Assembly: GCA_919901855.1 (NCBI GenBank)
Contig: CAKKQC010000019.1
Span: forward strand, 33,653-97,652
Direction of reading: 5' to 3'
Source of the DNA: a bacterium
GTDB taxonomy: Bacteria; Oederibacteriota; CAKKQC01
DNA length: 64,000 nt
Shown: piece after piece, positions 1 through 64,000 of the stretch
Layout: each line of letters begins with the position of its first letter
Position numbering within the stretch: position 1 is the first letter of the stretch
Translations under genes and position numbers: made by a program
Notes under the pieces: model-generated
Seen by the model: the letters and a program-made list of their open reading frames with translations, nothing else
Databases searched by the model: none
What the model was told of the DNA's origin: nothing

Positions 1-434
1 TCCTTGAGCTGTTCCTTCCCCTCCGGCGTGCTCACGTCCCGGAAGGTCTTCCCGGACATCTCGCTGATGACGAGGTCCTCGATGAAGGGCATGCGCGCCT
101 TCGCCTCGGTGACGAAGTCGCCGAGCTCCTTCTCCTCGAGCCCCTCGGTGCTCAACTCCACCGTGATGGCGGCCTTGACGTAGTGGTTCATCTCGCCCAG
201 GTTGTAGACCTGGTCCGTCAGCACCATCGCCGGCCCGGGCATCTTCCCCTTGTCCTCGACGGGCTTGGGGGCCCTGACGTTCAGCTTCGTCATCATCAGC
301 ATGACGCCGACCCCGATCGAGGCCAGCAGGAGAACGGCGCTGATGCTGTTGATCGTGATCAGCGAGGTCAGGACGCGCCGGGCTCGCTTCTCCTCGGGCG
401 AGACCTGCTGGGCGGCGGCGACCGGCGGCGGCAC
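1..434 (-). CDS. fliL: Flagellar stator-associated protein FliL (incomplete at window edge)
   Basis: About 144 N-terminal residues are present and the rest lies beyond base 1. The GTG start follows the motB stop by three bases, behind a G-rich Shine-Dalgarno stretch. A short cytoplasmic segment is followed by one hydrophobic helix at about residues 22-48 and a periplasmic domain containing 'YNLGEMNHYVKAAITVEL', as expected for FliL. FliL sits in the inner membrane next to the MotAB stator and modulates torque. Its place directly after motB supports the call. The gene was read by hand translation because no stop codon falls inside the window. Confidence 0.85.
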   Translation of the reverse strand, partial: MPPPVAAAQQVSPEEKRARRVLTSLITINSISAVLLLASIGVGVMLMMTKLNVRAPKPVEDKGKMPGPAMVLTDQVYNLGEMNHYVKAAITVELSTEGLEEKELGDFVTEAKARMPFIEDLVISEMSGKTFRDVSTPEGKEQLK

Positions 435-437
435 GGG

Positions 438-1328
438 TTACTTCCCCCCCGGCAGCGGCGGAGCGGAGGGAACCGGCGGCGCTCCCGGAAGCGGCGGAGC
501 AGCACGACCCGGCACCGGCGGCGCCGGCGGCGCGGACGCCGACGGAACCGCAGGCAAGGCGGATGGAGCCGCAGGGATCGCGGGGGTTCCGGCTTCCGCC
601 GTAACCCCTCCCGCAGGAGCCGCCTTCTCGCCCACGCCCTCGAGGATGACGATGTCGATCCGGCGGTTGCGGGTGCGGGAAGCTGCCCCAGTGTTGGGCA
701 CGACGGGGTGAAACTCGGCGTACCCTGCCGCGGAGAGCGAGGCCGGCGGCACCCGACCCTTCTCGATCAGGTACCTGACCACCTGGGTCGCGCGCTCGCT
801 CGAAAGCTCCCAGTTGCTCACGTACCGGCCACCCCCGCGCATGCGGAGGTCGTCCGTGTGACCCTCGACCGCGACCGGACGCCCGGCGTCGCGCAGGGGC
901 CCCGCCAGGGCGTCCAGGATCGACTTCATCTCGGGCTTGAGCTCCGTACTCGCCGGATCGAACAACACGTTGTCCGTCATGAGGCGCACGACGATCCCCC
1001 GCTCGTTGCGGAACACTTTCGCCACCTCACGACCGCCCCCGGCGCCCTCGACGGCCGCCGCGAGCCTCGGAACGAGATCCGGAATGAGCTGGTCCCCGCT
1101 GCCCTGCAGGAACGTCGGGCCCTGCGTGAGCACGCCGCCAAACGCGGCGCGCAGGAGCTGGGCCAGCTCCTTGAACTTCGCGGCGTCGATCTTGCTCATC
1201 GAGTAGAGCATGATGAACAGGATCAGGAGCAGGGTGACGAGGTCGGAGTAGGTCAGCAACCATCGCATCCCGCCGGCCGCATCGTGGCCGCCGCCCCCTC
1301 CATGATCGCCGCCCTTCTTCCTCGCCAT
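438..1328 (-). CDS. motB: Flagellar stator protein MotB
   Basis: This 296-residue protein is the peptidoglycan-anchored half of the flagellar stator. A single transmembrane helix starts near residue 23 and carries the essential ion-binding aspartate (Asp29 in 'LLTYSDLVTLLLILF'). The plug region follows, and an OmpA-like peptidoglycan-binding domain includes 'VEGHTDDLRM' and 'SERATQVVRYL'. After the OmpA domain there is an unusual tail of about 60 residues very rich in Pro, Ala and Gly, which typical MotB proteins lack. The gene begins 11 bases after motA, so the two are surely co-transcribed. Confidence 0.96.
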   Translation of the reverse strand: MARKKGGDHGGGGGHDAAGGMRWLLTYSDLVTLLLILFIMLYSMSKIDAAKFKELAQLLRAAFGGVLTQGPTFLQGSGDQLIPDLVPRLAAAVEGAGGGREVAKVFRNERGIVVRLMTDNVLFDPASTELKPEMKSILDALAGPLRDAGRPVAVEGHTDDLRMRGGGRYVSNWELSSERATQVVRYLIEKGRVPPASLSAAGYAEFHPVVPNTGAASRTRNRRIDIVILEGVGEKAAPAGGVTAEAGTPAIPAAPSALPAVPSASAPPAPPVPGRAAPPLPGAPPVPSAPPLPGGK

Positions 1329-1339
1329 GACGATTCAAC

Positions 1340-2176
1340 CTACTTCTTCGCCGCAGCGGCGGGAGCGGCAGGAGCCGCTTCCTTCTCGTCGCGTCCACCG
1401 CCGGCGATGGCCACCGCCCGCAGCTTGGGCGGCAGGAACGCCTTGAGCTTCTCTTCCACGATGCGCGGGTTGTCTCCCGCGGAGATCGAACAGACCCCCT
1501 CGATCATCATCTCGCGGAGGAGGATCTCCTCCTCGCTCCGGACCTTGAGCTTGCCCGCCAGGGGCAGCCAGACCAGGTTCGCCGTCCCGATGCCCAGCAG
1601 GGTCGCGCCGAACGCGGTCGAGATACCCTTGACCATCGCCGCCGGGTCGTCGAGCCCGCGGGCGAGCAGGTCGATGAGTCCCATGACGGTGCCGACGATG
1701 CCCAGCGTCGGAGAGTAGCCGCCCATCGCGGTGAAGATGTCGCCCCCCTGCTTGTGCCGCGACTGCAGGAAGCTGAGGTCCGTCTCCATGATGTGGCGGA
1801 CCAGCTCGATGTCGGTTCCGTCGACCACGAGCTGCATGCCCTTCTGGAGGAACTTGTCCTCGAGCTGGTTGACGTCCTCTTCCAGGCCCAGCAGACCCTC
1901 GCGACGGGCCTTGCTCGCGAAGTTGACCAGCGTGCCGATCGTGCCCGTATAGTCGACCTCGCCGCGGCTGAAGAACGCGTTGCGCATCACGCTGGTGAAC
2001 CCGTTGATGAAGACCGGCATCGGGAACGAGAACATCGTGGCGCCGATCGTGCCGCCGAAGATGATGAACATGGCGTCCAGATGGAAGAACGCCCTGACGT
2101 CGCCGCCCACGAGCAGCACGGCGATGAGCAGGGATCCGAACGAGATGGCCAGACCGCCGATCGATGCGATATCCAT
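1340..2176 (-). CDS. motA: Flagellar stator protein MotA
   Basis: This 278-residue inner-membrane protein forms the ion channel of the stator with MotB and contacts FliG in the rotor. Two N-terminal hydrophobic helices, a large cytoplasmic loop (about residues 75-145) and two further helices near 'LGIVGTVMGLIDLLARG' and 'TLLGIGTANLVWLPLAGKL' give the usual MotA/TolQ/ExbB layout. The C-terminus is Lys/Ala rich. It lies between flbD and motB, the order seen in many flagellar clusters. Confidence 0.96.
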   Translation of the reverse strand: MDIASIGGLAISFGSLLIAVLLVGGDVRAFFHLDAMFIIFGGTIGATMFSFPMPVFINGFTSVMRNAFFSRGEVDYTGTIGTLVNFASKARREGLLGLEEDVNQLEDKFLQKGMQLVVDGTDIELVRHIMETDLSFLQSRHKQGGDIFTAMGGYSPTLGIVGTVMGLIDLLARGLDDPAAMVKGISTAFGATLLGIGTANLVWLPLAGKLKVRSEEEILLREMMIEGVCSISAGDNPRIVEEKLKAFLPPKLRAVAIAGGGRDEKEAAPAAPAAAAKK

Positions 2177-2203
2177 GTCTGCCTTACGTCCTCCCTCGAG
2201 TCG

Positions 2204-2413
2204 TCATGAGGCGTTCGCCGCCGTCTTGATCAGTGGTAGCGCGCGCCTCCGGTACTCCAGGGCGCGCCGGATGACCTCGTCCACTGACTCCCGAATCACG
2301 AGCTTCTTGCCGGTGGTCGTGGAGATGATCGTCTCCGGCGTGGCTTCCACGAACTCGACGAGATCGGCATTCACCACCACTTCCCGATTGTCCAGCCGGG
2401 TCACCTTGATCAC
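2204..2413 (-). CDS. flbD: Flagellar protein FlbD
   Basis: This small protein (69 residues from the start chosen) matches the FlbD family: 'VIKVTRLDNREVVVNADLVEFVE' begins like other FlbD proteins and is followed by 'TTGKKLVIRESVDEVI'. I prefer the GTG at 2413 because it aligns with family N-termini and has a GGAG eight bases upstream. An in-frame ATG at 2452 would add 13 residues but lies inside the candidate promoter. FlbD has no settled biochemical role but is regularly found beside motA or flgE, as here. Confidence 0.85.
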   Translation of the reverse strand: MIKVTRLDNREVVVNADLVEFVEATPETIISTTTGKKLVIRESVDEVIRRALEYRRRALPLIKTAANAS

Positions 2414-2434
2414 CGGAGTGTCTCCACATTCTAC

Positions 2435-2463
2435 ATTCAACCACAGCTTCATCTATTTCTCAA
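2435..2463 (-). promoter_or_regulatory. Candidate sigma70-type promoter for flbD-motA-motB-fliL
   Basis: On the minus strand, TTGAGA (2458-2463) and TTGAAT (2435-2440) are separated by 17 bases. This is a moderate match to the -35 and -10 consensus. It lies just after the flgE terminator and before flbD, where a new transcript would be expected. The match at -10 is weak (4 of 6), so this is tentative. Confidence 0.3.
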
Positions 2464-2519
2464 CCCCTGTGCAATCCGTTGTCAGACCCTTGATAGAACC
2501 CCCGCCCCGGACAGACGGA

Positions 2520-2549
2520 GCCCGGGGCGCCGTATGAGGCGCCCCGGGC
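2520..2549 (-). terminator. Terminator after flgE
   Basis: A perfect 12-bp stem (GCCCGGGGCGCC and its complement) closes a 6-base loop. It lies 20 bases downstream of the flgE stop codon. The minus-strand tail is only mildly T-rich (CTCCGTCTGTCC). Its strength and position suggest it ends the long flagellar transcript before flbD. Confidence 0.75.
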
Positions 2550-2568
2550 CCGTCATTGGTCACCCGCC

Positions 2569-5190
2569 TTAGCGAGCCAGGTTAACCAGCGTGTCCAGAA
2601 TCCGGTCGGAGGTGGTCACGAGCCGCGCGTTCACCTCGAAGCCCCGCTGAGCCACGATCATGTTCGTGAGCTCCTCGGAAAGGTCCACGTTGCTCTGCTC
2701 CAGCACTCCGCTGATCACCGCGCCGCGGCCCTGCGACAGGGCTTCACCCTTGACGGCCGACCCCGAGTTCGAGGTCTCCGTCCAATGGGTGTCACCCGCC
2801 TTGGCCAGGCCGGCCGGGTTGGTGAAGTTCGCCACGGCGATCCGGGCCAGCTCCTGGTAAATGGTGCTGCCGTCCGTCGTATTGAACGTCCCGATCACCG
2901 TCCCGTCGGTCGTCACGCTGACGCCAGAGAGGGTTCCCTCCCCGTAGCCGTCCTGCGACTCCATACGGGCCGCGAACTTGGGGGTGTAGATCGTGTGCTC
3001 CGCATTCCAAGTACCCGTCGCGTCCTGGGTCAGCCCGTCGCGCAGTCCGTATGTAGTCCGGACCACCCGCGGATCCCAGGGCATCTCGAGGTCGGAGGCG
3101 CGGTCGCCGAAGGCGGCACCCGATCCACCCGGAACGGTGATATCCGTGCCGTCGAAGTTCGAGCCGTCGAGGTGCGCTCCGTCCATGACCCCGTCGCCCG
3201 TTCCGACAGGAGTCGAGTAGGCCGTAAGCGAAACCAGATGCGCCTCCTCGTACTCCGTGTTCGTCCCGGTCGCTGGCCCGTCGGGAGGCACGGGAGCGTT
3301 CAACTGGCCCTGCGTGGTCGGAAGTCCGCCGGTCGCCCAGTTAGCCGAAACCATGCTGGCGGCATCGTCGGCCCGGTCGAAGTCGGCCTGCGTGATCACG
3401 CTCACCGTCCCCCAATCGATATTGAAGGACTGCACGTACCACTGCTGGACTGAGTTGATCGTGTTCCCGACCCCGCTCCCCGCCAGAAGCGTGGGTGACG
3501 CCTGGGTCGAAGACTGCATCCCGGCAACGTCCAGATTCACCAGCCGGCCCGGGGTGTCGAACGCCGGCGGAACCGGCGACCCCGCGGGAACGTTCTGGTA
3601 CACGAGGACGATCGAGTTCTTGTTCAGCTCGAATGCGTCCCGGGCCGGCGTTGTCGCCGGCGCCACGGTACCAACCACGCCCGTTATTGAACCGCTGTCG
3701 CCGGTTCCCGCACCGGGGATCGCCCCGATATTCGGCTCGTTCATCCAGAGCATGACGGGCACGCCCGGGTTGTCGAACGGCACATTGTCAATGGCACCGT
3801 CCAGAAGCGGCAGCCCCGCCACGGTGTCGACGCTGTCCTGGCTGAACGGCGCGACCGACGCGGACGCATCCCCCCTGAAGTCTCCTGCCGCAACCGTCGC
3901 ACCCTCGAACCCGATCGTCGTCGAGTTGTGCGGATCCAGGTCGGCGATGTCCGCCCAGAGGTCGTTGTTGAACGCCGCGGTGTTGATCGGATTCTGCACC
4001 AGGAGCGGATCGTTCACCGTATCGTTCGGGCCCTCGGGCAGGTTCACGAACCCGGCGGTCGGCGGCATCATCGCCGTCGTCGGCAGGTCGTTCCCCCCCG
4101 GAATGTTCGGGTCGTTCGCGGCAAGCTGGTCGTACCGGGTGCCGAAGTGCTCGGCGTTCCGGTCCGCGTACGTAACCCAGTCCAGCGACCCGTTCGTGTT
4201 GAAGTGGATGAGCCCGCTGGAAGACGCCCGCACGAACGCCCCCGTGATCGGGTCCGTGTAGGTCGAGTTGTCCAGCGCGAGGTGCACGGTCGTGTCGGCT
4301 TGGTCCGTGTCAACCGTCCACGCCCACGTGTTGTTGTCGTAGTTCTCGCCCAACGCCGCCTCCGGAATCTGGGTCCCGCTGAGGTTCGTCAGCGTCGCCG
4401 TCATCTGGTGCGCGTTGCCAAGCGAGTCGTACACGGTGAACGCCATCTGCGTCTGCCCCACCGTGTACTGGTGTGCTCCCTCTGTCGGAGCCGTCGGCAC
4501 CGGCCCGGGGGGGTTGGGTGTCCCCGGCGTGTAGTCGTACGCCGTGAGCTGCGTGGTTCCGTCCACGCCGGCCGAGTTGATCAGGTTCGCCGCGTTCGCC
4601 CCCGCGTCCAGGTTGCCCACGAGGTTGACCTGCGTCGTCTCGTGCGCCTGAAGCGTGGACCCCGACGGGATCCTGATGTTCCCGATCTCGGTCGTCTTCG
4701 TGGAATCGACCTGGAGAATCCCGAGGGTATCGACCACTCCAATGGTCGAGGTCGGCAAGCTTGCCGACCACCCCTGGACGATGCCCCCGCTCGGATCGAC
4801 GAGGTTCCCGTTGCCGTCGAACCGGAAGTTGCCCGCCCGTGTGTAGAGGGTGGACGTCCCGGTCTTCGTGATGAAGAACCCGTCTCCGTTGATTGCCATG
4901 TCCGTGGCGATCCCCGTCGTCTGCAGGGTTCCCTGAGTGAACCTTGTATCGACTGATGCCACGGCCACTCCCGTGCCCGACTGGACGGGGTTCATACCCC
5001 CCACGTTCGTCGAGCCGTTGTAGCCGCTTGCGCCCGCAATCGTCTGGGAGAGCAAGTCCCTGAACATGACACGCCCGGACTTGAATCCGATCGTGTTCAC
5101 GTTCGCAACGTTGTTGGAAATGACATCCAACATCGTCTGGTGGTTGCGCATCCCAGTGATCGCGGTGAACAGACTGCTCACCAGCGCCAT
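2569..5190 (-). CDS. flgE: Flagellar hook protein FlgE, unusually long
   Basis: FlgE polymerises into the flagellar hook. The N-terminus has the rod/hook signature ('ISNNVANVNTIGFKSGRVMF') and 'DMAINGDGFF', and the C-terminus has 'EELTNMIVAQRGFEVNAR' ending in 'DRILDTLVNLAR'. At 873 residues it is about twice the E. coli protein (about 400). The extra length sits in the middle, the part exposed on the hook surface, and is rich in Asp, Pro, Gly and Thr. A full-strength Shine-Dalgarno (AAGGAGGT) precedes the ATG by five bases, fitting a highly made subunit. Confidence 0.96.
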   Translation of the reverse strand: MALVSSLFTAITGMRNHQTMLDVISNNVANVNTIGFKSGRVMFRDLLSQTIAGASGYNGSTNVGGMNPVQSGTGVAVASVDTRFTQGTLQTTGIATDMAINGDGFFITKTGTSTLYTRAGNFRFDGNGNLVDPSGGIVQGWSASLPTSTIGVVDTLGILQVDSTKTTEIGNIRIPSGSTLQAHETTQVNLVGNLDAGANAANLINSAGVDGTTQLTAYDYTPGTPNPPGPVPTAPTEGAHQYTVGQTQMAFTVYDSLGNAHQMTATLTNLSGTQIPEAALGENYDNNTWAWTVDTDQADTTVHLALDNSTYTDPITGAFVRASSSGLIHFNTNGSLDWVTYADRNAEHFGTRYDQLAANDPNIPGGNDLPTTAMMPPTAGFVNLPEGPNDTVNDPLLVQNPINTAAFNNDLWADIADLDPHNSTTIGFEGATVAAGDFRGDASASVAPFSQDSVDTVAGLPLLDGAIDNVPFDNPGVPVMLWMNEPNIGAIPGAGTGDSGSITGVVGTVAPATTPARDAFELNKNSIVLVYQNVPAGSPVPPAFDTPGRLVNLDVAGMQSSTQASPTLLAGSGVGNTINSVQQWYVQSFNIDWGTVSVITQADFDRADDAASMVSANWATGGLPTTQGQLNAPVPPDGPATGTNTEYEEAHLVSLTAYSTPVGTGDGVMDGAHLDGSNFDGTDITVPGGSGAAFGDRASDLEMPWDPRVVRTTYGLRDGLTQDATGTWNAEHTIYTPKFAARMESQDGYGEGTLSGVSVTTDGTVIGTFNTTDGSTIYQELARIAVANFTNPAGLAKAGDTHWTETSNSGSAVKGEALSQGRGAVISGVLEQSNVDLSEELTNMIVAQRGFEVNARLVTTSDRILDTLVNLAR

Positions 5191-5368
5191 GGTTGACCTC
5201 CTTGATTAGCTTCCGCCTGGTACCTGGCGAAAGGTTCAAGGCCCCCCCGAAACGGGGTCCGGCCTTGTGAAACTCCCACGGCCTCACCGAGGAATGCCTG
5301 CCGGCAGCCGAACTTCACTTCCTGGCAGCGGTGACCCCAGTGCGATCCGTGTATACCTACAATACCGT
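5191..5368 (-). other. Long structured leader upstream of flgE
   Basis: This 178-bp gap is the largest inside the flagellar operon. On the minus strand it has several possible stems: a palindromic CTGCCGGCAG inside an imperfect AGGAAGTG/CATTCCT stem, then GGCC-flanked GTG/CAC, and a CCCCG-TTT-CGGGG hairpin. It ends in the strong flgE ribosome-binding site. No riboswitch class I know matches. Confidence 0.4.
5196..5203 (-). promoter_or_regulatory. Strong ribosome-binding site of flgE
   Basis: The minus strand reads AAGGAGGT, a full-length match to the anti-Shine-Dalgarno sequence, five bases before the flgE ATG. Neighbouring flagellar genes have much weaker sites or overlapping starts. Confidence 0.8.
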
Positions 5369-5770
5369 TCATAGAATCACCGCACTGTCGATGTTGGTGA
5401 ACACGTTTTCCTTCATGTGAGCCGGATCCACCACCGTGATGACCGTGCGGTTCCTGATACTGACTACGAACGCGGCCTTGTTGCTGAGCAACAGGGATTC
5501 CTGCGAGCCCTTGGCGGCCGCCCGGCGGACGCCGTCGTCGATCTGGGCCATGTCGCCCGGCGTCAGATTGATCGAACGCATCCGGAGACGGTCCTGCGCG
5601 TGTGCCGAGAACTTGACGCCCTCGGCCGTCGTCAGGAGCTGCTGCTGGAGGATCTCGGCGAACGACGGGGCGCCGGGGACCGCGGCCTGCGGCCGCGTCC
5701 CGCGAGCCACTCCCGGTTGCCCCGGTCCCTGGACCGGAGGCAGACCCGCCGGATTCAGTGGTTCAACCAT
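5369..5770 (-). CDS. Small flagellar operon protein
   Basis: This 133-residue protein resembles the conserved 'flagellar operon protein' found between flgD and flgE in many bacteria. The conserved part is C-terminal: 'FSAHAQDRLRMRSINL', 'SLLLSNKAAFVVSIRNRTVI' and 'VFTNIDSAVIL'. I start it at the ATG one base after the flgD stop; a start 12 codons earlier would overlap flgD. The N-terminal 40 residues are Pro/Gly rich. Its molecular role is not established, although its position between cap and hook genes suggests a role in hook assembly. Confidence 0.85.
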   Translation of the reverse strand: MVEPLNPAGLPPVQGPGQPGVARGTRPQAAVPGAPSFAEILQQQLLTTAEGVKFSAHAQDRLRMRSINLTPGDMAQIDDGVRRAAAKGSQESLLLSNKAAFVVSIRNRTVITVVDPAHMKENVFTNIDSAVIL

Positions 5771-5771
5771 G

Positions 5772-6341
5772 TCAGATACTGACCTCCAGGATGTCCCACA
5801 TGCCAATCTTGGAGCCGTCTTCCAGGGTCAAGACCGGGTTGGCGCCCGTCGAGACCGACGCGACCTGGTGCGACACGATAGTGCCATCGGCCGCCGCGAA
5901 TCTGACGCGCCGCCCGAGCATCGAGATCGAGTCGATCGTGCTGTAAGTATTCGCATCCGTAACCCGCTGAACGTCCTTTAGCGCGACAAGAGAGCCGTCC
6001 TCCAGCGTCAACACCGGATCCTGACCGGTCGAGACGCCCGTAACCCGCCCCGTGATCAGCGAGCCGTCGGTGGCGGTCGCGGACACGACCTTCCCCACCA
6101 TCGAGATCGACTGCATGCCGGTAAACGCCTCCGACATCTGGAGCGACTGCTCGAGCTGCGAGAACTGGGCCATCTGCGCGATCATCTCCGTGTTGTCCAT
6201 CGGGTTGAGGGGATCCTGGTACTTCATCTGCGCCACCAGCATCGCCAGGAAGTCGCTCTTCCCGAGTCTTCCGTTGGCTTCCGTCGTCACCTTCCCGGTC
6301 GACTGCGCGTACAGCCCGACCGGATCGACTGTCAATGACAT
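5772..6341 (-). CDS. flgD: Flagellar hook cap protein FlgD
   Basis: FlgD caps the growing hook and promotes FlgE assembly. The 189-residue protein starts 'MSLTVDPVGLY' behind an AGGAG site and has the family block 'FLAMLVAQMKYQDPLNPMDN' followed by 'AQFSQLEQSLQM'. The C-terminal half holds two similar segments: 'DGSLITGRVTGVSTGQDPVL' recurs as 'DGTIVSHQVASVSTGANPVL', each followed by 'TLEDGS'. This is an internal duplication of a small beta unit. In-frame sequence upstream of the ATG is Arg-rich and belongs to the overlapping fliK frame. Confidence 0.95.
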   Translation of the reverse strand: MSLTVDPVGLYAQSTGKVTTEANGRLGKSDFLAMLVAQMKYQDPLNPMDNTEMIAQMAQFSQLEQSLQMSEAFTGMQSISMVGKVVSATATDGSLITGRVTGVSTGQDPVLTLEDGSLVALKDVQRVTDANTYSTIDSISMLGRRVRFAAADGTIVSHQVASVSTGANPVLTLEDGSKIGMWDILEVSI

Positions 6342-6357
6342 TGTCCCTGCTCCTTTC

Positions 6358-9309
6358 TCACGCCAGAAGGTCCACGGCCTGCCACCGCCGCCCGTAGGCG
6401 CCGACGGCCGCCAGGCCTTCCAGCCCGTCCGGCGTCCCGGCATTCCGCCGCGACGCCCGGTGCTCAAACCACCGCGGCCCCTGCCGCGACTGGCCCGAAC
6501 TTCCGTTCCCCATGAATTGTCCGACCGGCGCCACGAGCACTTGCGGGTGATCCAGCATCGTCCCGCGTCCTTCGAGTGTCTGCGCCAGTTGCGGGAGGTC
6601 CTGTCTGAGCACCTGCGCCGCCCGCTCCGTCGGCGTCGTGAACTCAATGGCCACGGCGCCGGTGTCGAGCAGCTTCAGGCGGACCCTCACCCGCCCCAGC
6701 TCTTCCGAGTTCAACCTTAGCTCGATTTCCCTGATTCCGCCGGGGGGGGTCCTCGGGATCTCCTCCGCCAGTTGGGTCAGGGCCGCCTGGAGCGCCGGAT
6801 TACCCATGGCCGGGGAGGGGGTCCCCGGGGCCCCCGCCGGCCGGGAGGCCCCCCCGGCCATCGCAAGCCCCCCCTGGGCCCGGATCAGGCCGGCATCGGG
6901 GGTCTCGTCGTGCCGCCGGGCCTCCGGCGCGCCGCCGGGTACTTCCGTCCCCCCGGCAACGGCATTCCCGGCCACCGGGCCGGGTTGGACCACGGCCCCG
7001 GGGGTCCCGGGCGCCGCGGGCGTCGCCCCAATCTGGCCAGCCGAGGCTCCCGGGCCGGCCGGCAGGGCGTTCGGCCCGGCCGGCTGAATGGCGGAGTCCT
7101 GGTTCCCGGAGGGCGCCGGTACTGCCAGATCCGCCGCCGGGACGGCCACCGCCGCGGCCACGGGGCCGGTTGCCACCGCAACGGCCGGGGCGGCCTCGGC
7201 GACTGCCGCAGGCGCCGGGATGCCGGCCTGGAGCGTGGGAACCCGTTCCGGGAGGACGGACGCCCCGCCAGCGGATGCCGGAGCGGCAGGAGTGCCCGGG
7301 ATGACCGGAGAACCCACTGGACCCGGGACCGCAGGGGCGGTTTCCTGCGGGAGCCCGGCGTCCGTGGGGTAAATCCTTTCAACGACTGAACGAAGCCCGG
7401 TGTCGGAGAAAACGCTTGCGGGCACGACCGGAGCGCCGATCGCGGCCGCCGCCGGCTGGCCAGCCACCGTGTTCACCGGCACCGGAGCCGCGAACCCGGC
7501 CTCGATGAACCGCACAGGCTCGGCATGCCACTGGGGCAGAACGGACGCCATCGCGGTCGGGACGGCAGGTTCCGACCAGCCTTGAGGCGTCAACGGCACT
7601 TGAACTGCCGCAGGAACAGCCGCGGTGACGCCCTCGACCACCAACCCATCCCCGGCCGGCGAGAAGGAGGCCGGAGCGGCGCCGGCCTGGATGGCAGCCC
7701 GGTCAACGGGTGTCGCCATAGCGGGCGTCAGGGCTCCCGGCATCACCGTCGCGGACATCGACAACGCGGGCACCGGCGTAGCAGACACCGACGGTGCAGC
7801 CATCGACATCTCTGGCACCCGCACCGCAGCCACGGGCGTTCCACTTGCCGCTCGCGCCGGGGGGGGGAATGCGGGCAGGTCCGGCAATACGGCGGTCATC
7901 CCGGCCGGCAAGGCCGGTACGGCCGAGATGGCAGGTTCCGAAGGGGTCGAGACGGAGGGTGCCGATCCGTTCGCGACGGCGGATTCCGTGGCAGTCGAAT
8001 CGGCAGGCTCCGTCCGGCCCGGGGCCTGCGGCGGCGCGGGAACTGCCGCCGGAACCGCCGCCTGGAATGCCGCACGGGCAAACGCGACTGGGCCGGTCGG
8101 GGACGTTGCAGGCAAGTGCGCGGGATGGGTCGGGGGGGCGGCCGAAATGGGCCCGGACACCTCCCGCCCCGGCCTCCCCTCGGCGCTCTCGGCAGGCGCG
8201 GAAACCTGCACCTGCCGAACACCGGGTTGCGCGGGCAGCGCGGCGGCCTCCGGCGATTCAGCCCCCATCACGGGGAGACCGGATCCGGCCGGAGCAGCGG
8301 CAAGCAGTGGCGCCTGAAGAACCGGCACGGGGGCAGTCTGTCCCGGTTCCGCCGGGACTGGTGCGATGGCCTGCTGAATGATCACCTGCGCCATCGCGAC
8401 GAGCTCGGGAACCGGCATCGTCCGGACGCGCCGCACGAGGGCGTCGAACCCGGACTCCCCCGTTGATGCGGTACCGCCGGATCGCGGAGTTGCGGCTTCC
8501 GCCTGAACACCCGGTGCAGTCGAAACGGCAGTTCCCGTCGCGACAGCGGTGGCGACGGCAGGTTCCGTCCAGCCCTGGGCCTGCGGCAGCGCGGGAACTG
8601 CCGCAGGTTCCGACCAGCCGTCGAGTGTCGGCGGCACTTGAACTGCCGCCGGAACGCCGGCATTCACCAAAGGCCCGGCAAGCGGAGCGCCTCCCATCAT
8701 CGCCCGGAGCACTTCGCGCCGCAGTAGCGGCGTGGCCGGATTGGCCATCAGCCCGCCCGCCGTCACGGCCGAGAGCGCCTCGCCAAGCCGGAACAGCGAT
8801 CCGACCGGGCGGACACCGCGTACGGGTGCGGGGAGGGGGATGGCGTCGGGACGTGCCTTCCCGCTCGATGAACCGATCAGGTCCATCTCGGGCTGGCCGG
8901 GACGTTGCGCCCCATCCGCCAGCGGGGTTCCGGCCTGGCCGGACCCCGGGGGCGGCGCCGTGGGTGGCGCCGCCCCTGGCGCAATCCATGGCGGAGCCGT
9001 CGCCGGAACGGTCGGTGCGGTCGAGACGGCAGGTTCCGTCCAGCCCTGGGCCTGCGGCATCGCTTGAACTGCCGCCGGAACCTCGGGACCTCCCGATCGC
9101 GCGAGGAGGGATGCGAGCTGGCCGAGCACGGCCTGGGAGAACCCCGCCATCCCGCCGTTTCCGTCCGCCGGCATACCCGTCGCCGCCGGGAACGCCGGGA
9201 TCGCGGGCAGGGGCAGGGCCGAGACGAGCCGTTCCGCCGCGGCCGACTGGATCCCGAGGAGGGTCCCGAAGACCGGCGGCAACTGATTGCTCCCCGCGCC
9301 GGTGATCAT
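6358..9309 (-). CDS. fliK: Flagellar hook-length control protein FliK, very long
   Basis: FliK is the secreted ruler that measures the hook and switches export specificity. The conserved C-terminal export-switch domain is clear ('IREIELRLNSEELGRVRVRL', 'TPTERAAQVLRQDLPQLAQ'). At 983 residues it is well over twice the enterobacterial protein (about 400). The N-terminal 800 residues are an Ala/Pro/Val-rich, low-complexity region with repeats of a unit like 'PAAVQxPPQAQGWTEPAV'. The ATG shares one base with the fliJ stop (TGATG), so translation is coupled. Confidence 0.93.
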   Translation of the reverse strand: MITGAGSNQLPPVFGTLLGIQSAAAERLVSALPLPAIPAFPAATGMPADGNGGMAGFSQAVLGQLASLLARSGGPEVPAAVQAMPQAQGWTEPAVSTAPTVPATAPPWIAPGAAPPTAPPPGSGQAGTPLADGAQRPGQPEMDLIGSSSGKARPDAIPLPAPVRGVRPVGSLFRLGEALSAVTAGGLMANPATPLLRREVLRAMMGGAPLAGPLVNAGVPAAVQVPPTLDGWSEPAAVPALPQAQGWTEPAVATAVATGTAVSTAPGVQAEAATPRSGGTASTGESGFDALVRRVRTMPVPELVAMAQVIIQQAIAPVPAEPGQTAPVPVLQAPLLAAAPAGSGLPVMGAESPEAAALPAQPGVRQVQVSAPAESAEGRPGREVSGPISAAPPTHPAHLPATSPTGPVAFARAAFQAAVPAAVPAPPQAPGRTEPADSTATESAVANGSAPSVSTPSEPAISAVPALPAGMTAVLPDLPAFPPPARAASGTPVAAVRVPEMSMAAPSVSATPVPALSMSATVMPGALTPAMATPVDRAAIQAGAAPASFSPAGDGLVVEGVTAAVPAAVQVPLTPQGWSEPAVPTAMASVLPQWHAEPVRFIEAGFAAPVPVNTVAGQPAAAAIGAPVVPASVFSDTGLRSVVERIYPTDAGLPQETAPAVPGPVGSPVIPGTPAAPASAGGASVLPERVPTLQAGIPAPAAVAEAAPAVAVATGPVAAAVAVPAADLAVPAPSGNQDSAIQPAGPNALPAGPGASAGQIGATPAAPGTPGAVVQPGPVAGNAVAGGTEVPGGAPEARRHDETPDAGLIRAQGGLAMAGGASRPAGAPGTPSPAMGNPALQAALTQLAEEIPRTPPGGIREIELRLNSEELGRVRVRLKLLDTGAVAIEFTTPTERAAQVLRQDLPQLAQTLEGRGTMLDHPQVLVAPVGQFMGNGSSGQSRQGPRWFEHRASRRNAGTPDGLEGLAAVGAYGRRWQAVDLLA
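7561..9081 (-). repeat. Dispersed 50-57 bp repeats inside fliK
   Basis: Five copies of a related unit lie at about 7561-7617, 8001-8055, 8554-8610, 8603-8655 (overlapping the previous one) and 9025-9081. Shared blocks on the plus strand are GGCAGGTTCCG, CCAGCC and GAACTGCCGC. They encode variants of 'VPAAVQxPPQxQGWxEPAV'. The copies are in the same reading frame, pointing to duplication within the ruler region. Confidence 0.8.
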
Positions 9310-9788
9310 CAGCCGTTCCCCTTCCGCACGTCGCCGGCCTCGCGCAACAGCCGCGCGAAGGCGGTGCCGGCCACCTCGTCGAGCTCGCCCTGTTCCGCCC
9401 GGGCGAGATCCTGGAGGTAGGTGCCGTGCTGGCGCTCCTTCAGGCGCTCGACGATCTTGTGATCCTGCTGGGCGCCGACGAGCTCGGCCCGCTTCGCGTC
9501 CGCGAGCGCCTCGAGGTCCGAGATCGCGCGCACCTCGCGTGCCTGCTCCTCACCGAGCCAGTCGAGGTAATGCTGGTAGAGGTCGCGCTCCTCGCGGACG
9601 AACTCGCCCGCCTGCAGGTTCGCCAGTTCGGCGAGCACCTCGGCCTTGAGCTCGAGGAGGCCGCCCAGGACCTGGCGCTCGCGCACGAGCTGCGCCTGGA
9701 CCTCGGCGAGGGCCCGCTCCTTCAGCTCCAGCAGGTTGGCGCGGTGGCGCAACACCTGCTCGAGGCGGAACTGGAACTTCTTGATCAT
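9309..9788 (-). CDS. fliJ: Flagellar export chaperone FliJ
   Basis: The 159-residue protein is almost wholly helical and charged ('FQFRLEQVLRHRANLLELKE' at the N-terminus), as expected for the coiled-coil FliJ. FliJ sits in the ring of the FliI ATPase, like the gamma subunit in F1. The length matches the family (about 145-160). It lies directly after fliI and shares a stop/start base with fliK. Confidence 0.9.
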   Translation of the reverse strand: MIKKFQFRLEQVLRHRANLLELKERALAEVQAQLVRERQVLGGLLELKAEVLAELANLQAGEFVREERDLYQHYLDWLGEEQAREVRAISDLEALADAKRAELVGAQQDHKIVERLKERQHGTYLQDLARAEQGELDEVAGTAFARLLREAGDVRKGNG

Positions 9789-9801
9789 TGCTTCACCCGG
9801 G

Positions 9802-11199
9802 TCATGGCTTGCCCCCGCCCGCGGGCTTCCCGCTCACGATGGCCCCGGCCGCGGGCAGCAGCTCGACCAGCCGGCGCGCGGTCTCCTCGTAGGTCGTGTG
9901 CTCGTTCATGTCCTGCTTGAGGTATGCGTTCACCCGTTCGAGGTGCTCGAGGGCCCAGTCGATACGGCCGTTGCTTCCCTTCACGTAGGCGCCGATGTTC
10001 ACGAGGTCCCGGGCGTCCCGGTAGGTCGCGAGCAGTTCCCGCAGCTTCCCCGCCGCGTCCTGCTGGGCCTTCGGCGCGATATCGATCATGAGGCGCGAGA
10101 TGCTCTGGAGGACGTCGATCGACGGGTAGTGGTTCTGCGCCGCGAGGTCGCGGGAGAGCACCACGTGCCCGTCCAGGATCGCGCGCACGGCGTCCGCGAT
10201 CGGCTCGTTCATGTCGTCGGCCTCGACAAGAACAGTGTAGAGCCCCGTGACCGAGCCCCGCTTGGGCGAAGTCCCCGCGCGCTCGAGGAGGCGCGGCAGG
10301 TGCGCGAAGACCGAGGGCGTGTACCCCCGCGTCGTCGGCGGCTCGCCCACGGCCAGCCCGATCTCGCGCTGGGCCTGGGCGAACCGCGTGACCGAGTCCA
10401 TCATGAACATGACGTCGAAGCCGAGGTCCCGGAAGTATTCGGCGATCGCGCACGCGACCCAGGCCGCCTGCCGGCGCACGAGCGCGGGCTGGTCGGACGT
10501 AGCCGCGATCACGACCGAGCGCGCGAGCCCGCCCTTGAGGTCGCGCTCGATGAAGTCCCGGACCTCGCGGCCCCGCTCGCCGACGAGCGCGATAACGTTC
10601 ACGTCCGCGCGCGTGTAGCGCGCGATCATGCCCAGCAGGACGCTTTTGCCCACGCCGCTGCCGGCGAAGATCCCCATGCGCTGGCCCCGGCCCACCGTCA
10701 TGAGCCCGTCGATGGCGCGCACGCCCGTCGGCAGAATCTCGCGGATGCGCCGGCGGCGCAGGGCGTCAGGCGGCGCCTGGTGCACGGCCGCCTTCGCTTC
10801 CCACCGCAGGGGACCGAGGCCGTCCTGCGGCCGGCCCAGTCCGTCCAGCACCCGGCCCAGCAGGCCGCGGCCCACGGCGACTTCGAGCGGACGGCCGGTG
10901 GGCACGATCTCGCTCTCGGGACCCACGCCCGCCATGTCGGCGAGCGGCATGAGCAGGACCCGGCCTTCCCGGAACCCGACCACCTCGGCCAGGATCTCGG
11001 GTTTCCCGCGACCCGTCGTGATGCGGCAGATCTCGCCCAGGCCGGACACGCGCGCGGAGCCGTCGATCACGAGCCCGACGGCCTGAATGACGCGGCCGTT
11101 CACGCGCACGGGGTCCGCTCCGCGGACCCTTACCTCGGCCTCGCGCAGGGCCGCCTTCAGCCCGTCGCGCTTCGTGAGTTCCTCGAGCTGCAGGCTCAC
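9802..11199 (-). CDS. fliI: Flagellar export ATPase FliI
   Basis: This 465-residue protein is the hexameric ATPase of the flagellar type III export apparatus and is related to F1 beta. The Walker A motif 'GSGVGKS' lies at residues 180-186, followed by 'ALVGERGREVRDFIE' and a Walker B strand 'DVMFMMDSVTRFAQAQREIG'. The GTG start overlaps the fliH stop (GTGA), giving translational coupling. FliH, encoded just upstream, is its regulator. Confidence 0.97.
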   Translation of the reverse strand: MSLQLEELTKRDGLKAALREAEVRVRGADPVRVNGRVIQAVGLVIDGSARVSGLGEICRITTGRGKPEILAEVVGFREGRVLLMPLADMAGVGPESEIVPTGRPLEVAVGRGLLGRVLDGLGRPQDGLGPLRWEAKAAVHQAPPDALRRRRIREILPTGVRAIDGLMTVGRGQRMGIFAGSGVGKSVLLGMIARYTRADVNVIALVGERGREVRDFIERDLKGGLARSVVIAATSDQPALVRRQAAWVACAIAEYFRDLGFDVMFMMDSVTRFAQAQREIGLAVGEPPTTRGYTPSVFAHLPRLLERAGTSPKRGSVTGLYTVLVEADDMNEPIADAVRAILDGHVVLSRDLAAQNHYPSIDVLQSISRLMIDIAPKAQQDAAGKLRELLATYRDARDLVNIGAYVKGSNGRIDWALEHLERVNAYLKQDMNEHTTYEETARRLVELLPAAGAIVSGKPAGGGKP

Positions 11200-11990
11200 G
11201 AATGGGCCTCCCGCGCGGCGTCCTTGAGCCCCTCGAGCCGGGTGGCCCGGGTCGCGTCGATGACCTGCGTCTTGGTCTCCACGAGACAGCTCCCGGCCTC
11301 GACCTTGGGCTCCTCGAGGATCTCGAACCGGCCGGTCCCCTTGAGCAACCCGGCAAGCTCGTCGCGGTGGGCGCGCACGAGCGCCACGTCCTTGGGGGCC
11401 ACGAGCACGGTCACGAGGTCGGCCTCCGCCGCCCGGCGCAGGCAGTCCTTGACGACCGCGAGGACGGCCTCGGGCGCGAGGGCGAGATGGCCCTGGACGA
11501 GCTGTTCGGCCGCGGCAACCGCGACCCCCGTCGCCTCCGTCTCAACCCCGTCGAACCGCGCCTTCCAGGCTTCCGCGAGCGCATCCCCCATGGAGAGCCA
11601 GCGCTCGAGCGCGTCCTTGAGCTCCTTGAGCCCTTCCTCACGGCCCTCGGCGCGGCCCTGGTCCATGCCCTCTTTCAGGCCGTCCGCGTATCCCTGCTCG
11701 CGGCCCTGGCGCTTGAGATCCTCGGCCTCCGTACGCGCCGCGGCCAGGATCCGGTCCGCCTCGATCCGCGCCAGCTCCTCGGGGGTCGGGATCGCGGCAG
11801 CCGCGGCAGCCGCCGCGGCAGCTTCCGCCGACTCCGCTGCCACCCGGTTCTCGTCCTCGAGGCGCTGGGTCTCCCCGGCCTCCAGGTCGACCTTGACGCC
11901 GGACGGGGGCCGAACCCACACGGGTTCCCGGTCGAGGCGGTATGACCCCCCCGACACGACGGGAGACTTGCGGGATTTCTTCTCCTCCAT
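11196..11990 (-). CDS. fliH: Flagellar assembly protein FliH
   Basis: FliH binds and restrains the FliI ATPase and links it to the C-ring. The 264-residue protein has a long charged helical middle with FliH-like Gly/Ala/Glu patterns ('GREQGYADGLKEGMDQGRAE') and a C-terminal domain with 'AAEQLVQGHLALAPEAVLAV'. A run of about ten alanines near residue 60 precedes the coiled region. It starts on the last base of the fliG stop and ends inside the fliI start. The family is weakly conserved, so the call rests on both pattern and position. Confidence 0.9.
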   Translation of the reverse strand: MEEKKSRKSPVVSGGSYRLDREPVWVRPPSGVKVDLEAGETQRLEDENRVAAESAEAAAAAAAAAAIPTPEELARIEADRILAAARTEAEDLKRQGREQGYADGLKEGMDQGRAEGREEGLKELKDALERWLSMGDALAEAWKARFDGVETEATGVAVAAAEQLVQGHLALAPEAVLAVVKDCLRRAAEADLVTVLVAPKDVALVRAHRDELAGLLKGTGRFEILEEPKVEAGSCLVETKTQVIDATRATRLEGLKDAAREAHS

Positions 11991-12991
11991 CAGACGAGAA
12001 CCTCCGCTTCGCCGCCGCGGGCCACGGTGATTTCACCCGTTTCCTCGAGCCGGCGGATGACATTGACGATCTTCTGCTGGGCTTCCTCGGAGTTCTTGAG
12101 CCGCACGGGGCCCATGACCTCCATGTCCTCCAGCACCATCTGCCGGGCGCGCTGGGACATGTTCTTCAGGATCTTGGACTTGACCTGGTCGCTCGCGCCC
12201 TTGAGCGCCAGCACGATGTCCTTCTGATCGACGTCGCGCAGGACCATCTGGATCGCGCGGTCGTCGATGAGCATGATGTCGTCGAACACGAACATCAGCC
12301 GCTTGATGTCGTCGGCCAGCTCGGGGGATTCCTCCTCGAGCTTTTCCATGACGGCCTTCTCCGTCGAGCGGTCCATCCGGTTCATGATCTCGGCGACGGC
12401 GCGCACGCCGCCGGCCGCCGCGTACTCCTGCGTGAATACGCTCGAGATCTTGCGCTCGAGGACGCGCTCGACCTCCATGATGACGTCCGGGGTCGCGCGT
12501 TCCATGACCGCGATCCGGCGCGTCACGTCGATCTGGACCTCGGCCGGAAGCTGGCGCAGGACGTTCGCCGCGTGGTCCGGCGACAGGTGCGCCAGGATCA
12601 GGGAAATCGTCTGCGGCCCCTCGTTCTGGATGAAGGTCAGGAGCTGGTGGGGATCCGCCCGCTTGATGAAGTCGAACGGGACGGTCTGGAGGGCCCCCTG
12701 CAGCCGGTTCAGGATCTCGATCGCCTTGTGCGACCCGACGCTCTTCTCGAGGAGGTCCCGGGCGTAGTCGACGCCGCCCTGGACGAGGGCATCCTCGGCC
12801 AGCGACATCTGGTAGCAGTCCTCCATCACGATCTCTTTTTCCGCCGGCGTGATCTTGCGCATGTTCGCGATCTGGAGCGTCAACTGCTCGACCGTCTCTT
12901 CCTTCAGGTGCTTGAGCACCTGCGACGACAGGTCCGGGCCCAGCGCCACCATCAGGATCGCCGCCTTCTGTTCCGCACTCATCCCAGCCAT
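11990..12991 (-). CDS. fliG: Flagellar motor switch protein FliG
   Basis: FliG forms the upper C-ring, takes torque from MotA and binds FliF through its N-terminal domain. The 333-residue length is standard. The N-domain begins 'MSAEQKAAILMVALGPDLSS', the middle domain contains an EHPQ-like 'NEGPQTISLILAHLSPDHAA', and the C-domain holds the charged torque helix ('DDRAIQMVLRDVDQKDIVLA'). It follows the small FliF-tail gene by seven bases. Confidence 0.97.
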   Translation of the reverse strand: MAGMSAEQKAAILMVALGPDLSSQVLKHLKEETVEQLTLQIANMRKITPAEKEIVMEDCYQMSLAEDALVQGGVDYARDLLEKSVGSHKAIEILNRLQGALQTVPFDFIKRADPHQLLTFIQNEGPQTISLILAHLSPDHAANVLRQLPAEVQIDVTRRIAVMERATPDVIMEVERVLERKISSVFTQEYAAAGGVRAVAEIMNRMDRSTEKAVMEKLEEESPELADDIKRLMFVFDDIMLIDDRAIQMVLRDVDQKDIVLALKGASDQVKSKILKNMSQRARQMVLEDMEVMGPVRLKNSEEAQQKIVNVIRRLEETGEITVARGGEAEVLV

Positions 12992-12998
12992 GGTGTCC

Positions 12999-13274
12999 TC
13001 ACCTCCCCTTGAAGCGTTCTTCTTTGAGCCAATGCGTGATGATCTTCGCCAGGAACTCGGGCCGCTCGGCCGCGAGCTGCTTGACGCGCGAACGAATCTC
13101 CTTCTTGCCCGCCGTGAAGGCCGCGGCCGGATCGGCCGGGCCTTCCGCCGCCAACGCGGCCATAGCTCCGTCTTCGCCCAGCAACGCCATCAACAGGTCG
13201 GCGGACATATCGGCGTCCGCCGATATGTCATGGGCCGCTGCGGCCCCGGGCGCGGCGGGCATCGGGTCCGTCAC
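12999..13274 (-). CDS. Small protein carrying a second FliF-like FliG-binding tail
   Basis: This 91-residue protein lies between fliF and fliG, and I do not recognise it as a named family. Its GTG start overlaps the fliF stop (GTGA). The first 50 residues are Ala/Asp/Met rich. The last 33 ('EIRSRVKQLAAERPEFLAK', then 'IITHWLKEER') closely resemble the end of the adjacent FliF ('IRQHVTRMARQRPEMIAS', then 'IIKRWILEEKR'). In FliF that tail is the segment that binds FliG. I infer a soluble FliG-binding partner or competitor. It has no signal peptide or membrane segment. Confidence 0.75.
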   Translation of the reverse strand: MTDPMPAAPGAAAAHDISADADMSADLLMALLGEDGAMAALAAEGPADPAAAFTAGKKEIRSRVKQLAAERPEFLAKIITHWLKEERFKGR

Positions 13275-14956
13275 CGCTTCTCCTCCAGGATCCACCGCTT
13301 GATGATGGACGCGATCATTTCGGGCCGCTGCCGGGCCATTCTGGTGACGTGCTGGCGGATCTGCTGGCGGCGCTGGCGCTCGAGGGCCGCCGTGGGCTCG
13401 GGCTCCATGAGCAGGGGCGGCGGCGGCGCGATCTCCTCGGACGGAGGAGGCGGCGGAGGAGGTGGCGGCGGCGCGGCCGGCGCCACCTCTTCCACGATGG
13501 GCGCGCCGGCGACTTCCACCAGCACGCGTTCCCGCACGATCCTCGGGCGCACGAGCGCGCGCACGAAGACGAGCGTCAGCAGCACCACCCCCACGATCGT
13601 CCCGAATTTCGCCACGTCCAGCCACACCTGTTCCTGCTCCTTCCGGTCGACAGCCGACCGCTCGGCCGCGATTTGATCCATGAGGGTCTTGTCGAACGGC
13701 AAATTCTCGACGGCCACCTGGTCACCGCGCACCGGGTCCAGCCCGACCGCGGCCGCGACGGCCCGCTCGATCGCGGTCTTCTGCTGCACTTGCACGTTGT
13801 CCACGAAGACCGCGATCGAGAGCCGCTTGATCGCCCCCGGCGCCTTGATCACTTCCTCGACCTTCTCGTTGATCTCGTAGTTCCTGGTGTCCTCGTTCTT
13901 GGCATAGGACAGGTTGCCGCCCACGACCGCCTGGTACCCGGGGATGTTGCTCTCGACGCCGGGAACGCCGCCCGGGATGCCGCCCACACCCGTGTAGGTC
14001 TCGGTCTTGTGCTGGGTGCTGCGCGCGATGCCGACAGGGCCGACCACGGGCTCGAAGCTCTTGCTCGTGGACCTGACCTGGTCGAAGTTCAGCTCCGCGG
14101 TCACCTTGACCTCGGCCCGGCCCTCGCCGAGCACCTTGGTCAGGATGTCCCGGACCCGGCGCTCGAGGTCCCGCTCGACGGCCGCCTGCACCGCGAGTTG
14201 GCCCTGCGCGAGCTTGGCCTGCCGCGAGAGCTGGCTGGTCGTCGCCTCGGGGTTCGCCTCCTCCAGCAGTTCGTCGCGGACGAGGTCCGAGAGGACGTTG
14301 CCGAAGACGTCGACGACCTTGACGTTCTGGGGCTTGAGCCCCTCGACGCCCATGGCGACGAGGTGAATGATGCCCCGGACCTGGCCGGGTTCCAGCTTGT
14401 ACCCCCGCTTGAGATCGAGGAGCACGGACGCCGTGGCGTCCTGCGCCTTGTCGCTGTAGAGCGAGGGCTGCGGCAGCGCCAGGTTTACCTTGGCGCTCCG
14501 GATCTCGCTGAGGGACATGATCGTGCGCGTGAGCTCCCCCTGCAGGGCCCGCTGCCACGCGACCCGCTGCTGGGCGTCCGTCGTCCCGAGCACCTGCGTC
14601 TTGTCGAACAGCTCGAACCCGACACCGGGCCCCTTGGGGAGCCCCGCGCTCGCGACGGACAACCGAAGATCGTAGACATCCTTGATCGGCACCTCGATCG
14701 TGGCCCCGTCGTCCTTGAGGCGGTACGGCACCCCCGCGGACTTGAGCCTCGAGACGATGGCCGAGGCATCCTCGCGCGGCAGTTCCGCGAAAAGGACGCC
14801 GTAGGCCTCGGGCGGACGCGATACCGCCGCCAGGAGGAACGCCAGCACGACGAACAGCACCACGGGCACGACGGTCACGACCGCCTTCTGCAGGGGCGTC
14901 AAGCGCCCCCACAGCTCCCGGAACCGCTCCAGCATCTGCCGCAGATACTCGCTCAT
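13271..14956 (-). CDS. fliF: Flagellar MS-ring protein FliF
   Basis: FliF assembles the MS-ring in the inner membrane, on which the rotor and export gate are built. The 561-residue protein has a transmembrane helix near residues 25-50 and the ring-building domains (including 'LQGELTRTIMSLSEIRSAKV' and 'GYKLEPGQVRGIIHLVAMGV'). A second helix lies near residue 450. A run of ten prolines follows at about residue 500, before the FliG-binding C-terminal tail ('RPEMIASIIKRWILEEKR'). The proline run should act as a flexible linker. Confidence 0.97.
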   Translation of the reverse strand: MSEYLRQMLERFRELWGRLTPLQKAVVTVVPVVLFVVLAFLLAAVSRPPEAYGVLFAELPREDASAIVSRLKSAGVPYRLKDDGATIEVPIKDVYDLRLSVASAGLPKGPGVGFELFDKTQVLGTTDAQQRVAWQRALQGELTRTIMSLSEIRSAKVNLALPQPSLYSDKAQDATASVLLDLKRGYKLEPGQVRGIIHLVAMGVEGLKPQNVKVVDVFGNVLSDLVRDELLEEANPEATTSQLSRQAKLAQGQLAVQAAVERDLERRVRDILTKVLGEGRAEVKVTAELNFDQVRSTSKSFEPVVGPVGIARSTQHKTETYTGVGGIPGGVPGVESNIPGYQAVVGGNLSYAKNEDTRNYEINEKVEEVIKAPGAIKRLSIAVFVDNVQVQQKTAIERAVAAAVGLDPVRGDQVAVENLPFDKTLMDQIAAERSAVDRKEQEQVWLDVAKFGTIVGVVLLTLVFVRALVRPRIVRERVLVEVAGAPIVEEVAPAAPPPPPPPPPPSEEIAPPPPLLMEPEPTAALERQRRQQIRQHVTRMARQRPEMIASIIKRWILEEKR

Positions 14957-14979
14957 CGCGTGTTACCCCCGGCTCCCCA

Positions 14980-15291
14980 TCAGATCTGCATCCTCGTCAC
15001 GTCCTGGTACGCCTCGACGAGCTTGTTGCGGATCGAGGACGTGAGCTGGAGCGCCAACTCCGCCTTCTGCATCGCCAGCATGACTTCGTCGATACCGACG
15101 TTCTCGCCGGCGGCCAGCCGCACGGACGCCGTGTCGGCGTTCTGCTGCAACTGGTTCACTTGCGCGAGCGCGTCGCCCAGCAGGGACTTGAAACTCACGG
15201 ACCCGGCGCTTTGCGCGGCGTCCGCACCCGTGACCGCACTCGGTGCGAGAGCGCCTGCGAGGTCGGCCGGTCGAATCGGATTGATTTCCAT
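14980..15291 (-). CDS. fliE: Flagellar hook-basal body protein FliE
   Basis: FliE joins the MS-ring to the rod. From the ATG at 15291, behind a GGAGGA site, the protein has 103 residues, the family's usual length. The C-terminal half matches the conserved domain: 'VSFKSLLGDALAQVNQLQ', 'DEVMLAMQKAELALQL' and 'IRNKLVEAYQDVTRMQI'. In-frame sequence upstream of this ATG belongs to the flgC overlap. Confidence 0.94.
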   Translation of the reverse strand: MEINPIRPADLAGALAPSAVTGADAAQSAGSVSFKSLLGDALAQVNQLQQNADTASVRLAAGENVGIDEVMLAMQKAELALQLTSSIRNKLVEAYQDVTRMQI

Positions 15292-15307
15292 CTTGTCTAT
15301 TCCTCCT

Positions 15308-15748
15308 TCAGCGCCCGATGTCGAGCGCGCTTGTCGCCATGGCCTTGGCCGCGCCAATCGCCGCCACGTTCGCCTCGTAGGCGCGGGTGGCCGCCATGAG
15401 ATCAACCATTTCCGTCACCACGTTCACGTTAGGCATCGAAACATACCCCGTCGCGTCCGCGTCCGGATGCCCCGGATCGTATACGCGCTTGAAAGCGGAG
15501 GGATCCCCCTGGATTCCCACCACCCGGACACCGCGCCCGCGGAACGGCGGGTCGGATTCGATGCCCGGATACATCCACTGCACCTGCTCGCCCCGCGGCG
15601 CGAACACGACTTCCTGCCGGCGGTAGGGGCCGCCCTCGGCGGTCCGCGTCGTGTTCACGTTCGCGAGGTTGTTCGCGATCACGTCGAGCCGCAGCCGCTC
15701 GGCGGTGAGCGCCGATCCCGAGATCGCCATCGTGCGGAACAGTTCCAT
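15308..15748 (-). CDS. flgC: Flagellar proximal rod protein FlgC
   Basis: This rod subunit of 146 residues has the N-terminal rod signature 'AERLRLDVIANNLANVNTTR' and the C-terminal helix with 'EMVDLMAATRAYEANVAAIG'. Between them is the FlgC-type core with 'PDADATGYVSMPNVNVVTEM'. It sits three bases after flgB and 16 bases before fliE. Confidence 0.96.
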   Translation of the reverse strand: MELFRTMAISGSALTAERLRLDVIANNLANVNTTRTAEGGPYRRQEVVFAPRGEQVQWMYPGIESDPPFRGRGVRVVGIQGDPSAFKRVYDPGHPDADATGYVSMPNVNVVTEMVDLMAATRAYEANVAAIGAAKAMATSALDIGR

Positions 15749-15751
15749 GCG

Positions 15752-16180
15752 TTACGCTCCTGTGATCGCGGTGCGCAGTTGCGCCAGTTGCATGCGCACG
15801 ATCTGCGCCAGCGACTGGTAGAGCACCGTGTTCTCGGTTAGTTTGACCATCTCGGCATCCAGATCCACGTTGTTCCCGTCCGGCCGCAGCGACGTCTCCG
15901 CTCGGACGACGGTGCCCGCCTGCACGTCCTCGAGCCGCGGGACGTCCCCGATCGCGATGTGTTTGGGGTCCGTCACCGCGCCGGAGAGCGCGTCACGGGC
16001 GCCGCCCTGCGCCCGGAGCGCGGCCGCGAGCCGGTCGGAGAACAAGACCTCGGTCCGCTTGAACCCCGGGGTGTCCACGTTCGCCAGGTTGTGCGCCGTC
16101 ACCTCCGCCTGGAGCCGCGAGGCGGCCAGCGCGTTGGTGATGACGGACATCGAGGTCGAGGAGAAGAGCCGGTCGATCAT
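15752..16180 (-). CDS. flgB: Flagellar basal body rod protein FlgB
   Basis: FlgB is a proximal rod protein. Starting from the ATG at 16180 it has 142 residues, with the rod motif 'VTAHNLANVDTPGFKRTEV' and the C-terminal 'EMVKLTENTVLYQSLAQI'. The ATG overlaps the stop of the MerR-type gene (ATGA), so flgB translation is likely coupled to the regulator. A longer in-frame extension upstream is overlapped by the regulator gene and is not family-like. Confidence 0.94.
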   Translation of the reverse strand: MIDRLFSSTSMSVITNALAASRLQAEVTAHNLANVDTPGFKRTEVLFSDRLAAALRAQGGARDALSGAVTDPKHIAIGDVPRLEDVQAGTVVRAETSLRPDGNNVDLDAEMVKLTENTVLYQSLAQIVRMQLAQLRTAITGA

Positions 16181-16431
16181 GTATGCCCTCCGTTCAACTG
16201 GCGGTTCATGACGAGCAGGGCCTTGACCCCGCGCAGGCTGATCCCGCGACCCGAGTACCGCTGGATCCACCGGCACCGTTCGAGGTCGGCGGGACGGAAG
16301 AGCCGGGAGCGGTTCTTCCCGAAGCGCTGAAGCTTGATGATCCCGGCGCGCTCCCAATTCCGGAGCGTCTGCTCGTGGAGGTGGAGCTTCCGGGCGGCTT
16401 CCTTGATGGTGTAGATCACTTCTGTAGCCAT
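16177..16431 (-). CDS. Small MerR-type DNA-binding regulator heading the flagellar operon
   Basis: From the ATG at 16431 this is an 84-residue protein with a MerR-type winged helix-turn-helix ('YTIKEAARKLHLHEQTLRNW', then 'GIIKLQRFGKNRSRLF' and 'DLERCRWIQRYSGRGIS'). There is no room for an effector-binding domain, and no cysteines suited to metal sensing are evident. It is the first gene of the flgB-to-flgE operon and overlaps flgB by four bases. A dyad in its promoter spacer suggests it controls its own operon. I know of no named flagellar regulator of this kind. Confidence 0.85.
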   Translation of the reverse strand: MATEVIYTIKEAARKLHLHEQTLRNWERAGIIKLQRFGKNRSRLFRPADLERCRWIQRYSGRGISLRGVKALLVMNRQLNGGHT

Positions 16432-16467
16432 CTCGCGCTGTGGTCGAGACTCCTTCCCCTTCGAGAA

Positions 16468-16497
16468 ATTGTAGCAACCGTCAATCGGTTCTGTAAA
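16468..16497 (-). promoter_or_regulatory. Sigma70-type promoter of the flagellar operon
   Basis: On the minus strand, TTTACA (16492-16497) and TACAAT (16468-16473) are separated by 18 bases, each one mismatch or so from consensus. The predicted start of transcription is near 16461, about 30 bases before the regulator's ATG. The slightly long spacer is typical of MerR-controlled promoters (often 19 bases). Confidence 0.65.
16476..16490 (-). promoter_or_regulatory. Candidate MerR-type operator in the promoter spacer
   Basis: AACCG-N5-CGGTT is a perfect inverted repeat centred in the spacer between -35 and -10, exactly where MerR-family dimers bind. A second short palindrome, CTGTAAAACAG (16491-16501), overlaps the -35 box. 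Confidence 0.5.
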
Positions 16498-16715
16498 ACA
16501 GCTACGAAAACCATTATCAAGGCGCCTCCGTCGAACAGCGCGTTTTGCGAGGGCTCCCCCGGCAGGTGGCCTGGCCCTCCTTGTTGAATGGAACCACGCG
16601 TTTGGCCATCCCGCAAGGCCCCCCCGGAACCGAAAAGCTTGCTGGAGGCTCATTTCGTGGCCCGAAAGGGGTGTCCTGCTCGATTTTGCAGCGCTCCCCC
16701 GCTTACGGGCAGAGG

Positions 16716-16734
16716 CTCAGCCTCGGCGGCTGAG
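16716..16734 (-). terminator. Weak hairpin at the end of rhaA
   Basis: A 7-bp stem (CTCAGCC/GGCTGAG) with a 5-base loop spans the rhaA stop codon. No T-run follows, so termination here is uncertain. Confidence 0.25.
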
Positions 16735-17994
16735 GATCTCCCGTTCGTAGGTGCGGATGGCCGCAATCCAGTCCTGGCCCGCGGGGACACCCTGAAGCTC
16801 GCAATGGCGGTCCCAGACGGCCCCAAACGGCATCGTTTTGGCCGTTTCGAGGAGCGCGAGCCGGCCGAACATGTCGCCAGCGGCCTCGCACTCACGAATG
16901 CGAGCTCCGGGCTCGAGGAGCGCCAGCAGGAGGCCCTGCTGGACGGCCCTTGCTCCGGTCACCCAGGCGCCCACTCGATTGAGACTCGCGTCGAAGTAGT
17001 CGAGCGCGAGCACGACGCGGTCCAGTGCCCGCGCGCGTACGACTTCCTCCATGACGGCCCGGATCTCGTCGTTCAACACGACCACGTGGTCGCTGTCCCA
17101 CCGCACACCGCGGCTCAGGTGCAGGAGCACCTTCGGAGAGAATTGGAGGACGGCCGAGATCTTGTCCGCCACGGACTCCGTCGGATGGTAATGCCCTAGG
17201 TCGAGGGTCGGCAGGAGGCCGTGCTGGAGCGCGTAGGCGAGGTAGAACTCGTGCGACCCCACAACGAAGGCCTCGGAGCCGATGCCGAAGAGCTTGCCCT
17301 CGATCGCATCGACCAGGAGCTTCGCGTCCTGGCGGTCCGCGTAGATCGCGTCGAGTGATTCCTTCAACCAGGCCCGCCGCTGAAACCGGTCCGCGGGATG
17401 ATCCTTGCTCCCATCCGGAATCCAGAGGTTGTGCACACACGCGCTCCCCAGCTCGCGCCCCATCGCGGCCCCGATCGTCCGGCAACGGCGCACGTGCTCG
17501 ACCCAGAAGGCACGTATCTTGGGATCGGCGTTCGCGAGCGTGAACCCGTCGGCCGCCTCCGGGTGGGAGAAGCAGGTGGCGTTGAAGTCGAGCCCGTACT
17601 TCTTCGCCTTCGCCCACGCGATCCAGCCCGCGAAATGCTCGGGGCTGATGGCGTCACGGTCAACGGCCTTCCCTCCGAACTCGCCGTACATGGCGTGGAG
17701 GTTGACCCGGTGCGGACCCGGGATCAGCGAGAGCGCGCGGTCGAGGTCGGCCCGGAGCTCGTCCGGCGTCCGCGCGCGGCCGGGATAGTTGCCGGTTACC
17801 GCGAGCCCGCCGCCGCCGTCGAGCGTCGCGCCCGCCCGCTCGAACCCGCCCACGTCGTCGCCCTGCCAACAGTGAATCGAGAGCGGGAGGCGGGCGAGCG
17901 CGGCGAGGGCGGCGTCGGTGTCGACGCCCATCTCGGCGGCGTACCGGTCTCGAGCCTCCGCGTGTCGGCGCCCGACTTCCCCTGCATCCTTCAT
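16717..17994 (-). CDS. rhaA: L-rhamnose isomerase
   Basis: RhaA converts L-rhamnose to L-rhamnulose in the cytoplasm with a divalent metal. The 425-residue length agrees with the E. coli enzyme (419). Characteristic blocks are '[13 protein letters not shown]', '[19 protein letters not shown]', '[12 protein letters not shown]', '[11 protein letters not shown]' and '[18 protein letters not shown]', the last with metal-ligand Asp and His. No rhamnulokinase, aldolase or transporter lies nearby, so its pathway cannot be read from context. Side activity on other sugars is possible. It starts 26 bases after the DUF2283 gene. Confidence 0.9.
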
Positions 17995-18020
17995 TTCCCT
18001 GCCCGCCAGCGCAAGGGCCG

Positions 18021-18245
18021 CTAGGCCAGCGGCTTCGCGGGAACGAGCCCCTGGGGAAGGGCCTGAGCCTCTATGCGCGTAAGGTCGACGATCTTGCTTG
18101 CATGGTCGATGTCGATGCCGACGATCAGTCCATTCTCGTCAAAGTCCACGGCGACTCCGGGGGCGACATCCACGGTCGTTGCGCTGGCTCGCTCCGACAA
18201 ATCAATGTAGAGCGAATCCGTTTCCGCGTAGTAGTTGAAGGTCAT
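18021..18245 (-). CDS. DUF2283 family protein
   Basis: This 74-residue protein has the DUF2283 pattern: '[17 protein letters not shown]' at the start and '[20 protein letters not shown]' in the middle. The family's function is unproven, but it commonly follows a DUF4258-type gene. The ATG overlaps that gene's stop by four bases (ATGA), as in many toxin-antitoxin pairs. I infer an antitoxin-like role with low certainty. Confidence 0.8.
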
Positions 18246-18490
18246 CGTCCCACCCCCTTGAAGTCGCGGTCAGCGAAGGCATTGTGCACCGTCTCCCCAT
18301 CCTCCAGCGTGACCACACGTATATGCTTGCCGATCTCGGAGATGAATGTCCAGTGCCGAATACGGCCATCCTGCTGGACTTCCCTGCGCAATGGCTGCTG
18401 AATGGCCCGCTGGCAGTACTCCTTTCGCAGATAGGGGCGCTTCCGCAGAACCTGTTCTTCGAAGTACCTGGTCGTCTTCAGCGACGCCAC
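18242..18490 (-). CDS. DUF4258-like protein, candidate toxin
   Basis: This 82-residue basic protein resembles DUF4258 members by 'YFEEQVLRKRPYLRKEYCQR', 'DGRIRHWTFISEIGKHIRVV' and 'DGETVHNAFADRDFK'. These are often suggested to be RelE-like toxins because of size and pairing with DUF2283, as here. No catalytic residue set can be confirmed by eye. Confidence 0.75.
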   Translation of the reverse strand: MASLKTTRYFEEQVLRKRPYLRKEYCQRAIQQPLRREVQQDGRIRHWTFISEIGKHIRVVTLEDGETVHNAFADRDFKGVGR

Positions 18491-18545
18491 CGCGTTCCAG
18501 TCCTCCCGACGAACCTCACCGCAGCCTCACGACCCGTCACAGCCC

Positions 18546-18797
18546 TTACGCATTCATCTCCCTGGCAAGATCCCCCGGCTCATACTGGAAGGGGCTGACC
18601 TTGAGCCGGTTGAGGGCCTCGAGGAACTCCACCCGGCTCAGGCCGGCCAGCTCGGTCGCCTTGGCCTGCGACAGCATACCGGCCTCGAACCACTTGGCGG
18701 CCGCCGCCACCTTCATGTCGCGCGCGAGATCCTTCGGCCGCCGCCGCATGGCGGAAAATGCCGAATCCGGCAGCGATATCGTCACTTGAACGCTCAT
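18546..18797 (-). CDS. UPF0175 family protein (antitoxin-like)
   Basis: The 83-residue protein starts 'MSVQVTISLPDSAF' and has the UPF0175 core 'AAKWFEAGMLSQAKATELAG', followed by 'LSRVEFLEALNRLKVSPFQY'. The middle looks like a helix-turn-helix. UPF0175 proteins usually precede a PIN-domain toxin; none is found here. The next gene, 55 bases on, is the DUF4258-like protein. It may be an orphan antitoxin or belong to a three-gene module. Confidence 0.85.
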   Translation of the reverse strand: MSVQVTISLPDSAFSAMRRRPKDLARDMKVAAAAKWFEAGMLSQAKATELAGLSRVEFLEALNRLKVSPFQYEPGDLAREMNA

Positions 18798-19163
18798 GGA
18801 TTCCTTGTGTCTCCTCTTCAGAGGGTACCACAACCGCGCCGGATCGCGCGCCCTTATCGCAGCCCCGTTCGAAGCCCCCGCACCTGCCGACACATCCAGA
18901 ATCCAATGGGAATGACGGAAGGTAGGCTGCTTCCCGACGCCCCGGCCAGTCGTCACCCCCCAGACGTACCGTTAGTGTCCCGTCGTGGCTCGTGGGGGTC
19001 GTTTACCCGGGGTTGGGGTGGGCGCGCGCGCCCCAAGGCGTAGGCCCCGCCCCCGGCGGGTAAACACTGTGGACCCTACATTGAACCCTACACCCCCGAC
19101 GCGTCGTGGCCCCGGGTGTCCTCAGCTGGCCGACGGCCTCGCGGTCGTCCCGCCACAAACACA
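18798..19163. other. Intergenic region with inverted and tandem repeats
   Basis: No gene is supported here. Bases 19001-19065 are bounded by an 8-bp inverted repeat (GTTTACCC/GGGTAAAC) and contain a self-complementary GGGCGCGCGCGCCC. Directly beside it, 19069-19092 is a 12-bp imperfect tandem repeat (GTGGACCCTACA then TTGAACCCTACA). The region separates the bamA terminator from the UPF0175 gene. Confidence 0.55.
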
Positions 19164-19199
19164 AGGGCTGCACGAGCCGGATACAGCCCATGCAGCCCT
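19164..19199 (-). terminator. Terminator after bamA
   Basis: A perfect 9-bp stem (AGGGCTGCA/TGCAGCCCT) with an 18-base loop lies 45 bases past the bamA stop. The minus-strand tail is TGTGTTTGTGG. It is the first good terminator downstream of tuf. Confidence 0.65.
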
Positions 19200-19244
19200 A
19201 AGCACCTTTCCGTTGTCGTCTGCAAAACCCTAGCGTTCTACGGC

Positions 19245-21863
19245 TTAGAAAATATTGCCGATGTTGAAGTGGAGCTTGCCGTTCGGCGGGGGGTTGTACT
19301 CTTTCGTGAGCCCCCAGCCGTAGTCGAGCCGGATCACGATGATCGTGCCGGGCACCGTGAGCCGAATGCCGAACCCCGCGCTCGTCGCGAGCGAGTTGAA
19401 CCGGTCCTTGAAGCCCTGCTGCGTCATCGGGAAGTCCGGCCACGTGTAGCCCGCATCGTAGAACGGCGCGGCGATGGTGAGGACGCGCGAGACGAGGGGC
19501 CACTTGACCTCGGCGTTGAACTGGACCTCCGCGCGTCCGCCCGTCGGCCGCAGGATGCCCTGCGAGTCCGCCGCCCTCGGCCCCAGCTCCCGTTCCGGGT
19601 AGCCCCGGATCGAGTCGGTCCCGCCGAGGAAGAACCGCTCGAATATGGGCACGTCCTGGCCGTCGAATCCCCACCCGCGGCCCACGAGTCCGTGCAGGGC
19701 CAGGCTCGGCCGCAGGAGGAGCTTCACGGGCGAGGGCTGGAAGTAGCTCACGTCGTACGTGACCTTGTAGAACTTCGTGTCGCCGCCCAGGAACTTCATC
19801 CCCGCGCCCGGCCACGGGCCGCCCGCGACCTGCCCCACCAGCCGCTGCCACACACCGGAGAGCGGGTCGAAGATGTTGTCCCGCGTGTCGTAGGTCACCG
19901 TCATGCTCGGCGAGCTCGTGGCCTGGGCCTTCGGGGACACCCCGAGGGCGACGAGATCCGCCTCCGTCTGTCCCGGCAGCGGGCTGACCTTGTGAACCTC
20001 GTATTTGTATCCCAGCGCGACCTTCCAGCGCTTGTTCGGGAACCGGTAGCCGAACTCCATCGACCCGCCCGTGGACTGGTCCTCGAACGTGTTCGGGAGC
20101 TCCCGGTTCGTATCCCAGAAGCCCAGCCCCAGCGAAATCTTCGTGTCGAGGAACCAGGGGTCGAAGTAGTCGAGCTGGAGGTTCCGGCGCTTCTGCCCGA
20201 TCTCCCACTCCGCGCTGATCCGGATGCCGAGCCCGAACAGGTTCGCCTTCGTGAGCTGGAGGAAGCCCACGAAGCCGTACTGCGAGCTGTAGCCGCCGCC
20301 GAGGCTGACGGTTCCCGTCTGGCGCTCCTTGACCTCGAAGATCAGGTTCTCGCGTCCCGCCTTGAACGACGGCTCGGTGTAGACCCGGACGTCCTCGAAG
20401 AAGCCCAGGTTGTATATGTTCTCCTGGCTGCGCCGGATGAGCTTCGTGTCGAAGGTCTTGCCCGGCTCGAGGCCCGGCTCGAGCTCGCGCAGGATGATCT
20501 TCTCCTTCGTCTCCTCGTTACCCCGGATCAGGATCCGGTCGACGATGGCCTGGTCGCCCTCGTGGAACCGGAGCACGACGTCGGCCTCCCCCTTGGCGTC
20601 GTCGAAGACGAAGTCGGGGATGATGTTGGCGTATATGTACCCCCGGCTGGTGTACATTTCCCGCATTCCCGCGATCCCGGCGTCCAGCCTGCGCTGGGAC
20701 AGCTTGGCGCCCGGCTCGAGATCGAGCTTGTCCTTCAGCTCGGCCTCCGTGAACATCGCGTTCCCGTCGAGCCGGATCGACTTGACCGTGTAGGGCACCC
20801 CCTCCACGACCGTGAACTTGAGGATCACCTTCTCGGGCTTGGCGCCCGGCAGGACCTCCACCGAGATGACGCGGGCCTTCTGGTAGCCCTCGTCCTTGTA
20901 GTACTCGAGCAGGCGCCCCTTGTCCCCCTCCAACTCGTCCTTGAGGTACAGTCCGCTCTGGAAAAAAAAGGCCGCTTCCTTGTTCTTGAGCACCTTGCGG
21001 AGCGCGCTGTCAGGGAAGGTCTTGTTGCCCGTGAAAAGGATCTTCTCCACGTGCATCTTCTTGCCTTCGTTCACGGTGATGACGAGGTCCATCTTGCCCC
21101 GTTCCTTCTCCGCGGGCACGAGCTCGCTCCGAACCGTCGCGTCGGGGTACCCCTTCTCCCGGTACCCGCGCAGGAGGCGGTCCTCGCTGTCGTGCACGCG
21201 CACGGGATCGTAGCACTCCCCCTCCTTGACCGTGACCTTCTCCTTGAGATCCTTGTCCCCGAACTCGCGGGCGCCGACGTACCGGACCGCCCGCACGATC
21301 GGCCTTTCCTTGACCACGAACGTCACCCGGGCCCCGCCCTCGACGTCCGTCATCTCCACGGTGACGTCGTCGAACAACCCCATCTCCCAGATCGCCCTGA
21401 GATCCTCGCGGAGCCCCTCGCGGGTGGCCAGTGTCCCGATCCGGGTCTTGAGCCGCGCCGAGATGTCCGAGGGTTTCACGTTCACGGTCCCCTCGATCTG
21501 GATGGAGCGGACGATCCGCTCCTGGATAGGCATGCCGGAGGTCTCGTCCGTCCCCGACGGGACCCCGGTGGTCGCCGAGCCGGCGCGATCCGCTGCCACT
21601 CGCGCCACGGGCTGATTCGCCGGCTTCCCGGTGGTTGTCGCGGTCATCGGCGTCGTCTTCGACGTTGCCACCGGCTTCGTGGCAGTCGGAGCTTTCGGCG
21701 TCACCGTTGCCGGTGCAGGAGCCGCGGCAGGTTGGACCGGGGCAGGCTCAGCCGCCGGGGCTTCGTCGGTCGCAAGCGGGAGGTCGGGCTCGGACGCGGC
21801 GAAGCCCGGCGGGGCCCAGAGGACCCACCCGCAGGCGAGGAGGAGGCGGCCTGTATGGCTCAG
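19245..21863 (-). CDS. bamA: Outer membrane assembly factor BamA
   Basis: BamA is the core of the outer-membrane protein insertion complex. Repeated POTRA-type domains (for example 'VRAVRYVGAREFGDKDLKEK' and 'VEKILFTGNKTFPDSALRKV') precede a beta-barrel with the lid-loop motif 'GGTDSIRGYPERELG'. The last residue is the aromatic Phe ('LHFNIGNIF') expected of outer-membrane proteins. The first ordinary start is GTG at 21704, which leaves no signal peptide. A CTG at 21863, seven bases past the previous stop and behind AGGT, adds 53 residues with a clear export signal ('GRLLLACGWVLWAPPGFA'). I prefer the CTG; the gene itself is certain. Confidence 0.93.
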   Translation of the reverse strand: MSHTGRLLLACGWVLWAPPGFAASEPDLPLATDEAPAAEPAPVQPAAAPAPATVTPKAPTATKPVATSKTTPMTATTTGKPANQPVARVAADRAGSATTGVPSGTDETSGMPIQERIVRSIQIEGTVNVKPSDISARLKTRIGTLATREGLREDLRAIWEMGLFDDVTVEMTDVEGGARVTFVVKERPIVRAVRYVGAREFGDKDLKEKVTVKEGECYDPVRVHDSEDRLLRGYREKGYPDATVRSELVPAEKERGKMDLVITVNEGKKMHVEKILFTGNKTFPDSALRKVLKNKEAAFFFQSGLYLKDELEGDKGRLLEYYKDEGYQKARVISVEVLPGAKPEKVILKFTVVEGVPYTVKSIRLDGNAMFTEAELKDKLDLEPGAKLSQRRLDAGIAGMREMYTSRGYIYANIIPDFVFDDAKGEADVVLRFHEGDQAIVDRILIRGNEETKEKIILRELEPGLEPGKTFDTKLIRRSQENIYNLGFFEDVRVYTEPSFKAGRENLIFEVKERQTGTVSLGGGYSSQYGFVGFLQLTKANLFGLGIRISAEWEIGQKRRNLQLDYFDPWFLDTKISLGLGFWDTNRELPNTFEDQSTGGSMEFGYRFPNKRWKVALGYKYEVHKVSPLPGQTEADLVALGVSPKAQATSSPSMTVTYDTRDNIFDPLSGVWQRLVGQVAGGPWPGAGMKFLGGDTKFYKVTYDVSYFQPSPVKLLLRPSLALHGLVGRGWGFDGQDVPIFERFFLGGTDSIRGYPERELGPRAADSQGILRPTGGRAEVQFNAEVKWPLVSRVLTIAAPFYDAGYTWPDFPMTQQGFKDRFNSLATSAGFGIRLTVPGTIIVIRLDYGWGLTKEYNPPPNGKLHFNIGNIF

Positions 21864-21870
21864 GGGCGCG

Positions 21871-22662
21871 CTACCTGGCCGGGAAGCCCTTGATGATCAG
21901 GTCGACGAGGGAGGCGACCTGGGCGTCGGTGAGCGGTCCGCCGTAGGCTTTCGCGTAGCCCGGCATCCGGGGATGACCGGTCCCCGCCGCGATCACCTGC
22001 GTGATGCCGGCCGGCGTCTTCACGGTCGTCGAGACCAGCCGCAGGGGAGGACCGATGATCTCCCGGTCGATCGCGATCCCCTGGCCCGAGGCGCCGTGAC
22101 AGGCCGAGCAGGCCGATGCGAAGAGCTTCGCGCCCTTCTGGGACGGCGATCCCGGCCCGTGGCACTTGAGGCAGGCCGCCTTCAACTCCAGCTTGGCCTC
22201 GGGCGGATGCGCCCGCTTCACGGGCGCCGGCGCCTTGGTCGACTCCCCCGGCACGGCCACCTGGGCCGAGATCTTGATCGGCAGGGTCGGCCGCTCCGGA
22301 TCGTTCGAGTGGATCGTGACGGTGCGGGTCACGGATTGCTTCTGGCCATGGGGGTTGAACGAGACGCGGAGGCGGCCGGTCTGCCCGGGATCGATCACGG
22401 AAGATTCCATCATGGCGGCCGTGCACCCGCAGGAGGTCGAGACGCGGGTGATCACGAGCGGCTTCGTGCCCGTATTCAGGACCTTGAACACGTGCTCCAC
22501 CGCACGATCCTGCGGTACCTGGCCGAACTGGTAGTCCACCTCGTCAACCGTGATCCGGGGTCCAGCCGCAGCGGCGGGCTCCGCGGCGCCCGTCCCGGCC
22601 GGAACCAGGGCCGACAGACCCATGGTCAGCCCCAAGGCGGCGATAAGTCTCATGGGGCGCAT
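21871..22662 (-). CDS. Exported DUF1573-cytochrome c fusion protein
   Basis: The 263-residue protein has a signal peptide (cleavage near 'GTGAAEP', residue 27) and a DUF1573 domain (about 35-135, with 'TRVSTSCGCTAAMM'). A C-terminal cytochrome c part follows. It holds two CxxCH heme motifs, CLKCH at 164-168 and CSACH at 185-189, and a possible methionine ligand in 'HPRMPGY' (Met233). The spacing suggests one standard class I domain around the second motif. It should work in the periplasm. Electron transfer or sensing is possible, but its partner is unknown. Confidence 0.85.
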   Translation of the reverse strand: MRPMRLIAALGLTMGLSALVPAGTGAAEPAAAAGPRITVDEVDYQFGQVPQDRAVEHVFKVLNTGTKPLVITRVSTSCGCTAAMMESSVIDPGQTGRLRVSFNPHGQKQSVTRTVTIHSNDPERPTLPIKISAQVAVPGESTKAPAPVKRAHPPEAKLELKAACLKCHGPGSPSQKGAKLFASACSACHGASGQGIAIDREIIGPPLRLVSTTVKTPAGITQVIAAGTGHPRMPGYAKAYGGPLTDAQVASLVDLIIKGFPAR

Positions 22663-22677
22663 TGTAACACGCGGGCT

Positions 22678-24006
22678 TTACCCGGCGCGGCCGGTCTTCT
22701 CGATCCTGACCCGGAGGGGCAGGCCGGCAGGATCGACCTCGAGCACGGCGAAGATCAGCCCGGCGTGCGGCACGCGCTCGCCCGCCGCCAGGGGGTGGCC
22801 GGCCTGGGTGCGCAGGAACTCGCCCAGCGATCCGCCGGCCCACACCGGGGTTGCCACCCCGAGGAGGTGCAGGCAGGCCCGCGCCTCCGCCCGCCCCGAG
22901 GCGAGGTAGTTGCCCTCCCGGTCGAGCTTCATCAGGCGTTCCGTAAGGTCGAACTCGTCCCGGATCTCGCCCACGATCTCCTCCAGCAGGTCCTCGATCG
23001 TGACCAGCCCGGCCAGCTCCCCGAAGTCGTCGATGACGAAGGCGACGTGCTGTTCCCCGCGCTGGAAGTCCCGCAGGAGGTCCAGCACCCGGGTGCCCGT
23101 CCGCACGAACTGGGGCTGTCGCATGACGTCCTGGAACACGACGAGATCCCGCTCGCCCTCGGCCAGGAGGTGGAGCAGATCCTTCGTGTGCAGGACGCCC
23201 ACCACGTCGTCTGGACCGCTCCCGATCACGGGCAGGCGGGAATATCCGCTCTCGAGCGCCGCCTGCAGGATCCTGTCCACGCTGTCCCCCTGCCGCACGC
23301 TCACGATGTCCTCCCGCGGCGTCATCACCTGGCGCACGGTGAGGTCCCCGATCGCGAGAATGCCCTGCATCATCTCGCGCTCCTGGCGCTCGAGCACCCC
23401 ACCCTCCTCGGACGCCTTCACCAGAAGACCCAGCTCATTCAGGGAGTGGACCTGTCCGCTGATCCCGCCGGTCACGCTGAATCCGAAGAGCCCGACGACC
23501 ATCGCACCCGCGCGGTTGAGCAGCCAGATGAAGGGGCGAAACACCCGCTCGAAGAGCATGAGCGGGCGCACCACCCACAGGCCGACGCGATCCGGCACCT
23601 GGAGGGCCACGGTCTTGGGAGCCAGTTCCCCCAGCACGACGTGCAGAAACGAGATCAGGAGGAAGGAAAGGGCGAACGCAATGGAATGCGCCGCGATGCC
23701 CGAGAGCACGGGACCGAACACGCCCAGGATGGGAAGCATCAATCCCGCCAGCGCAGGCTCGCCGAGCCACCCAAGCCCGATGGACGCGAGCGTGATCCCG
23801 AGCTGGGTGGCGGCGATGTAGCGGTCCAGCTCCGCCACCATGGCGTCGAGGCGACGCGCCCCACGCACCCCCTGCGCCACCAGCTCCTTGACCCTGGTTC
23901 GCCGCACCGACACGAGGGCGAACTCCGCCGCCACGAAGAGGGCGTTGGCGAAGATCAGCGCGGGGATGGCAACCAGGCCCGCAATCAGCCACACGGGGGA
24001 TTCCAT
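22678..24006 (-). CDS. CNNM/CorC-type membrane protein (DUF21-CBS)
   Basis: From the ATG at 24006 the protein has 442 residues. An N-terminal DUF21 membrane domain ('WLIAGLVAIPALIFANALFV', then three further hydrophobic helices up to about residue 160) comes first. A CBS pair follows ('VMTPREDIVSVRQGDSVDRI', 'GVLHTKDLLHLLAEGERDL'), then a CorC/HlyC domain ('FVIDDFGELAGLVTIEDLLE'). Members are implicated in magnesium or cobalt handling, but substrate cannot be told from sequence. The ybeY-corC order is common in bacteria. Confidence 0.92.
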   Translation of the reverse strand: MESPVWLIAGLVAIPALIFANALFVAAEFALVSVRRTRVKELVAQGVRGARRLDAMVAELDRYIAATQLGITLASIGLGWLGEPALAGLMLPILGVFGPVLSGIAAHSIAFALSFLLISFLHVVLGELAPKTVALQVPDRVGLWVVRPLMLFERVFRPFIWLLNRAGAMVVGLFGFSVTGGISGQVHSLNELGLLVKASEEGGVLERQEREMMQGILAIGDLTVRQVMTPREDIVSVRQGDSVDRILQAALESGYSRLPVIGSGPDDVVGVLHTKDLLHLLAEGERDLVVFQDVMRQPQFVRTGTRVLDLLRDFQRGEQHVAFVIDDFGELAGLVTIEDLLEEIVGEIRDEFDLTERLMKLDREGNYLASGRAEARACLHLLGVATPVWAGGSLGEFLRTQAGHPLAAGERVPHAGLIFAVLEVDPAGLPLRVRIEKTGRAG

Positions 24007-24022
24007 CCAGCCCCCGGCCACG

Positions 24023-24457
24023 TTATGCACGCGGACCCCGCGCCACGAGCGCCCGCTGTACGGCCCCCATGAGGTCCGCCGCCGCCGGATCCCCGTGGTG
24101 GAACCCCATGAGGTGCAGCATGCCGTGCACGACAAGTTCGGCGAGCCAGCGGCGGTACGGCAGGCCCAGGCGCCGCGACCGGCGGCGGACGAGCGGGGGG
24201 CAGACGTACACCTCGCCCAGCTCGCCGCCCGGCTCGTCCCCCGGCGCGGCGAACGACAGCACGTCGGCGGGACCCCGGTGACGCCGCCATGCGCGGTTCA
24301 GCCGCCCGGACTCGGCGGTTGACACGGCGCAGACACTCACCCCCAGCCGCTCGCACCTGAGGATGCGCCGGGCCGCGCGAACCGCGCGATCGACCTCACG
24401 GCCAGCCGGGTCCCCGTCGAAACCGCAGACCTCGATGGCTCCCTCCGCGCGGCTCAC
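24023..24457 (-). CDS. ybeY: Endoribonuclease YbeY
   Basis: YbeY is a zinc-dependent endoribonuclease used in 16S rRNA maturation and ribosome quality control. The 144-residue protein has the metal site 'VVHGMLHLMGFHH' with three His in the HxxxH-x5-H arrangement. The usual GYDH is GFHH here, which keeps the third ligand. 'PADVLSFAAPGDEPGGELGE' is the other family block. The GTG start overlaps the phoH stop, the usual partner gene. Confidence 0.93.
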   Translation of the reverse strand: MSRAEGAIEVCGFDGDPAGREVDRAVRAARRILRCERLGVSVCAVSTAESGRLNRAWRRHRGPADVLSFAAPGDEPGGELGEVYVCPPLVRRRSRRLGLPYRRWLAELVVHGMLHLMGFHHGDPAAADLMGAVQRALVARGPRA

Positions 24458-25437
24458 CCGCGCGGACGCGGCTTCGCGTGGCCGCCGGTCCCCGCATACC
24501 GCGCGCCCCCATCGCCTTCGTACGCCGTCAGGATCCGCTGGACGAGTTCGTGCCGGACGACGTCGGCGGGCGTGAATCGCACGATCGAAAGGCCCTCCAC
24601 CTTCTCCAGCAGGTCCACGGCGTGGACGAGCCCGGAGGGCAGGTCCTTGGGCAGGTCGATCTGGGTGACGTCGCCGGTCACGACAACGCGGGACCCCACG
24701 CCGAGGCGGGTAAGGAACATCTTCATCTGCTCCGTCGTCGTGTTCTGGGCCTCGTCCAGGATGATGAAGGCCTTGTTCAACGTCCGGCCGCGCATGTACG
24801 CGAGCGGCGCTATCTCGATCGTTTCCTGCTGCAGCAACCGGCGCAGCGTGACGGGCTCCAGCATGTCCGAGAGCGCGTCGTAGAGGGGTCGCATGTAGGG
24901 GTTGACCTTCTCCTGGACGTCGCCGGGGAGGAACCCGAGCCGCTCCCCCGCCTCCACGACCGGCCGTACGAGGATGATCCGGTCGGCCGTCTGGGCGGCG
25001 TAGGCCTGGAGCGCGCAGCCCACGGCGAGGTAGGTCTTTCCGGTCCCCGCCGGCCCGACCCCGAACACGACGTCGCAAGCCCGGATCGCGCGGACGTACT
25101 CGGCCTGGTGCTCGCCCCGCGGCTGGATGATCTGCCGGGGCGTCCGGATCGACAGGTCGGCCGGGCTCCCGGGGCGCGCCACCGGCGCCACGTGCCCCCG
25201 GCCTCCGGCGAGCGCCCGGATCGTCTCCGGTGTGACCGGCGCGGTCGCCGAGCGCAGGCGATCCAGGACCCGCAGCGCGGTGCCGACCGCCGCCTTCGGT
25301 CCCTTCACGTTCACCTCGTTCCCGTGGGCGATCACGCGCACGCCCAGCGAGACCTCGAGCTGGCGGAGGTTCTCCTCGCGGTAGCCGAAGAGCAGTGCGA
25401 GCGCCGGGCCGGACGGGAACAGGACCTTGCCGGTCAC
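24454..25437 (-). CDS. phoH: PhoH-like ATPase
   Basis: This 327-residue PhoH-family protein has an N-terminal KH-like part ('LEVSLGVRVIAHGNEVNVKG') and a P-loop domain with Walker A 'GVGPAGTGKT' at about 126-135. It also has 'LVRPVVEAGERLGFLPGD', Walker B 'AFIILDEAQNTT' and 'VVTGDVTQIDLP'. The family is linked to RNA metabolism, and its coupling to ybeY agrees. The GTG start overlaps the aspS stop. Confidence 0.94.
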   Translation of the reverse strand: MTGKVLFPSGPALALLFGYREENLRQLEVSLGVRVIAHGNEVNVKGPKAAVGTALRVLDRLRSATAPVTPETIRALAGGRGHVAPVARPGSPADLSIRTPRQIIQPRGEHQAEYVRAIRACDVVFGVGPAGTGKTYLAVGCALQAYAAQTADRIILVRPVVEAGERLGFLPGDVQEKVNPYMRPLYDALSDMLEPVTLRRLLQQETIEIAPLAYMRGRTLNKAFIILDEAQNTTTEQMKMFLTRLGVGSRVVVTGDVTQIDLPKDLPSGLVHAVDLLEKVEGLSIVRFTPADVVRHELVQRILTAYEGDGGARYAGTGGHAKPRPRG

Positions 25438-27221
25438 TTCGGCGCACCCGGCTCCGGTTCCTCGACGATCCGGATGTGCAGGTCCTTGAGCTGGCGGGCG
25501 GTGACCCGGCCGGGGGCGCCCATCAGGAGGTCCTGCGCCTTCTGATTCAGCGGGAAGGCTATTGTTTCCCGCAGGTTCTCCTCGCCCGTCAGGAGCATGA
25601 CGATGCGGTCGATGCCCGGCGCGATCCCGCCGTGGGGCGGCGGCCCGTACTTGAACGCGGTGGCCAGCGCCGGGAACTTCTCGTCCACGGTCTCCTTCGG
25701 GTACCCGGCGATCTCGAACGCCCGGTACAGGATGTCGGACCGGTGGTTCCGGATCGCGCCGGAGGACAGCTCGATGCCGTTGCAGACGATGTCGTACTGC
25801 CAGGCCTTGACCGCCAGCGGGTCCCCGGCGTTGAGCGCATCCATGCCCCCCTGCGGCATCGAGAAGGGGTTGTGGTTGAACACGATCTGGCGGGTCTCCG
25901 GGTCCTTCGCGTACATCGGGAAGTCCGTGATCCAGCAGAACCGGAACGCGTCCTTCTCCGCGAGCCCCAGCCCTTCCCCGATGTGGCGACGCAGGGGCGC
26001 GACGATCGCGTGCAGGGCGTCTTCGTCGGCCGAGGCGTAGAAGAACGCGGCGTCACCCTCCCCGATCCCGCACTGCTCGCGCACCTTCCCGTGGAGTTCC
26101 GCAGGGATGAACTTCGCGAGCGGACCGGACAAGCCGGCACCGGGCTTCACCGCGAGGTAGCCGAGCCCGTCCGCGCCGGCCTGCGTGGCCCGCGCGACGA
26201 CGCCGTCGAAGAATGACCGGGGCCTCGACGCCCCACCCGGGGCGGGCAGGGCCCGCACCCGCTTGCCCCCAAAGAATGGAATCACGCCGGCCAGAAGCTC
26301 CGTCGCGTCGCGCATCTCGATCGGGATCCTGAGGTCTGGTTTGTCGGTGCCGAACTTGACCATCGCCTCGGCGTACGTGAGCCGCGGAAACGGCGCCGGG
26401 GTCACGGCACGGGAGCCCGCGAACGCGCCGAACACGTTCGGCAGGACGGTCTCCACGACGGCGAAGACGTCCTCCTGCGTCACGAAGCTCATCTCGAGGT
26501 CGAGCTGGTAGAACTCCCCGGGGCTTCGGTCGGCGCGGCTGTCCTCATCCCGAAAGCACGGCGCGATCTGGAAATAGCGGTCGAAGCCCGCGACCATGAA
26601 GAGCTGCTTGAACTGCTGGGGCGCCTGCGGCAGGGCGTAGAACTGGCCTGGATGAAGCCGGGACGGCACGAGGAAGTCCCGGGCCCCCTCGGGGCTGGAG
26701 TTCGTGAGGATGGGCGTCGCCAGCTCGGTGAAGCCCAGCCGCCGCATCTCGTCCCGGATGAAGGCCACGACCTTCGTCCTGAGCATGACGTTCGCGTGCA
26801 TCCTGGGCCGCCGCAGGTCCAGGTACCTGTACTGGAGCCGCAGTTCTTCGGGCGTGTCCTGCTCGGGGAAGACGCTGAACGGCAGGGCCTCGGCCCGGCT
26901 GAGCACCTCGCAGACCTCCACGCGGACCTCGATCTCGCCGGTCTCGATCGCGGCGTTGACCGTAGCCGGATCCCGCCGGGCCACCGCTCCGTCCACCCGG
27001 ATCACGGACTCCTTGGGCAGGTGGCTCAGTAGCCCGTGGCAGGACGACCCCGGCGCGACGACTAGCTGGACCAGCCCGTAGTGGTCGCGCAGGTCGAGGA
27101 AGAGTACCCCGCCCAGGTCGCGCCGGTTGTGCAGCCAGCCGGACAGGCGGACCGCGGTGCCCGCCTGGGCACCCCTGAGCTCGCCACACGTGTGGGTACG
27201 GTATTCGGGGGACAGCGACAT
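25434..27221 (-). CDS. aspS: Aspartyl-tRNA synthetase
   Basis: This class II synthetase charges tRNA-Asp. The 595-residue bacterial form has an OB-fold anticodon domain ('GWLHNRRDLGGVLFLDLRDH'), motif 2 'CFRDEDSRADR' and the bacterial GAD insertion (about 290-410). Motif 3 'GIAPGIDRIVMLLTG' is near the end. Whether it also charges tRNA-Asn cannot be settled here, as gatCAB is outside the window. It lies 36 bases after hisS. Confidence 0.97.
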   Translation of the reverse strand: MSLSPEYRTHTCGELRGAQAGTAVRLSGWLHNRRDLGGVLFLDLRDHYGLVQLVVAPGSSCHGLLSHLPKESVIRVDGAVARRDPATVNAAIETGEIEVRVEVCEVLSRAEALPFSVFPEQDTPEELRLQYRYLDLRRPRMHANVMLRTKVVAFIRDEMRRLGFTELATPILTNSSPEGARDFLVPSRLHPGQFYALPQAPQQFKQLFMVAGFDRYFQIAPCFRDEDSRADRSPGEFYQLDLEMSFVTQEDVFAVVETVLPNVFGAFAGSRAVTPAPFPRLTYAEAMVKFGTDKPDLRIPIEMRDATELLAGVIPFFGGKRVRALPAPGGASRPRSFFDGVVARATQAGADGLGYLAVKPGAGLSGPLAKFIPAELHGKVREQCGIGEGDAAFFYASADEDALHAIVAPLRRHIGEGLGLAEKDAFRFCWITDFPMYAKDPETRQIVFNHNPFSMPQGGMDALNAGDPLAVKAWQYDIVCNGIELSSGAIRNHRSDILYRAFEIAGYPKETVDEKFPALATAFKYGPPPHGGIAPGIDRIVMLLTGEENLRETIAFPLNQKAQDLLMGAPGRVTARQLKDLHIRIVEEPEPGAPK

Positions 27222-27257
27222 GGGAACTAGCCTAGCATCCCTTGGGGGGGTCGGGGT

Positions 27258-28505
27258 TCAGGGCTTGGCCGGAGCCAGCCGCCCAGCCACCTCGCCTTCG
27301 GCGACGTCCTCCTGGACGTGCGTGGCAAGGTTCTTGAGCCCGACGGAGCCGGTTCCCGGCGCGACAAACACGGCCCAGCCGGCGCCGGAAGAACCCGACG
27401 CCCGCAACTGGCTGTTGAGGCTCTTGCCCTCCTGCCCGAGCTCGCACGCGACCCCCGCCCGCCGAAGCGCCTGCGCCAGCCGGAACGCGCGCGGGTACGC
27501 GTCGACGCTCGTCGACAGCACGAAGGCAGCGAGTGACGGCGCCGCGGGCTCACGGGGAGCCGCGTCGAGTACCCGCTCGAGACCCATGCCAAACCCGACG
27601 CCCGGCGTCGGTGGGCCGCCGAGGAGTTCCACCAGCCCGTCGTAACGCCCCCCGCCCAGCAGGGTCCCCTGCTGGCCGGCATCCTTCGGCACATACTCGA
27701 AGCACGTGCGCGTGTAGTAATCGAGGCCCCGCACCAGCCGCGGGTCGGGCACGACGTCCAGCCCGAGCGTCCTCAAATGGGCAAGGACGGTCTCGTGGTG
27801 AGCCCGGCAGGCGTCGCAGAGATGGTCCACGAGCTTCGGCGCGTCCGCCGTAGCGGCGCGGCACGCCTCGACTTTGCAGTCGAGGACCCGCAGAACGTTG
27901 TGCTCGAGCCGGTAACCCGCGCAGTCCTTGCAGAACCGGTCCTTCCGCCCCTCGACGAAAGCGCGCAGGGCGGCTTCGTACGCCGGCCGGCAGGCCGGAT
28001 CGCCGTTGCTGTTGATCCGCCGCTCAAAGCCGCTCACGCCGAGCGCGCCGAGGATCGCGTCGCCCAGGTCCATGACTTCGACGTCCTGCGACGGCGCGGG
28101 ATTCCCGAACACCTCGACGCCCACCTGGTGGTGCTCGCGGAACCGCCCCTTCTGCGGGCGGTCGTACCGGAAAACGGGACACACGTAGTAGAGCTTGTGG
28201 CGACCGCCCTTCTGGGGGAGGGAGTGCTCGATGAAAGCGCGGACGACGGACGCGGTACCTTCCGGCCGCAGGGCGAGCTGACGGTCGCCCTTGTCCGTGA
28301 ACTCGTACATCTCCTTGGCGACCACGTCGGAGCCCAGCCCGAGTGAGCGGCGGAAGAGCTCGGCATGCTCGAAGACGGGGGTCCGGATCTCCCCGAACCC
28401 GTACCGGGTCAGGACATCACGGATCCTTCGTTCGGCTTCCTGCCAGCGGGCCGTGTCCTCGGGGAGAAGGTCCTGCGTCCCCCGAACGGCCTCGATCCGG
28501 CTCAA
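27258..28505 (-). CDS. hisS: Histidyl-tRNA synthetase
   Basis: HisS charges tRNA-His. It starts 'MSRIEAVRGTQDLLPEDTAR' from a TTG codon, has motif 2 'LALRPEGTASVVRAF', and the histidine-binding block 'LVRGLDYYTRTCFEY'. The 415-residue length is typical. The C-terminal anticodon domain ends in a short Ala/Pro tail. It follows rplQ by ten bases, which ties synthetase genes to the ribosomal block. Confidence 0.96.
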   Translation of the reverse strand: MSRIEAVRGTQDLLPEDTARWQEAERRIRDVLTRYGFGEIRTPVFEHAELFRRSLGLGSDVVAKEMYEFTDKGDRQLALRPEGTASVVRAFIEHSLPQKGGRHKLYYVCPVFRYDRPQKGRFREHHQVGVEVFGNPAPSQDVEVMDLGDAILGALGVSGFERRINSNGDPACRPAYEAALRAFVEGRKDRFCKDCAGYRLEHNVLRVLDCKVEACRAATADAPKLVDHLCDACRAHHETVLAHLRTLGLDVVPDPRLVRGLDYYTRTCFEYVPKDAGQQGTLLGGGRYDGLVELLGGPPTPGVGFGMGLERVLDAAPREPAAPSLAAFVLSTSVDAYPRAFRLAQALRRAGVACELGQEGKSLNSQLRASGSSGAGWAVFVAPGTGSVGLKNLATHVQEDVAEGEVAGRLAPAKP

Positions 28506-28515
28506 GTGGATTCCG

Positions 28516-28947
28516 TTACTTGGCGGCGGCCCCCGCCTGCTCTTTGGCCGCCTTCTTGATGACAGGCTTCCCCGGCGGGGGGCCGAGCTTCTCGCGGTCG
28601 ACGAGCTCGAGGACGGCGACTTCGGCCCCGTCTCCGGGACGGCGACCCAGGCGCACGATCCGCGTATAGCCGCCCGCCCGCTCCGCGAAGTGGGGCCCCA
28701 GCTTCTCGAAGAGGGCCTTGTACGCCATCTTGTCGTGGATGGTCCGCTGGACCTGCCGCTGGGACTGGGGATCTCCCTTGCGCGCCAGCGTGATGAGCGG
28801 CTCCGCGAAGGCCCGGGCCTCTTTCGCCTTCTCCACGGTCGTCACGATCATCCAGTTGCGGAAAAGCCCCTCAGAGAGGTGCTGGAGCATCCGGAGACGA
28901 TGCTCGGTAGTCCGGTTGAAGCGGCGGTGCGACCGGCGGTGTTTCAC
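28516..28947 (-). CDS. rplQ: Ribosomal protein L17
   Basis: L17 of the large subunit begins 'MKHRRSHRRFNRTTEHRLRM' and has 'LARKGDPQSQRQVQRTIHDK' and 'GGYTRIVRLGRRPGDGAEVA'. At 143 residues it is somewhat longer than the core (about 120) because of a Lys/Ala tail. Its ATG overlaps the rpoA stop by four bases. Confidence 0.97.
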   Translation of the reverse strand: MKHRRSHRRFNRTTEHRLRMLQHLSEGLFRNWMIVTTVEKAKEARAFAEPLITLARKGDPQSQRQVQRTIHDKMAYKALFEKLGPHFAERAGGYTRIVRLGRRPGDGAEVAVLELVDREKLGPPPGKPVIKKAAKEQAGAAAK

Positions 28948-30008
28948 GGCTTCTCCGGCTCCTTCGGCTCCATCGGTTCCGCCGCGGCTGCCGGCTCGTC
29001 TACTGCTGGCTCCGGAACCGTCTCGACTGTTGGATCCCCGGAAGAGACCTGGTAGGAGGAGACATCCATGCCGAGCGACAACCCCATCGCGGCCAGGGCG
29101 GCCTTGATTTCCTCGAGCGACTTGCGTCCGAAGTTCTTGAACCGGAGCAGGTCCTCGTCGGTCTTGGAAACCAGGTCCCCGATGGTCTTGATGTTCTCAT
29201 TGTGCAGCGAGTTCAGCGCCCGCACCGAGAGCTCGAGCTCCTCGAGCCCCTTGTGGACGAGCTCCTTCAGCCGCTCGCTCTCCTTGATCTGCTGGGCCCC
29301 CGCCACCTCACCCCCGTCCTTGACCAGGATGGCGAAGTGTTCACGCAGGAGGAAGCCCGCCTCGTCAAGAGCCTTCTCGGGTGACACGCGGCCGTCGGTC
29401 CAGATCTCGAGGATCAGGCGTTCGAAGTCCGTAACCTGTCCCACCCGCGTGTTCTCGACGTCGTAACGGACCCGGGCGACCGGGCTGAAGCTGGAGTCGA
29501 GGGGGATCACGCCGATCGGGGCCTCCGCGCGTTTGTTCCGCTCGGACGGCACGAAACCGCGACCCACGTCGATGTCCACCTCGAGGGAGAGTTTCGCGCT
29601 CTTCTCCGTGAGCGTAGCCAGATGCTGGTCGGGGTTCAGGATTTCCACCTCCGGGTTCGGCTCGAGGAGCGCGGCGGTCACCGTCACCTCGCCGGACACG
29701 CTCAGCCGCAGCGTCTTGGGCGGAGCGCCGTGCACGCGCAGCTTCATCTGCCGCAGGTTCAGGAGGATGTCCATGACGTCCTCGAGGACCCCGGGAATCG
29801 TCCCGAACTCGTGGTGCACGCCGTCGATCCGGGCGGCCGTCACCGCGGCGCCCTCGACACTCGAGAGCAGCGCGCGGCGCAGGGCGTTCCCCACCGTCAG
29901 GGCGTACCCGCGCTCGAACGGCTCCATGATGAACTTGCCGTACGTGGGCGTCAGGCTCGCCGCATCGAACTCCGACCGGGTCGGCATCGCGAACTCTTTC
30001 CATCGCAT
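28944..30008 (-). CDS. rpoA: RNA polymerase alpha subunit
   Basis: RpoA nucleates RNA polymerase assembly and contacts upstream promoter DNA and regulators. From the ATG at 30008, behind GGAGGA, it has 354 residues. The N-domain has 'GYALTVGNALRRALLSSVEG', and the C-domain has 'RALNSLHNENIKTIGDLVSK' and 'LRFKNFGRKSLEEIKAALA'. An acidic Pro/Glu tail of about 28 residues extends beyond the usual end. It follows rpsD by 67 bases, one of the two largest gaps in the block. Confidence 0.97.
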   Translation of the reverse strand: MRWKEFAMPTRSEFDAASLTPTYGKFIMEPFERGYALTVGNALRRALLSSVEGAAVTAARIDGVHHEFGTIPGVLEDVMDILLNLRQMKLRVHGAPPKTLRLSVSGEVTVTAALLEPNPEVEILNPDQHLATLTEKSAKLSLEVDIDVGRGFVPSERNKRAEAPIGVIPLDSSFSPVARVRYDVENTRVGQVTDFERLILEIWTDGRVSPEKALDEAGFLLREHFAILVKDGGEVAGAQQIKESERLKELVHKGLEELELSVRALNSLHNENIKTIGDLVSKTDEDLLRFKNFGRKSLEEIKAALAAMGLSLGMDVSSYQVSSGDPTVETVPEPAVDEPAAAAEPMEPKEPEKP

Positions 30009-30075
30009 CGTTGTTCCTCCTTCAGCCCGGCGCCCATTCACTCGGAACGCCGGGGCCAGAAACCCCAGACAGATG

Positions 30076-30702
30076 TTACTTCGAGTAGTACGTGACCACC
30101 AGGTTCTCGTCCACGGGGATCGAGATGTCATCGCGGGTCGGGAGCATGCGGACGGTTCCCTTGAGCTCGCCGTCGCTGACCTCGACCCAGCCGGGAATGG
30201 CGCCGCGGTCGCGGGCGGACTTGACCCACCCTTCGACCTGCTCCTTCACCTTCGGGGAGGCGATCCGCACCTCGTCGCCGGCCCGCACCACGTACGACGC
30301 GACGTCGACGCGATGACCGTTGACCTGGACGTGACCGTGGCCCACGAGGGCCCGCGCCGCCGCGTGGGAGGGCGCGAAGCCCATCCGCGTCACGACGTTG
30401 TCCAGACGGCACTCGAGCAGTCGCAGGAGGTTCTCGGACGTGTTCCCCGCCTCCCGGCCCGCCCGGTCGAGGATCCGCACGAAGGGACCCTCGAGTACCC
30501 CGTAAAGGCGCTTCATGCGCTGCTTCTCGCGAAGCTGGATCACGTAGCCTTCCTGCTTCCGCCGCCGTTCCTGGTGCATTCCGGGCACCGACTGGCGCCG
30601 CTCGATCGCGCACTTCGCCGTCGCACACCGCGCGCCCTTCAGGAACAGTTTCATGCTCTCCCGCCGGCACAGCCGGCACTTGGCTCCGAGGATTCGTGAC
30701 AT
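30076..30702 (-). CDS. rpsD: Ribosomal protein S4 (zinc-binding form)
   Basis: S4 nucleates the small subunit body. The 208-residue protein has an N-terminal zinc-type cysteine set (Cys in 'AKCRLCRRE' and 'ARCATAKC'), so it is the C+ form. The S4 RNA-binding domain is 'RLDNVVTRMGFAPSHAAARA', followed by 'LVGHGHVQVNGHRVD'. It lies between rpsK and rpoA. In many bacteria S4 represses this operon, but no binding fold is recognisable by eye. Confidence 0.97.
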   Translation of the reverse strand: MSRILGAKCRLCRRESMKLFLKGARCATAKCAIERRQSVPGMHQERRRKQEGYVIQLREKQRMKRLYGVLEGPFVRILDRAGREAGNTSENLLRLLECRLDNVVTRMGFAPSHAAARALVGHGHVQVNGHRVDVASYVVRAGDEVRIASPKVKEQVEGWVKSARDRGAIPGWVEVSDGELKGTVRMLPTRDDISIPVDENLVVTYYSK

Positions 30703-30706
30703 GACC

Positions 30707-31213
30707 CTACACCCTCCGCCGCTTCGGCGGCCGACAGCCGTTGTGCGGGATCGGGGTCACGTCCTTGATCAGGGAGATCTCGAGACCCGCGGCCTGGATC
30801 GCGCGCATCGCCGCTTCCCGGCCCACGCCCGGTCCCTTGACCAGGATGGAAACTTCCTTCACGCCCGAGTCCAGCGCCTTCTTGGCCGCGGTCTCGGCCG
30901 CGAGCTGGGCGGCGAACGGCGTGCCCTTGCGGGCGCCCTTGAACCCGACCGACCCGGCCGAGGACCACGCGATCACCTTGCCCGAGGCATCCGTGATCGT
31001 CACGATCGTGTTGTTGAACGTCGCGCGCACGTGCACGACGGCGTGGGCCGGCGCGGTCCGGCGCATGCGCCGGGCCGCCGCATCGGCCGGCGCCCCCACC
31101 GGCGCGTCCGCTTTCGGGGCGGATGCTTCCGGCTTCGGGGCCGGCTTCGGCGCTGTCGGTTCCGTCTTCGGAACCGGGGGCTCCGGCTTCGGCACTACTT
31201 GTTCATTTTCCAC
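30707..31213 (-). CDS. rpsK: Ribosomal protein S11 with N-terminal extension
   Basis: The S11 core is clear from about residue 55 ('[20 protein letters not shown]') to the end ('[14 protein letters not shown]'). The protein is 168 residues against about 129 in E. coli. The extra 40-50 N-terminal residues form a Pro/Lys/Ala/Glu-rich repeat ('[20 protein letters not shown]'). The start is GTG at 31213, one base after rpsM. A shorter start inside the extension cannot be excluded, since Met49 is also in frame. Confidence 0.95.
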
Positions 31214-31214
31214 T

Positions 31215-31640
31215 CTACTTCCCTCCTGATGCCGGCGCCGGGCGGTTGGCCGACGCCTTGGTTGCCGACCGGGCCGTGCCGCGCATGACGCCGACGGTCT
31301 TCCGCGGGCCCTTTCGGGTCCGGGCGTTCGTGCGAGTCCGCTGGCCGCGAACCGGCAGGTTCTTCTGGTGGCGGGTCCCCCGATACGAGCCGATCTCGAT
31401 CAGGCGCTTGATGTTGGCCGTGATCTCACGGCGCAGATCACCTTCGACCCGGTACTGGGACACCGCGCTCGACAGCCGGTGCACCTCGTCATCCGTCAGC
31501 TCCCGAACGCGCCGTTCGGCTCTGACCTGCGACGTCTCCAGGATTTTCCTGGAGAGGGTCGGGCCGATTCCGAAGATGTATCCGAGCGCCACATCGATCC
31601 GCTTGTCGCGCGGGAGTTCCACGCCCGCCAGTCGTGCCAT
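31215..31640 (-). CDS. rpsM: Ribosomal protein S13
   Basis: S13 sits at the head of the small subunit and contacts the P-site tRNA. The 141-residue protein starts '[20 protein letters not shown]' and has '[15 protein letters not shown]', '[20 protein letters not shown]' and '[17 protein letters not shown]'. The C-terminal tail is longer than usual and Ala/Pro rich. It starts 22 bases after rpmJ. Confidence 0.97.
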
Positions 31641-31662
31641 GCGTACTGTCCTCCTTGACCTT

Positions 31663-31776
31663 TCAGCCCTGGCGCTGCTTGTGCTTGGGGTTGGCGCAGA
31701 TAACGCGCACCACCCCTTTGCGCCGGACGATCTTGCATTTCGCGCAGATTTGTTTCACGCTTGCCCTGACTTTCAT
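31663..31776 (-). CDS. rpmJ: Ribosomal protein L36 (zinc-binding form)
   Basis: Hand translation gives a 37-residue protein beginning '[20 protein letters not shown]' and ending '[12 protein letters not shown]'. It has the CxxC...C...H zinc ligands of the C+ form. Length and sequence are standard for L36. It lies between infA and rpsM, the usual place. Confidence 0.96.
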
Positions 31777-31791
31777 CTATGCCTCCTTGAG

Positions 31792-32007
31792 CTACAGCCG
31801 GAACGTGATCCGGCCGCGGGTGAGATCGTAGGGCGAAAGCTCCACGGTCACCCGGTCGCCGGGCAGAATCCGGATGAAGTGCATCCGCATCTTCCCCGAC
31901 ACGTGGGCCAGGATCTTGTGGCCGTTGTCCAGCTCCACGCGGAACATCGCGTTCGGCAGGGCTTCGACCACCTTTCCTTCCACCAGGATCGGCTCTTCCT
32001 TCGGCAT
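31792..32007 (-). CDS. infA: Translation initiation factor IF-1
   Basis: IF-1 blocks the A site during initiation. The 71-residue protein has '[20 protein letters not shown]', '[20 protein letters not shown]' and '[20 protein letters not shown]', a single S1-like OB fold of the usual length. It lies six bases after map and 15 before rpmJ. Confidence 0.98.
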
Positions 32008-32013
32008 GGCCCC

Positions 32014-32772
32014 TCAGACCCCCCCGTCCAGACTCGTCAGCACCTCGGGCTCGCCCTTCCGCACGAGGATCGTGTGCTCGAAGTGCGCACTCCGTTTGCC
32101 GTCGGCGGTCACCGCCGTCCACCCGTCCTCGAGGACCCGGACCCCCGGCACTCCCTCGTTAACCATCGGCTCGATGGCGAGCGTCTGCCCCTCCACGAGC
32201 ACCTGACCGCGTCCTGGATCGCCGTAGTTCGGAATCTGCGGATCCTCGTGCATCCGCCGCCCGATCCCGTGCCCGACGAACTCGCGGACGACCGAGTAGC
32301 CCGCCCGCTCCGCCGTCACCTGCACCACGTGCGAAATGTCCGACACGTGCTGGCCCGCCCGCGCCGCGCGGATGCCCGCCCGCAGGGCTTCCAGCGTCAC
32401 AGCCATGAGGCGGCTGGAGGCCTCGTCCGCCGATCCCGCCACCACGGACACGGCCGTGTCGGCGTAGAACCCTTCGAACAGGACGCCCATATCCACGCTC
32501 ACGAGGTCGCCGGCCTTGAGCACCCGCCGTCCGGGGATGCCGTGGACGACCTCCTCGTTCACGGACACGCAGATGTTGGCCGGGTATCCCCGGTAGCCCT
32601 TGAACGCCGGCTGACCGCCGAGCTGACTCAGCCGGCCGACCACGAAGTCGTCCAATTCGCGCGTCTCGACGCCCGGCCGAATCCTCTCCCGCAACTCGTC
32701 GCGCACGCGGGCCGCCATGTGGCAGCTCTCCCGCATCCTCGCGATCTCGGGCTTTGAAGCGACCGTGATCAC
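32014..32772 (-). CDS. map: Methionine aminopeptidase, type I
   Basis: Map removes the initiator methionine. I start it at GTG 32772 ('VITVASKPEIARMRES'), which matches family N-termini and has AGGGGG five bases upstream. A GTG at 32793 would overlap adk. The five metal ligands can be seen: Asp in 'VSVDMGV' and 'FYADTAV', His in 'GHGIGRRMHEDP', Glu in 'LAIEPM' and 'FEHTIL'. The length is 252 residues. Confidence 0.96.
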   Translation of the reverse strand: MITVASKPEIARMRESCHMAARVRDELRERIRPGVETRELDDFVVGRLSQLGGQPAFKGYRGYPANICVSVNEEVVHGIPGRRVLKAGDLVSVDMGVLFEGFYADTAVSVVAGSADEASSRLMAVTLEALRAGIRAARAGQHVSDISHVVQVTAERAGYSVVREFVGHGIGRRMHEDPQIPNYGDPGRGQVLVEGQTLAIEPMVNEGVPGVRVLEDGWTAVTADGKRSAHFEHTILVRKGEPEVLTSLDGGV

Positions 32773-32785
32773 GCCCGCCCCCTGT

Positions 32786-33487
32786 TCATGCACCGGCGGC
32801 CTTGTCGGCCCGTCCGGGCCGAAGGGCTTCGGCATCCGCCGAAGCCCGGACGATCCCGGCGATCTCCTCGACCACCGCGTCCAGCGGGCGGTTTCCGTCC
32901 ACGGACTTCAACAGCCCCGCGGCCCGGTAGCGTCCGGCGAGGGGCTCGCTCTGCTCCCGGTAGATCTTCATCCGGTTCCTGACCGTCTCGGTCGCGTCGT
33001 CCGGCCGCGTCACGAGCGCCTTCCCGCACTTGTCGCAGATACCCTCGCGAGCCGGCGGGAGGGAGAACACGTTGAACACGGCCCCGCAAGCCGGGCACGA
33101 CCGCCGGCCGCCCAGCCGCTTCACGATCACGTCCTCGGGAACGTCGATCAGGATCGCGCAAGACAGCCGGCTCTGCCGAGAGACCAGCACGCGGTCCAGC
33201 TCGTCCGCCTGGCCCGCCGTTCGCGGATACCCGTCAAGGATGAACCCCTTCGCGCAGTCGGGCTGTCCCAGCCGTTCGCGCAGGACGCGGCCCATCACCT
33301 CGTCCGGCACGAGCTTCCCGGCGTCCATGAACGCCTGGCATTCCTTGCCGAGGGCCGAGCCCGACCGGACCGCCTGGCGCAGGATGTCGCCGGTAGAGAT
33401 CGCGGGGATGGCGAAGCGCTCGGTGATCCGCGCCGTGTACGTGCCCTTCCCCGACCCCGGGGCACCCAGGAAGACGAGGTTCATCAT
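32786..33487 (-). CDS. adk: Adenylate kinase (zinc-lid form)
   Basis: Adk interconverts AMP, ADP and ATP. The P-loop is 'GAPGSGKGT' at the N-terminus, with 'GFILDGYPRTAGQADELD' in the core. The lid has four cysteines ('CPACG' and 'CDKCG'), a structural zinc site. The 233-residue protein has a short extended C-terminus. The ATG shares a base with the secY stop (TGATG); a second ATG three bases later is equally possible. Confidence 0.96.
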   Translation of the reverse strand: MMNLVFLGAPGSGKGTYTARITERFAIPAISTGDILRQAVRSGSALGKECQAFMDAGKLVPDEVMGRVLRERLGQPDCAKGFILDGYPRTAGQADELDRVLVSRQSRLSCAILIDVPEDVIVKRLGGRRSCPACGAVFNVFSLPPAREGICDKCGKALVTRPDDATETVRNRMKIYREQSEPLAGRYRAAGLLKSVDGNRPLDAVVEEIAGIVRASADAEALRPGRADKAAGA

Positions 33488-34830
33488 CAGTACGGCATCC
33501 TTCCCTGCAACTTGGCCTTCTTCATGAAGCCCTCGTAGTGGTGCATGAGCAGGTGGGACTCGAGCTGCTTGAGCGTGTCGAGCGCCACGCCGACCGTGAT
33601 GAGCAGCGTGGTGCCCCCGAAGTAGAACGGGATGCGCATGGCGGTCGCCATCTGCTCCGGCACGATCGCGATGATGACCACGCCGGCCGCCCCGAGGAGC
33701 GTGATCCGCGTGAGCACGTGGTCGATGTGCTCGGCCGTGGAGGGCCCCGGCCGGATGCCGGGCACGAACCCGCCGAACTTCTTCATGTTCTCGGCGACGT
33801 CCACGGGGTTGAAGATGACCGCGGTGTAGAAGTAGCAGAAGAACACGACGAGCGCGCCGTAGGCGAGGGTGTACATCGCCGTGCCGGGCGCGAAGCCGTC
33901 CAGGAGGGCCCTGAGAAGGCGCTGGACGGCCGAATCCTCGCTCTCCTTCACGGTCATCCGGAGCATCATCGTCGGGAGCATGAGCAGGGACGAGGCGAAA
34001 ATGACGGCGATGACGCCCGAGTAGTCCACCTTGAGCGGCAGGGAGGTGCTCACACCCCCCATCGCCGGGAATCCCGCCCTGGTTCGCTGGGGATACTGCA
34101 CCGGGATCTTGCGATGCGCCTGCTGGGTGACGACCGCCAGCCCCGTCATGGACACCATCATCACGATGAAGATCCCGAGGGTGACCCATCCGACCTCGCC
34201 GACCTGCACCATCTTCATCGTGCTCCCGATCTCGAACGGGATCCGGGACACGATGCCCGCGAAGATGAGAAGCGAGATCCCGTTGCCGATCCCGTGCTCG
34301 GTGACCTGCTCCCCCATCCACATCAGGAGGCAGGTGCCGGTCGTCAGCGTCAGGACCAGCAGGGCGGCCACGCCCATGTTCCACTCCGGCAGGATCGGGC
34401 CGAACTGCGCGGACGGCGGCAGATTGCGCAGAAACGTCGTGGTGGCGCTCGCCTGGATGATGCAGAGAATCACGGTGAGATACCTGGTCCACTGATTGAT
34501 CTTGCGCCGTCCCATCTCGCCCTCCTTGTTGAGGGCCTCGAGCTGGGGCACCACGGTCGTCATCAACTGCATGATGATGGACATGGAAATGTAGGGCATG
34601 ATGCCCAGCGCGAAGACCGAGAACTTCGAGAGCGCGCCGCCCGAGAAGAGGTCGACGAGGCCGAACACGCCGCCGCCCTGGGCGTTCAGGAACTCCTGCA
34701 GGGCCCGGACATTCACGCTGGGCACCGGCACGTGGCATCCCAGCCGGTACCCGAAGAGGGCCAGCAGGGTGATACCCAGCCGCATCCGGAGATCCGGAAG
34801 GGCCAGTAGATTCTTGAAGGCTTCGATCAC
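33487..34830 (-). CDS. secY: Protein translocase subunit SecY
   Basis: SecY is the channel of the general secretion system. The 447-residue protein shows about ten hydrophobic helices, 'LALFGYRLGCHVPVPSVNVR' at the start, 'MPYISMSIIMQLMTTVVPQL' and 'GFVPGIRPGPSTAEHIDHVL'. The start is GTG. It follows rplO by 14 bases and is coupled to adk. Confidence 0.97.
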   Translation of the reverse strand: MIEAFKNLLALPDLRMRLGITLLALFGYRLGCHVPVPSVNVRALQEFLNAQGGGVFGLVDLFSGGALSKFSVFALGIMPYISMSIIMQLMTTVVPQLEALNKEGEMGRRKINQWTRYLTVILCIIQASATTTFLRNLPPSAQFGPILPEWNMGVAALLVLTLTTGTCLLMWMGEQVTEHGIGNGISLLIFAGIVSRIPFEIGSTMKMVQVGEVGWVTLGIFIVMMVSMTGLAVVTQQAHRKIPVQYPQRTRAGFPAMGGVSTSLPLKVDYSGVIAVIFASSLLMLPTMMLRMTVKESEDSAVQRLLRALLDGFAPGTAMYTLAYGALVVFFCYFYTAVIFNPVDVAENMKKFGGFVPGIRPGPSTAEHIDHVLTRITLLGAAGVVIIAIVPEQMATAMRIPFYFGGTTLLITVGVALDTLKQLESHLLMHHYEGFMKKAKLQGRMPY

Positions 34831-34844
34831 TTAGGCCTCCATGC

Positions 34845-35315
34845 TTACGGCAGGACCGTGCACGCCCCGCCCGCGGCCGTGATCTTGGCGCGCGCGGACT
34901 CCGAGAACGCGTGCGCCGACACCTTCAGTGCCTTCTTGAGGTCGCCGGTCCCGAGGATCTTGACGCCGGGACGTTCGCGGGCGATCAACCCCGCCGACAC
35001 GAGCGCGGCCGGCGTAACCTCGGCACCGGTCTCGAAAGCCCGCTCGAGATCGCCCACCTGGACGAGGCGGAGACGAACCTTGAACGGCGACACGAACCCC
35101 CGCTTCGGGATGCGGAGCATGAGCGGCAGGTTCCCGCCCAGGAACCCCGGCCGATGGTCGGACCCCGTGCGCGAGAACTGACCCTTGAAGCCGCGGCCCG
35201 ACGTCTTGCCGTGACCCGAGGCGCGGCCGCGGCCGAGGTACCGTCCGCGGCGATGCGATCCCGCCGCGGGGGACAGCGAGCCCGGGTGCGATCCCGGTCC
35301 GCGCTCGTCGCTCAT
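34845..35315 (-). CDS. rplO: Ribosomal protein L15
   Basis: L15 is an assembly protein of the large subunit. The 156-residue protein has the Gly/Arg-rich N-terminal extension ('[20 protein letters not shown]'), '[19 protein letters not shown]' and the C-terminal '[20 protein letters not shown]'. The ATG overlaps the rpsE stop (ATGA). rpmD, which usually lies between these two genes, is missing. Confidence 0.97.
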
Positions 35316-35914
35316 GGCTTCGCCGGCTCGACGGCGGACGGCCCTGTCGGCGGAGCCGGCGGAGCCGGCGGAGCCGCCGGACTGGCGGGCACCCCGGTTG
35401 CGGCAACCGGGGCCGCCACGACGGCGACCGCGCCCGTCGCCTGACGCCGCAAGCGGCGCGACTGGGCCCAGACATTGAGCTTGTCGAACGCGTCGAAGGT
35501 GGCCCGCACGGAATTGTGGGAGTTCGTGTTGCCCACGCACTTCGCCAGGATGTCCCGGACCCCCGCCAGCTCGAGGACGATCCGCACGCCGCCTCCCGCG
35601 ATCAGGCCCGTCCCGGGCGCCGCCGGACGGAAGACGACCCGGCTGGCCCCGAAACGCCCGACCATGGGCGAAGCGATCGTAGTACCACGCAGTGGCACCC
35701 TGATCAGGCGCCGCTTGGCCTTCTCGATGGCTTTCTGGATGGCGTCGGGGACTTCCCCGGCCTTGCCGAGGGCGACCCCGACGTGACCCTTCCCGTCCCC
35801 CACGCACATGAGCGCGCTGAAGTGGAAGCGCTTGCCGCCCTTGACCACCTTCGCGACCCGCTTAACGCTGATCATCTTTTCCTTGAGCTCGAGCTGCGAC
35901 GCATCAATTCTCAT
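35312..35914 (-). CDS. rpsE: Ribosomal protein S5 with C-terminal extension
   Basis: S5 helps decoding accuracy. The core runs from '[20 protein letters not shown]' through '[20 protein letters not shown]' and '[20 protein letters not shown]' to about residue 155. It is 200 residues long against about 166 in E. coli. The extra C-terminal 40 are Ala/Pro rich with 'APP' repeats encoded by tandem GGAGCCGGC units. The stop overlaps the rplO start. Confidence 0.96.
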
Positions 35915-35918
35915 GATT

Positions 35919-36284
35919 TCAGAACTCCAGTCCCGCCTTCCGGGCGGCCTCGGCCACCGCGGAGACGCAGCCGTGATACTTGAACCCGGCGCGGTCGAAA
36001 CACGCCTGCTTGATCCCCTTCTCCCCCGCACGCCGGGCGATGAGCTCGCCGACCTTCGCGGCCGCGTCCTTGTTGCCGCCGTGCTTCAGGTTCCCCTTGA
36101 GCTCGGGCGACTGCGACGAGGCGGCCGCGACCGTCTTGCCCGCCACGTCGTCGACGAGCTGCACGTAGATGTGGCGGAGGCTGCGATAAACAACCAGACG
36201 CGGACGCGCAGGCGTGCCTGCGAGCCTGGAGCGCGCGCGGCGATGGCGGACTTCCCGTCGGTCCCGGCGACCGGTGGCGCGCAT
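35919..36284 (-). CDS. rplR: Ribosomal protein L18
   Basis: L18 binds 5S rRNA with L5. The 121-residue protein has '[20 protein letters not shown]', '[20 protein letters not shown]' and '[20 protein letters not shown]'. The ATG shares a base with the rplF stop (TAATG). The gene ends four bases before rpsE. Confidence 0.97.
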
Positions 36285-36886
36285 TACTTGCCGCCCGTTC
36301 CGCCGGCGGCCGTGGCCGCGGCCTTGCCCGCCTTCTTACGCACGACTTCACCCGCGTAGCGCACGCCCTTGCCCTTGTAGACGTCCGCCTTGCGGATCGC
36401 CCGCATTTCCGCGGCCACCTGTCCCAACATCGCCTTGTCGCAGCCGGTGAGCGTCACCGCGTGACGCTCCTCGCCGCGAGTCCCCGATTCGACGCGTTCC
36501 GCCTTCACCGCGACGCCCTCCGGCAGGTTCAGGACGACGGGATGCGAAAACCCGAGCATGAGCGAGAGCTTGTTGCCGGTAACCGTCGGCCGGAACCCGG
36601 CCCCCATCAACTCAAGGCGGCGGGTATATCCGTTCGTGACGCCCTCGACCATGTTCCGGATCAGGGCCCGCAGCAATCCGTGGCGGGCCTTGAGTTCACG
36701 CTCCTTGAGGCGCGTGCCGCCGGTCTGCTCCACCACGAGCGACCCGTTCTCCTGGCGCACCGAGACCCCGGCCATCATCTTCACGGCGAGCTTGCCCTTG
36801 GGTCCCTGGATGCGGATCTCCTCCGGGGAGACCTCGGCCTTGACGCCCGCCGGGAGCGCGACGGGCTGCCGTCCGATGCGCGACAC
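36284..36886 (-). CDS. rplF: Ribosomal protein L6
   Basis: L6 lies near the factor-binding site of the large subunit. The 200-residue protein (E. coli 177) begins 'MSRIGRQPVALPAGVKAEVS' from a GTG. It has 'RALIRNMVEGVTNGYTRRLE' and 'MRAIRKADVYKGKGVRYAGE'. The added length is partly a Lys/Ala/Gly C-terminal tail. Confidence 0.97.
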   Translation of the reverse strand: MSRIGRQPVALPAGVKAEVSPEEIRIQGPKGKLAVKMMAGVSVRQENGSLVVEQTGGTRLKERELKARHGLLRALIRNMVEGVTNGYTRRLELMGAGFRPTVTGNKLSLMLGFSHPVVLNLPEGVAVKAERVESGTRGEERHAVTLTGCDKAMLGQVAAEMRAIRKADVYKGKGVRYAGEVVRKKAGKAAATAAGGTGGK

Positions 36887-36898
36887 GGGGCGCCTACC

Positions 36899-37300
36899 TC
36901 ACCAGACGAGGCACAGGAGTTCGCCGCCGAGATTGCGGGCGAAGGCCTGTGCCCCGCTCATAACGCCCTGGGACGTGGACAGGATCGATACCTCGAGGCG
37001 CCGGAGATAGGGCTTGAGCCCCGGCAGATCGACGTAGACGCGCCGGCCCGGCCGGCTCACGCGCTTGGCCCCGTTGAAGAGCCGCTCGCGCCGGGGACCG
37101 AAGGCGAGATGAACTTCGAGCACCCGGCGGCCGGCCCGGTCCCCGACCACCCGGTAGGACCGGACGAAGCCCTCGGCGTGCAGGACCTTGAGCACCGCCT
37201 GGCGGAGTTTCGAATCGGTCACGCGCGCCGTGTCGAGATGCGCCAGCGAGGCGTTGGAGATCGCCGCCAGGAGATCCGCGATGGGATCGGTGGACGGCAT
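36899..37300 (-). CDS. rpsH: Ribosomal protein S8
   Basis: S8 binds the central domain of 16S rRNA. From the ATG at 37300 it has 133 residues: 'DPIADLLAAISNASLAHLDT' at the start and 'STSQGVMSGAQAFARNLGGE' near the end. It ends 'LLCLVW', with the family's aromatic tail. The ATG shares a base with the rpsN stop. In E. coli, S8 represses the spc operon; no target site is recognisable here. Confidence 0.96.
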   Translation of the reverse strand: MPSTDPIADLLAAISNASLAHLDTARVTDSKLRQAVLKVLHAEGFVRSYRVVGDRAGRRVLEVHLAFGPRRERLFNGAKRVSRPGRRVYVDLPGLKPYLRRLEVSILSTSQGVMSGAQAFARNLGGELLCLVW

Positions 37301-37485
37301 TACCAGCTCGCCTTCGTGACGCCGGGGATGAACCCCTCGCTCGCCAGGTTCCGGAAGCAGATGCGGCACATCTGGAACCGTGTCAGGAACCCGCGCGGCC
37401 GCCCGCACAGGAGACACCGGTTGTACTGACGCACCTTGAACTTCGGCTTCCGCTTCTGTTTCTCGATCAGACACTTCTTCGCCAT
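37300..37485 (-). CDS. rpsZ: Ribosomal protein S14 type Z (zinc-binding)
   Basis: This 61-residue short form of S14 has two CxxC pairs ('[11 protein letters not shown]' and 'FQMCRICFR') that hold zinc. It ends '[13 protein letters not shown]', the standard terminus. Type Z is the zinc-dependent version, as opposed to the longer cysteine-free S14. It lies 44 bases after rplE. The older symbol rpsN is also used. Confidence 0.97.
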
Positions 37486-37529
37486 GATGCCTTTTCTAAT
37501 CCTCCAAGGGTTTCCCCGGGGTGTCCCGG

Positions 37530-38081
37530 TCAGGTCTTCCTCGCGAAGGGGAACCCCAACGCGATCAAAAGCGCCCGCGCGGGTTCGTCCGCGCCGGCCG
37601 AGGTCACGATCGTGATATCCATCCCGCGGACTTTATCGATCTTATCATATTCGATCTCGGGGAAAATGATCTGTTCCGTAACGCCGAACGTGTAGTTGCC
37701 GCGCCCGTCGAAGGAATCCGTCGGCACGCCGCGGAAGTCGCGGATCCGCGGTAGGGCGAACCGGACGAGCCGCTCGAAGAACTCATACATCCGCGGCCCC
37801 CGCAGGGTCACCATGCACCCGATAGCCTGTCCCTTCCGGATCTTGAAGTTCGAGATCGACTTCTTCGAGCGCCGGACTGACGGACGCTGGCCCGCGATCC
37901 TGGCCAGCTGCTCGACCGCCGCATCCAGTTCCTTCGGGTTCTGCGTCGCCTCGCCCACGCCCATGTTGATCACGATCTTGACGAGACGGGCCGCGGCCAT
38001 GTCGTTCTTGAGCTTGAACTGCGTCTTCAACTCGCCGCGGATTCGTGTGCGGTACTCGGTGAGGAGATTCGCCGTAATCAT
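37530..38081 (-). CDS. rplE: Ribosomal protein L5
   Basis: L5 binds 5S rRNA and contacts the P-site tRNA. From the ATG at 38081 it has 183 residues, with '[20 protein letters not shown]', '[20 protein letters not shown]' and '[20 protein letters not shown]'. It lies two bases after rplX. A longer upstream frame overlaps rplX and is not family-like. Confidence 0.97.
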
Positions 38082-38083
38082 GA

Positions 38084-38419
38084 TTACACCTTGTCCAGGG
38101 GCTCGTTGCAGTGGCGGCACACCCGCACCTTCTGCCCGGTGGCCAGTACGGTCCGCTTGTGCCGGGTCGGCCGGTGACAGCGCATGCACACGACCATGAG
38201 GCGCGAGGACGGGACTTCCCGCTCCTTCGACACGATCCCGCCCTGCGGATTCTTCTGCGTCGGCCGGCTGTGGCGCTTCACGACCGCGATCTTCTCGACG
38301 ACCGCCGTGCCGCGATCGGGATAGACGAGCAGTACCCGGCCGGTCTTGCCGCGGTCCTTGCCGCCGAGTACCTGCACGAAGTCGCCTTTCCTGACGTGGG
38401 AAGCGGGAGTGTGTTCCAT
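38084..38419 (-). CDS. rplX: Ribosomal protein L24
   Basis: L24 starts large-subunit assembly. The 111-residue protein has the KOW motif '[20 protein letters not shown]' and, towards the end, two CxxC pairs ('VCMRCHRPT' and 'VCRHCNEPL') that suggest a zinc ribbon, seen in many L24 proteins. It lies four bases after rplN. Confidence 0.97.
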
Positions 38420-38423
38420 GTCC

Positions 38424-38792
38424 CTACACCACGTCCGGGGCGAGCGAGATGATCTTCGTGAAGTTCCGGTCGCGCAGTTCCCGCGCCACGGGCCCGAAGA
38501 CGCGGGTCCCGCGGGGGTTCATCTGGTCGTTCACGATAACCGCCCCGTTGTCGTCGAAGCGCACGTAACTGCCGTCCGCCCGCCGGACTTCGCGGCGCGT
38601 GCGCACGATCACGGCATGCACCACCTCGTGATCCTTGACAGCCGCGCCCGGCAGGGCCTGCTTGACCGACGCAATGATGAGGTCGCCGAGCGACCCCCAC
38701 TTGCGGTGGCTGCCGCCGAGGACGCGGATGCACATGATCCGCTTCGCCCCGGAGTTGTCCGCCACCTCGAGTACCGTCATCGGCTGGATCAT
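38424..38792 (-). CDS. rplN: Ribosomal protein L14
   Basis: L14 lies at the subunit interface. From the ATG at 38792 the protein has the standard 122 residues, '[20 protein letters not shown]', '[20 protein letters not shown]' and '[20 protein letters not shown]'. The ATG overlaps the rpsQ stop (ATGA). Confidence 0.97.
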
Positions 38793-39076
38793 GCCGTCGG
38801 CACCTCCTCCGGTTCCCCGCCCAGGGACCGGCGACCGAGAATCTTGACCACGCGCCACCGGATGTCGCGGGACTGCGGACGCGTCGGTACGATCGCCACC
38901 ACGTCACCCTCGCGGCACTTGAGCTCGTCGCTCGCCTTCACCTTCGTCCGGCGCAGGACGTACTTCTTGTAGCGCTCGTGCTGGACCAGACGCTCGACCC
39001 GGACCACCACGGCCCTGGTCATCTTCGCCTTGATCACGATGCCTTCCGTGACGTTCACGGTTCCTACCCCGCTCAT
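38789..39076 (-). CDS. rpsQ: Ribosomal protein S17
   Basis: S17 is a primary 16S rRNA binder. The 95-residue protein has the OB-fold pattern '[20 protein letters not shown]' and '[20 protein letters not shown]', and ends with a short acidic tail. The ATG overlaps the rpmC stop by four bases. Confidence 0.96.
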
Positions 39077-39288
39077 GCCTTGGCCTCCTTGGGATGATCG
39101 CGCTCCGCGCGGACGGTCAGGATGCGAGCCAGGTTCCGCCGAAGAGCCTGCAGATCGCCCGTCTTCGGAAACTGGCGCTGGCTGTGCTGGATCCGGGCCT
39201 TCAGCAACTGGCTGCGCACGTTCTGTTCCCGCTCGGCCAACTCCGGCGGGGTCAGGCGGCGTACTTCGCCGAGCTTGAGGGCCTTCAT
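39073..39288 (-). CDS. rpmC: Ribosomal protein L29
   Basis: L29 lies by the polypeptide exit tunnel. The 71-residue helical protein begins 'MKALKLGEVRRLTPPELAER' and contains 'LQALRRNLARILTVRAERD'. The ATG overlaps the rplP stop, and its own stop overlaps the rpsQ start. Confidence 0.95.
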   Translation of the reverse strand: MKALKLGEVRRLTPPELAEREQNVRSQLLKARIQHSQRQFPKTGDLQALRRNLARILTVRAERDHPKEAKA

Positions 39289-39713
39289 CGCAGCTCCTCC
39301 AGGCTCATCCGCTCGACCACGCGGGTGCGAATCGGCAGCTTGAAGCCCGCCTGCCGGAGGGCCTCCCGGGCCGCATCCCGGGGCACGCCGTCGATCTCAC
39401 AGAGAATCCGGCCCTTCTTGACCACGGCCGCCCAGAACATCGGTGCGCCCTTCCCCTTGCCCATCCGGGTCTCCAGCGGCTTCGCCGAAACCGGCTTGTG
39501 GGGAAACACGCGGATCCAGAGCTTGCCGCCCTTCTTGAGCCCGCGCGCCAGACAGACCCGCATCGCCTCGATCTGCCGAGCCGTCATCCAGCAGTTCTCC
39601 TCGGACTTGAGGCCGAAGCTGCCGAAGGCGAGCGAGATCGCGCCACGGGAGATTCCCGCCCGGCGGCCCCGCTGGTCCTTGCGGTGCTTGACGCGACTCG
39701 GCATCAGGAGCAT
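39285..39713 (-). CDS. rplP: Ribosomal protein L16
   Basis: L16 helps position the A-site tRNA. The 142-residue protein starts 'MLLMPSRVKHRKDQRGRRAG' and has 'GLKKGGKLWIRVFPHKPVSA' and 'KPLETRMGKGKGAPMFWAAV'. It starts one base after the rpsC stop. Confidence 0.97.
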   Translation of the reverse strand: MLLMPSRVKHRKDQRGRRAGISRGAISLAFGSFGLKSEENCWMTARQIEAMRVCLARGLKKGGKLWIRVFPHKPVSAKPLETRMGKGKGAPMFWAAVVKKGRILCEIDGVPRDAAREALRQAGFKLPIRTRVVERMSLEELR

Positions 39714-39714
39714 A

Positions 39715-40476
39715 TCAGCTCACCCCGCCCGGCTTCGCGGCAATGGACGGAGTCACTACCGATGCCGCGGCTGCGGACGCGGGGCGAGTGGCCCGGCCAC
39801 CGACGGGCGTCCCGGCCTCGGCGCGCGCGGCCGCGGCGGCGCGCCCCGAGAAGAGGGCGTCGCCCTTGTAGATCCATACCTTGACCCCGATGGTCCCGTG
39901 GTTCGTGAACGACGTCGCGTGACCGTAGTCGATCTCGGCCCGCAGCGTGTGCAGGGGCACCTTGCCCAGCACGTCGCGGTGGTACCGGGCGATCTCGGCG
40001 CCCGCGAGCCGCCCCGAAAGCTGGGTCTTGATACCTTTGGCGCCGCCCCGCATCGACAGGAGCGCGGCCTTCTTCACGATGCGCCGGTAGGACACGCGCT
40101 TCTGCAACTGGGCCGCGATGTTCTCGGACACGAGCTGGGCGTCCACCTCGGGCACGCGGACTTCGTGGATGTTCACGAAGACCTGCCGCCCGGTCCGGGC
40201 CTGCAGCTCGTTGCGCAACTGCTCGATCTCGACGCCGCGCTTCCCGATGATCATGCCCGGCTTCGCCGAGTGGATGTTTATGATGACGCGCTGGGTCGTC
40301 CGCTCGATGTCGATCGTCGAAATCCCGGCCGCGTACATGCGCTGCTTGATGAACTTCCGCAGGGACAGGTCCTCATGCAGGTACGTGCGGTACTGCACGC
40401 GGTCCGCGAACCAGCGCGAGGCCCAGTTGCGCGTGATGCCGAGCCGCAGCCCGACCGGATTTACCTTCTGTCCCAT
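39715..40476 (-). CDS. rpsC: Ribosomal protein S3 with C-terminal extension
   Basis: S3 lines the mRNA entry tunnel. The 253-residue protein starts 'MGQKVNPVGLRLGITRNWAS'. It has a KH domain with 'AKPGMIIGKRGVEIEQLRNE' and the C-terminal S3 domain ending near 'HGTIGVKVWIYKGDALF'. About 40 further residues are Ala/Gly/Thr rich, beyond the usual length of about 210-230. The gap of 67 bases from rplV is one of the two largest in the block. Confidence 0.97.
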   Translation of the reverse strand: MGQKVNPVGLRLGITRNWASRWFADRVQYRTYLHEDLSLRKFIKQRMYAAGISTIDIERTTQRVIINIHSAKPGMIIGKRGVEIEQLRNELQARTGRQVFVNIHEVRVPEVDAQLVSENIAAQLQKRVSYRRIVKKAALLSMRGGAKGIKTQLSGRLAGAEIARYHRDVLGKVPLHTLRAEIDYGHATSFTNHGTIGVKVWIYKGDALFSGRAAAAARAEAGTPVGGRATRPASAAAASVVTPSIAAKPGGVS

Positions 40477-40543
40477 TATTTACTCCAGTCCGCAGTCCCA
40501 AGCACTGCCGCTACGCTCCCGGCGCAGCCGGTCGCTCCACAGA

Positions 40544-40903
40544 TCATGATTTCGATCCCTTCTTTGCCGCAACCACGGCGTCCACCTCGATCGTGACGTG
40601 ACACGTCCGGCGCTTCTGCATGCCGTGCCGGAGCATGGCCTTGGGTTCGAACTTCTTGAACGGAAAACCGCCGTCGGCGTAGGTGCGACTCACGAACAGC
40701 GCCGTCGCGTCCGTCGTGCCCTTCTGACCCGCGTTGTTGACGGCACTGCGCAGGAGCTTGAGGATGGTCTCCGACGACTGCTTGCGCGTGAACGCGAGCG
40801 TGCGGTAGGCCTCCTCGACCGGTTTTCCCCGGATGAGGTCCAGGACGATCCGGACCTTGCGGGCCGACTGCCGCATGGAATGAAGATGCGCCCGGGCAAT
40901 CAT
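40544..40903 (-). CDS. rplV: Ribosomal protein L22
   Basis: L22 lines the exit tunnel. The 119-residue protein has '[20 protein letters not shown]', '[20 protein letters not shown]' and '[20 protein letters not shown]'. The tunnel-loop segment is of normal size. The ATG overlaps the rpsS stop. Confidence 0.96.
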
Positions 40904-41184
40904 GTCAGCGACGTGCTCCGCTCGGTGTGCTGGCCGTGCGACTTGAATACGCGGGTAGGCGAGAATTCGCCCAGCTTGTGGCCGACCGTGTTCTCCGTCA
41001 CGTAGACGGGCACGAACTTCTTCCCGTTGTAGACGGCGATGGTCAGTCCGACCATGTCCGGCGTGATCGTCGACCGGCGGGACCAGGTCTTGAGGACCCG
41101 CTTGTCGTTCGCCGCCTTGGCCGACTCCACCTTCTTGAGGAGTTTCGCCTCCACGTACACGCCCTTCTTCAGTGACCTACCCAT
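40900..41184 (-). CDS. rpsS: Ribosomal protein S19
   Basis: S19 lies in the head of the small subunit beside S13. The 94-residue protein begins '[20 protein letters not shown]' and has '[20 protein letters not shown]' and '[16 protein letters not shown]'. It is six bases after rplB. Confidence 0.97.
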
Positions 41185-41190
41185 GGTTCT

Positions 41191-42009
41191 TCAAGGCCTC
41201 CGTTGCACGATCCACTTATCCGAAAGCTTGGGGCGTCGGGTCTTGAGCCCCTTCGCCTTTTGACCCCAAGGCGAGACCGGGGGCCGCCCCGCTCCCGCCT
41301 TGCCCTCGCCACCGCCGTGCGGGTGGTCGACCGGGTTCATGGCCGCCCCGCGGACGTGCGGGCGACGGCCCATCCATCGCTTGCGGCCCGCGCTCCCGAT
41401 CCATACGTTCTCCCAGTCGAGATTCCCCACCTGTCCGACGGTCGCATAGCAGGTCAGGTTCACCCGGCGAACCTCGCCGGACGGCATCTTGAGGAAGGCG
41501 AACTCGCCTTCCTTGGCCTGCAACTGGACGGTCGCGCCCGCACTCCGGGCGAGCTGTCCCCCGTGACCGGGCGTCAGCTCGACGTTGTGAACCATGATCC
41601 CGGTCGGAATCGCCTCCAGCGGCAGGGCGTTCCCGACCTTGACCTCCACATTGGCCCCCGCGACGACCTTGTCGCCTGGCTTGAGGCCGTCGGGAGCGAG
41701 CACGTACCGCCGCTCGCCATCGGCGTAGCGCAGGAGCGCAATCAGAGCCCGCCGGCCCGGGTCGCGTTCGATCCGCTCGACGACCGCGGGGATGTCCCGC
41801 TTGTCGCGCTTGAAGTCGACGACCCGGTAGAGGTGCTTGTGTCCGCCGCCGCGGTGCCGAGCCGTGATCCGGCCGAGCGCGTTTCGCCCGCCGCGATTCT
41901 TGAACCGGCGGACCAGCGACTTCATCGGCCGGCCCTCGTGCAGGTTTTCGTGCACCAGGTAGCTCCGATGGCGCTGGCTCGGGGTGGTGGGTCGGCGGAT
42001 CTTCAGCAT
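41191..42009 (-). CDS. rplB: Ribosomal protein L2
   Basis: L2 is a conserved protein near the peptidyl transferase centre. The 272-residue protein has '[20 protein letters not shown]', '[20 protein letters not shown]' and the conserved His-containing '[19 protein letters not shown]'. It lies 13 bases after rplW. Confidence 0.98.
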
Positions 42010-42022
42010 TTCGTGCCCCCCC

Positions 42023-42307
42023 TCAACCCGTCGCCGTGACGTCGAGCGTCAGGCCCTTGGCCAGCGTCACGATCGCGCGACGCGTGGACGGCCGGGTGAT
42101 GTAGTGCGCCCCACGCCGCTTCACCTTGCCGTGCCGGGTCACCGTCCGCACCGATACGACTTTCACCTTGAACAGCTTCTCGATGGCCTCGGCCACCTGC
42201 GGCTTGTTGGCATCCGGGTGGACGACGAATACGTACTGGCCGGCCGTCGCGAGACGCGCCGACTTTTCCGTGATCACGGGACGCACGATGATTTCTTCAG
42301 GAAGCAT
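42023..42307 (-). CDS. rplW: Ribosomal protein L23
   Basis: L23 at the tunnel exit is a docking site for trigger factor and SRP. The 94-residue protein has '[20 protein letters not shown]', '[20 protein letters not shown]' and '[20 protein letters not shown]'. Its start lies 11 bases inside the rplD end. Confidence 0.97.
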
Positions 42308-42953
42308 GAACGTCCTCCGGACCGCACCGCTTCGCGAGGGACGCGAGCGCCTCGGCCGTCACCATGATCCGGGAGGCGTTGAGCAGGTCATAGACGGAGA
42401 CATCGGCGGCCATCGCGACCCGAACGCGCGGCAGGTTCCGGCAGGCCCGCAGGAGCCCCTCGTCCCGCCCGTCCCCCACGAACACGACGGCGCCCTCGGT
42501 GCCCAGCTTGGCCAGCAGGGAGGCGATAGTCTTCGTTTTCGGCGGGTCGAGGACCGGACGGTTCACGACGACCACCCGGCCGTCCTTCATCTTGGCCGCG
42601 AGCACGCTGCGCAGGGCGAGGCGGCGAATTCCGCGGGGCAGGTCCTTCGGGTACTTCCGGGGCCTCGGGCCGAAGGAAATCCCGCCGCCCGGCCACTGCG
42701 GCGCGCGGGTCGACCCCTGCCGGGCGCGACCCGTGTGCTTCTGCCGCCACGGCTTCCTGCCCCCGCCGCTGACTTCGCCCTTCGTCTTCGTGGACGCGGT
42801 GCCCACCCGCGCATTCGAGAGCTGGGCAACCACGGCAAGGTACACGGCGTGCGCGTGGGGGTGGACCGCAAAGACCGCGGGGGCCACGACGGTCCCCGCA
42901 GGCTCGCCGGCCGCGTCGAACTTCGACAGGGAGGGAACGACGGCGGTCGTCAT
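42297..42953 (-). CDS. rplD: Ribosomal protein L4
   Basis: L4 reaches into the exit tunnel and in E. coli also represses its operon. From the ATG at 42953 it has 218 residues, with the tunnel loop '[20 protein letters not shown]', '[20 protein letters not shown]' and '[20 protein letters not shown]'. The ATG overlaps the rplC stop (ATGA). Confidence 0.97.
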
Positions 42954-43693
42954 TTCTTCGCCGGCCCCTTCTTCGAGGCGGCCGTCTTGGCCCCCTCGGT
43001 ATCGTGGACCTCGACCCACAGCCGACGCGACGACGGCGCCTTCCGCTTGACCGTCGGCGTGATGCGGACCCACGACCCCGTCGCCCCCGGTACGGCACCC
43101 TTGACGACCAGGAGGTCGTGGGCCGCGTCAACCTTGAGGACCTCGAGATTCGGGGACGTGCTCGTCGCGTTGCCGTGGCGTCCACCCATCCGGGTGCCCC
43201 GGAGGGTGTGGCCCGGATCGGTCGAGGACCCGATCGAGCCAGGAGCGCGATGCGACATCGAGCCGTGGGTGTCGGGGCCGCCTTTGAATCCGTGCCGCTT
43301 CACCACGCCCTGAAAACCGTGGCCCTTGGACGTCCCCTGGACGTCGACACGATCCCCGGGCTTGAAGAGCTCGACCGTGAGCTTCGACCCCGTGGCGAGA
43401 TCCCCTGGGCCCTCTTTCGTGCGATGCGGGACGAACTCGGCCAACACCCGGTGCGGCGGCAGACCGAGCTTCGCAAAGACGCCGATCGCGGCTTTCGTCA
43501 TCCGGACCTCTGGTTTCGGCTCCTCGCGAAACGCCATCTGCACGGCATCGTAGCCGTCCGTCTCCTTGGTGCGCACGCGGGTCACGGTGCATGGGCCGGC
43601 GAGGATCACGGTCGCGCCCACGGCCCGGCCCTCGCGGTCAAAGACCTGGGTCATTTGGACCTTCTGTCCGAGGAGACCGACCCCGCGCGGCAT
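42950..43693 (-). CDS. rplC: Ribosomal protein L3
   Basis: L3 nucleates large-subunit assembly. The 247-residue protein begins '[20 protein letters not shown]' and has the core '[20 protein letters not shown]'. A Lys/Ala-rich tail of about 20 residues adds to the usual 210. The ATG shares a base with the rpsJ stop. Confidence 0.97.
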
Positions 43694-43995
43694 CAGAGCT
43701 TGATCTCGACGCCGACGCCCGCCGGGAGTTCCAGCTTCATGAGGGCGTCGACGGTCTTCGTGGTGGGCTCCAGGATATCGAGGAGGCGCCTGTGCGTGCG
43801 GATCTCGAACTGCTCCCGCGACCGCTTGTCGATGTGGGGGGAACGCAGCACGGTGAACCGCTCGATGCGCGTGGGCAGGGGGATGGGTCCGGAGACGGAT
43901 GCCCCCATGCGCTTCACGGTCTCGACGATCTCGGCCGCGGACTGATCCAGCAGCCGGTGATCGAAGGCCTTCAGTTTGATCCGAATGCGCTGCAC
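43693..43995 (-). CDS. rpsJ: Ribosomal protein S10
   Basis: S10 is also the NusE antitermination factor. The 100-residue protein has '[20 protein letters not shown]', '[20 protein letters not shown]' and '[20 protein letters not shown]', all standard. The start is GTG at 43995, six bases after fusA. NusG, its known partner in antitermination, is encoded upstream in the same block. Confidence 0.97.
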
Positions 43996-44001
43996 CTTAC
44001 G

Positions 44002-46098
44002 TTACCTGCCTTCTCCTCTGTTGCCTCTAAACTTCGCCATAATCGGTTCCGCGACCGCTTTCGGCACGTCCTCGTAGAGTTTGAACTCCATCGAAGAGTT
44101 GCCGCGTCCCTGTGTCATCGAGCGCAGGGAAGTCACGTACCCGAACATCTCGCCCAACGGAACCAGCGCGCGCACCACGCGTGCGTTGCCCCGGAAGGTC
44201 ATCCCCTGCACCTGACCCCGTCTGGAGTTCAGATCTCCGATGACGTCCCCGACAAAGTCCTCGGGGACCACGACTTCGAGATCCATCACCGGCTCCGTCA
44301 GAACGGGTCGAGCCTTCATAACAGCCTCTTTGAACGCCATGGAGGCCGCGATCTTGAAGGCCATTTCCGACGAGTCGACCTCGTGGAAAGAACCATCATA
44401 CAGCACGGCGCGGAAATCCACCACCGGGTACCCGGCGATGACCCCCCCCTCCTTGGCCTCCTTGATCCCCTTGTCCACGGCGGGCCAGAACTCCCGGGGG
44501 ACGGACCCGCCGACGATCTCTGTAACGAATTCGTAGCCTTTTCCGGACTCCAGGGGCTCCAGCCGGATCGAGACGTCCCCGTACTGGCCCCGGCCCCCCG
44601 TCTGTTTGATGTATTTGACCCGGGTTTCGGCGATCTGCCGGATGGTCTCCTTGTAGGCGACCTGCGGCCGGCCGGTATTGGTCTGGACGTTGAACTCCCG
44701 CTTGAGGCGGTCGACGATGATGTCGAGGTGAAGCTCGCCCATCCCGGCGATGATGGTCTGGGACGTCTCGGAGTCCACCTTGACCTTGAGCGTGGGGTCC
44801 TCGTCGCACAGCCGGCCCAGCGCCATGCCCATCCGCTCCTGGTCCTCGCGCGTCTTGGGCTCGATGGCCAGGGAGATGACCGGCTCCGGGAAGACCGGAA
44901 CCTCGAGCAGGATCGGGTCGGTCTCGGGACAGAGCGTGTCCCCCGTCTTCGTGTCCTTGAATCCGACCACGCCCACGATGTCACCGGTCTCGGCCTGGTC
45001 CACCTCGTCCCGCTTGTTCGCGTGCATGACCAGCAGGCGGCCGACGCGCTCGCGGATCCCGCGAGTCGCGTTGTACACGTACGAGCCCGAGGCCAGCACC
45101 CCCGAGTAGGCGCGCACGAAGGTCAGCTTCCCCACGAACGGGTCGACCGCGATCTTGAAAGCCAGGCCACAGAACGGCTCCGCGTTGTCCGGCTTCCGGA
45201 ACATCTCGCTGTTGTCCTTCGGGCTCGTCCCCCTTACCGGCTTCAGCTCCGCCGGCGAGGGCAGGTACCGGACCACGGCGTCCAGGAGCGGCTGGACGCC
45301 GCGGTTCCGGAACGACGAGCCGCACAGGCAGGGCACGATCTTGCCCGACACGGTGCCGCGCCGCAGGCACGCGTGGATTTCGTCTTCCGAGATCGGGTGC
45401 CCCTCGAGAAACTTGTGCATGACGGCGTCGTCGAACTCGACGCACGCCTCGAGCATCTTCTCCCGCGCCTTGGCCGACTTTTCGGCGAGCTCGGGCGGAA
45501 TGTCGAGGACCTCGTAGTCCTTGCCCTTGGTGTCGTCGTGCCACAGCAGGGCCTTCATGCGGATCAGGTCGACGACGCCGAGGAACTTGTCCTCGGCGCC
45601 CCAGGCCACCTGGATGGGACACGTCTTGGCCGCGAGCTTGTCGATCATGGATGCGATGGTCATGTCGAAGTCCGCACCAACCCGGTCCATCTTGTTCGCG
45701 TAGGCGATCCTCGGCACGGAGTACTTGTCCGCCTGGCGCCACACCGTCTCCGACTGCGGCTCGACACCCGCGGAGGCGTCGAACACGACGACCGCACCGT
45801 CGAGTACGCGGAGGCTGCGCTCGACCTCGACCGTGAAGTCCACGTGCCCGGGCGTGTCAACGATGTTGATCTGGTGGTCGAGCCAGAAGGTCGTGGTCGC
45901 GGCAGCCGTGATCGTGATCCCCCGCTCGCGTTCCTGGTCCATCCAGTCCATCTGCGTGTTGCCGTCGTCGACGTTCCCGAGCTTGTGGATACGGCCGGTG
46001 TAGAACAGGATGCGCTCGGTCGTCGTCGTCTTGCCCGCGTCGATGTGCGCGCAGATACCGATGTTCCGGATACGTGATAGTTCGGTCGCTCGTGCCAC
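44002..46098 (-). CDS. fusA: Elongation factor G
   Basis: EF-G drives ribosomal translocation. The 698-residue GTPase starts from GTG, with G1 '[18 protein letters not shown]', G2 '[16 protein letters not shown]', G3 '[16 protein letters not shown]' and G4 '[14 protein letters not shown]'. All five domains are present, ending at '[16 protein letters not shown]'. It lies between rpsG and rpsJ, the usual str order; tuf is not adjacent. Confidence 0.98.
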
Positions 46099-46121
46099 TT
46101 GGGGTTGCTCCTTCGCCCGCT

Positions 46122-46589
46122 CTACCAGCGATAGTGCGCGAAGGCGCGGTTGGCTTCGGCCATCTTGTGTACTTCGTCCCGCTTCTTCATGGCCGCGCCG
46201 GTCCCGGCCGCCGCCTCGCCCAGCTCACCCGCCAGACGCTCGATGAGGCTCCGCTCGGTGCGCGCCTCCGTCGCCGTCAGTATCCAGCGAATGGCCAGGG
46301 CCAGCCGGCGCTCGGGCCGGACCTCGATGGGCACCTGGTAGTTCGCGCCACCGACGCGGCGGGCGCGCACCTCGAGCACGGGTTTGACGTTCTCGATCGC
46401 GGTCTTGAGGACGTTGATCGCCGATAGCCCCCGCTTTTCGAGCGTGTCCATGGCACCGTAGACGACCCCTTCCGCCGTGGCGCGCTCGCCGTCCTTCATG
46501 ATGCAGTTCACGATCTTGGACACCAGCTTGCTCTGGTAGCGGGTGTCGGGATCCACGTCGCGCCGGGGAGCCCGTCCGTGGCGAGGCAT
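46122..46589 (-). CDS. rpsG: Ribosomal protein S7
   Basis: S7 initiates assembly of the small subunit head. From the ATG at 46589 it has 155 residues: '[20 protein letters not shown]', '[20 protein letters not shown]' and '[18 protein letters not shown]' at the end. The ATG shares a base with the rpsL stop. Confidence 0.97.
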
Positions 46590-46980
46590 CAGGCGGCTCC
46601 TTCGGCGGACTTCTTGGGCCGCTTGGCGCCGTACCGGGACCGGCTGCGCCGGCGATCCGTCACGCCCTGGGCGTCGAGGACGCCGCGGACGATGTGGTAG
46701 CGCACGCCCGGCAGGTCGGGAACGCGGCCCCCGCGCACGAGGACGATCGAGTGTTCCTGGAGGTTGTGGCCGATCCCGGGGATGTAGGCCGTCACCTCGA
46801 TGCCGTTGCTCATGCGCACCCGGGCGACCTTCCGGAGGGCCGAGTTCGGCTTCTTGGGCGTCACGGTCTTCACGACCAGGCACACGCCCCGCTTGAACGG
46901 GGCGGATTGGAGGGCCGGCGAGCGCGAGTGCCCGCCCTTCATGGTCCGCGGATGACGGATAAGCTGCGAGATGGTGGGCA

Positions 46981-46981
<1 letters not shown>
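46589..46981 (-). CDS. rpsL: Ribosomal protein S12 with Pro at position 88
   Basis: S12 governs decoding accuracy and is the streptomycin target protein. The 130-residue protein keeps '[11 protein letters not shown]' with Lys43. In the second accuracy loop it reads '[18 protein letters not shown]', so residue 88 is Pro (codon CCC) where nearly all bacteria have Lys. The next residue, the aspartate methylthiolated by RimO in other species, is kept. Changes of Lys88 are known to give streptomycin resistance. The rest is standard. Confidence 0.97.
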
Positions 46982-51162
<4,181 letters not shown>

Positions 51163-51164
51163 GG

Positions 51165-55061
<3,897 letters not shown>

Positions 55062-55083
55062 GAGTTCTTCTTGCCTCCGCTGG

Positions 55084-55470
55084 TTACTTGATCTCGATCG
55101 TCGCGCCGCTCTCCGCGAACTTGGCCTTGATGGCCTCGCCTTCCTCGGGGGTCACGCCTTCCTTGACCGGCTTCGGCGCGCCGTCGACGAGCTCCTTGGC
55201 TTCCTTCAGCCCGAGCCCCGTGACCTCGCGCACCACCTTGATGACCGCGATCTTCTTGTCGCCCGCGGCCGCCAGCACGACGTTCACCGTGGACGGGGCT
55301 TCCTTCGCACCCGCCGCCGCAGCCCCACCGCCCGCCGCCGGTGCCGCCACCATCGCGGCCGCCGCGGAAACCTGGAACTCGGCCTCGAAGGCCTTGATGA
55401 ACTCGTTGAACTGGAGCAGCGTCCAGCCCTTCATGTCCTCGAGCACTTCGGTCGGATTCAGCTTGCTCAT
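55084..55470 (-). CDS. rplL: Ribosomal protein L7/L12
   Basis: L7/L12 forms the stalk that recruits translation GTPases. The 128-residue protein has an N-terminal dimer region, an Ala/Gly hinge (about residues 36-58) and the C-domain '[20 protein letters not shown]' with '[20 protein letters not shown]'. It follows rplJ by 15 bases. Confidence 0.97.
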
Positions 55471-55485
55471 TGATGGATCCTCCTT

Positions 55486-56025
55486 TTAAGCCTTCGGCGC
55501 CTTCTTGGCCGCTTCCTTCATCAACAATGCCAGTTTCGTCAGCATACTCGTGAAGTCCCGCGCCGCACGCGAGAAGGGCGCCTTCATCGTGCCCGCCGCC
55601 ATGGTCAGCAACTCGCGACGGCCCGGCAGGGCCGCCAGCGCCTTGAGCTCCGCCACGTCCAACGGGCGCCGGTCGAGAAGCCCGCCCTTGAGGGAGAGCT
55701 TCTCGTGCTCGGACGCGAACGTCGTGAGCGCCTTCAGACCCGCCACCGGATCGTCCGCGAGGAACGCCACCGCCGTGTTCATCTTCAGCCAGTCGCCGCA
55801 GCCCGGCACCTGCTCCGCCTCGCACGCGAGCTTCATGAGCCGGTTCTTGACGACCTTGAGGCTCGCCGCGGTCGGCCGGATGGCCTTCCGGAGCTCCGTC
55901 GTCTCCGTGCTGTCCAGCCGCTGGGCATCGAGGAAGACCATTCCCGACGCGCCCCGGATCCGCTCCCGCAGACCCTGGATCATCTCCGCCCGCTTCGCCT
56001 TGCCCACGGACACGCTCGACGCCAT
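55486..56025 (-). CDS. rplJ: Ribosomal protein L10
   Basis: L10 is the base of the L12 stalk. The 179-residue protein has 'KRAEMIQGLRERIRGASGMV', 'LRKAIRPTAASLKVVKNRLM' and a C-terminal L12-binding helix ('TSMLTKLALLMKEAAKKAPK'). The gap to rplA is only four bases, so no room exists for the usual L10 autoregulatory leader. Confidence 0.96.
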   Translation of the reverse strand: MASSVSVGKAKRAEMIQGLRERIRGASGMVFLDAQRLDSTETTELRKAIRPTAASLKVVKNRLMKLACEAEQVPGCGDWLKMNTAVAFLADDPVAGLKALTTFASEHEKLSLKGGLLDRRPLDVAELKALAALPGRRELLTMAAGTMKAPFSRAARDFTSMLTKLALLMKEAAKKAPKA

Positions 56026-56029
56026 GACG

Positions 56030-56725
56030 TCAAACCTCCTGCGGCGCGAACGCGTTCGCGTCCACTTCCACGCCGGGACCCATCGTCGATGAAAGGAACA
56101 CCCGCCGAACGTACGCCCCCTTGGCGGCCGGCGGACGCATCCGCATCAGGACCTCCATCACCGCGCCCGCGTTCGCGACGAGGTGCTCCGCGGGGAACGA
56201 GGCCTTGCCGACCGCCGCGTGGATGATGCCGTAGCTGTCGTTCCGAAGCTCGAGCCGGCCCGCCTTGCTCTCCTTCACGATCCGGCCGACGTCCATGGTG
56301 ACCGTGCCGGACTTCGGGTTGGGCATGAGGCCCCTGGGGCCCAGCACCTTGCCCAGGGGACTCGCAGCCCGCATGAGGTCCGGCGTGGCGATGACGACGT
56401 CGAAATCCAGCCAACCCTTCGAGATCTTCTCGATGAGGTCCTCGGCACCGACGTAGTCCGCGCCGGCCGCCTGGGCCTCCTTCTCCTTCTCCCCCTTCGC
56501 CAGTACGAGCACCTTGCGCGTCGTTCCGCTCCCGTGTGGGAGGACCGCGGCGGTCCTAACAGCCTGGTCGCTCTGCTTGGGATCGATACCGAGCCGGACG
56601 GTGAGTTCCACCGTCTCGTCGAACTTCGCCGTCGCGCACTTCTTCACGATCGCGACAGCCTCGGGCACCGCGTACCGCTTGGTCCGGTCCACGGACGTCA
56701 CCACCGCTTCGAAGCGCTTACTCAT
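56030..56725 (-). CDS. rplA: Ribosomal protein L1
   Basis: L1 forms the mobile stalk at the E site and is often a translational repressor. From the ATG at 56725 it has 231 residues, with '[20 protein letters not shown]', '[20 protein letters not shown]' and '[20 protein letters not shown]'. The ATG overlaps the rplK stop (ATGA). Confidence 0.97.
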
Positions 56726-57150
56726 GCCGACACCTCCAACCCCATGCTCCGGGCCGTCCCCTCGACCTGCGAGATGGCGGCCTCGAGCGTCCCCGAGTTG
56801 AGGTCCTGCATCTTCGACTTGGCGATCTCCACCACCTGCTCCCGCGTCACCTGGCCGACCTTCGTCCGGTTCGGTTCCGCGGACGCCTTGGCGATCCCCG
56901 CGGCCCGCTTGAGCAGGACGGCCACCGGGGGCGTCTTCGTAATGAAGGTGAAGCTCCGGTCCGCGTATACCGTGAGCACCACCGGGATGATGAGCCCTTC
57001 CTGGCTGCCCGTCGCCGCGTTGAACTGCTTGCAGAACTCCATGATGTTCACGCCGTGCTGGCCCAGGGCCGGGCCGACCGGGGGGGCCGGAGTCGCCCCT
57101 CCCGCGCGAATCTGGAGCTTCACCATGGCGATCTGCTTCTTCGGAGCCAT
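56722..57150 (-). CDS. rplK: Ribosomal protein L11
   Basis: L11 forms the GTPase-associated centre with 23S rRNA. The 142-residue protein has '[20 protein letters not shown]', '[20 protein letters not shown]' and the C-domain '[20 protein letters not shown]'. The ATG shares a base with the nusG stop. Confidence 0.97.
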
Positions 57151-57677
57151 CAGGTCTTCTCGATCTGCTCGAAGTCAACCTCGAGCGGGGTCTGGCGGCC
57201 GAAGATCGACACCGTAATGCGGACCTTGCCGCGCTGGGGGTTCACTTCCTCGATGACGCCCTGGAAATTCACGAAGGGGCCGCTCGTGATCTTGACCGGC
57301 TCCCCTTCCTCGAACTGGGTCTTCGGACGCGGACGCGACTTCGCCTTGCCAATCTGCTCGAAAATCGTCTCCACCTCGGTCTCGGCGAGCGCCACGGGGC
57401 GGTCGCCGCCAAGGAACCCGGTCACGCGGGGCGTGTTCCGGATAACGTGCCACAGCTCGTCGGTCATGTCCATCTGGACCAGGATGTATCCCGGGAAGAA
57501 CTTGCGCTGAGTGATCTTCTTCTTCCCCTCACGAATTTCGGCGACCTCCTCGGTCGGGATGAGCACCTGCGAGACGTGCTCGTTCAGGCCCGCCTCGTCG
57601 ACGCGCTTGGCGAGGTGGTCCTTCACCTTCTGCTCGAACCCCGAATATGTATTGACCACGAACCACTCCATCGGCAT
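57150..57677 (-). CDS. nusG: Transcription antitermination factor NusG
   Basis: NusG binds RNA polymerase and couples it to Rho or to S10 and the ribosome. From the ATG at 57677 it has 175 residues. The N-domain has '[20 protein letters not shown]' and '[20 protein letters not shown]', and the KOW domain has '[20 protein letters not shown]'. A second ATG two codons later would also serve. It starts 17 bases after secE. Confidence 0.97.
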
Positions 57678-57694
57678 CGGATCCCCTATCCCCG

Positions 57695-57895
57695 TTATCT
57701 CAGGATGACCAAGAGCACATTCGAGATCAGCAGGTCGTAGAAGGCCAGCAACAGCGCCAGCGCCGCCGTGGCCGCGATCACGACCGCCGTCGCCCCGGCA
57801 ATTTCCCGCGACGTCGGCCACGTAACCCGGCGCACTTCCTGGCCGACCTCGGCCACGAATGCCTTCGCCCGCTCGAACCACTCACGCACTCCCAC
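57695..57895 (-). CDS. secE: Protein translocase subunit SecE
   Basis: SecE stabilises SecY. The 66-residue single-span form has the amphipathic 'FVAEVGQEVRRVTWPTSREI', followed by one hydrophobic helix (about residues 34-62). The start is GTG. It lies between tRNA-Trp and nusG, the classic order. Confidence 0.96.
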   Translation of the reverse strand: MGVREWFERAKAFVAEVGQEVRRVTWPTSREIAGATAVVIAATAALALLLAFYDLLISNVLLVILR

Positions 57896-57954
57896 GCTGA
57901 TCCAACCCTCCCCGAATCATTCCGGCCCGGCGACGCCGGACCGCTACCAAGCCC

Positions 57955-58027
57955 CAGGCCTGACAGGCTTCGAACCTGCAACCCCCGGTTTTGGAGACCG
58001 GTGCTCTGCCAATTGAGCTACAGGCCT
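57955..58027 (-). tRNA. trnW: tRNA-Trp (anticodon CCA)
   Basis: On the minus strand a full cloverleaf of 73 bases can be folded. A 7-bp acceptor (AGGCCTG/CAGGCCT) pairs perfectly. The D arm GCTC/GAGC, the anticodon loop CTCCAAA with CCA, and the T arm GCAGG-TTCGAAG-CCTGT are all present. The discriminator is G, as usual for tRNA-Trp. The CCA end is not encoded. It lies between rpmG and secE. Confidence 0.95.
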
Positions 58028-58042
58028 ACTGCATCAACAGGC

Positions 58043-58192
58043 CTACTTCGCCTCCCGGTGCGCGACAGCTTTCCGGCAGAACGGGCAGAACTTCTTCAAT
58101 TCGATCCGCCCCGACTGCTTCTTCCGGTCCTTGGTCGTGGTGTAGTTCCGGCGCTTGCACTCGCCACAGGCCAGATGCACCACTTCCCGCAT
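58043..58192 (-). CDS. rpmG: Ribosomal protein L33 (zinc-binding form)
   Basis: Hand translation gives 49 residues starting 'MREVVHLACGECKRRNYTTT' and ending 'FCPFCRKAVAHREAK'. The two CxxC pairs mark the zinc form. It lies between tuf and tRNA-Trp, as in many bacteria. Confidence 0.96.
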   Translation of the reverse strand: MREVVHLACGECKRRNYTTTKDRKKQSGRIELKKFCPFCRKAVAHREAK

Positions 58193-58219
58193 GTCCGCCG
58201 TTCCTCCCCTACCCGCCGC

Positions 58220-59419
<1,200 letters not shown>

Positions 59420-59494
59420 GCGACGGACTCCTTTGTGTGAGTGTCAGGTCCTGCGTATGAACGTCCCTAAGAAAGTCCCTTGTCCTCGACGGAC

Positions 59495-59566
<72 letters not shown>

Positions 59567-59583
59567 GCTGGCCAAGAGGATAC

Positions 59584-59612
59584 AGTCTATAGGAGGAGTG
59601 GCTATCAGTCAA
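59584..59612 (-). promoter_or_regulatory. Sigma70-type promoter of tRNA-Thr-tuf and the downstream block
   Basis: On the minus strand TTGACT (59607-59612) and TAGACT (59584-59589) are separated by 17 bases. The predicted start lies about ten bases before the tRNA. No other break this clear precedes the translation block, so this may drive a long transcript. Confidence 0.65.
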
Positions 59613-59616
59613 GACA

Positions 59617-59638
59617 GGCCACCCCCTTGGGGGTAGCC
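59617..59638 (-). terminator. Hairpin between larC and the tuf promoter
   Basis: A 10-bp stem with one G-T pair (GGCTACCCCC/GGGGGTGGCC) and a 2-base loop lies just upstream of the tuf -35 box. The minus-strand tail (TGTCTTGACTG) is partly T-rich. It probably ends the larB-larC transcript. Confidence 0.5.
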
Positions 59639-59708
59639 CTTGCATCATTGATCCACAGGGGTTTTTGCCGATCCCCCCAGGCACCTGCATCTCCTATACC
59701 ACACGTGG

Positions 59709-59730
59709 GGCCGGTAACGCAATGCCGGCC
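59709..59730 (-). terminator. Hairpin at the larC stop
   Basis: A 6-bp stem (GGCCGG/CCGGCC) with a 10-base loop starts at the last base of larC. There is no T-run, so it may protect the 3' end or assist termination rather than act alone. Confidence 0.3.
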
Positions 59731-60944
59731 TACCGCTTGGGTCCCCCCAGCCTGGCCCAGAGACCCCGGGCCTCCTCCAATACCAGCCGCGCGGGGACCC
59801 CGTGGCGGGCGGCCAGACGCCGCACCTCCCGCCATTCCGGTATCGCGTGAAAGCTGGCCCCCTCGCCGGCGACCTTGAAGGTGAGCGCCCCCCACCGCGT
59901 CCCGAGCCGGACCTCCCGCCGCACCAGCCGGACCCGCTCCGGCCGGGTGATCCGCACCCCCAGCGTGCCCGTCTCCTCCAGCACCGCCCGTACCATGGCG
60001 TCGAGGCGGTCCGCGGGAGCCAGCACGGTGAGCGCGACCCCCGGACGGTTCCGTTTCATCGAGACGGCGGTGGTCCAGGCTTCGAGCGCGCCGTCCCGGT
60101 ACACGCGCTCGAGCACGGCCTGGACGAGCTGGGGACTCATGTCGTCGACGACGGCGTCCAGCTGGCGGAGTTCCTCCTCCGGCGCCGTGCCCGGCGCATC
60201 CGTCGTCCCCAGGAACGCCCGCAGGATATTCGGACGGTCCACCGGATCGCGCGCGCCCGCCCCACACCCGATCCGGTCGACCAGCATGGGGGGCGGAAGG
60301 CCCGGTTCGGCCAGACCCGCGACCAGGGCCGCACCAGTGGGCGTCGCGAGTTCCCCCCTCCCCAAGCCGAACCGGACCGTCCGGCCGCGCAGCAACTCCG
60401 CCGTGGCCGGGGCCGGCACAGGCAGGTCGCCGTGCGCAGTGCCGACGCGGCCGGAGCCGACGGTCACCGGCGAGGCAAAGACGCGCTCGACACCCAACCG
60501 GTGCAGGACGAGCAGACTGCCGAAGACGTCCACGGCGGTGTCCACATCCTCGAGCTCGTGCAGGTGGACGTGCGCGACCCGGCGTCCATGCACCGCCGAT
60601 TCTGCGCGCAGGATCCGGGCGACGATGCGCGCGCCGGTCGCCGCGACGCCGGATGACAGGCCCGCCGACCGCGCGCGGCGCTCGAGGCTCGCGACGAGAC
60701 TCGGAGCCCCGTGCGTTCCCGTCGCCTTCGGCCGCACGTCGACGCGGAGCGCCGCGAATCCACGGCGCCGCACGCGATGGACTCGCCAGGACCACGCGGG
60801 CAGGCGCAGCCTCCGCAGGTCGCGGGCGACCGCGGCGGCAAGGCCGCCTCGGCTGGACGCGATCGCTTCGCCGAGGTCGAGCAGCGCGCCGAGGACCATG
60901 TCGCCGCTCACGCCCGACGAGCAGTCGAGGTAGAGGATTCTCAC
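59730..60944 (-). CDS. larC: LarC, nickel insertion into the pincer cofactor
   Basis: LarC inserts nickel into pyridinium-3,5-bisthiocarboxylic acid mononucleotide, the cofactor of lactate racemase and related enzymes. From GTG 60944 the protein has 404 residues. The N-terminus has 'YLDCSSGVSGDMVLGALLDL', the His-rich 'RRVAHVHLHELEDVDTAVDV' follows, and the C-part has 'ELRQLDAVVDDMSPQLVQAV'. It is one continuous reading frame, unlike the frameshifted larC of Lactobacillus. The GTG overlaps the larB stop. Confidence 0.94.
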   Translation of the reverse strand: MRILYLDCSSGVSGDMVLGALLDLGEAIASSRGGLAAAVARDLRRLRLPAWSWRVHRVRRRGFAALRVDVRPKATGTHGAPSLVASLERRARSAGLSSGVAATGARIVARILRAESAVHGRRVAHVHLHELEDVDTAVDVFGSLLVLHRLGVERVFASPVTVGSGRVGTAHGDLPVPAPATAELLRGRTVRFGLGRGELATPTGAALVAGLAEPGLPPPMLVDRIGCGAGARDPVDRPNILRAFLGTTDAPGTAPEEELRQLDAVVDDMSPQLVQAVLERVYRDGALEAWTTAVSMKRNRPGVALTVLAPADRLDAMVRAVLEETGTLGVRITRPERVRLVRREVRLGTRWGALTFKVAGEGASFHAIPEWREVRRLAARHGVPARLVLEEARGLWARLGGPKR

Positions 60945-61702
60945 CGGCTGCGGGTCCTTCGCGCGATCATGGCGGCATAATACCCGGCTCCGAATCCGTT
61001 GTCGATGTTGACCACTGCGATCCCCGGCGCGCACGCGTTCATCATCGCGAGCAGGGCGGCCAGTCCCCGGTAGCTCGCGCCGTAGCCGACGCTCGTCGGC
61101 ACCGCCACCACCGGCCGGTCCGTGAGTCCCCCGACCACGCTCGGCAGCGCTCCTTCCATGCCGGCCGCGACGACGAGGGCGTCCGCCGCCCCCAGGAGCT
61201 TCCGCGCCGCGAACAGGCGGTGCAGGCCGGCGACGCCCGCGTCGTAGTGCCGCTGCACCCGGACGCCCAGGAACTCGGCCGTCCGCGCTGCTTCCTCCGC
61301 CACCGGGATGTCGCTCGTGCCCGCGCAGAGCACGCCGACCAGACCATGCGCGGGAGCCGGGACGGCCTTGCCGGCCACGAGCACGCGCGAGTCCCGGTCG
61401 TATGCCACGCGCAGACCGGCGCCGCGCAGGCGGTCCGCCAGCGCTTCCGGCGCCCTGGTCGCGAGCGCGCGCCCCGAACGGCGCACGAGGGACCGGATCA
61501 CGGCTTCGGATTGGCCAAGGCTCTTGCCTTCGCAGAACACGACCTCGGGGGAGCGCGTGCGAAGCTCGCGGTGGAAATCGAGGCGGGCGAATCCCATATC
61601 CTCGAACGGGAGCCATCGAAGACGACCGAGGGCGGCGCGGGCCGAGAGACGGCCGCGCCGGACATCCCGGAGCACGGCGAGCACGTCTCGGGGCGCCCGC
61701 AT
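60941..61702 (-). CDS. larB: LarB, pincer cofactor biosynthesis (AIR carboxylase-like)
   Basis: LarB carboxylates and hydrolyses nicotinic acid adenine dinucleotide in the first step of nickel-pincer cofactor synthesis. From ATG 61702 it has 253 residues. The PurE-like C-domain has 'AGTSDIPVAEEAARTAEFLG', 'DALVVAAGMEGALPSVVGGL' and 'VAVPTSVGYGASYRGLAALL'. The N-part has 'FARLDFHRELRTRSPEVVFC'. LarE, the sulfur-transfer enzyme, is not in the window. The ATG shares a base with the yraN stop. Confidence 0.93.
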   Translation of the reverse strand: MRAPRDVLAVLRDVRRGRLSARAALGRLRWLPFEDMGFARLDFHRELRTRSPEVVFCEGKSLGQSEAVIRSLVRRSGRALATRAPEALADRLRGAGLRVAYDRDSRVLVAGKAVPAPAHGLVGVLCAGTSDIPVAEEAARTAEFLGVRVQRHYDAGVAGLHRLFAARKLLGAADALVVAAGMEGALPSVVGGLTDRPVVAVPTSVGYGASYRGLAALLAMMNACAPGIAVVNIDNGFGAGYYAAMIARRTRSR

Positions 61703-62082
61703 CACGCCCACCCGGGCCGGAAGGCGTCGGGCAGATGGGATACGGACGGATCCCCCGCGTCGCCGACCGCCACGACGACCACGTCGAAACGGCAAACGGG
61801 GGGACGGGAGGCGTACCGTTGAAGGTAGGCGTCCGCGGCTCTGAGCATCCGGCGCTGCTTCCGGGCGTCCACGGATTCCGCCCCCGAACCGAAAGTGGTG
61901 CCGCGCCGCGTCTTGACCTCGACGAACACCAGGGTGGAACCTTCCCAGGCGATCACGTCGAGCTCGCCCGTCCGCTTCCGCCAGTTCCGCGCCTCGATCC
62001 GGAACCCGTGCCGTTCCAGCCAGCGCACGGCGAGATCCTCCCCCGCCTGACCGGTGACTATATGGGGCGCCTGTTGTGCCAT
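61702..62082 (-). CDS. yraN: UPF0102 family protein YraN
   Basis: From ATG 62082 the protein has 126 residues with the family's restriction-endonuclease-like core: 'GQAGEDLAVRWLERHGFRIE', 'GELDVIAWEGSTLVFVEVKT' with the D...E-x-K residues, and 'DARKQRRMLRAADAYLQ'. Its function is not settled, although a nuclease role is often suggested. It usually sits near rnhB or rpsP; here it leads the larB-larC genes. Confidence 0.92.
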   Translation of the reverse strand: MAQQAPHIVTGQAGEDLAVRWLERHGFRIEARNWRKRTGELDVIAWEGSTLVFVEVKTRRGTTFGSGAESVDARKQRRMLRAADAYLQRYASRPPVCRFDVVVVAVGDAGDPSVSHLPDAFRPGWA

Positions 62083-62105
62083 GTGCTCAGGTGATTGTAC
62101 CCCCC

Positions 62106-62145
62106 AACCCTTCGACTCCCTCGCTTCGCTCGGTCGCTCAGGGTT
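62106..62145. repeat. REP-like inverted repeat
   Basis: Outer arms AACCCT/AGGGTT and inner arms CGAC/GTCG enclose a CTCGCTTCGCTCG core. Sequences of this style, CCTTCGAC followed by GCTCAGG, recur as short dispersed elements in many environmental genomes. It lies between the ExeA-type gene and yraN. Only one copy is in the window. Confidence 0.5.
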
Positions 62146-62165
62146 AGGGGCCAGGAAGGCCCCTA
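62145..62165 (-). terminator. Hairpin at the end of the ExeA-type gene
   Basis: TAGGGGCC and GGCCCCTA form a perfect 8-bp stem with a 5-base loop, and the stop codon (TAG) lies inside the stem. No T-run follows, so it may act as a terminator or an mRNA end-protecting hairpin. Confidence 0.45.
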
Positions 62166-62990
62166 ATCGCTCTTCTTGAGGCCGAGGTCCGTCGCGACGG
62201 TACGCACGATCTCGGCGTCGAGCTGGCTCTTCCGGGTGAGGTATCCCTCGAGCAGGGCATTGTCGCAGATCGTGTTGATCAGCCGGGGGATCCCCTTGCT
62301 GAACTGGAAGACTTCGACGAGCGCGTTCTCGGTCAGGAGGTTGTCCGCCCCGCCCGCGATCCGGATGCGGTGGCGGATGTAGGCGCCCGTCGACGGCAGG
62401 GTCAGATACTTGAGACTGAACCGGAGGGCGATCCGCTGGACGAGCGGCGGGTCCACGGCCATGTTCTTCTCCAGCTCGGGCAGGCCGATGAGCACGATAG
62501 ACAGGAGCTTCTTGCCGGGCTCCTCGAAGTTGAGCAGGCCGCGGAACTCCTCGAACATGGACTTGGACTGGATCATGTTGGCCTCGTCCACGAGCACGAC
62601 CGCCTTCTTGCCCTCCTGGTGGAACGTCAGAAGCCGCTCGTATAGCTGGCCGATGAGCGTCTTCTTGTCGTCCCCGGGCTTCTCGATATCGAACTGGGTC
62701 GCCACCTTGCGCAGGAACCAGTCCGGCGTGACCTCGCTGTGCACGATCACCATGAGGGCGGATTTGTACTTGTCCGGCTGGGCGAAGAGCTTCTCGTTCA
62801 CCTTCCACGCGAGGAGGGTCTTGCCGGTCCCCGAATCCCCCAGCATGACCGTTAGCCCCTTCATCGTGTCGATCGCGTGCATGAGGCGCACCATGGCCTC
62901 CGCATGCTGGTCGCTCTCGAAGAAGAAACGGCTGTCCGGCGCGTTGGAGAACGGCTGTTCGCGGAGGTTGTAGAACTGCTCGTAGCTCAT
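62163..62990 (-). CDS. ExeA/GspA-type AAA ATPase
   Basis: The 275-residue protein starts 'MSYEQFYNLREQPFSNAPDS', typical of ExeA/GspA-type ATPases. It has Walker A 'GDSGTGKT' at 51-58, Walker B 'VVLVDEAN' at 131-138, and the later 'FQFSKGIPRLINTICDNALL' of this AAA group. ExeA works with ExeB in type II secretion, where it helps the secretin cross peptidoglycan. Here no peptidoglycan-binding domain or GspB neighbour is visible, so the true system is uncertain. Confidence 0.85.
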   Translation of the reverse strand: MSYEQFYNLREQPFSNAPDSRFFFESDQHAEAMVRLMHAIDTMKGLTVMLGDSGTGKTLLAWKVNEKLFAQPDKYKSALMVIVHSEVTPDWFLRKVATQFDIEKPGDDKKTLIGQLYERLLTFHQEGKKAVVLVDEANMIQSKSMFEEFRGLLNFEEPGKKLLSIVLIGLPELEKNMAVDPPLVQRIALRFSLKYLTLPSTGAYIRHRIRIAGGADNLLTENALVEVFQFSKGIPRLINTICDNALLEGYLTRKSQLDAEIVRTVATDLGLKKSD

Positions 62991-63050
62991 CTGGTCACCT
63001 CAACCTGGCCTTCGAGCGGCGTTCCCGCCACCCTCGAGCCTAATCAGACA

Positions 63051-64000
63051 TCAGACATACGAAACTCGCGGCCTCGCCCGCACGGGCTCCGGCGCCGCCA
63101 CGACGGCCGCCGGTTCCAGCCTCGGCGGCGCCGCCGGTGCCGGTGCCGAGGGCCGTGCCGGGGGTTCCGGCGCCGCGCTCGGCATCTCGGGCAGGGCCAA
63201 CCGGGCCCTCATTTCGGCCACCTTTTGCCTGAGGTCCGCGCGTCCCGGCTCGCGCTTGAGCACCGACTCGTACACGCTCAAGGCCTCTTCGAGGTGACCC
63301 TGACTAAGATAAACCTCGGCCATCGTCTCCGTCAACGGGTCCTCGGACGAGGCCGCCGGCAGGCCCAAGGCCAGGGGGAACGCCGGTCCACCCGGCTCCT
63401 CGGGGCCCGCCTTGGCCAGAATCTGCTCCCGGGTAGCCTCGTGGGACACCGGCGCTGCACGGTCCGCACGCGCCTGATACTCACGCTCCAACTGGGCGCG
63501 AATGCGCTTTTCGACCGCTTCCGCGGTCTCGGCGGGGGGAGGCGGCGGCTCGGCCGCCCGCACGGGCGGTCCCGCCACGGGCGCCGCCGGGGCGGGCGCG
63601 GCGGCGGCCGCCGGGGCACTGCGCGCCGCCGGTGGAAGGCCCGCCTGTCGCTTGCCCGCCGATTTCGCCATGAACTCCGCCATGACCGCCTGAATGCTGT
63701 CCTTGATACTCGCGTCGTCGGGCACGAGCAGTTGCGCCTGATTCAGGAAGTCGAGAGCCTCGTCGAACGAGCCCTGCCGCATCGCGGATTGCGCCATGCT
63801 GATCATGCGTTTCGCCCGCTGATCCGGCGTAAGGACGGTCTTCGGTCGCGGTGGCGCCACCGCGGGCATCGCGGTCATCTCCGAGGCGACCGCGGGCCGC
63901 ACGGCCGGCACGGGAGCCTGCGGCATGGCCGCCGCCGGCCTCGGCGGCACCGCCGGCGCCCGCAGGACGGGCGGCGCGGGCGCAGCGGCCGGAATGCGCG
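63051..64000 (-). CDS. Pro/Ala-rich TPR-like protein (incomplete at window edge)
   Basis: The frame runs open to the right edge, so the N-terminus is missing; a GTG at 63950 is only one possible internal start. Two TPR-like segments can be seen ('SMAQSAMRQGSFDEALDFLN' and 'AEVYLSQGHLEEALSVYESV'), separated and flanked by long Pro/Ala-rich stretches. The gene ends 60 bases before the ExeA-type ATPase, so they may form one operon. I do not recognise a named family. Scaffolding of a secretion or pilus machine would fit but is inference. Confidence 0.7.
   Translation of the reverse strand, partial: RIPAAAPAPPVLRAPAVPPRPAAAMPQAPVPAVRPAVASEMTAMPAVAPPRPKTVLTPDQRAKRMISMAQSAMRQGSFDEALDFLNQAQLLVPDDASIKDSIQAVMAEFMAKSAGKRQAGLPPAARSAPAAAAAPAPAAPVAGPPVRAAEPPPPPAETAEAVEKRIRAQLEREYQARADRAAPVSHEATREQILAKAGPEEPGGPAFPLALGLPAASSEDPLTETMAEVYLSQGHLEEALSVYESVLKREPGRADLRQKVAEMRARLALPEMPSAAPEPPARPSAPAPAAPPRLEPAAVVAAPEPVRARPRVSYV

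Follow-up and report, generated by a model that had tools for sequence, protein, structure and literature searches.

A small protein encoded between fliF and fliG that resembles the FliG-binding tail of FliF

Does a short reading frame between fliF and fliG encode a second, detached copy of the FliF tail, and what could such a protein do in a flagellar motor? The N-domain of the switch protein FliG (FliG_N) changes conformation and co-folds with the C-terminal tail of the MS-ring protein FliF into a unit resembling the FliG middle domain (FliG_M), and coevolution is found mainly in the final twenty tail residues (PMC6079021, PMC7355467). This co-folded domain is held to couple the rotor rings and to keep the subunit numbers of the MS ring and the C ring equal (PMC7355467). 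Reported Salmonella motors combine an MS ring of 33 subunits with a C ring of 34 (PMC11087270), an arrangement that would leave a FliG_N site without FliF. The frame examined here lies in a stretch of 64,000 nucleotides from a member of the Oederibacteriota, referred to as the window, and it was compared with relatives in the same phylum and with genomes of other phyla.

The gene and its product

The frame at 12999-13274 is a genuine gene between fliF and fliG (Table 1). A sequence-only reading had given its position and product correctly and had left out the strand, which is minus. The GTG start overlaps the TGA of fliF in the sequence GTGA, the Shine-Dalgarno sequence GGAGGAG lies 5 nt upstream of the GTG, and the ATG of fliG is found 7 nt past the stop codon, so that the coupling to fliF and the position ahead of fliG that had been described are borne out by the sequence context. 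The GC contents at the three codon positions (0.68/0.52/0.83) are of a coding type and similar to those of the neighbouring genes. The gene forms part of a flagellar operon on the minus strand of the window together with fliF, fliG, fliH and fliI, the latter two assigned from position and sequence. An artefact of a single-contig assembly was rejected because a genome of another family (G005) shares the arrangement. The remaining motor parts FliM, FliN, MotA, MotB and three FliL proteins are present in the genome of the window (G000). A profile search of this genome identified a single FliG and nothing else resembling FliG_N, which leaves FliG as the only evident partner.

Table 1. Positions of the small gene, its neighbours and associated features (window coordinates unless a locus is given)
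Feature	Position	Strand	Details
Stand-alone FliF-tail gene	12999..13274	minus	91 codons, GTG start; ATG alternative at codon 5
Small-protein tail segment, residues 57-87 (KKEIRSRVKQLAAERPEFLAKIITHWLKEER)	13014..13106	minus	FliF-only tail profile E 3.6e-6; predicted helix-hinge-helix
Small-protein Ala-rich N-terminal part, residues 1-56	13107..13274	minus	Predicted mostly disordered; pLDDT mostly <50
Shine-Dalgarno GGAGGAG of the small gene	13280..13286	minus	Within fliF 3' end
fliF, MS-ring protein, 561 aa	13271..14956	minus	TIGR00206, E 8.4e-93
FliG-binding tail of FliF itself, residues 530-561, intact	13274..13369	minus	
fliG, switch protein, 333 aa	11990..12991	minus	TIGR00207 and PF14842; sole FliG in genome
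FliG N-domain, proposed partner, residues 1-105	12677-12991	minus	
FliL paralogues (G000:C19, L099)	17595-18062, 18073-18558, 18572-19087		Last extends into window 1-434

The 91-residue product has no transmembrane segment, with a maximum 19-residue hydropathy of 1.27 against the usual threshold of 1.6. It had no Pfam or NCBIfam match and thus neither the YscJ_FliF nor the YscJ_FliF_C domain, both of which are found in the adjoining FliF. Profiles of FliS, FliT and FlgN from Pfam and NCBIfam did not match it at E values up to 1, a search in which short proteins can be missed. Nothing relevant was returned when the protein alone was compared with PDB sequences, and there was no match among plasmids.

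A profile was constructed from eleven FliF tails of other genomes, leaving out both the window FliF and the small protein. Among 1017 open reading frames of the window it matched only two, FliF at E 9.6e-8 and the small protein at E 3.6e-6. Local alignment of the small protein with FliF scored 82, where the best of 5000 shuffles reached 54, and a search of the whole genome with the small protein recovered the FliF tail (E 4.7e-4). The last 31 or so residues of the small protein are therefore almost certainly homologous, as judged from sequence, to the FliG-binding tail of FliF, and the resemblance first noted by eye is upheld. DNA identity between the two tails is 57%, which indicates that the duplication was not recent.

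In a numbering of 30 tail columns, the stand-alone tail retains A12, P16, A20, I22/I23, W26 and E29/E30. The basic pair before the tryptophan, K/R-K/R in all FliF tails of the phylum that were compared, is lost in the stand-alone tails, where it reads TH, TY or KA. A helical-wheel estimate places most of the changes in the stand-alone tail, including the lost basic pair, on the other face of the helix. Residues 1-56 are poorly conserved.

Occurrence in the phylum and beyond

Forty-five genomes of the phylum were sampled and twenty-five contained a strong tail match. A tail outside FliF was found in three of these (G000, G001 and G005), so that the gene is rare, although the absence from relatives that the sequence-only reading had named as a refutation did not come about. 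In G005 a homologue of 60-62 residues is located exactly between fliF and fliG, encoded by a separate gene that starts about 75 nt past the fliF stop. G001, of the same family as the window genome, encodes an 82-residue homologue (E 8.2e-12) outside fliF in a non-flagellar neighbourhood. The fliF contig of G001 stops short of the tail, and no fliG was found in this genome. In a comparison with G000, the radical-SAM and small-membrane-protein genes of this neighbourhood were found at two other loci of G000, neither with a tail gene, and the G001 contig carrying the tail gene may be misjoined. No second tail was detected in the 23 other phylum genomes with fliF beside fliG, where gaps of 1-30 nt between the two genes (100 nt in one) leave no room for a tail gene.

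Between G000 and G001 the tail had a pN of 0.21 and a pS of 0.75, and with a pN/pS pair of 0.32/0.75 in addition the tail appears conserved across genera and families. A13, L19 and K21 are common to the three stand-alone tails and do not occur in those FliF tails of the phylum that were compared. The best tail tree groups the three stand-alone tails with weak support (76/81), the G005 stand-alone tail is about equally close to the tail of the G005 FliF, and G000 and G005 are not joined in the FliG tree. The stand-alone tails may go back to a single early origin followed by losses, to a transfer, or to duplications that arose in parallel under a shared constraint. A suspected FliF-FliG fusion in G004 was rejected as it consists of two separate frames.

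The tail profile was run against about 1500 further genomes. As the survey was uneven and the profile tuned to tails from this phylum and a small number of others, rarity elsewhere is only roughly known. Nearly all matches occurred once per genome and within FliF-sized frames; a second match was recorded in G752. Short frames were checked and rejected as stand-alone tails, being contig ends or a frameshifted FliF in G603, and a weak match in G1299 was rejected since it lacks the tail motif and resembles a small protein encoded next to motA/motB-like genes. The FliF of G603 (L087, G603:C44) falls into two overlapping frames ahead of the tail, owing to either a frameshift or a faulty assembly.

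Two tail-only proteins were identified in other phyla (G1399 and G1508), both membrane-anchored through an N-terminal transmembrane-like helix that precedes the tail. The G1399 protein, of 85 residues, is encoded between fliG and a gene for a short FliF with the YscJ_FliF_C domain only. Its tail is by far the closest to that of the neighbouring FliF (score 95 versus 62 for the next), and the gene therefore looks like a separate duplication. The cluster in question (L100 2134-5490) brings together the short FliF, the anchored tail protein, FliG and a FliM with the middle domain only, and may represent a non-flagellar FliF/FliG/FliM system. The 109-residue G1508 protein is encoded far from fliF at a non-flagellar locus (L101 5624-6903), where its gene overlaps the end of a DnaJ-type gene, and its tail was closest, among those compared, to the FliF tail of Frackibacter. 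The detached tails of G1399 and G1508 are independent-looking in origin.

Predicted packing on FliG and possible roles

An AlphaFold2 probe was built from the window DNA as an artificial single chain of the small protein, a three-residue linker and FliG_N, with a FliF tail joined to FliG_N from G004 as a control. The tail of the probe was predicted as a helix-hinge-helix (helices 57-70 and 72-85) with block pLDDT values of 85-88 over residues 61-80. FliG_N blocks had values of 73-90 and residues 1-50 averaged below 50. Together, the probe tail and FliG_N superimposed on 4fq0_C, a FliG middle domain, with 79 of 80 residues aligned, 1.9 Å and Z 8.1, a placement that is biased because the alignment of the probe contains FliF-tail/FliG rows and the linker is artificial. 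The control gave 79 residues, 1.9 Å and Z 9.2 against the same structure; pTM was 0.59 for the probe and 0.69 for the control. The top matches to non-flagellar structures reached Z 4.1 in the probe list and 4.5 in the control list, and the probe matched the FliF-YlxF model 9a67_B more weakly (Z 5.4). Probe and control agree that the modelled tail packs on FliG_N as the FliF tail does, in line with the groove proposed earlier, and the probe serves as a check of consistency and does not prove binding. The small protein probably binds FliG_N in the groove used by FliF.

In the co-folds of known structure (PDB 5TDY from T. maritima and 5WUJ from H. pylori) a homologous tail of about 31 residues has the same core residues, and for the small protein a helix-hinge-helix with the same packing on FliG_N is predicted. 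In contrast to those systems, the tail here is carried by a separate small protein without an anchor or ring-building domains, and FliF retains its own tail. This FliF tail is intact and outscores the stand-alone tail, which argues against the suggestion that the small protein replaces a missing contact. What stands of the proposed second FliG-binding tail is, as far as sequence can tell, a tail of that type carried by a separate protein that lacks a transmembrane segment and is conserved in part of the phylum.

The favoured explanation, in which we have moderate confidence, is that the detached tail completes FliG_N instead of FliF and thereby allows FliG to exist or to assemble with no FliF bound. 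In this mechanism the small gene encodes, as the sequence shows, a detached FliF C-terminal tail with its core pattern kept, and the predicted helix-hinge-helix would complete FliG_N where the tail of FliF sits, so that one FliG_N could hold either FliF or the small protein and not both. FliG_N might then fold and persist without FliF, a step suggested by the absence of a membrane anchor and by synthesis between FliF and FliG from one operon. If binding occurs, a role as holder or filler is somewhat favoured. As a holder the protein would keep new FliG until hand-over to the MS ring, and as a filler it would occupy FliG_N in C-ring subunits without FliF and loosen the 1:1 rule between FliF and FliG. 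The anchored relatives fit a filler or an extra anchor better than a soluble chaperone, and the position before fliG fits either. The flagellar chaperones FliS, FliT and FlgN are likewise small proteins encoded beside a putative client; unlike these, the small protein takes its binding element from FliF, and FliG does not belong to the exported substrates. Counting against the mechanism are the lower confidence of the probe model than of the control, the lost basic pair, the G001 gene away from flagellar genes and the many flagellated relatives, the majority, without the gene.

A competitive brake or clutch that displaced FliF by binding FliG_N and so disconnected the switch ring from the MS ring, with excess protein lowering motility, would use the same predicted site and would suit a protein without an anchor, and the G001 gene outside the operon could be separately regulated. 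The gene sits, however, within the fliF-fliG operon in the window and in G005, so that synthesis of the protein presumably accompanies that of the motor, and it has no regulatory domain; such a role is unlikely. It is quite unlikely that the gene is a translated and functionless by-product of duplication of the fliF 3' end. Its rare and patchy occurrence in the phylum and the poor conservation of the N-terminal part are what a by-product would display, but the tail persists between genera and between families, pN being well below pS, the Trp, Pro and core residues are retained, the Shine-Dalgarno sequence is strong and two other phyla have tail-only proteins.

The tail could also target another partner such as a different FliG_M- or MgtE_N-like domain, since the weaker match to 9a67_B indicates that other such domains exist and the G001 and G1508 genes are distant from the flagellar operon. 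Against this, the FliG_N profile matched only FliG in the genome and fliG is the next gene in the window, G005 and G1399, which makes another partner very unlikely. Finally, the frame of the small gene is open upstream into fliF (a 240-codon open frame) and overlaps the fliF stop, as would be needed if ribosomes changed frame where fliF ends and so produced a minority of two-tailed FliF subunits. No slippery heptamer was seen at the junction, a Shine-Dalgarno sequence precedes the GTG and the small gene of G005 is separate from fliF, and such a frameshift is highly improbable.

Wider meaning and neighbouring genes

Neither Pfam nor NCBIfam nor the open-licence papers covered by a non-exhaustive search describe a stand-alone FliF tail; the tail module is known and its deployment as a separate protein appears undescribed. 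Engineered Salmonella FliF-FliG fusions (PMC7355467) indicate that the FliF-FliG link is alterable, with changes in C-ring size and rotation bias, although there two proteins were joined and here the tail is detached from FliF. Detached FliF tails may, tentatively, be a recurrent and unrecognised motor part through which FliG number or folding is untied from a 1:1 relation with FliF. Under that equally tentative reading the tail became detached more than once, unanchored in this phylum and membrane-anchored in G1399 and G1508. With similar detached tails in a few distant bacteria, a fixed one-to-one pairing of the FliF and FliG rings may not hold everywhere. A natural second tail, if true, would compete for the FliG_N site and could keep FliG folded before assembly or permit unequal rings, and the long-running debate on MS-ring and C-ring symmetry would become testable by the deletion of one gene. 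The small protein would also offer a native ligand of FliG_N, with binding predicted, of fewer than 100 residues as a tool.

Other features of the flagellar genes were observed. The G004 genome has a second, divergent fliF-fliG pair besides the standard pair (L047, G004:C110). Three tandem FliL paralogues (all PF03748) are located between motB and fliM in the same cluster as the window genes. A gene judged by eye to encode a MerR-like regulator is directly upstream of the flgB-flgC-fliE-fliF operon in the window (16177-16653) and in G001 (L017 426-680). The FliF of the window features a run of ten prolines between the second membrane helix and the FliG-binding tail, and the G001 FliF also has one.
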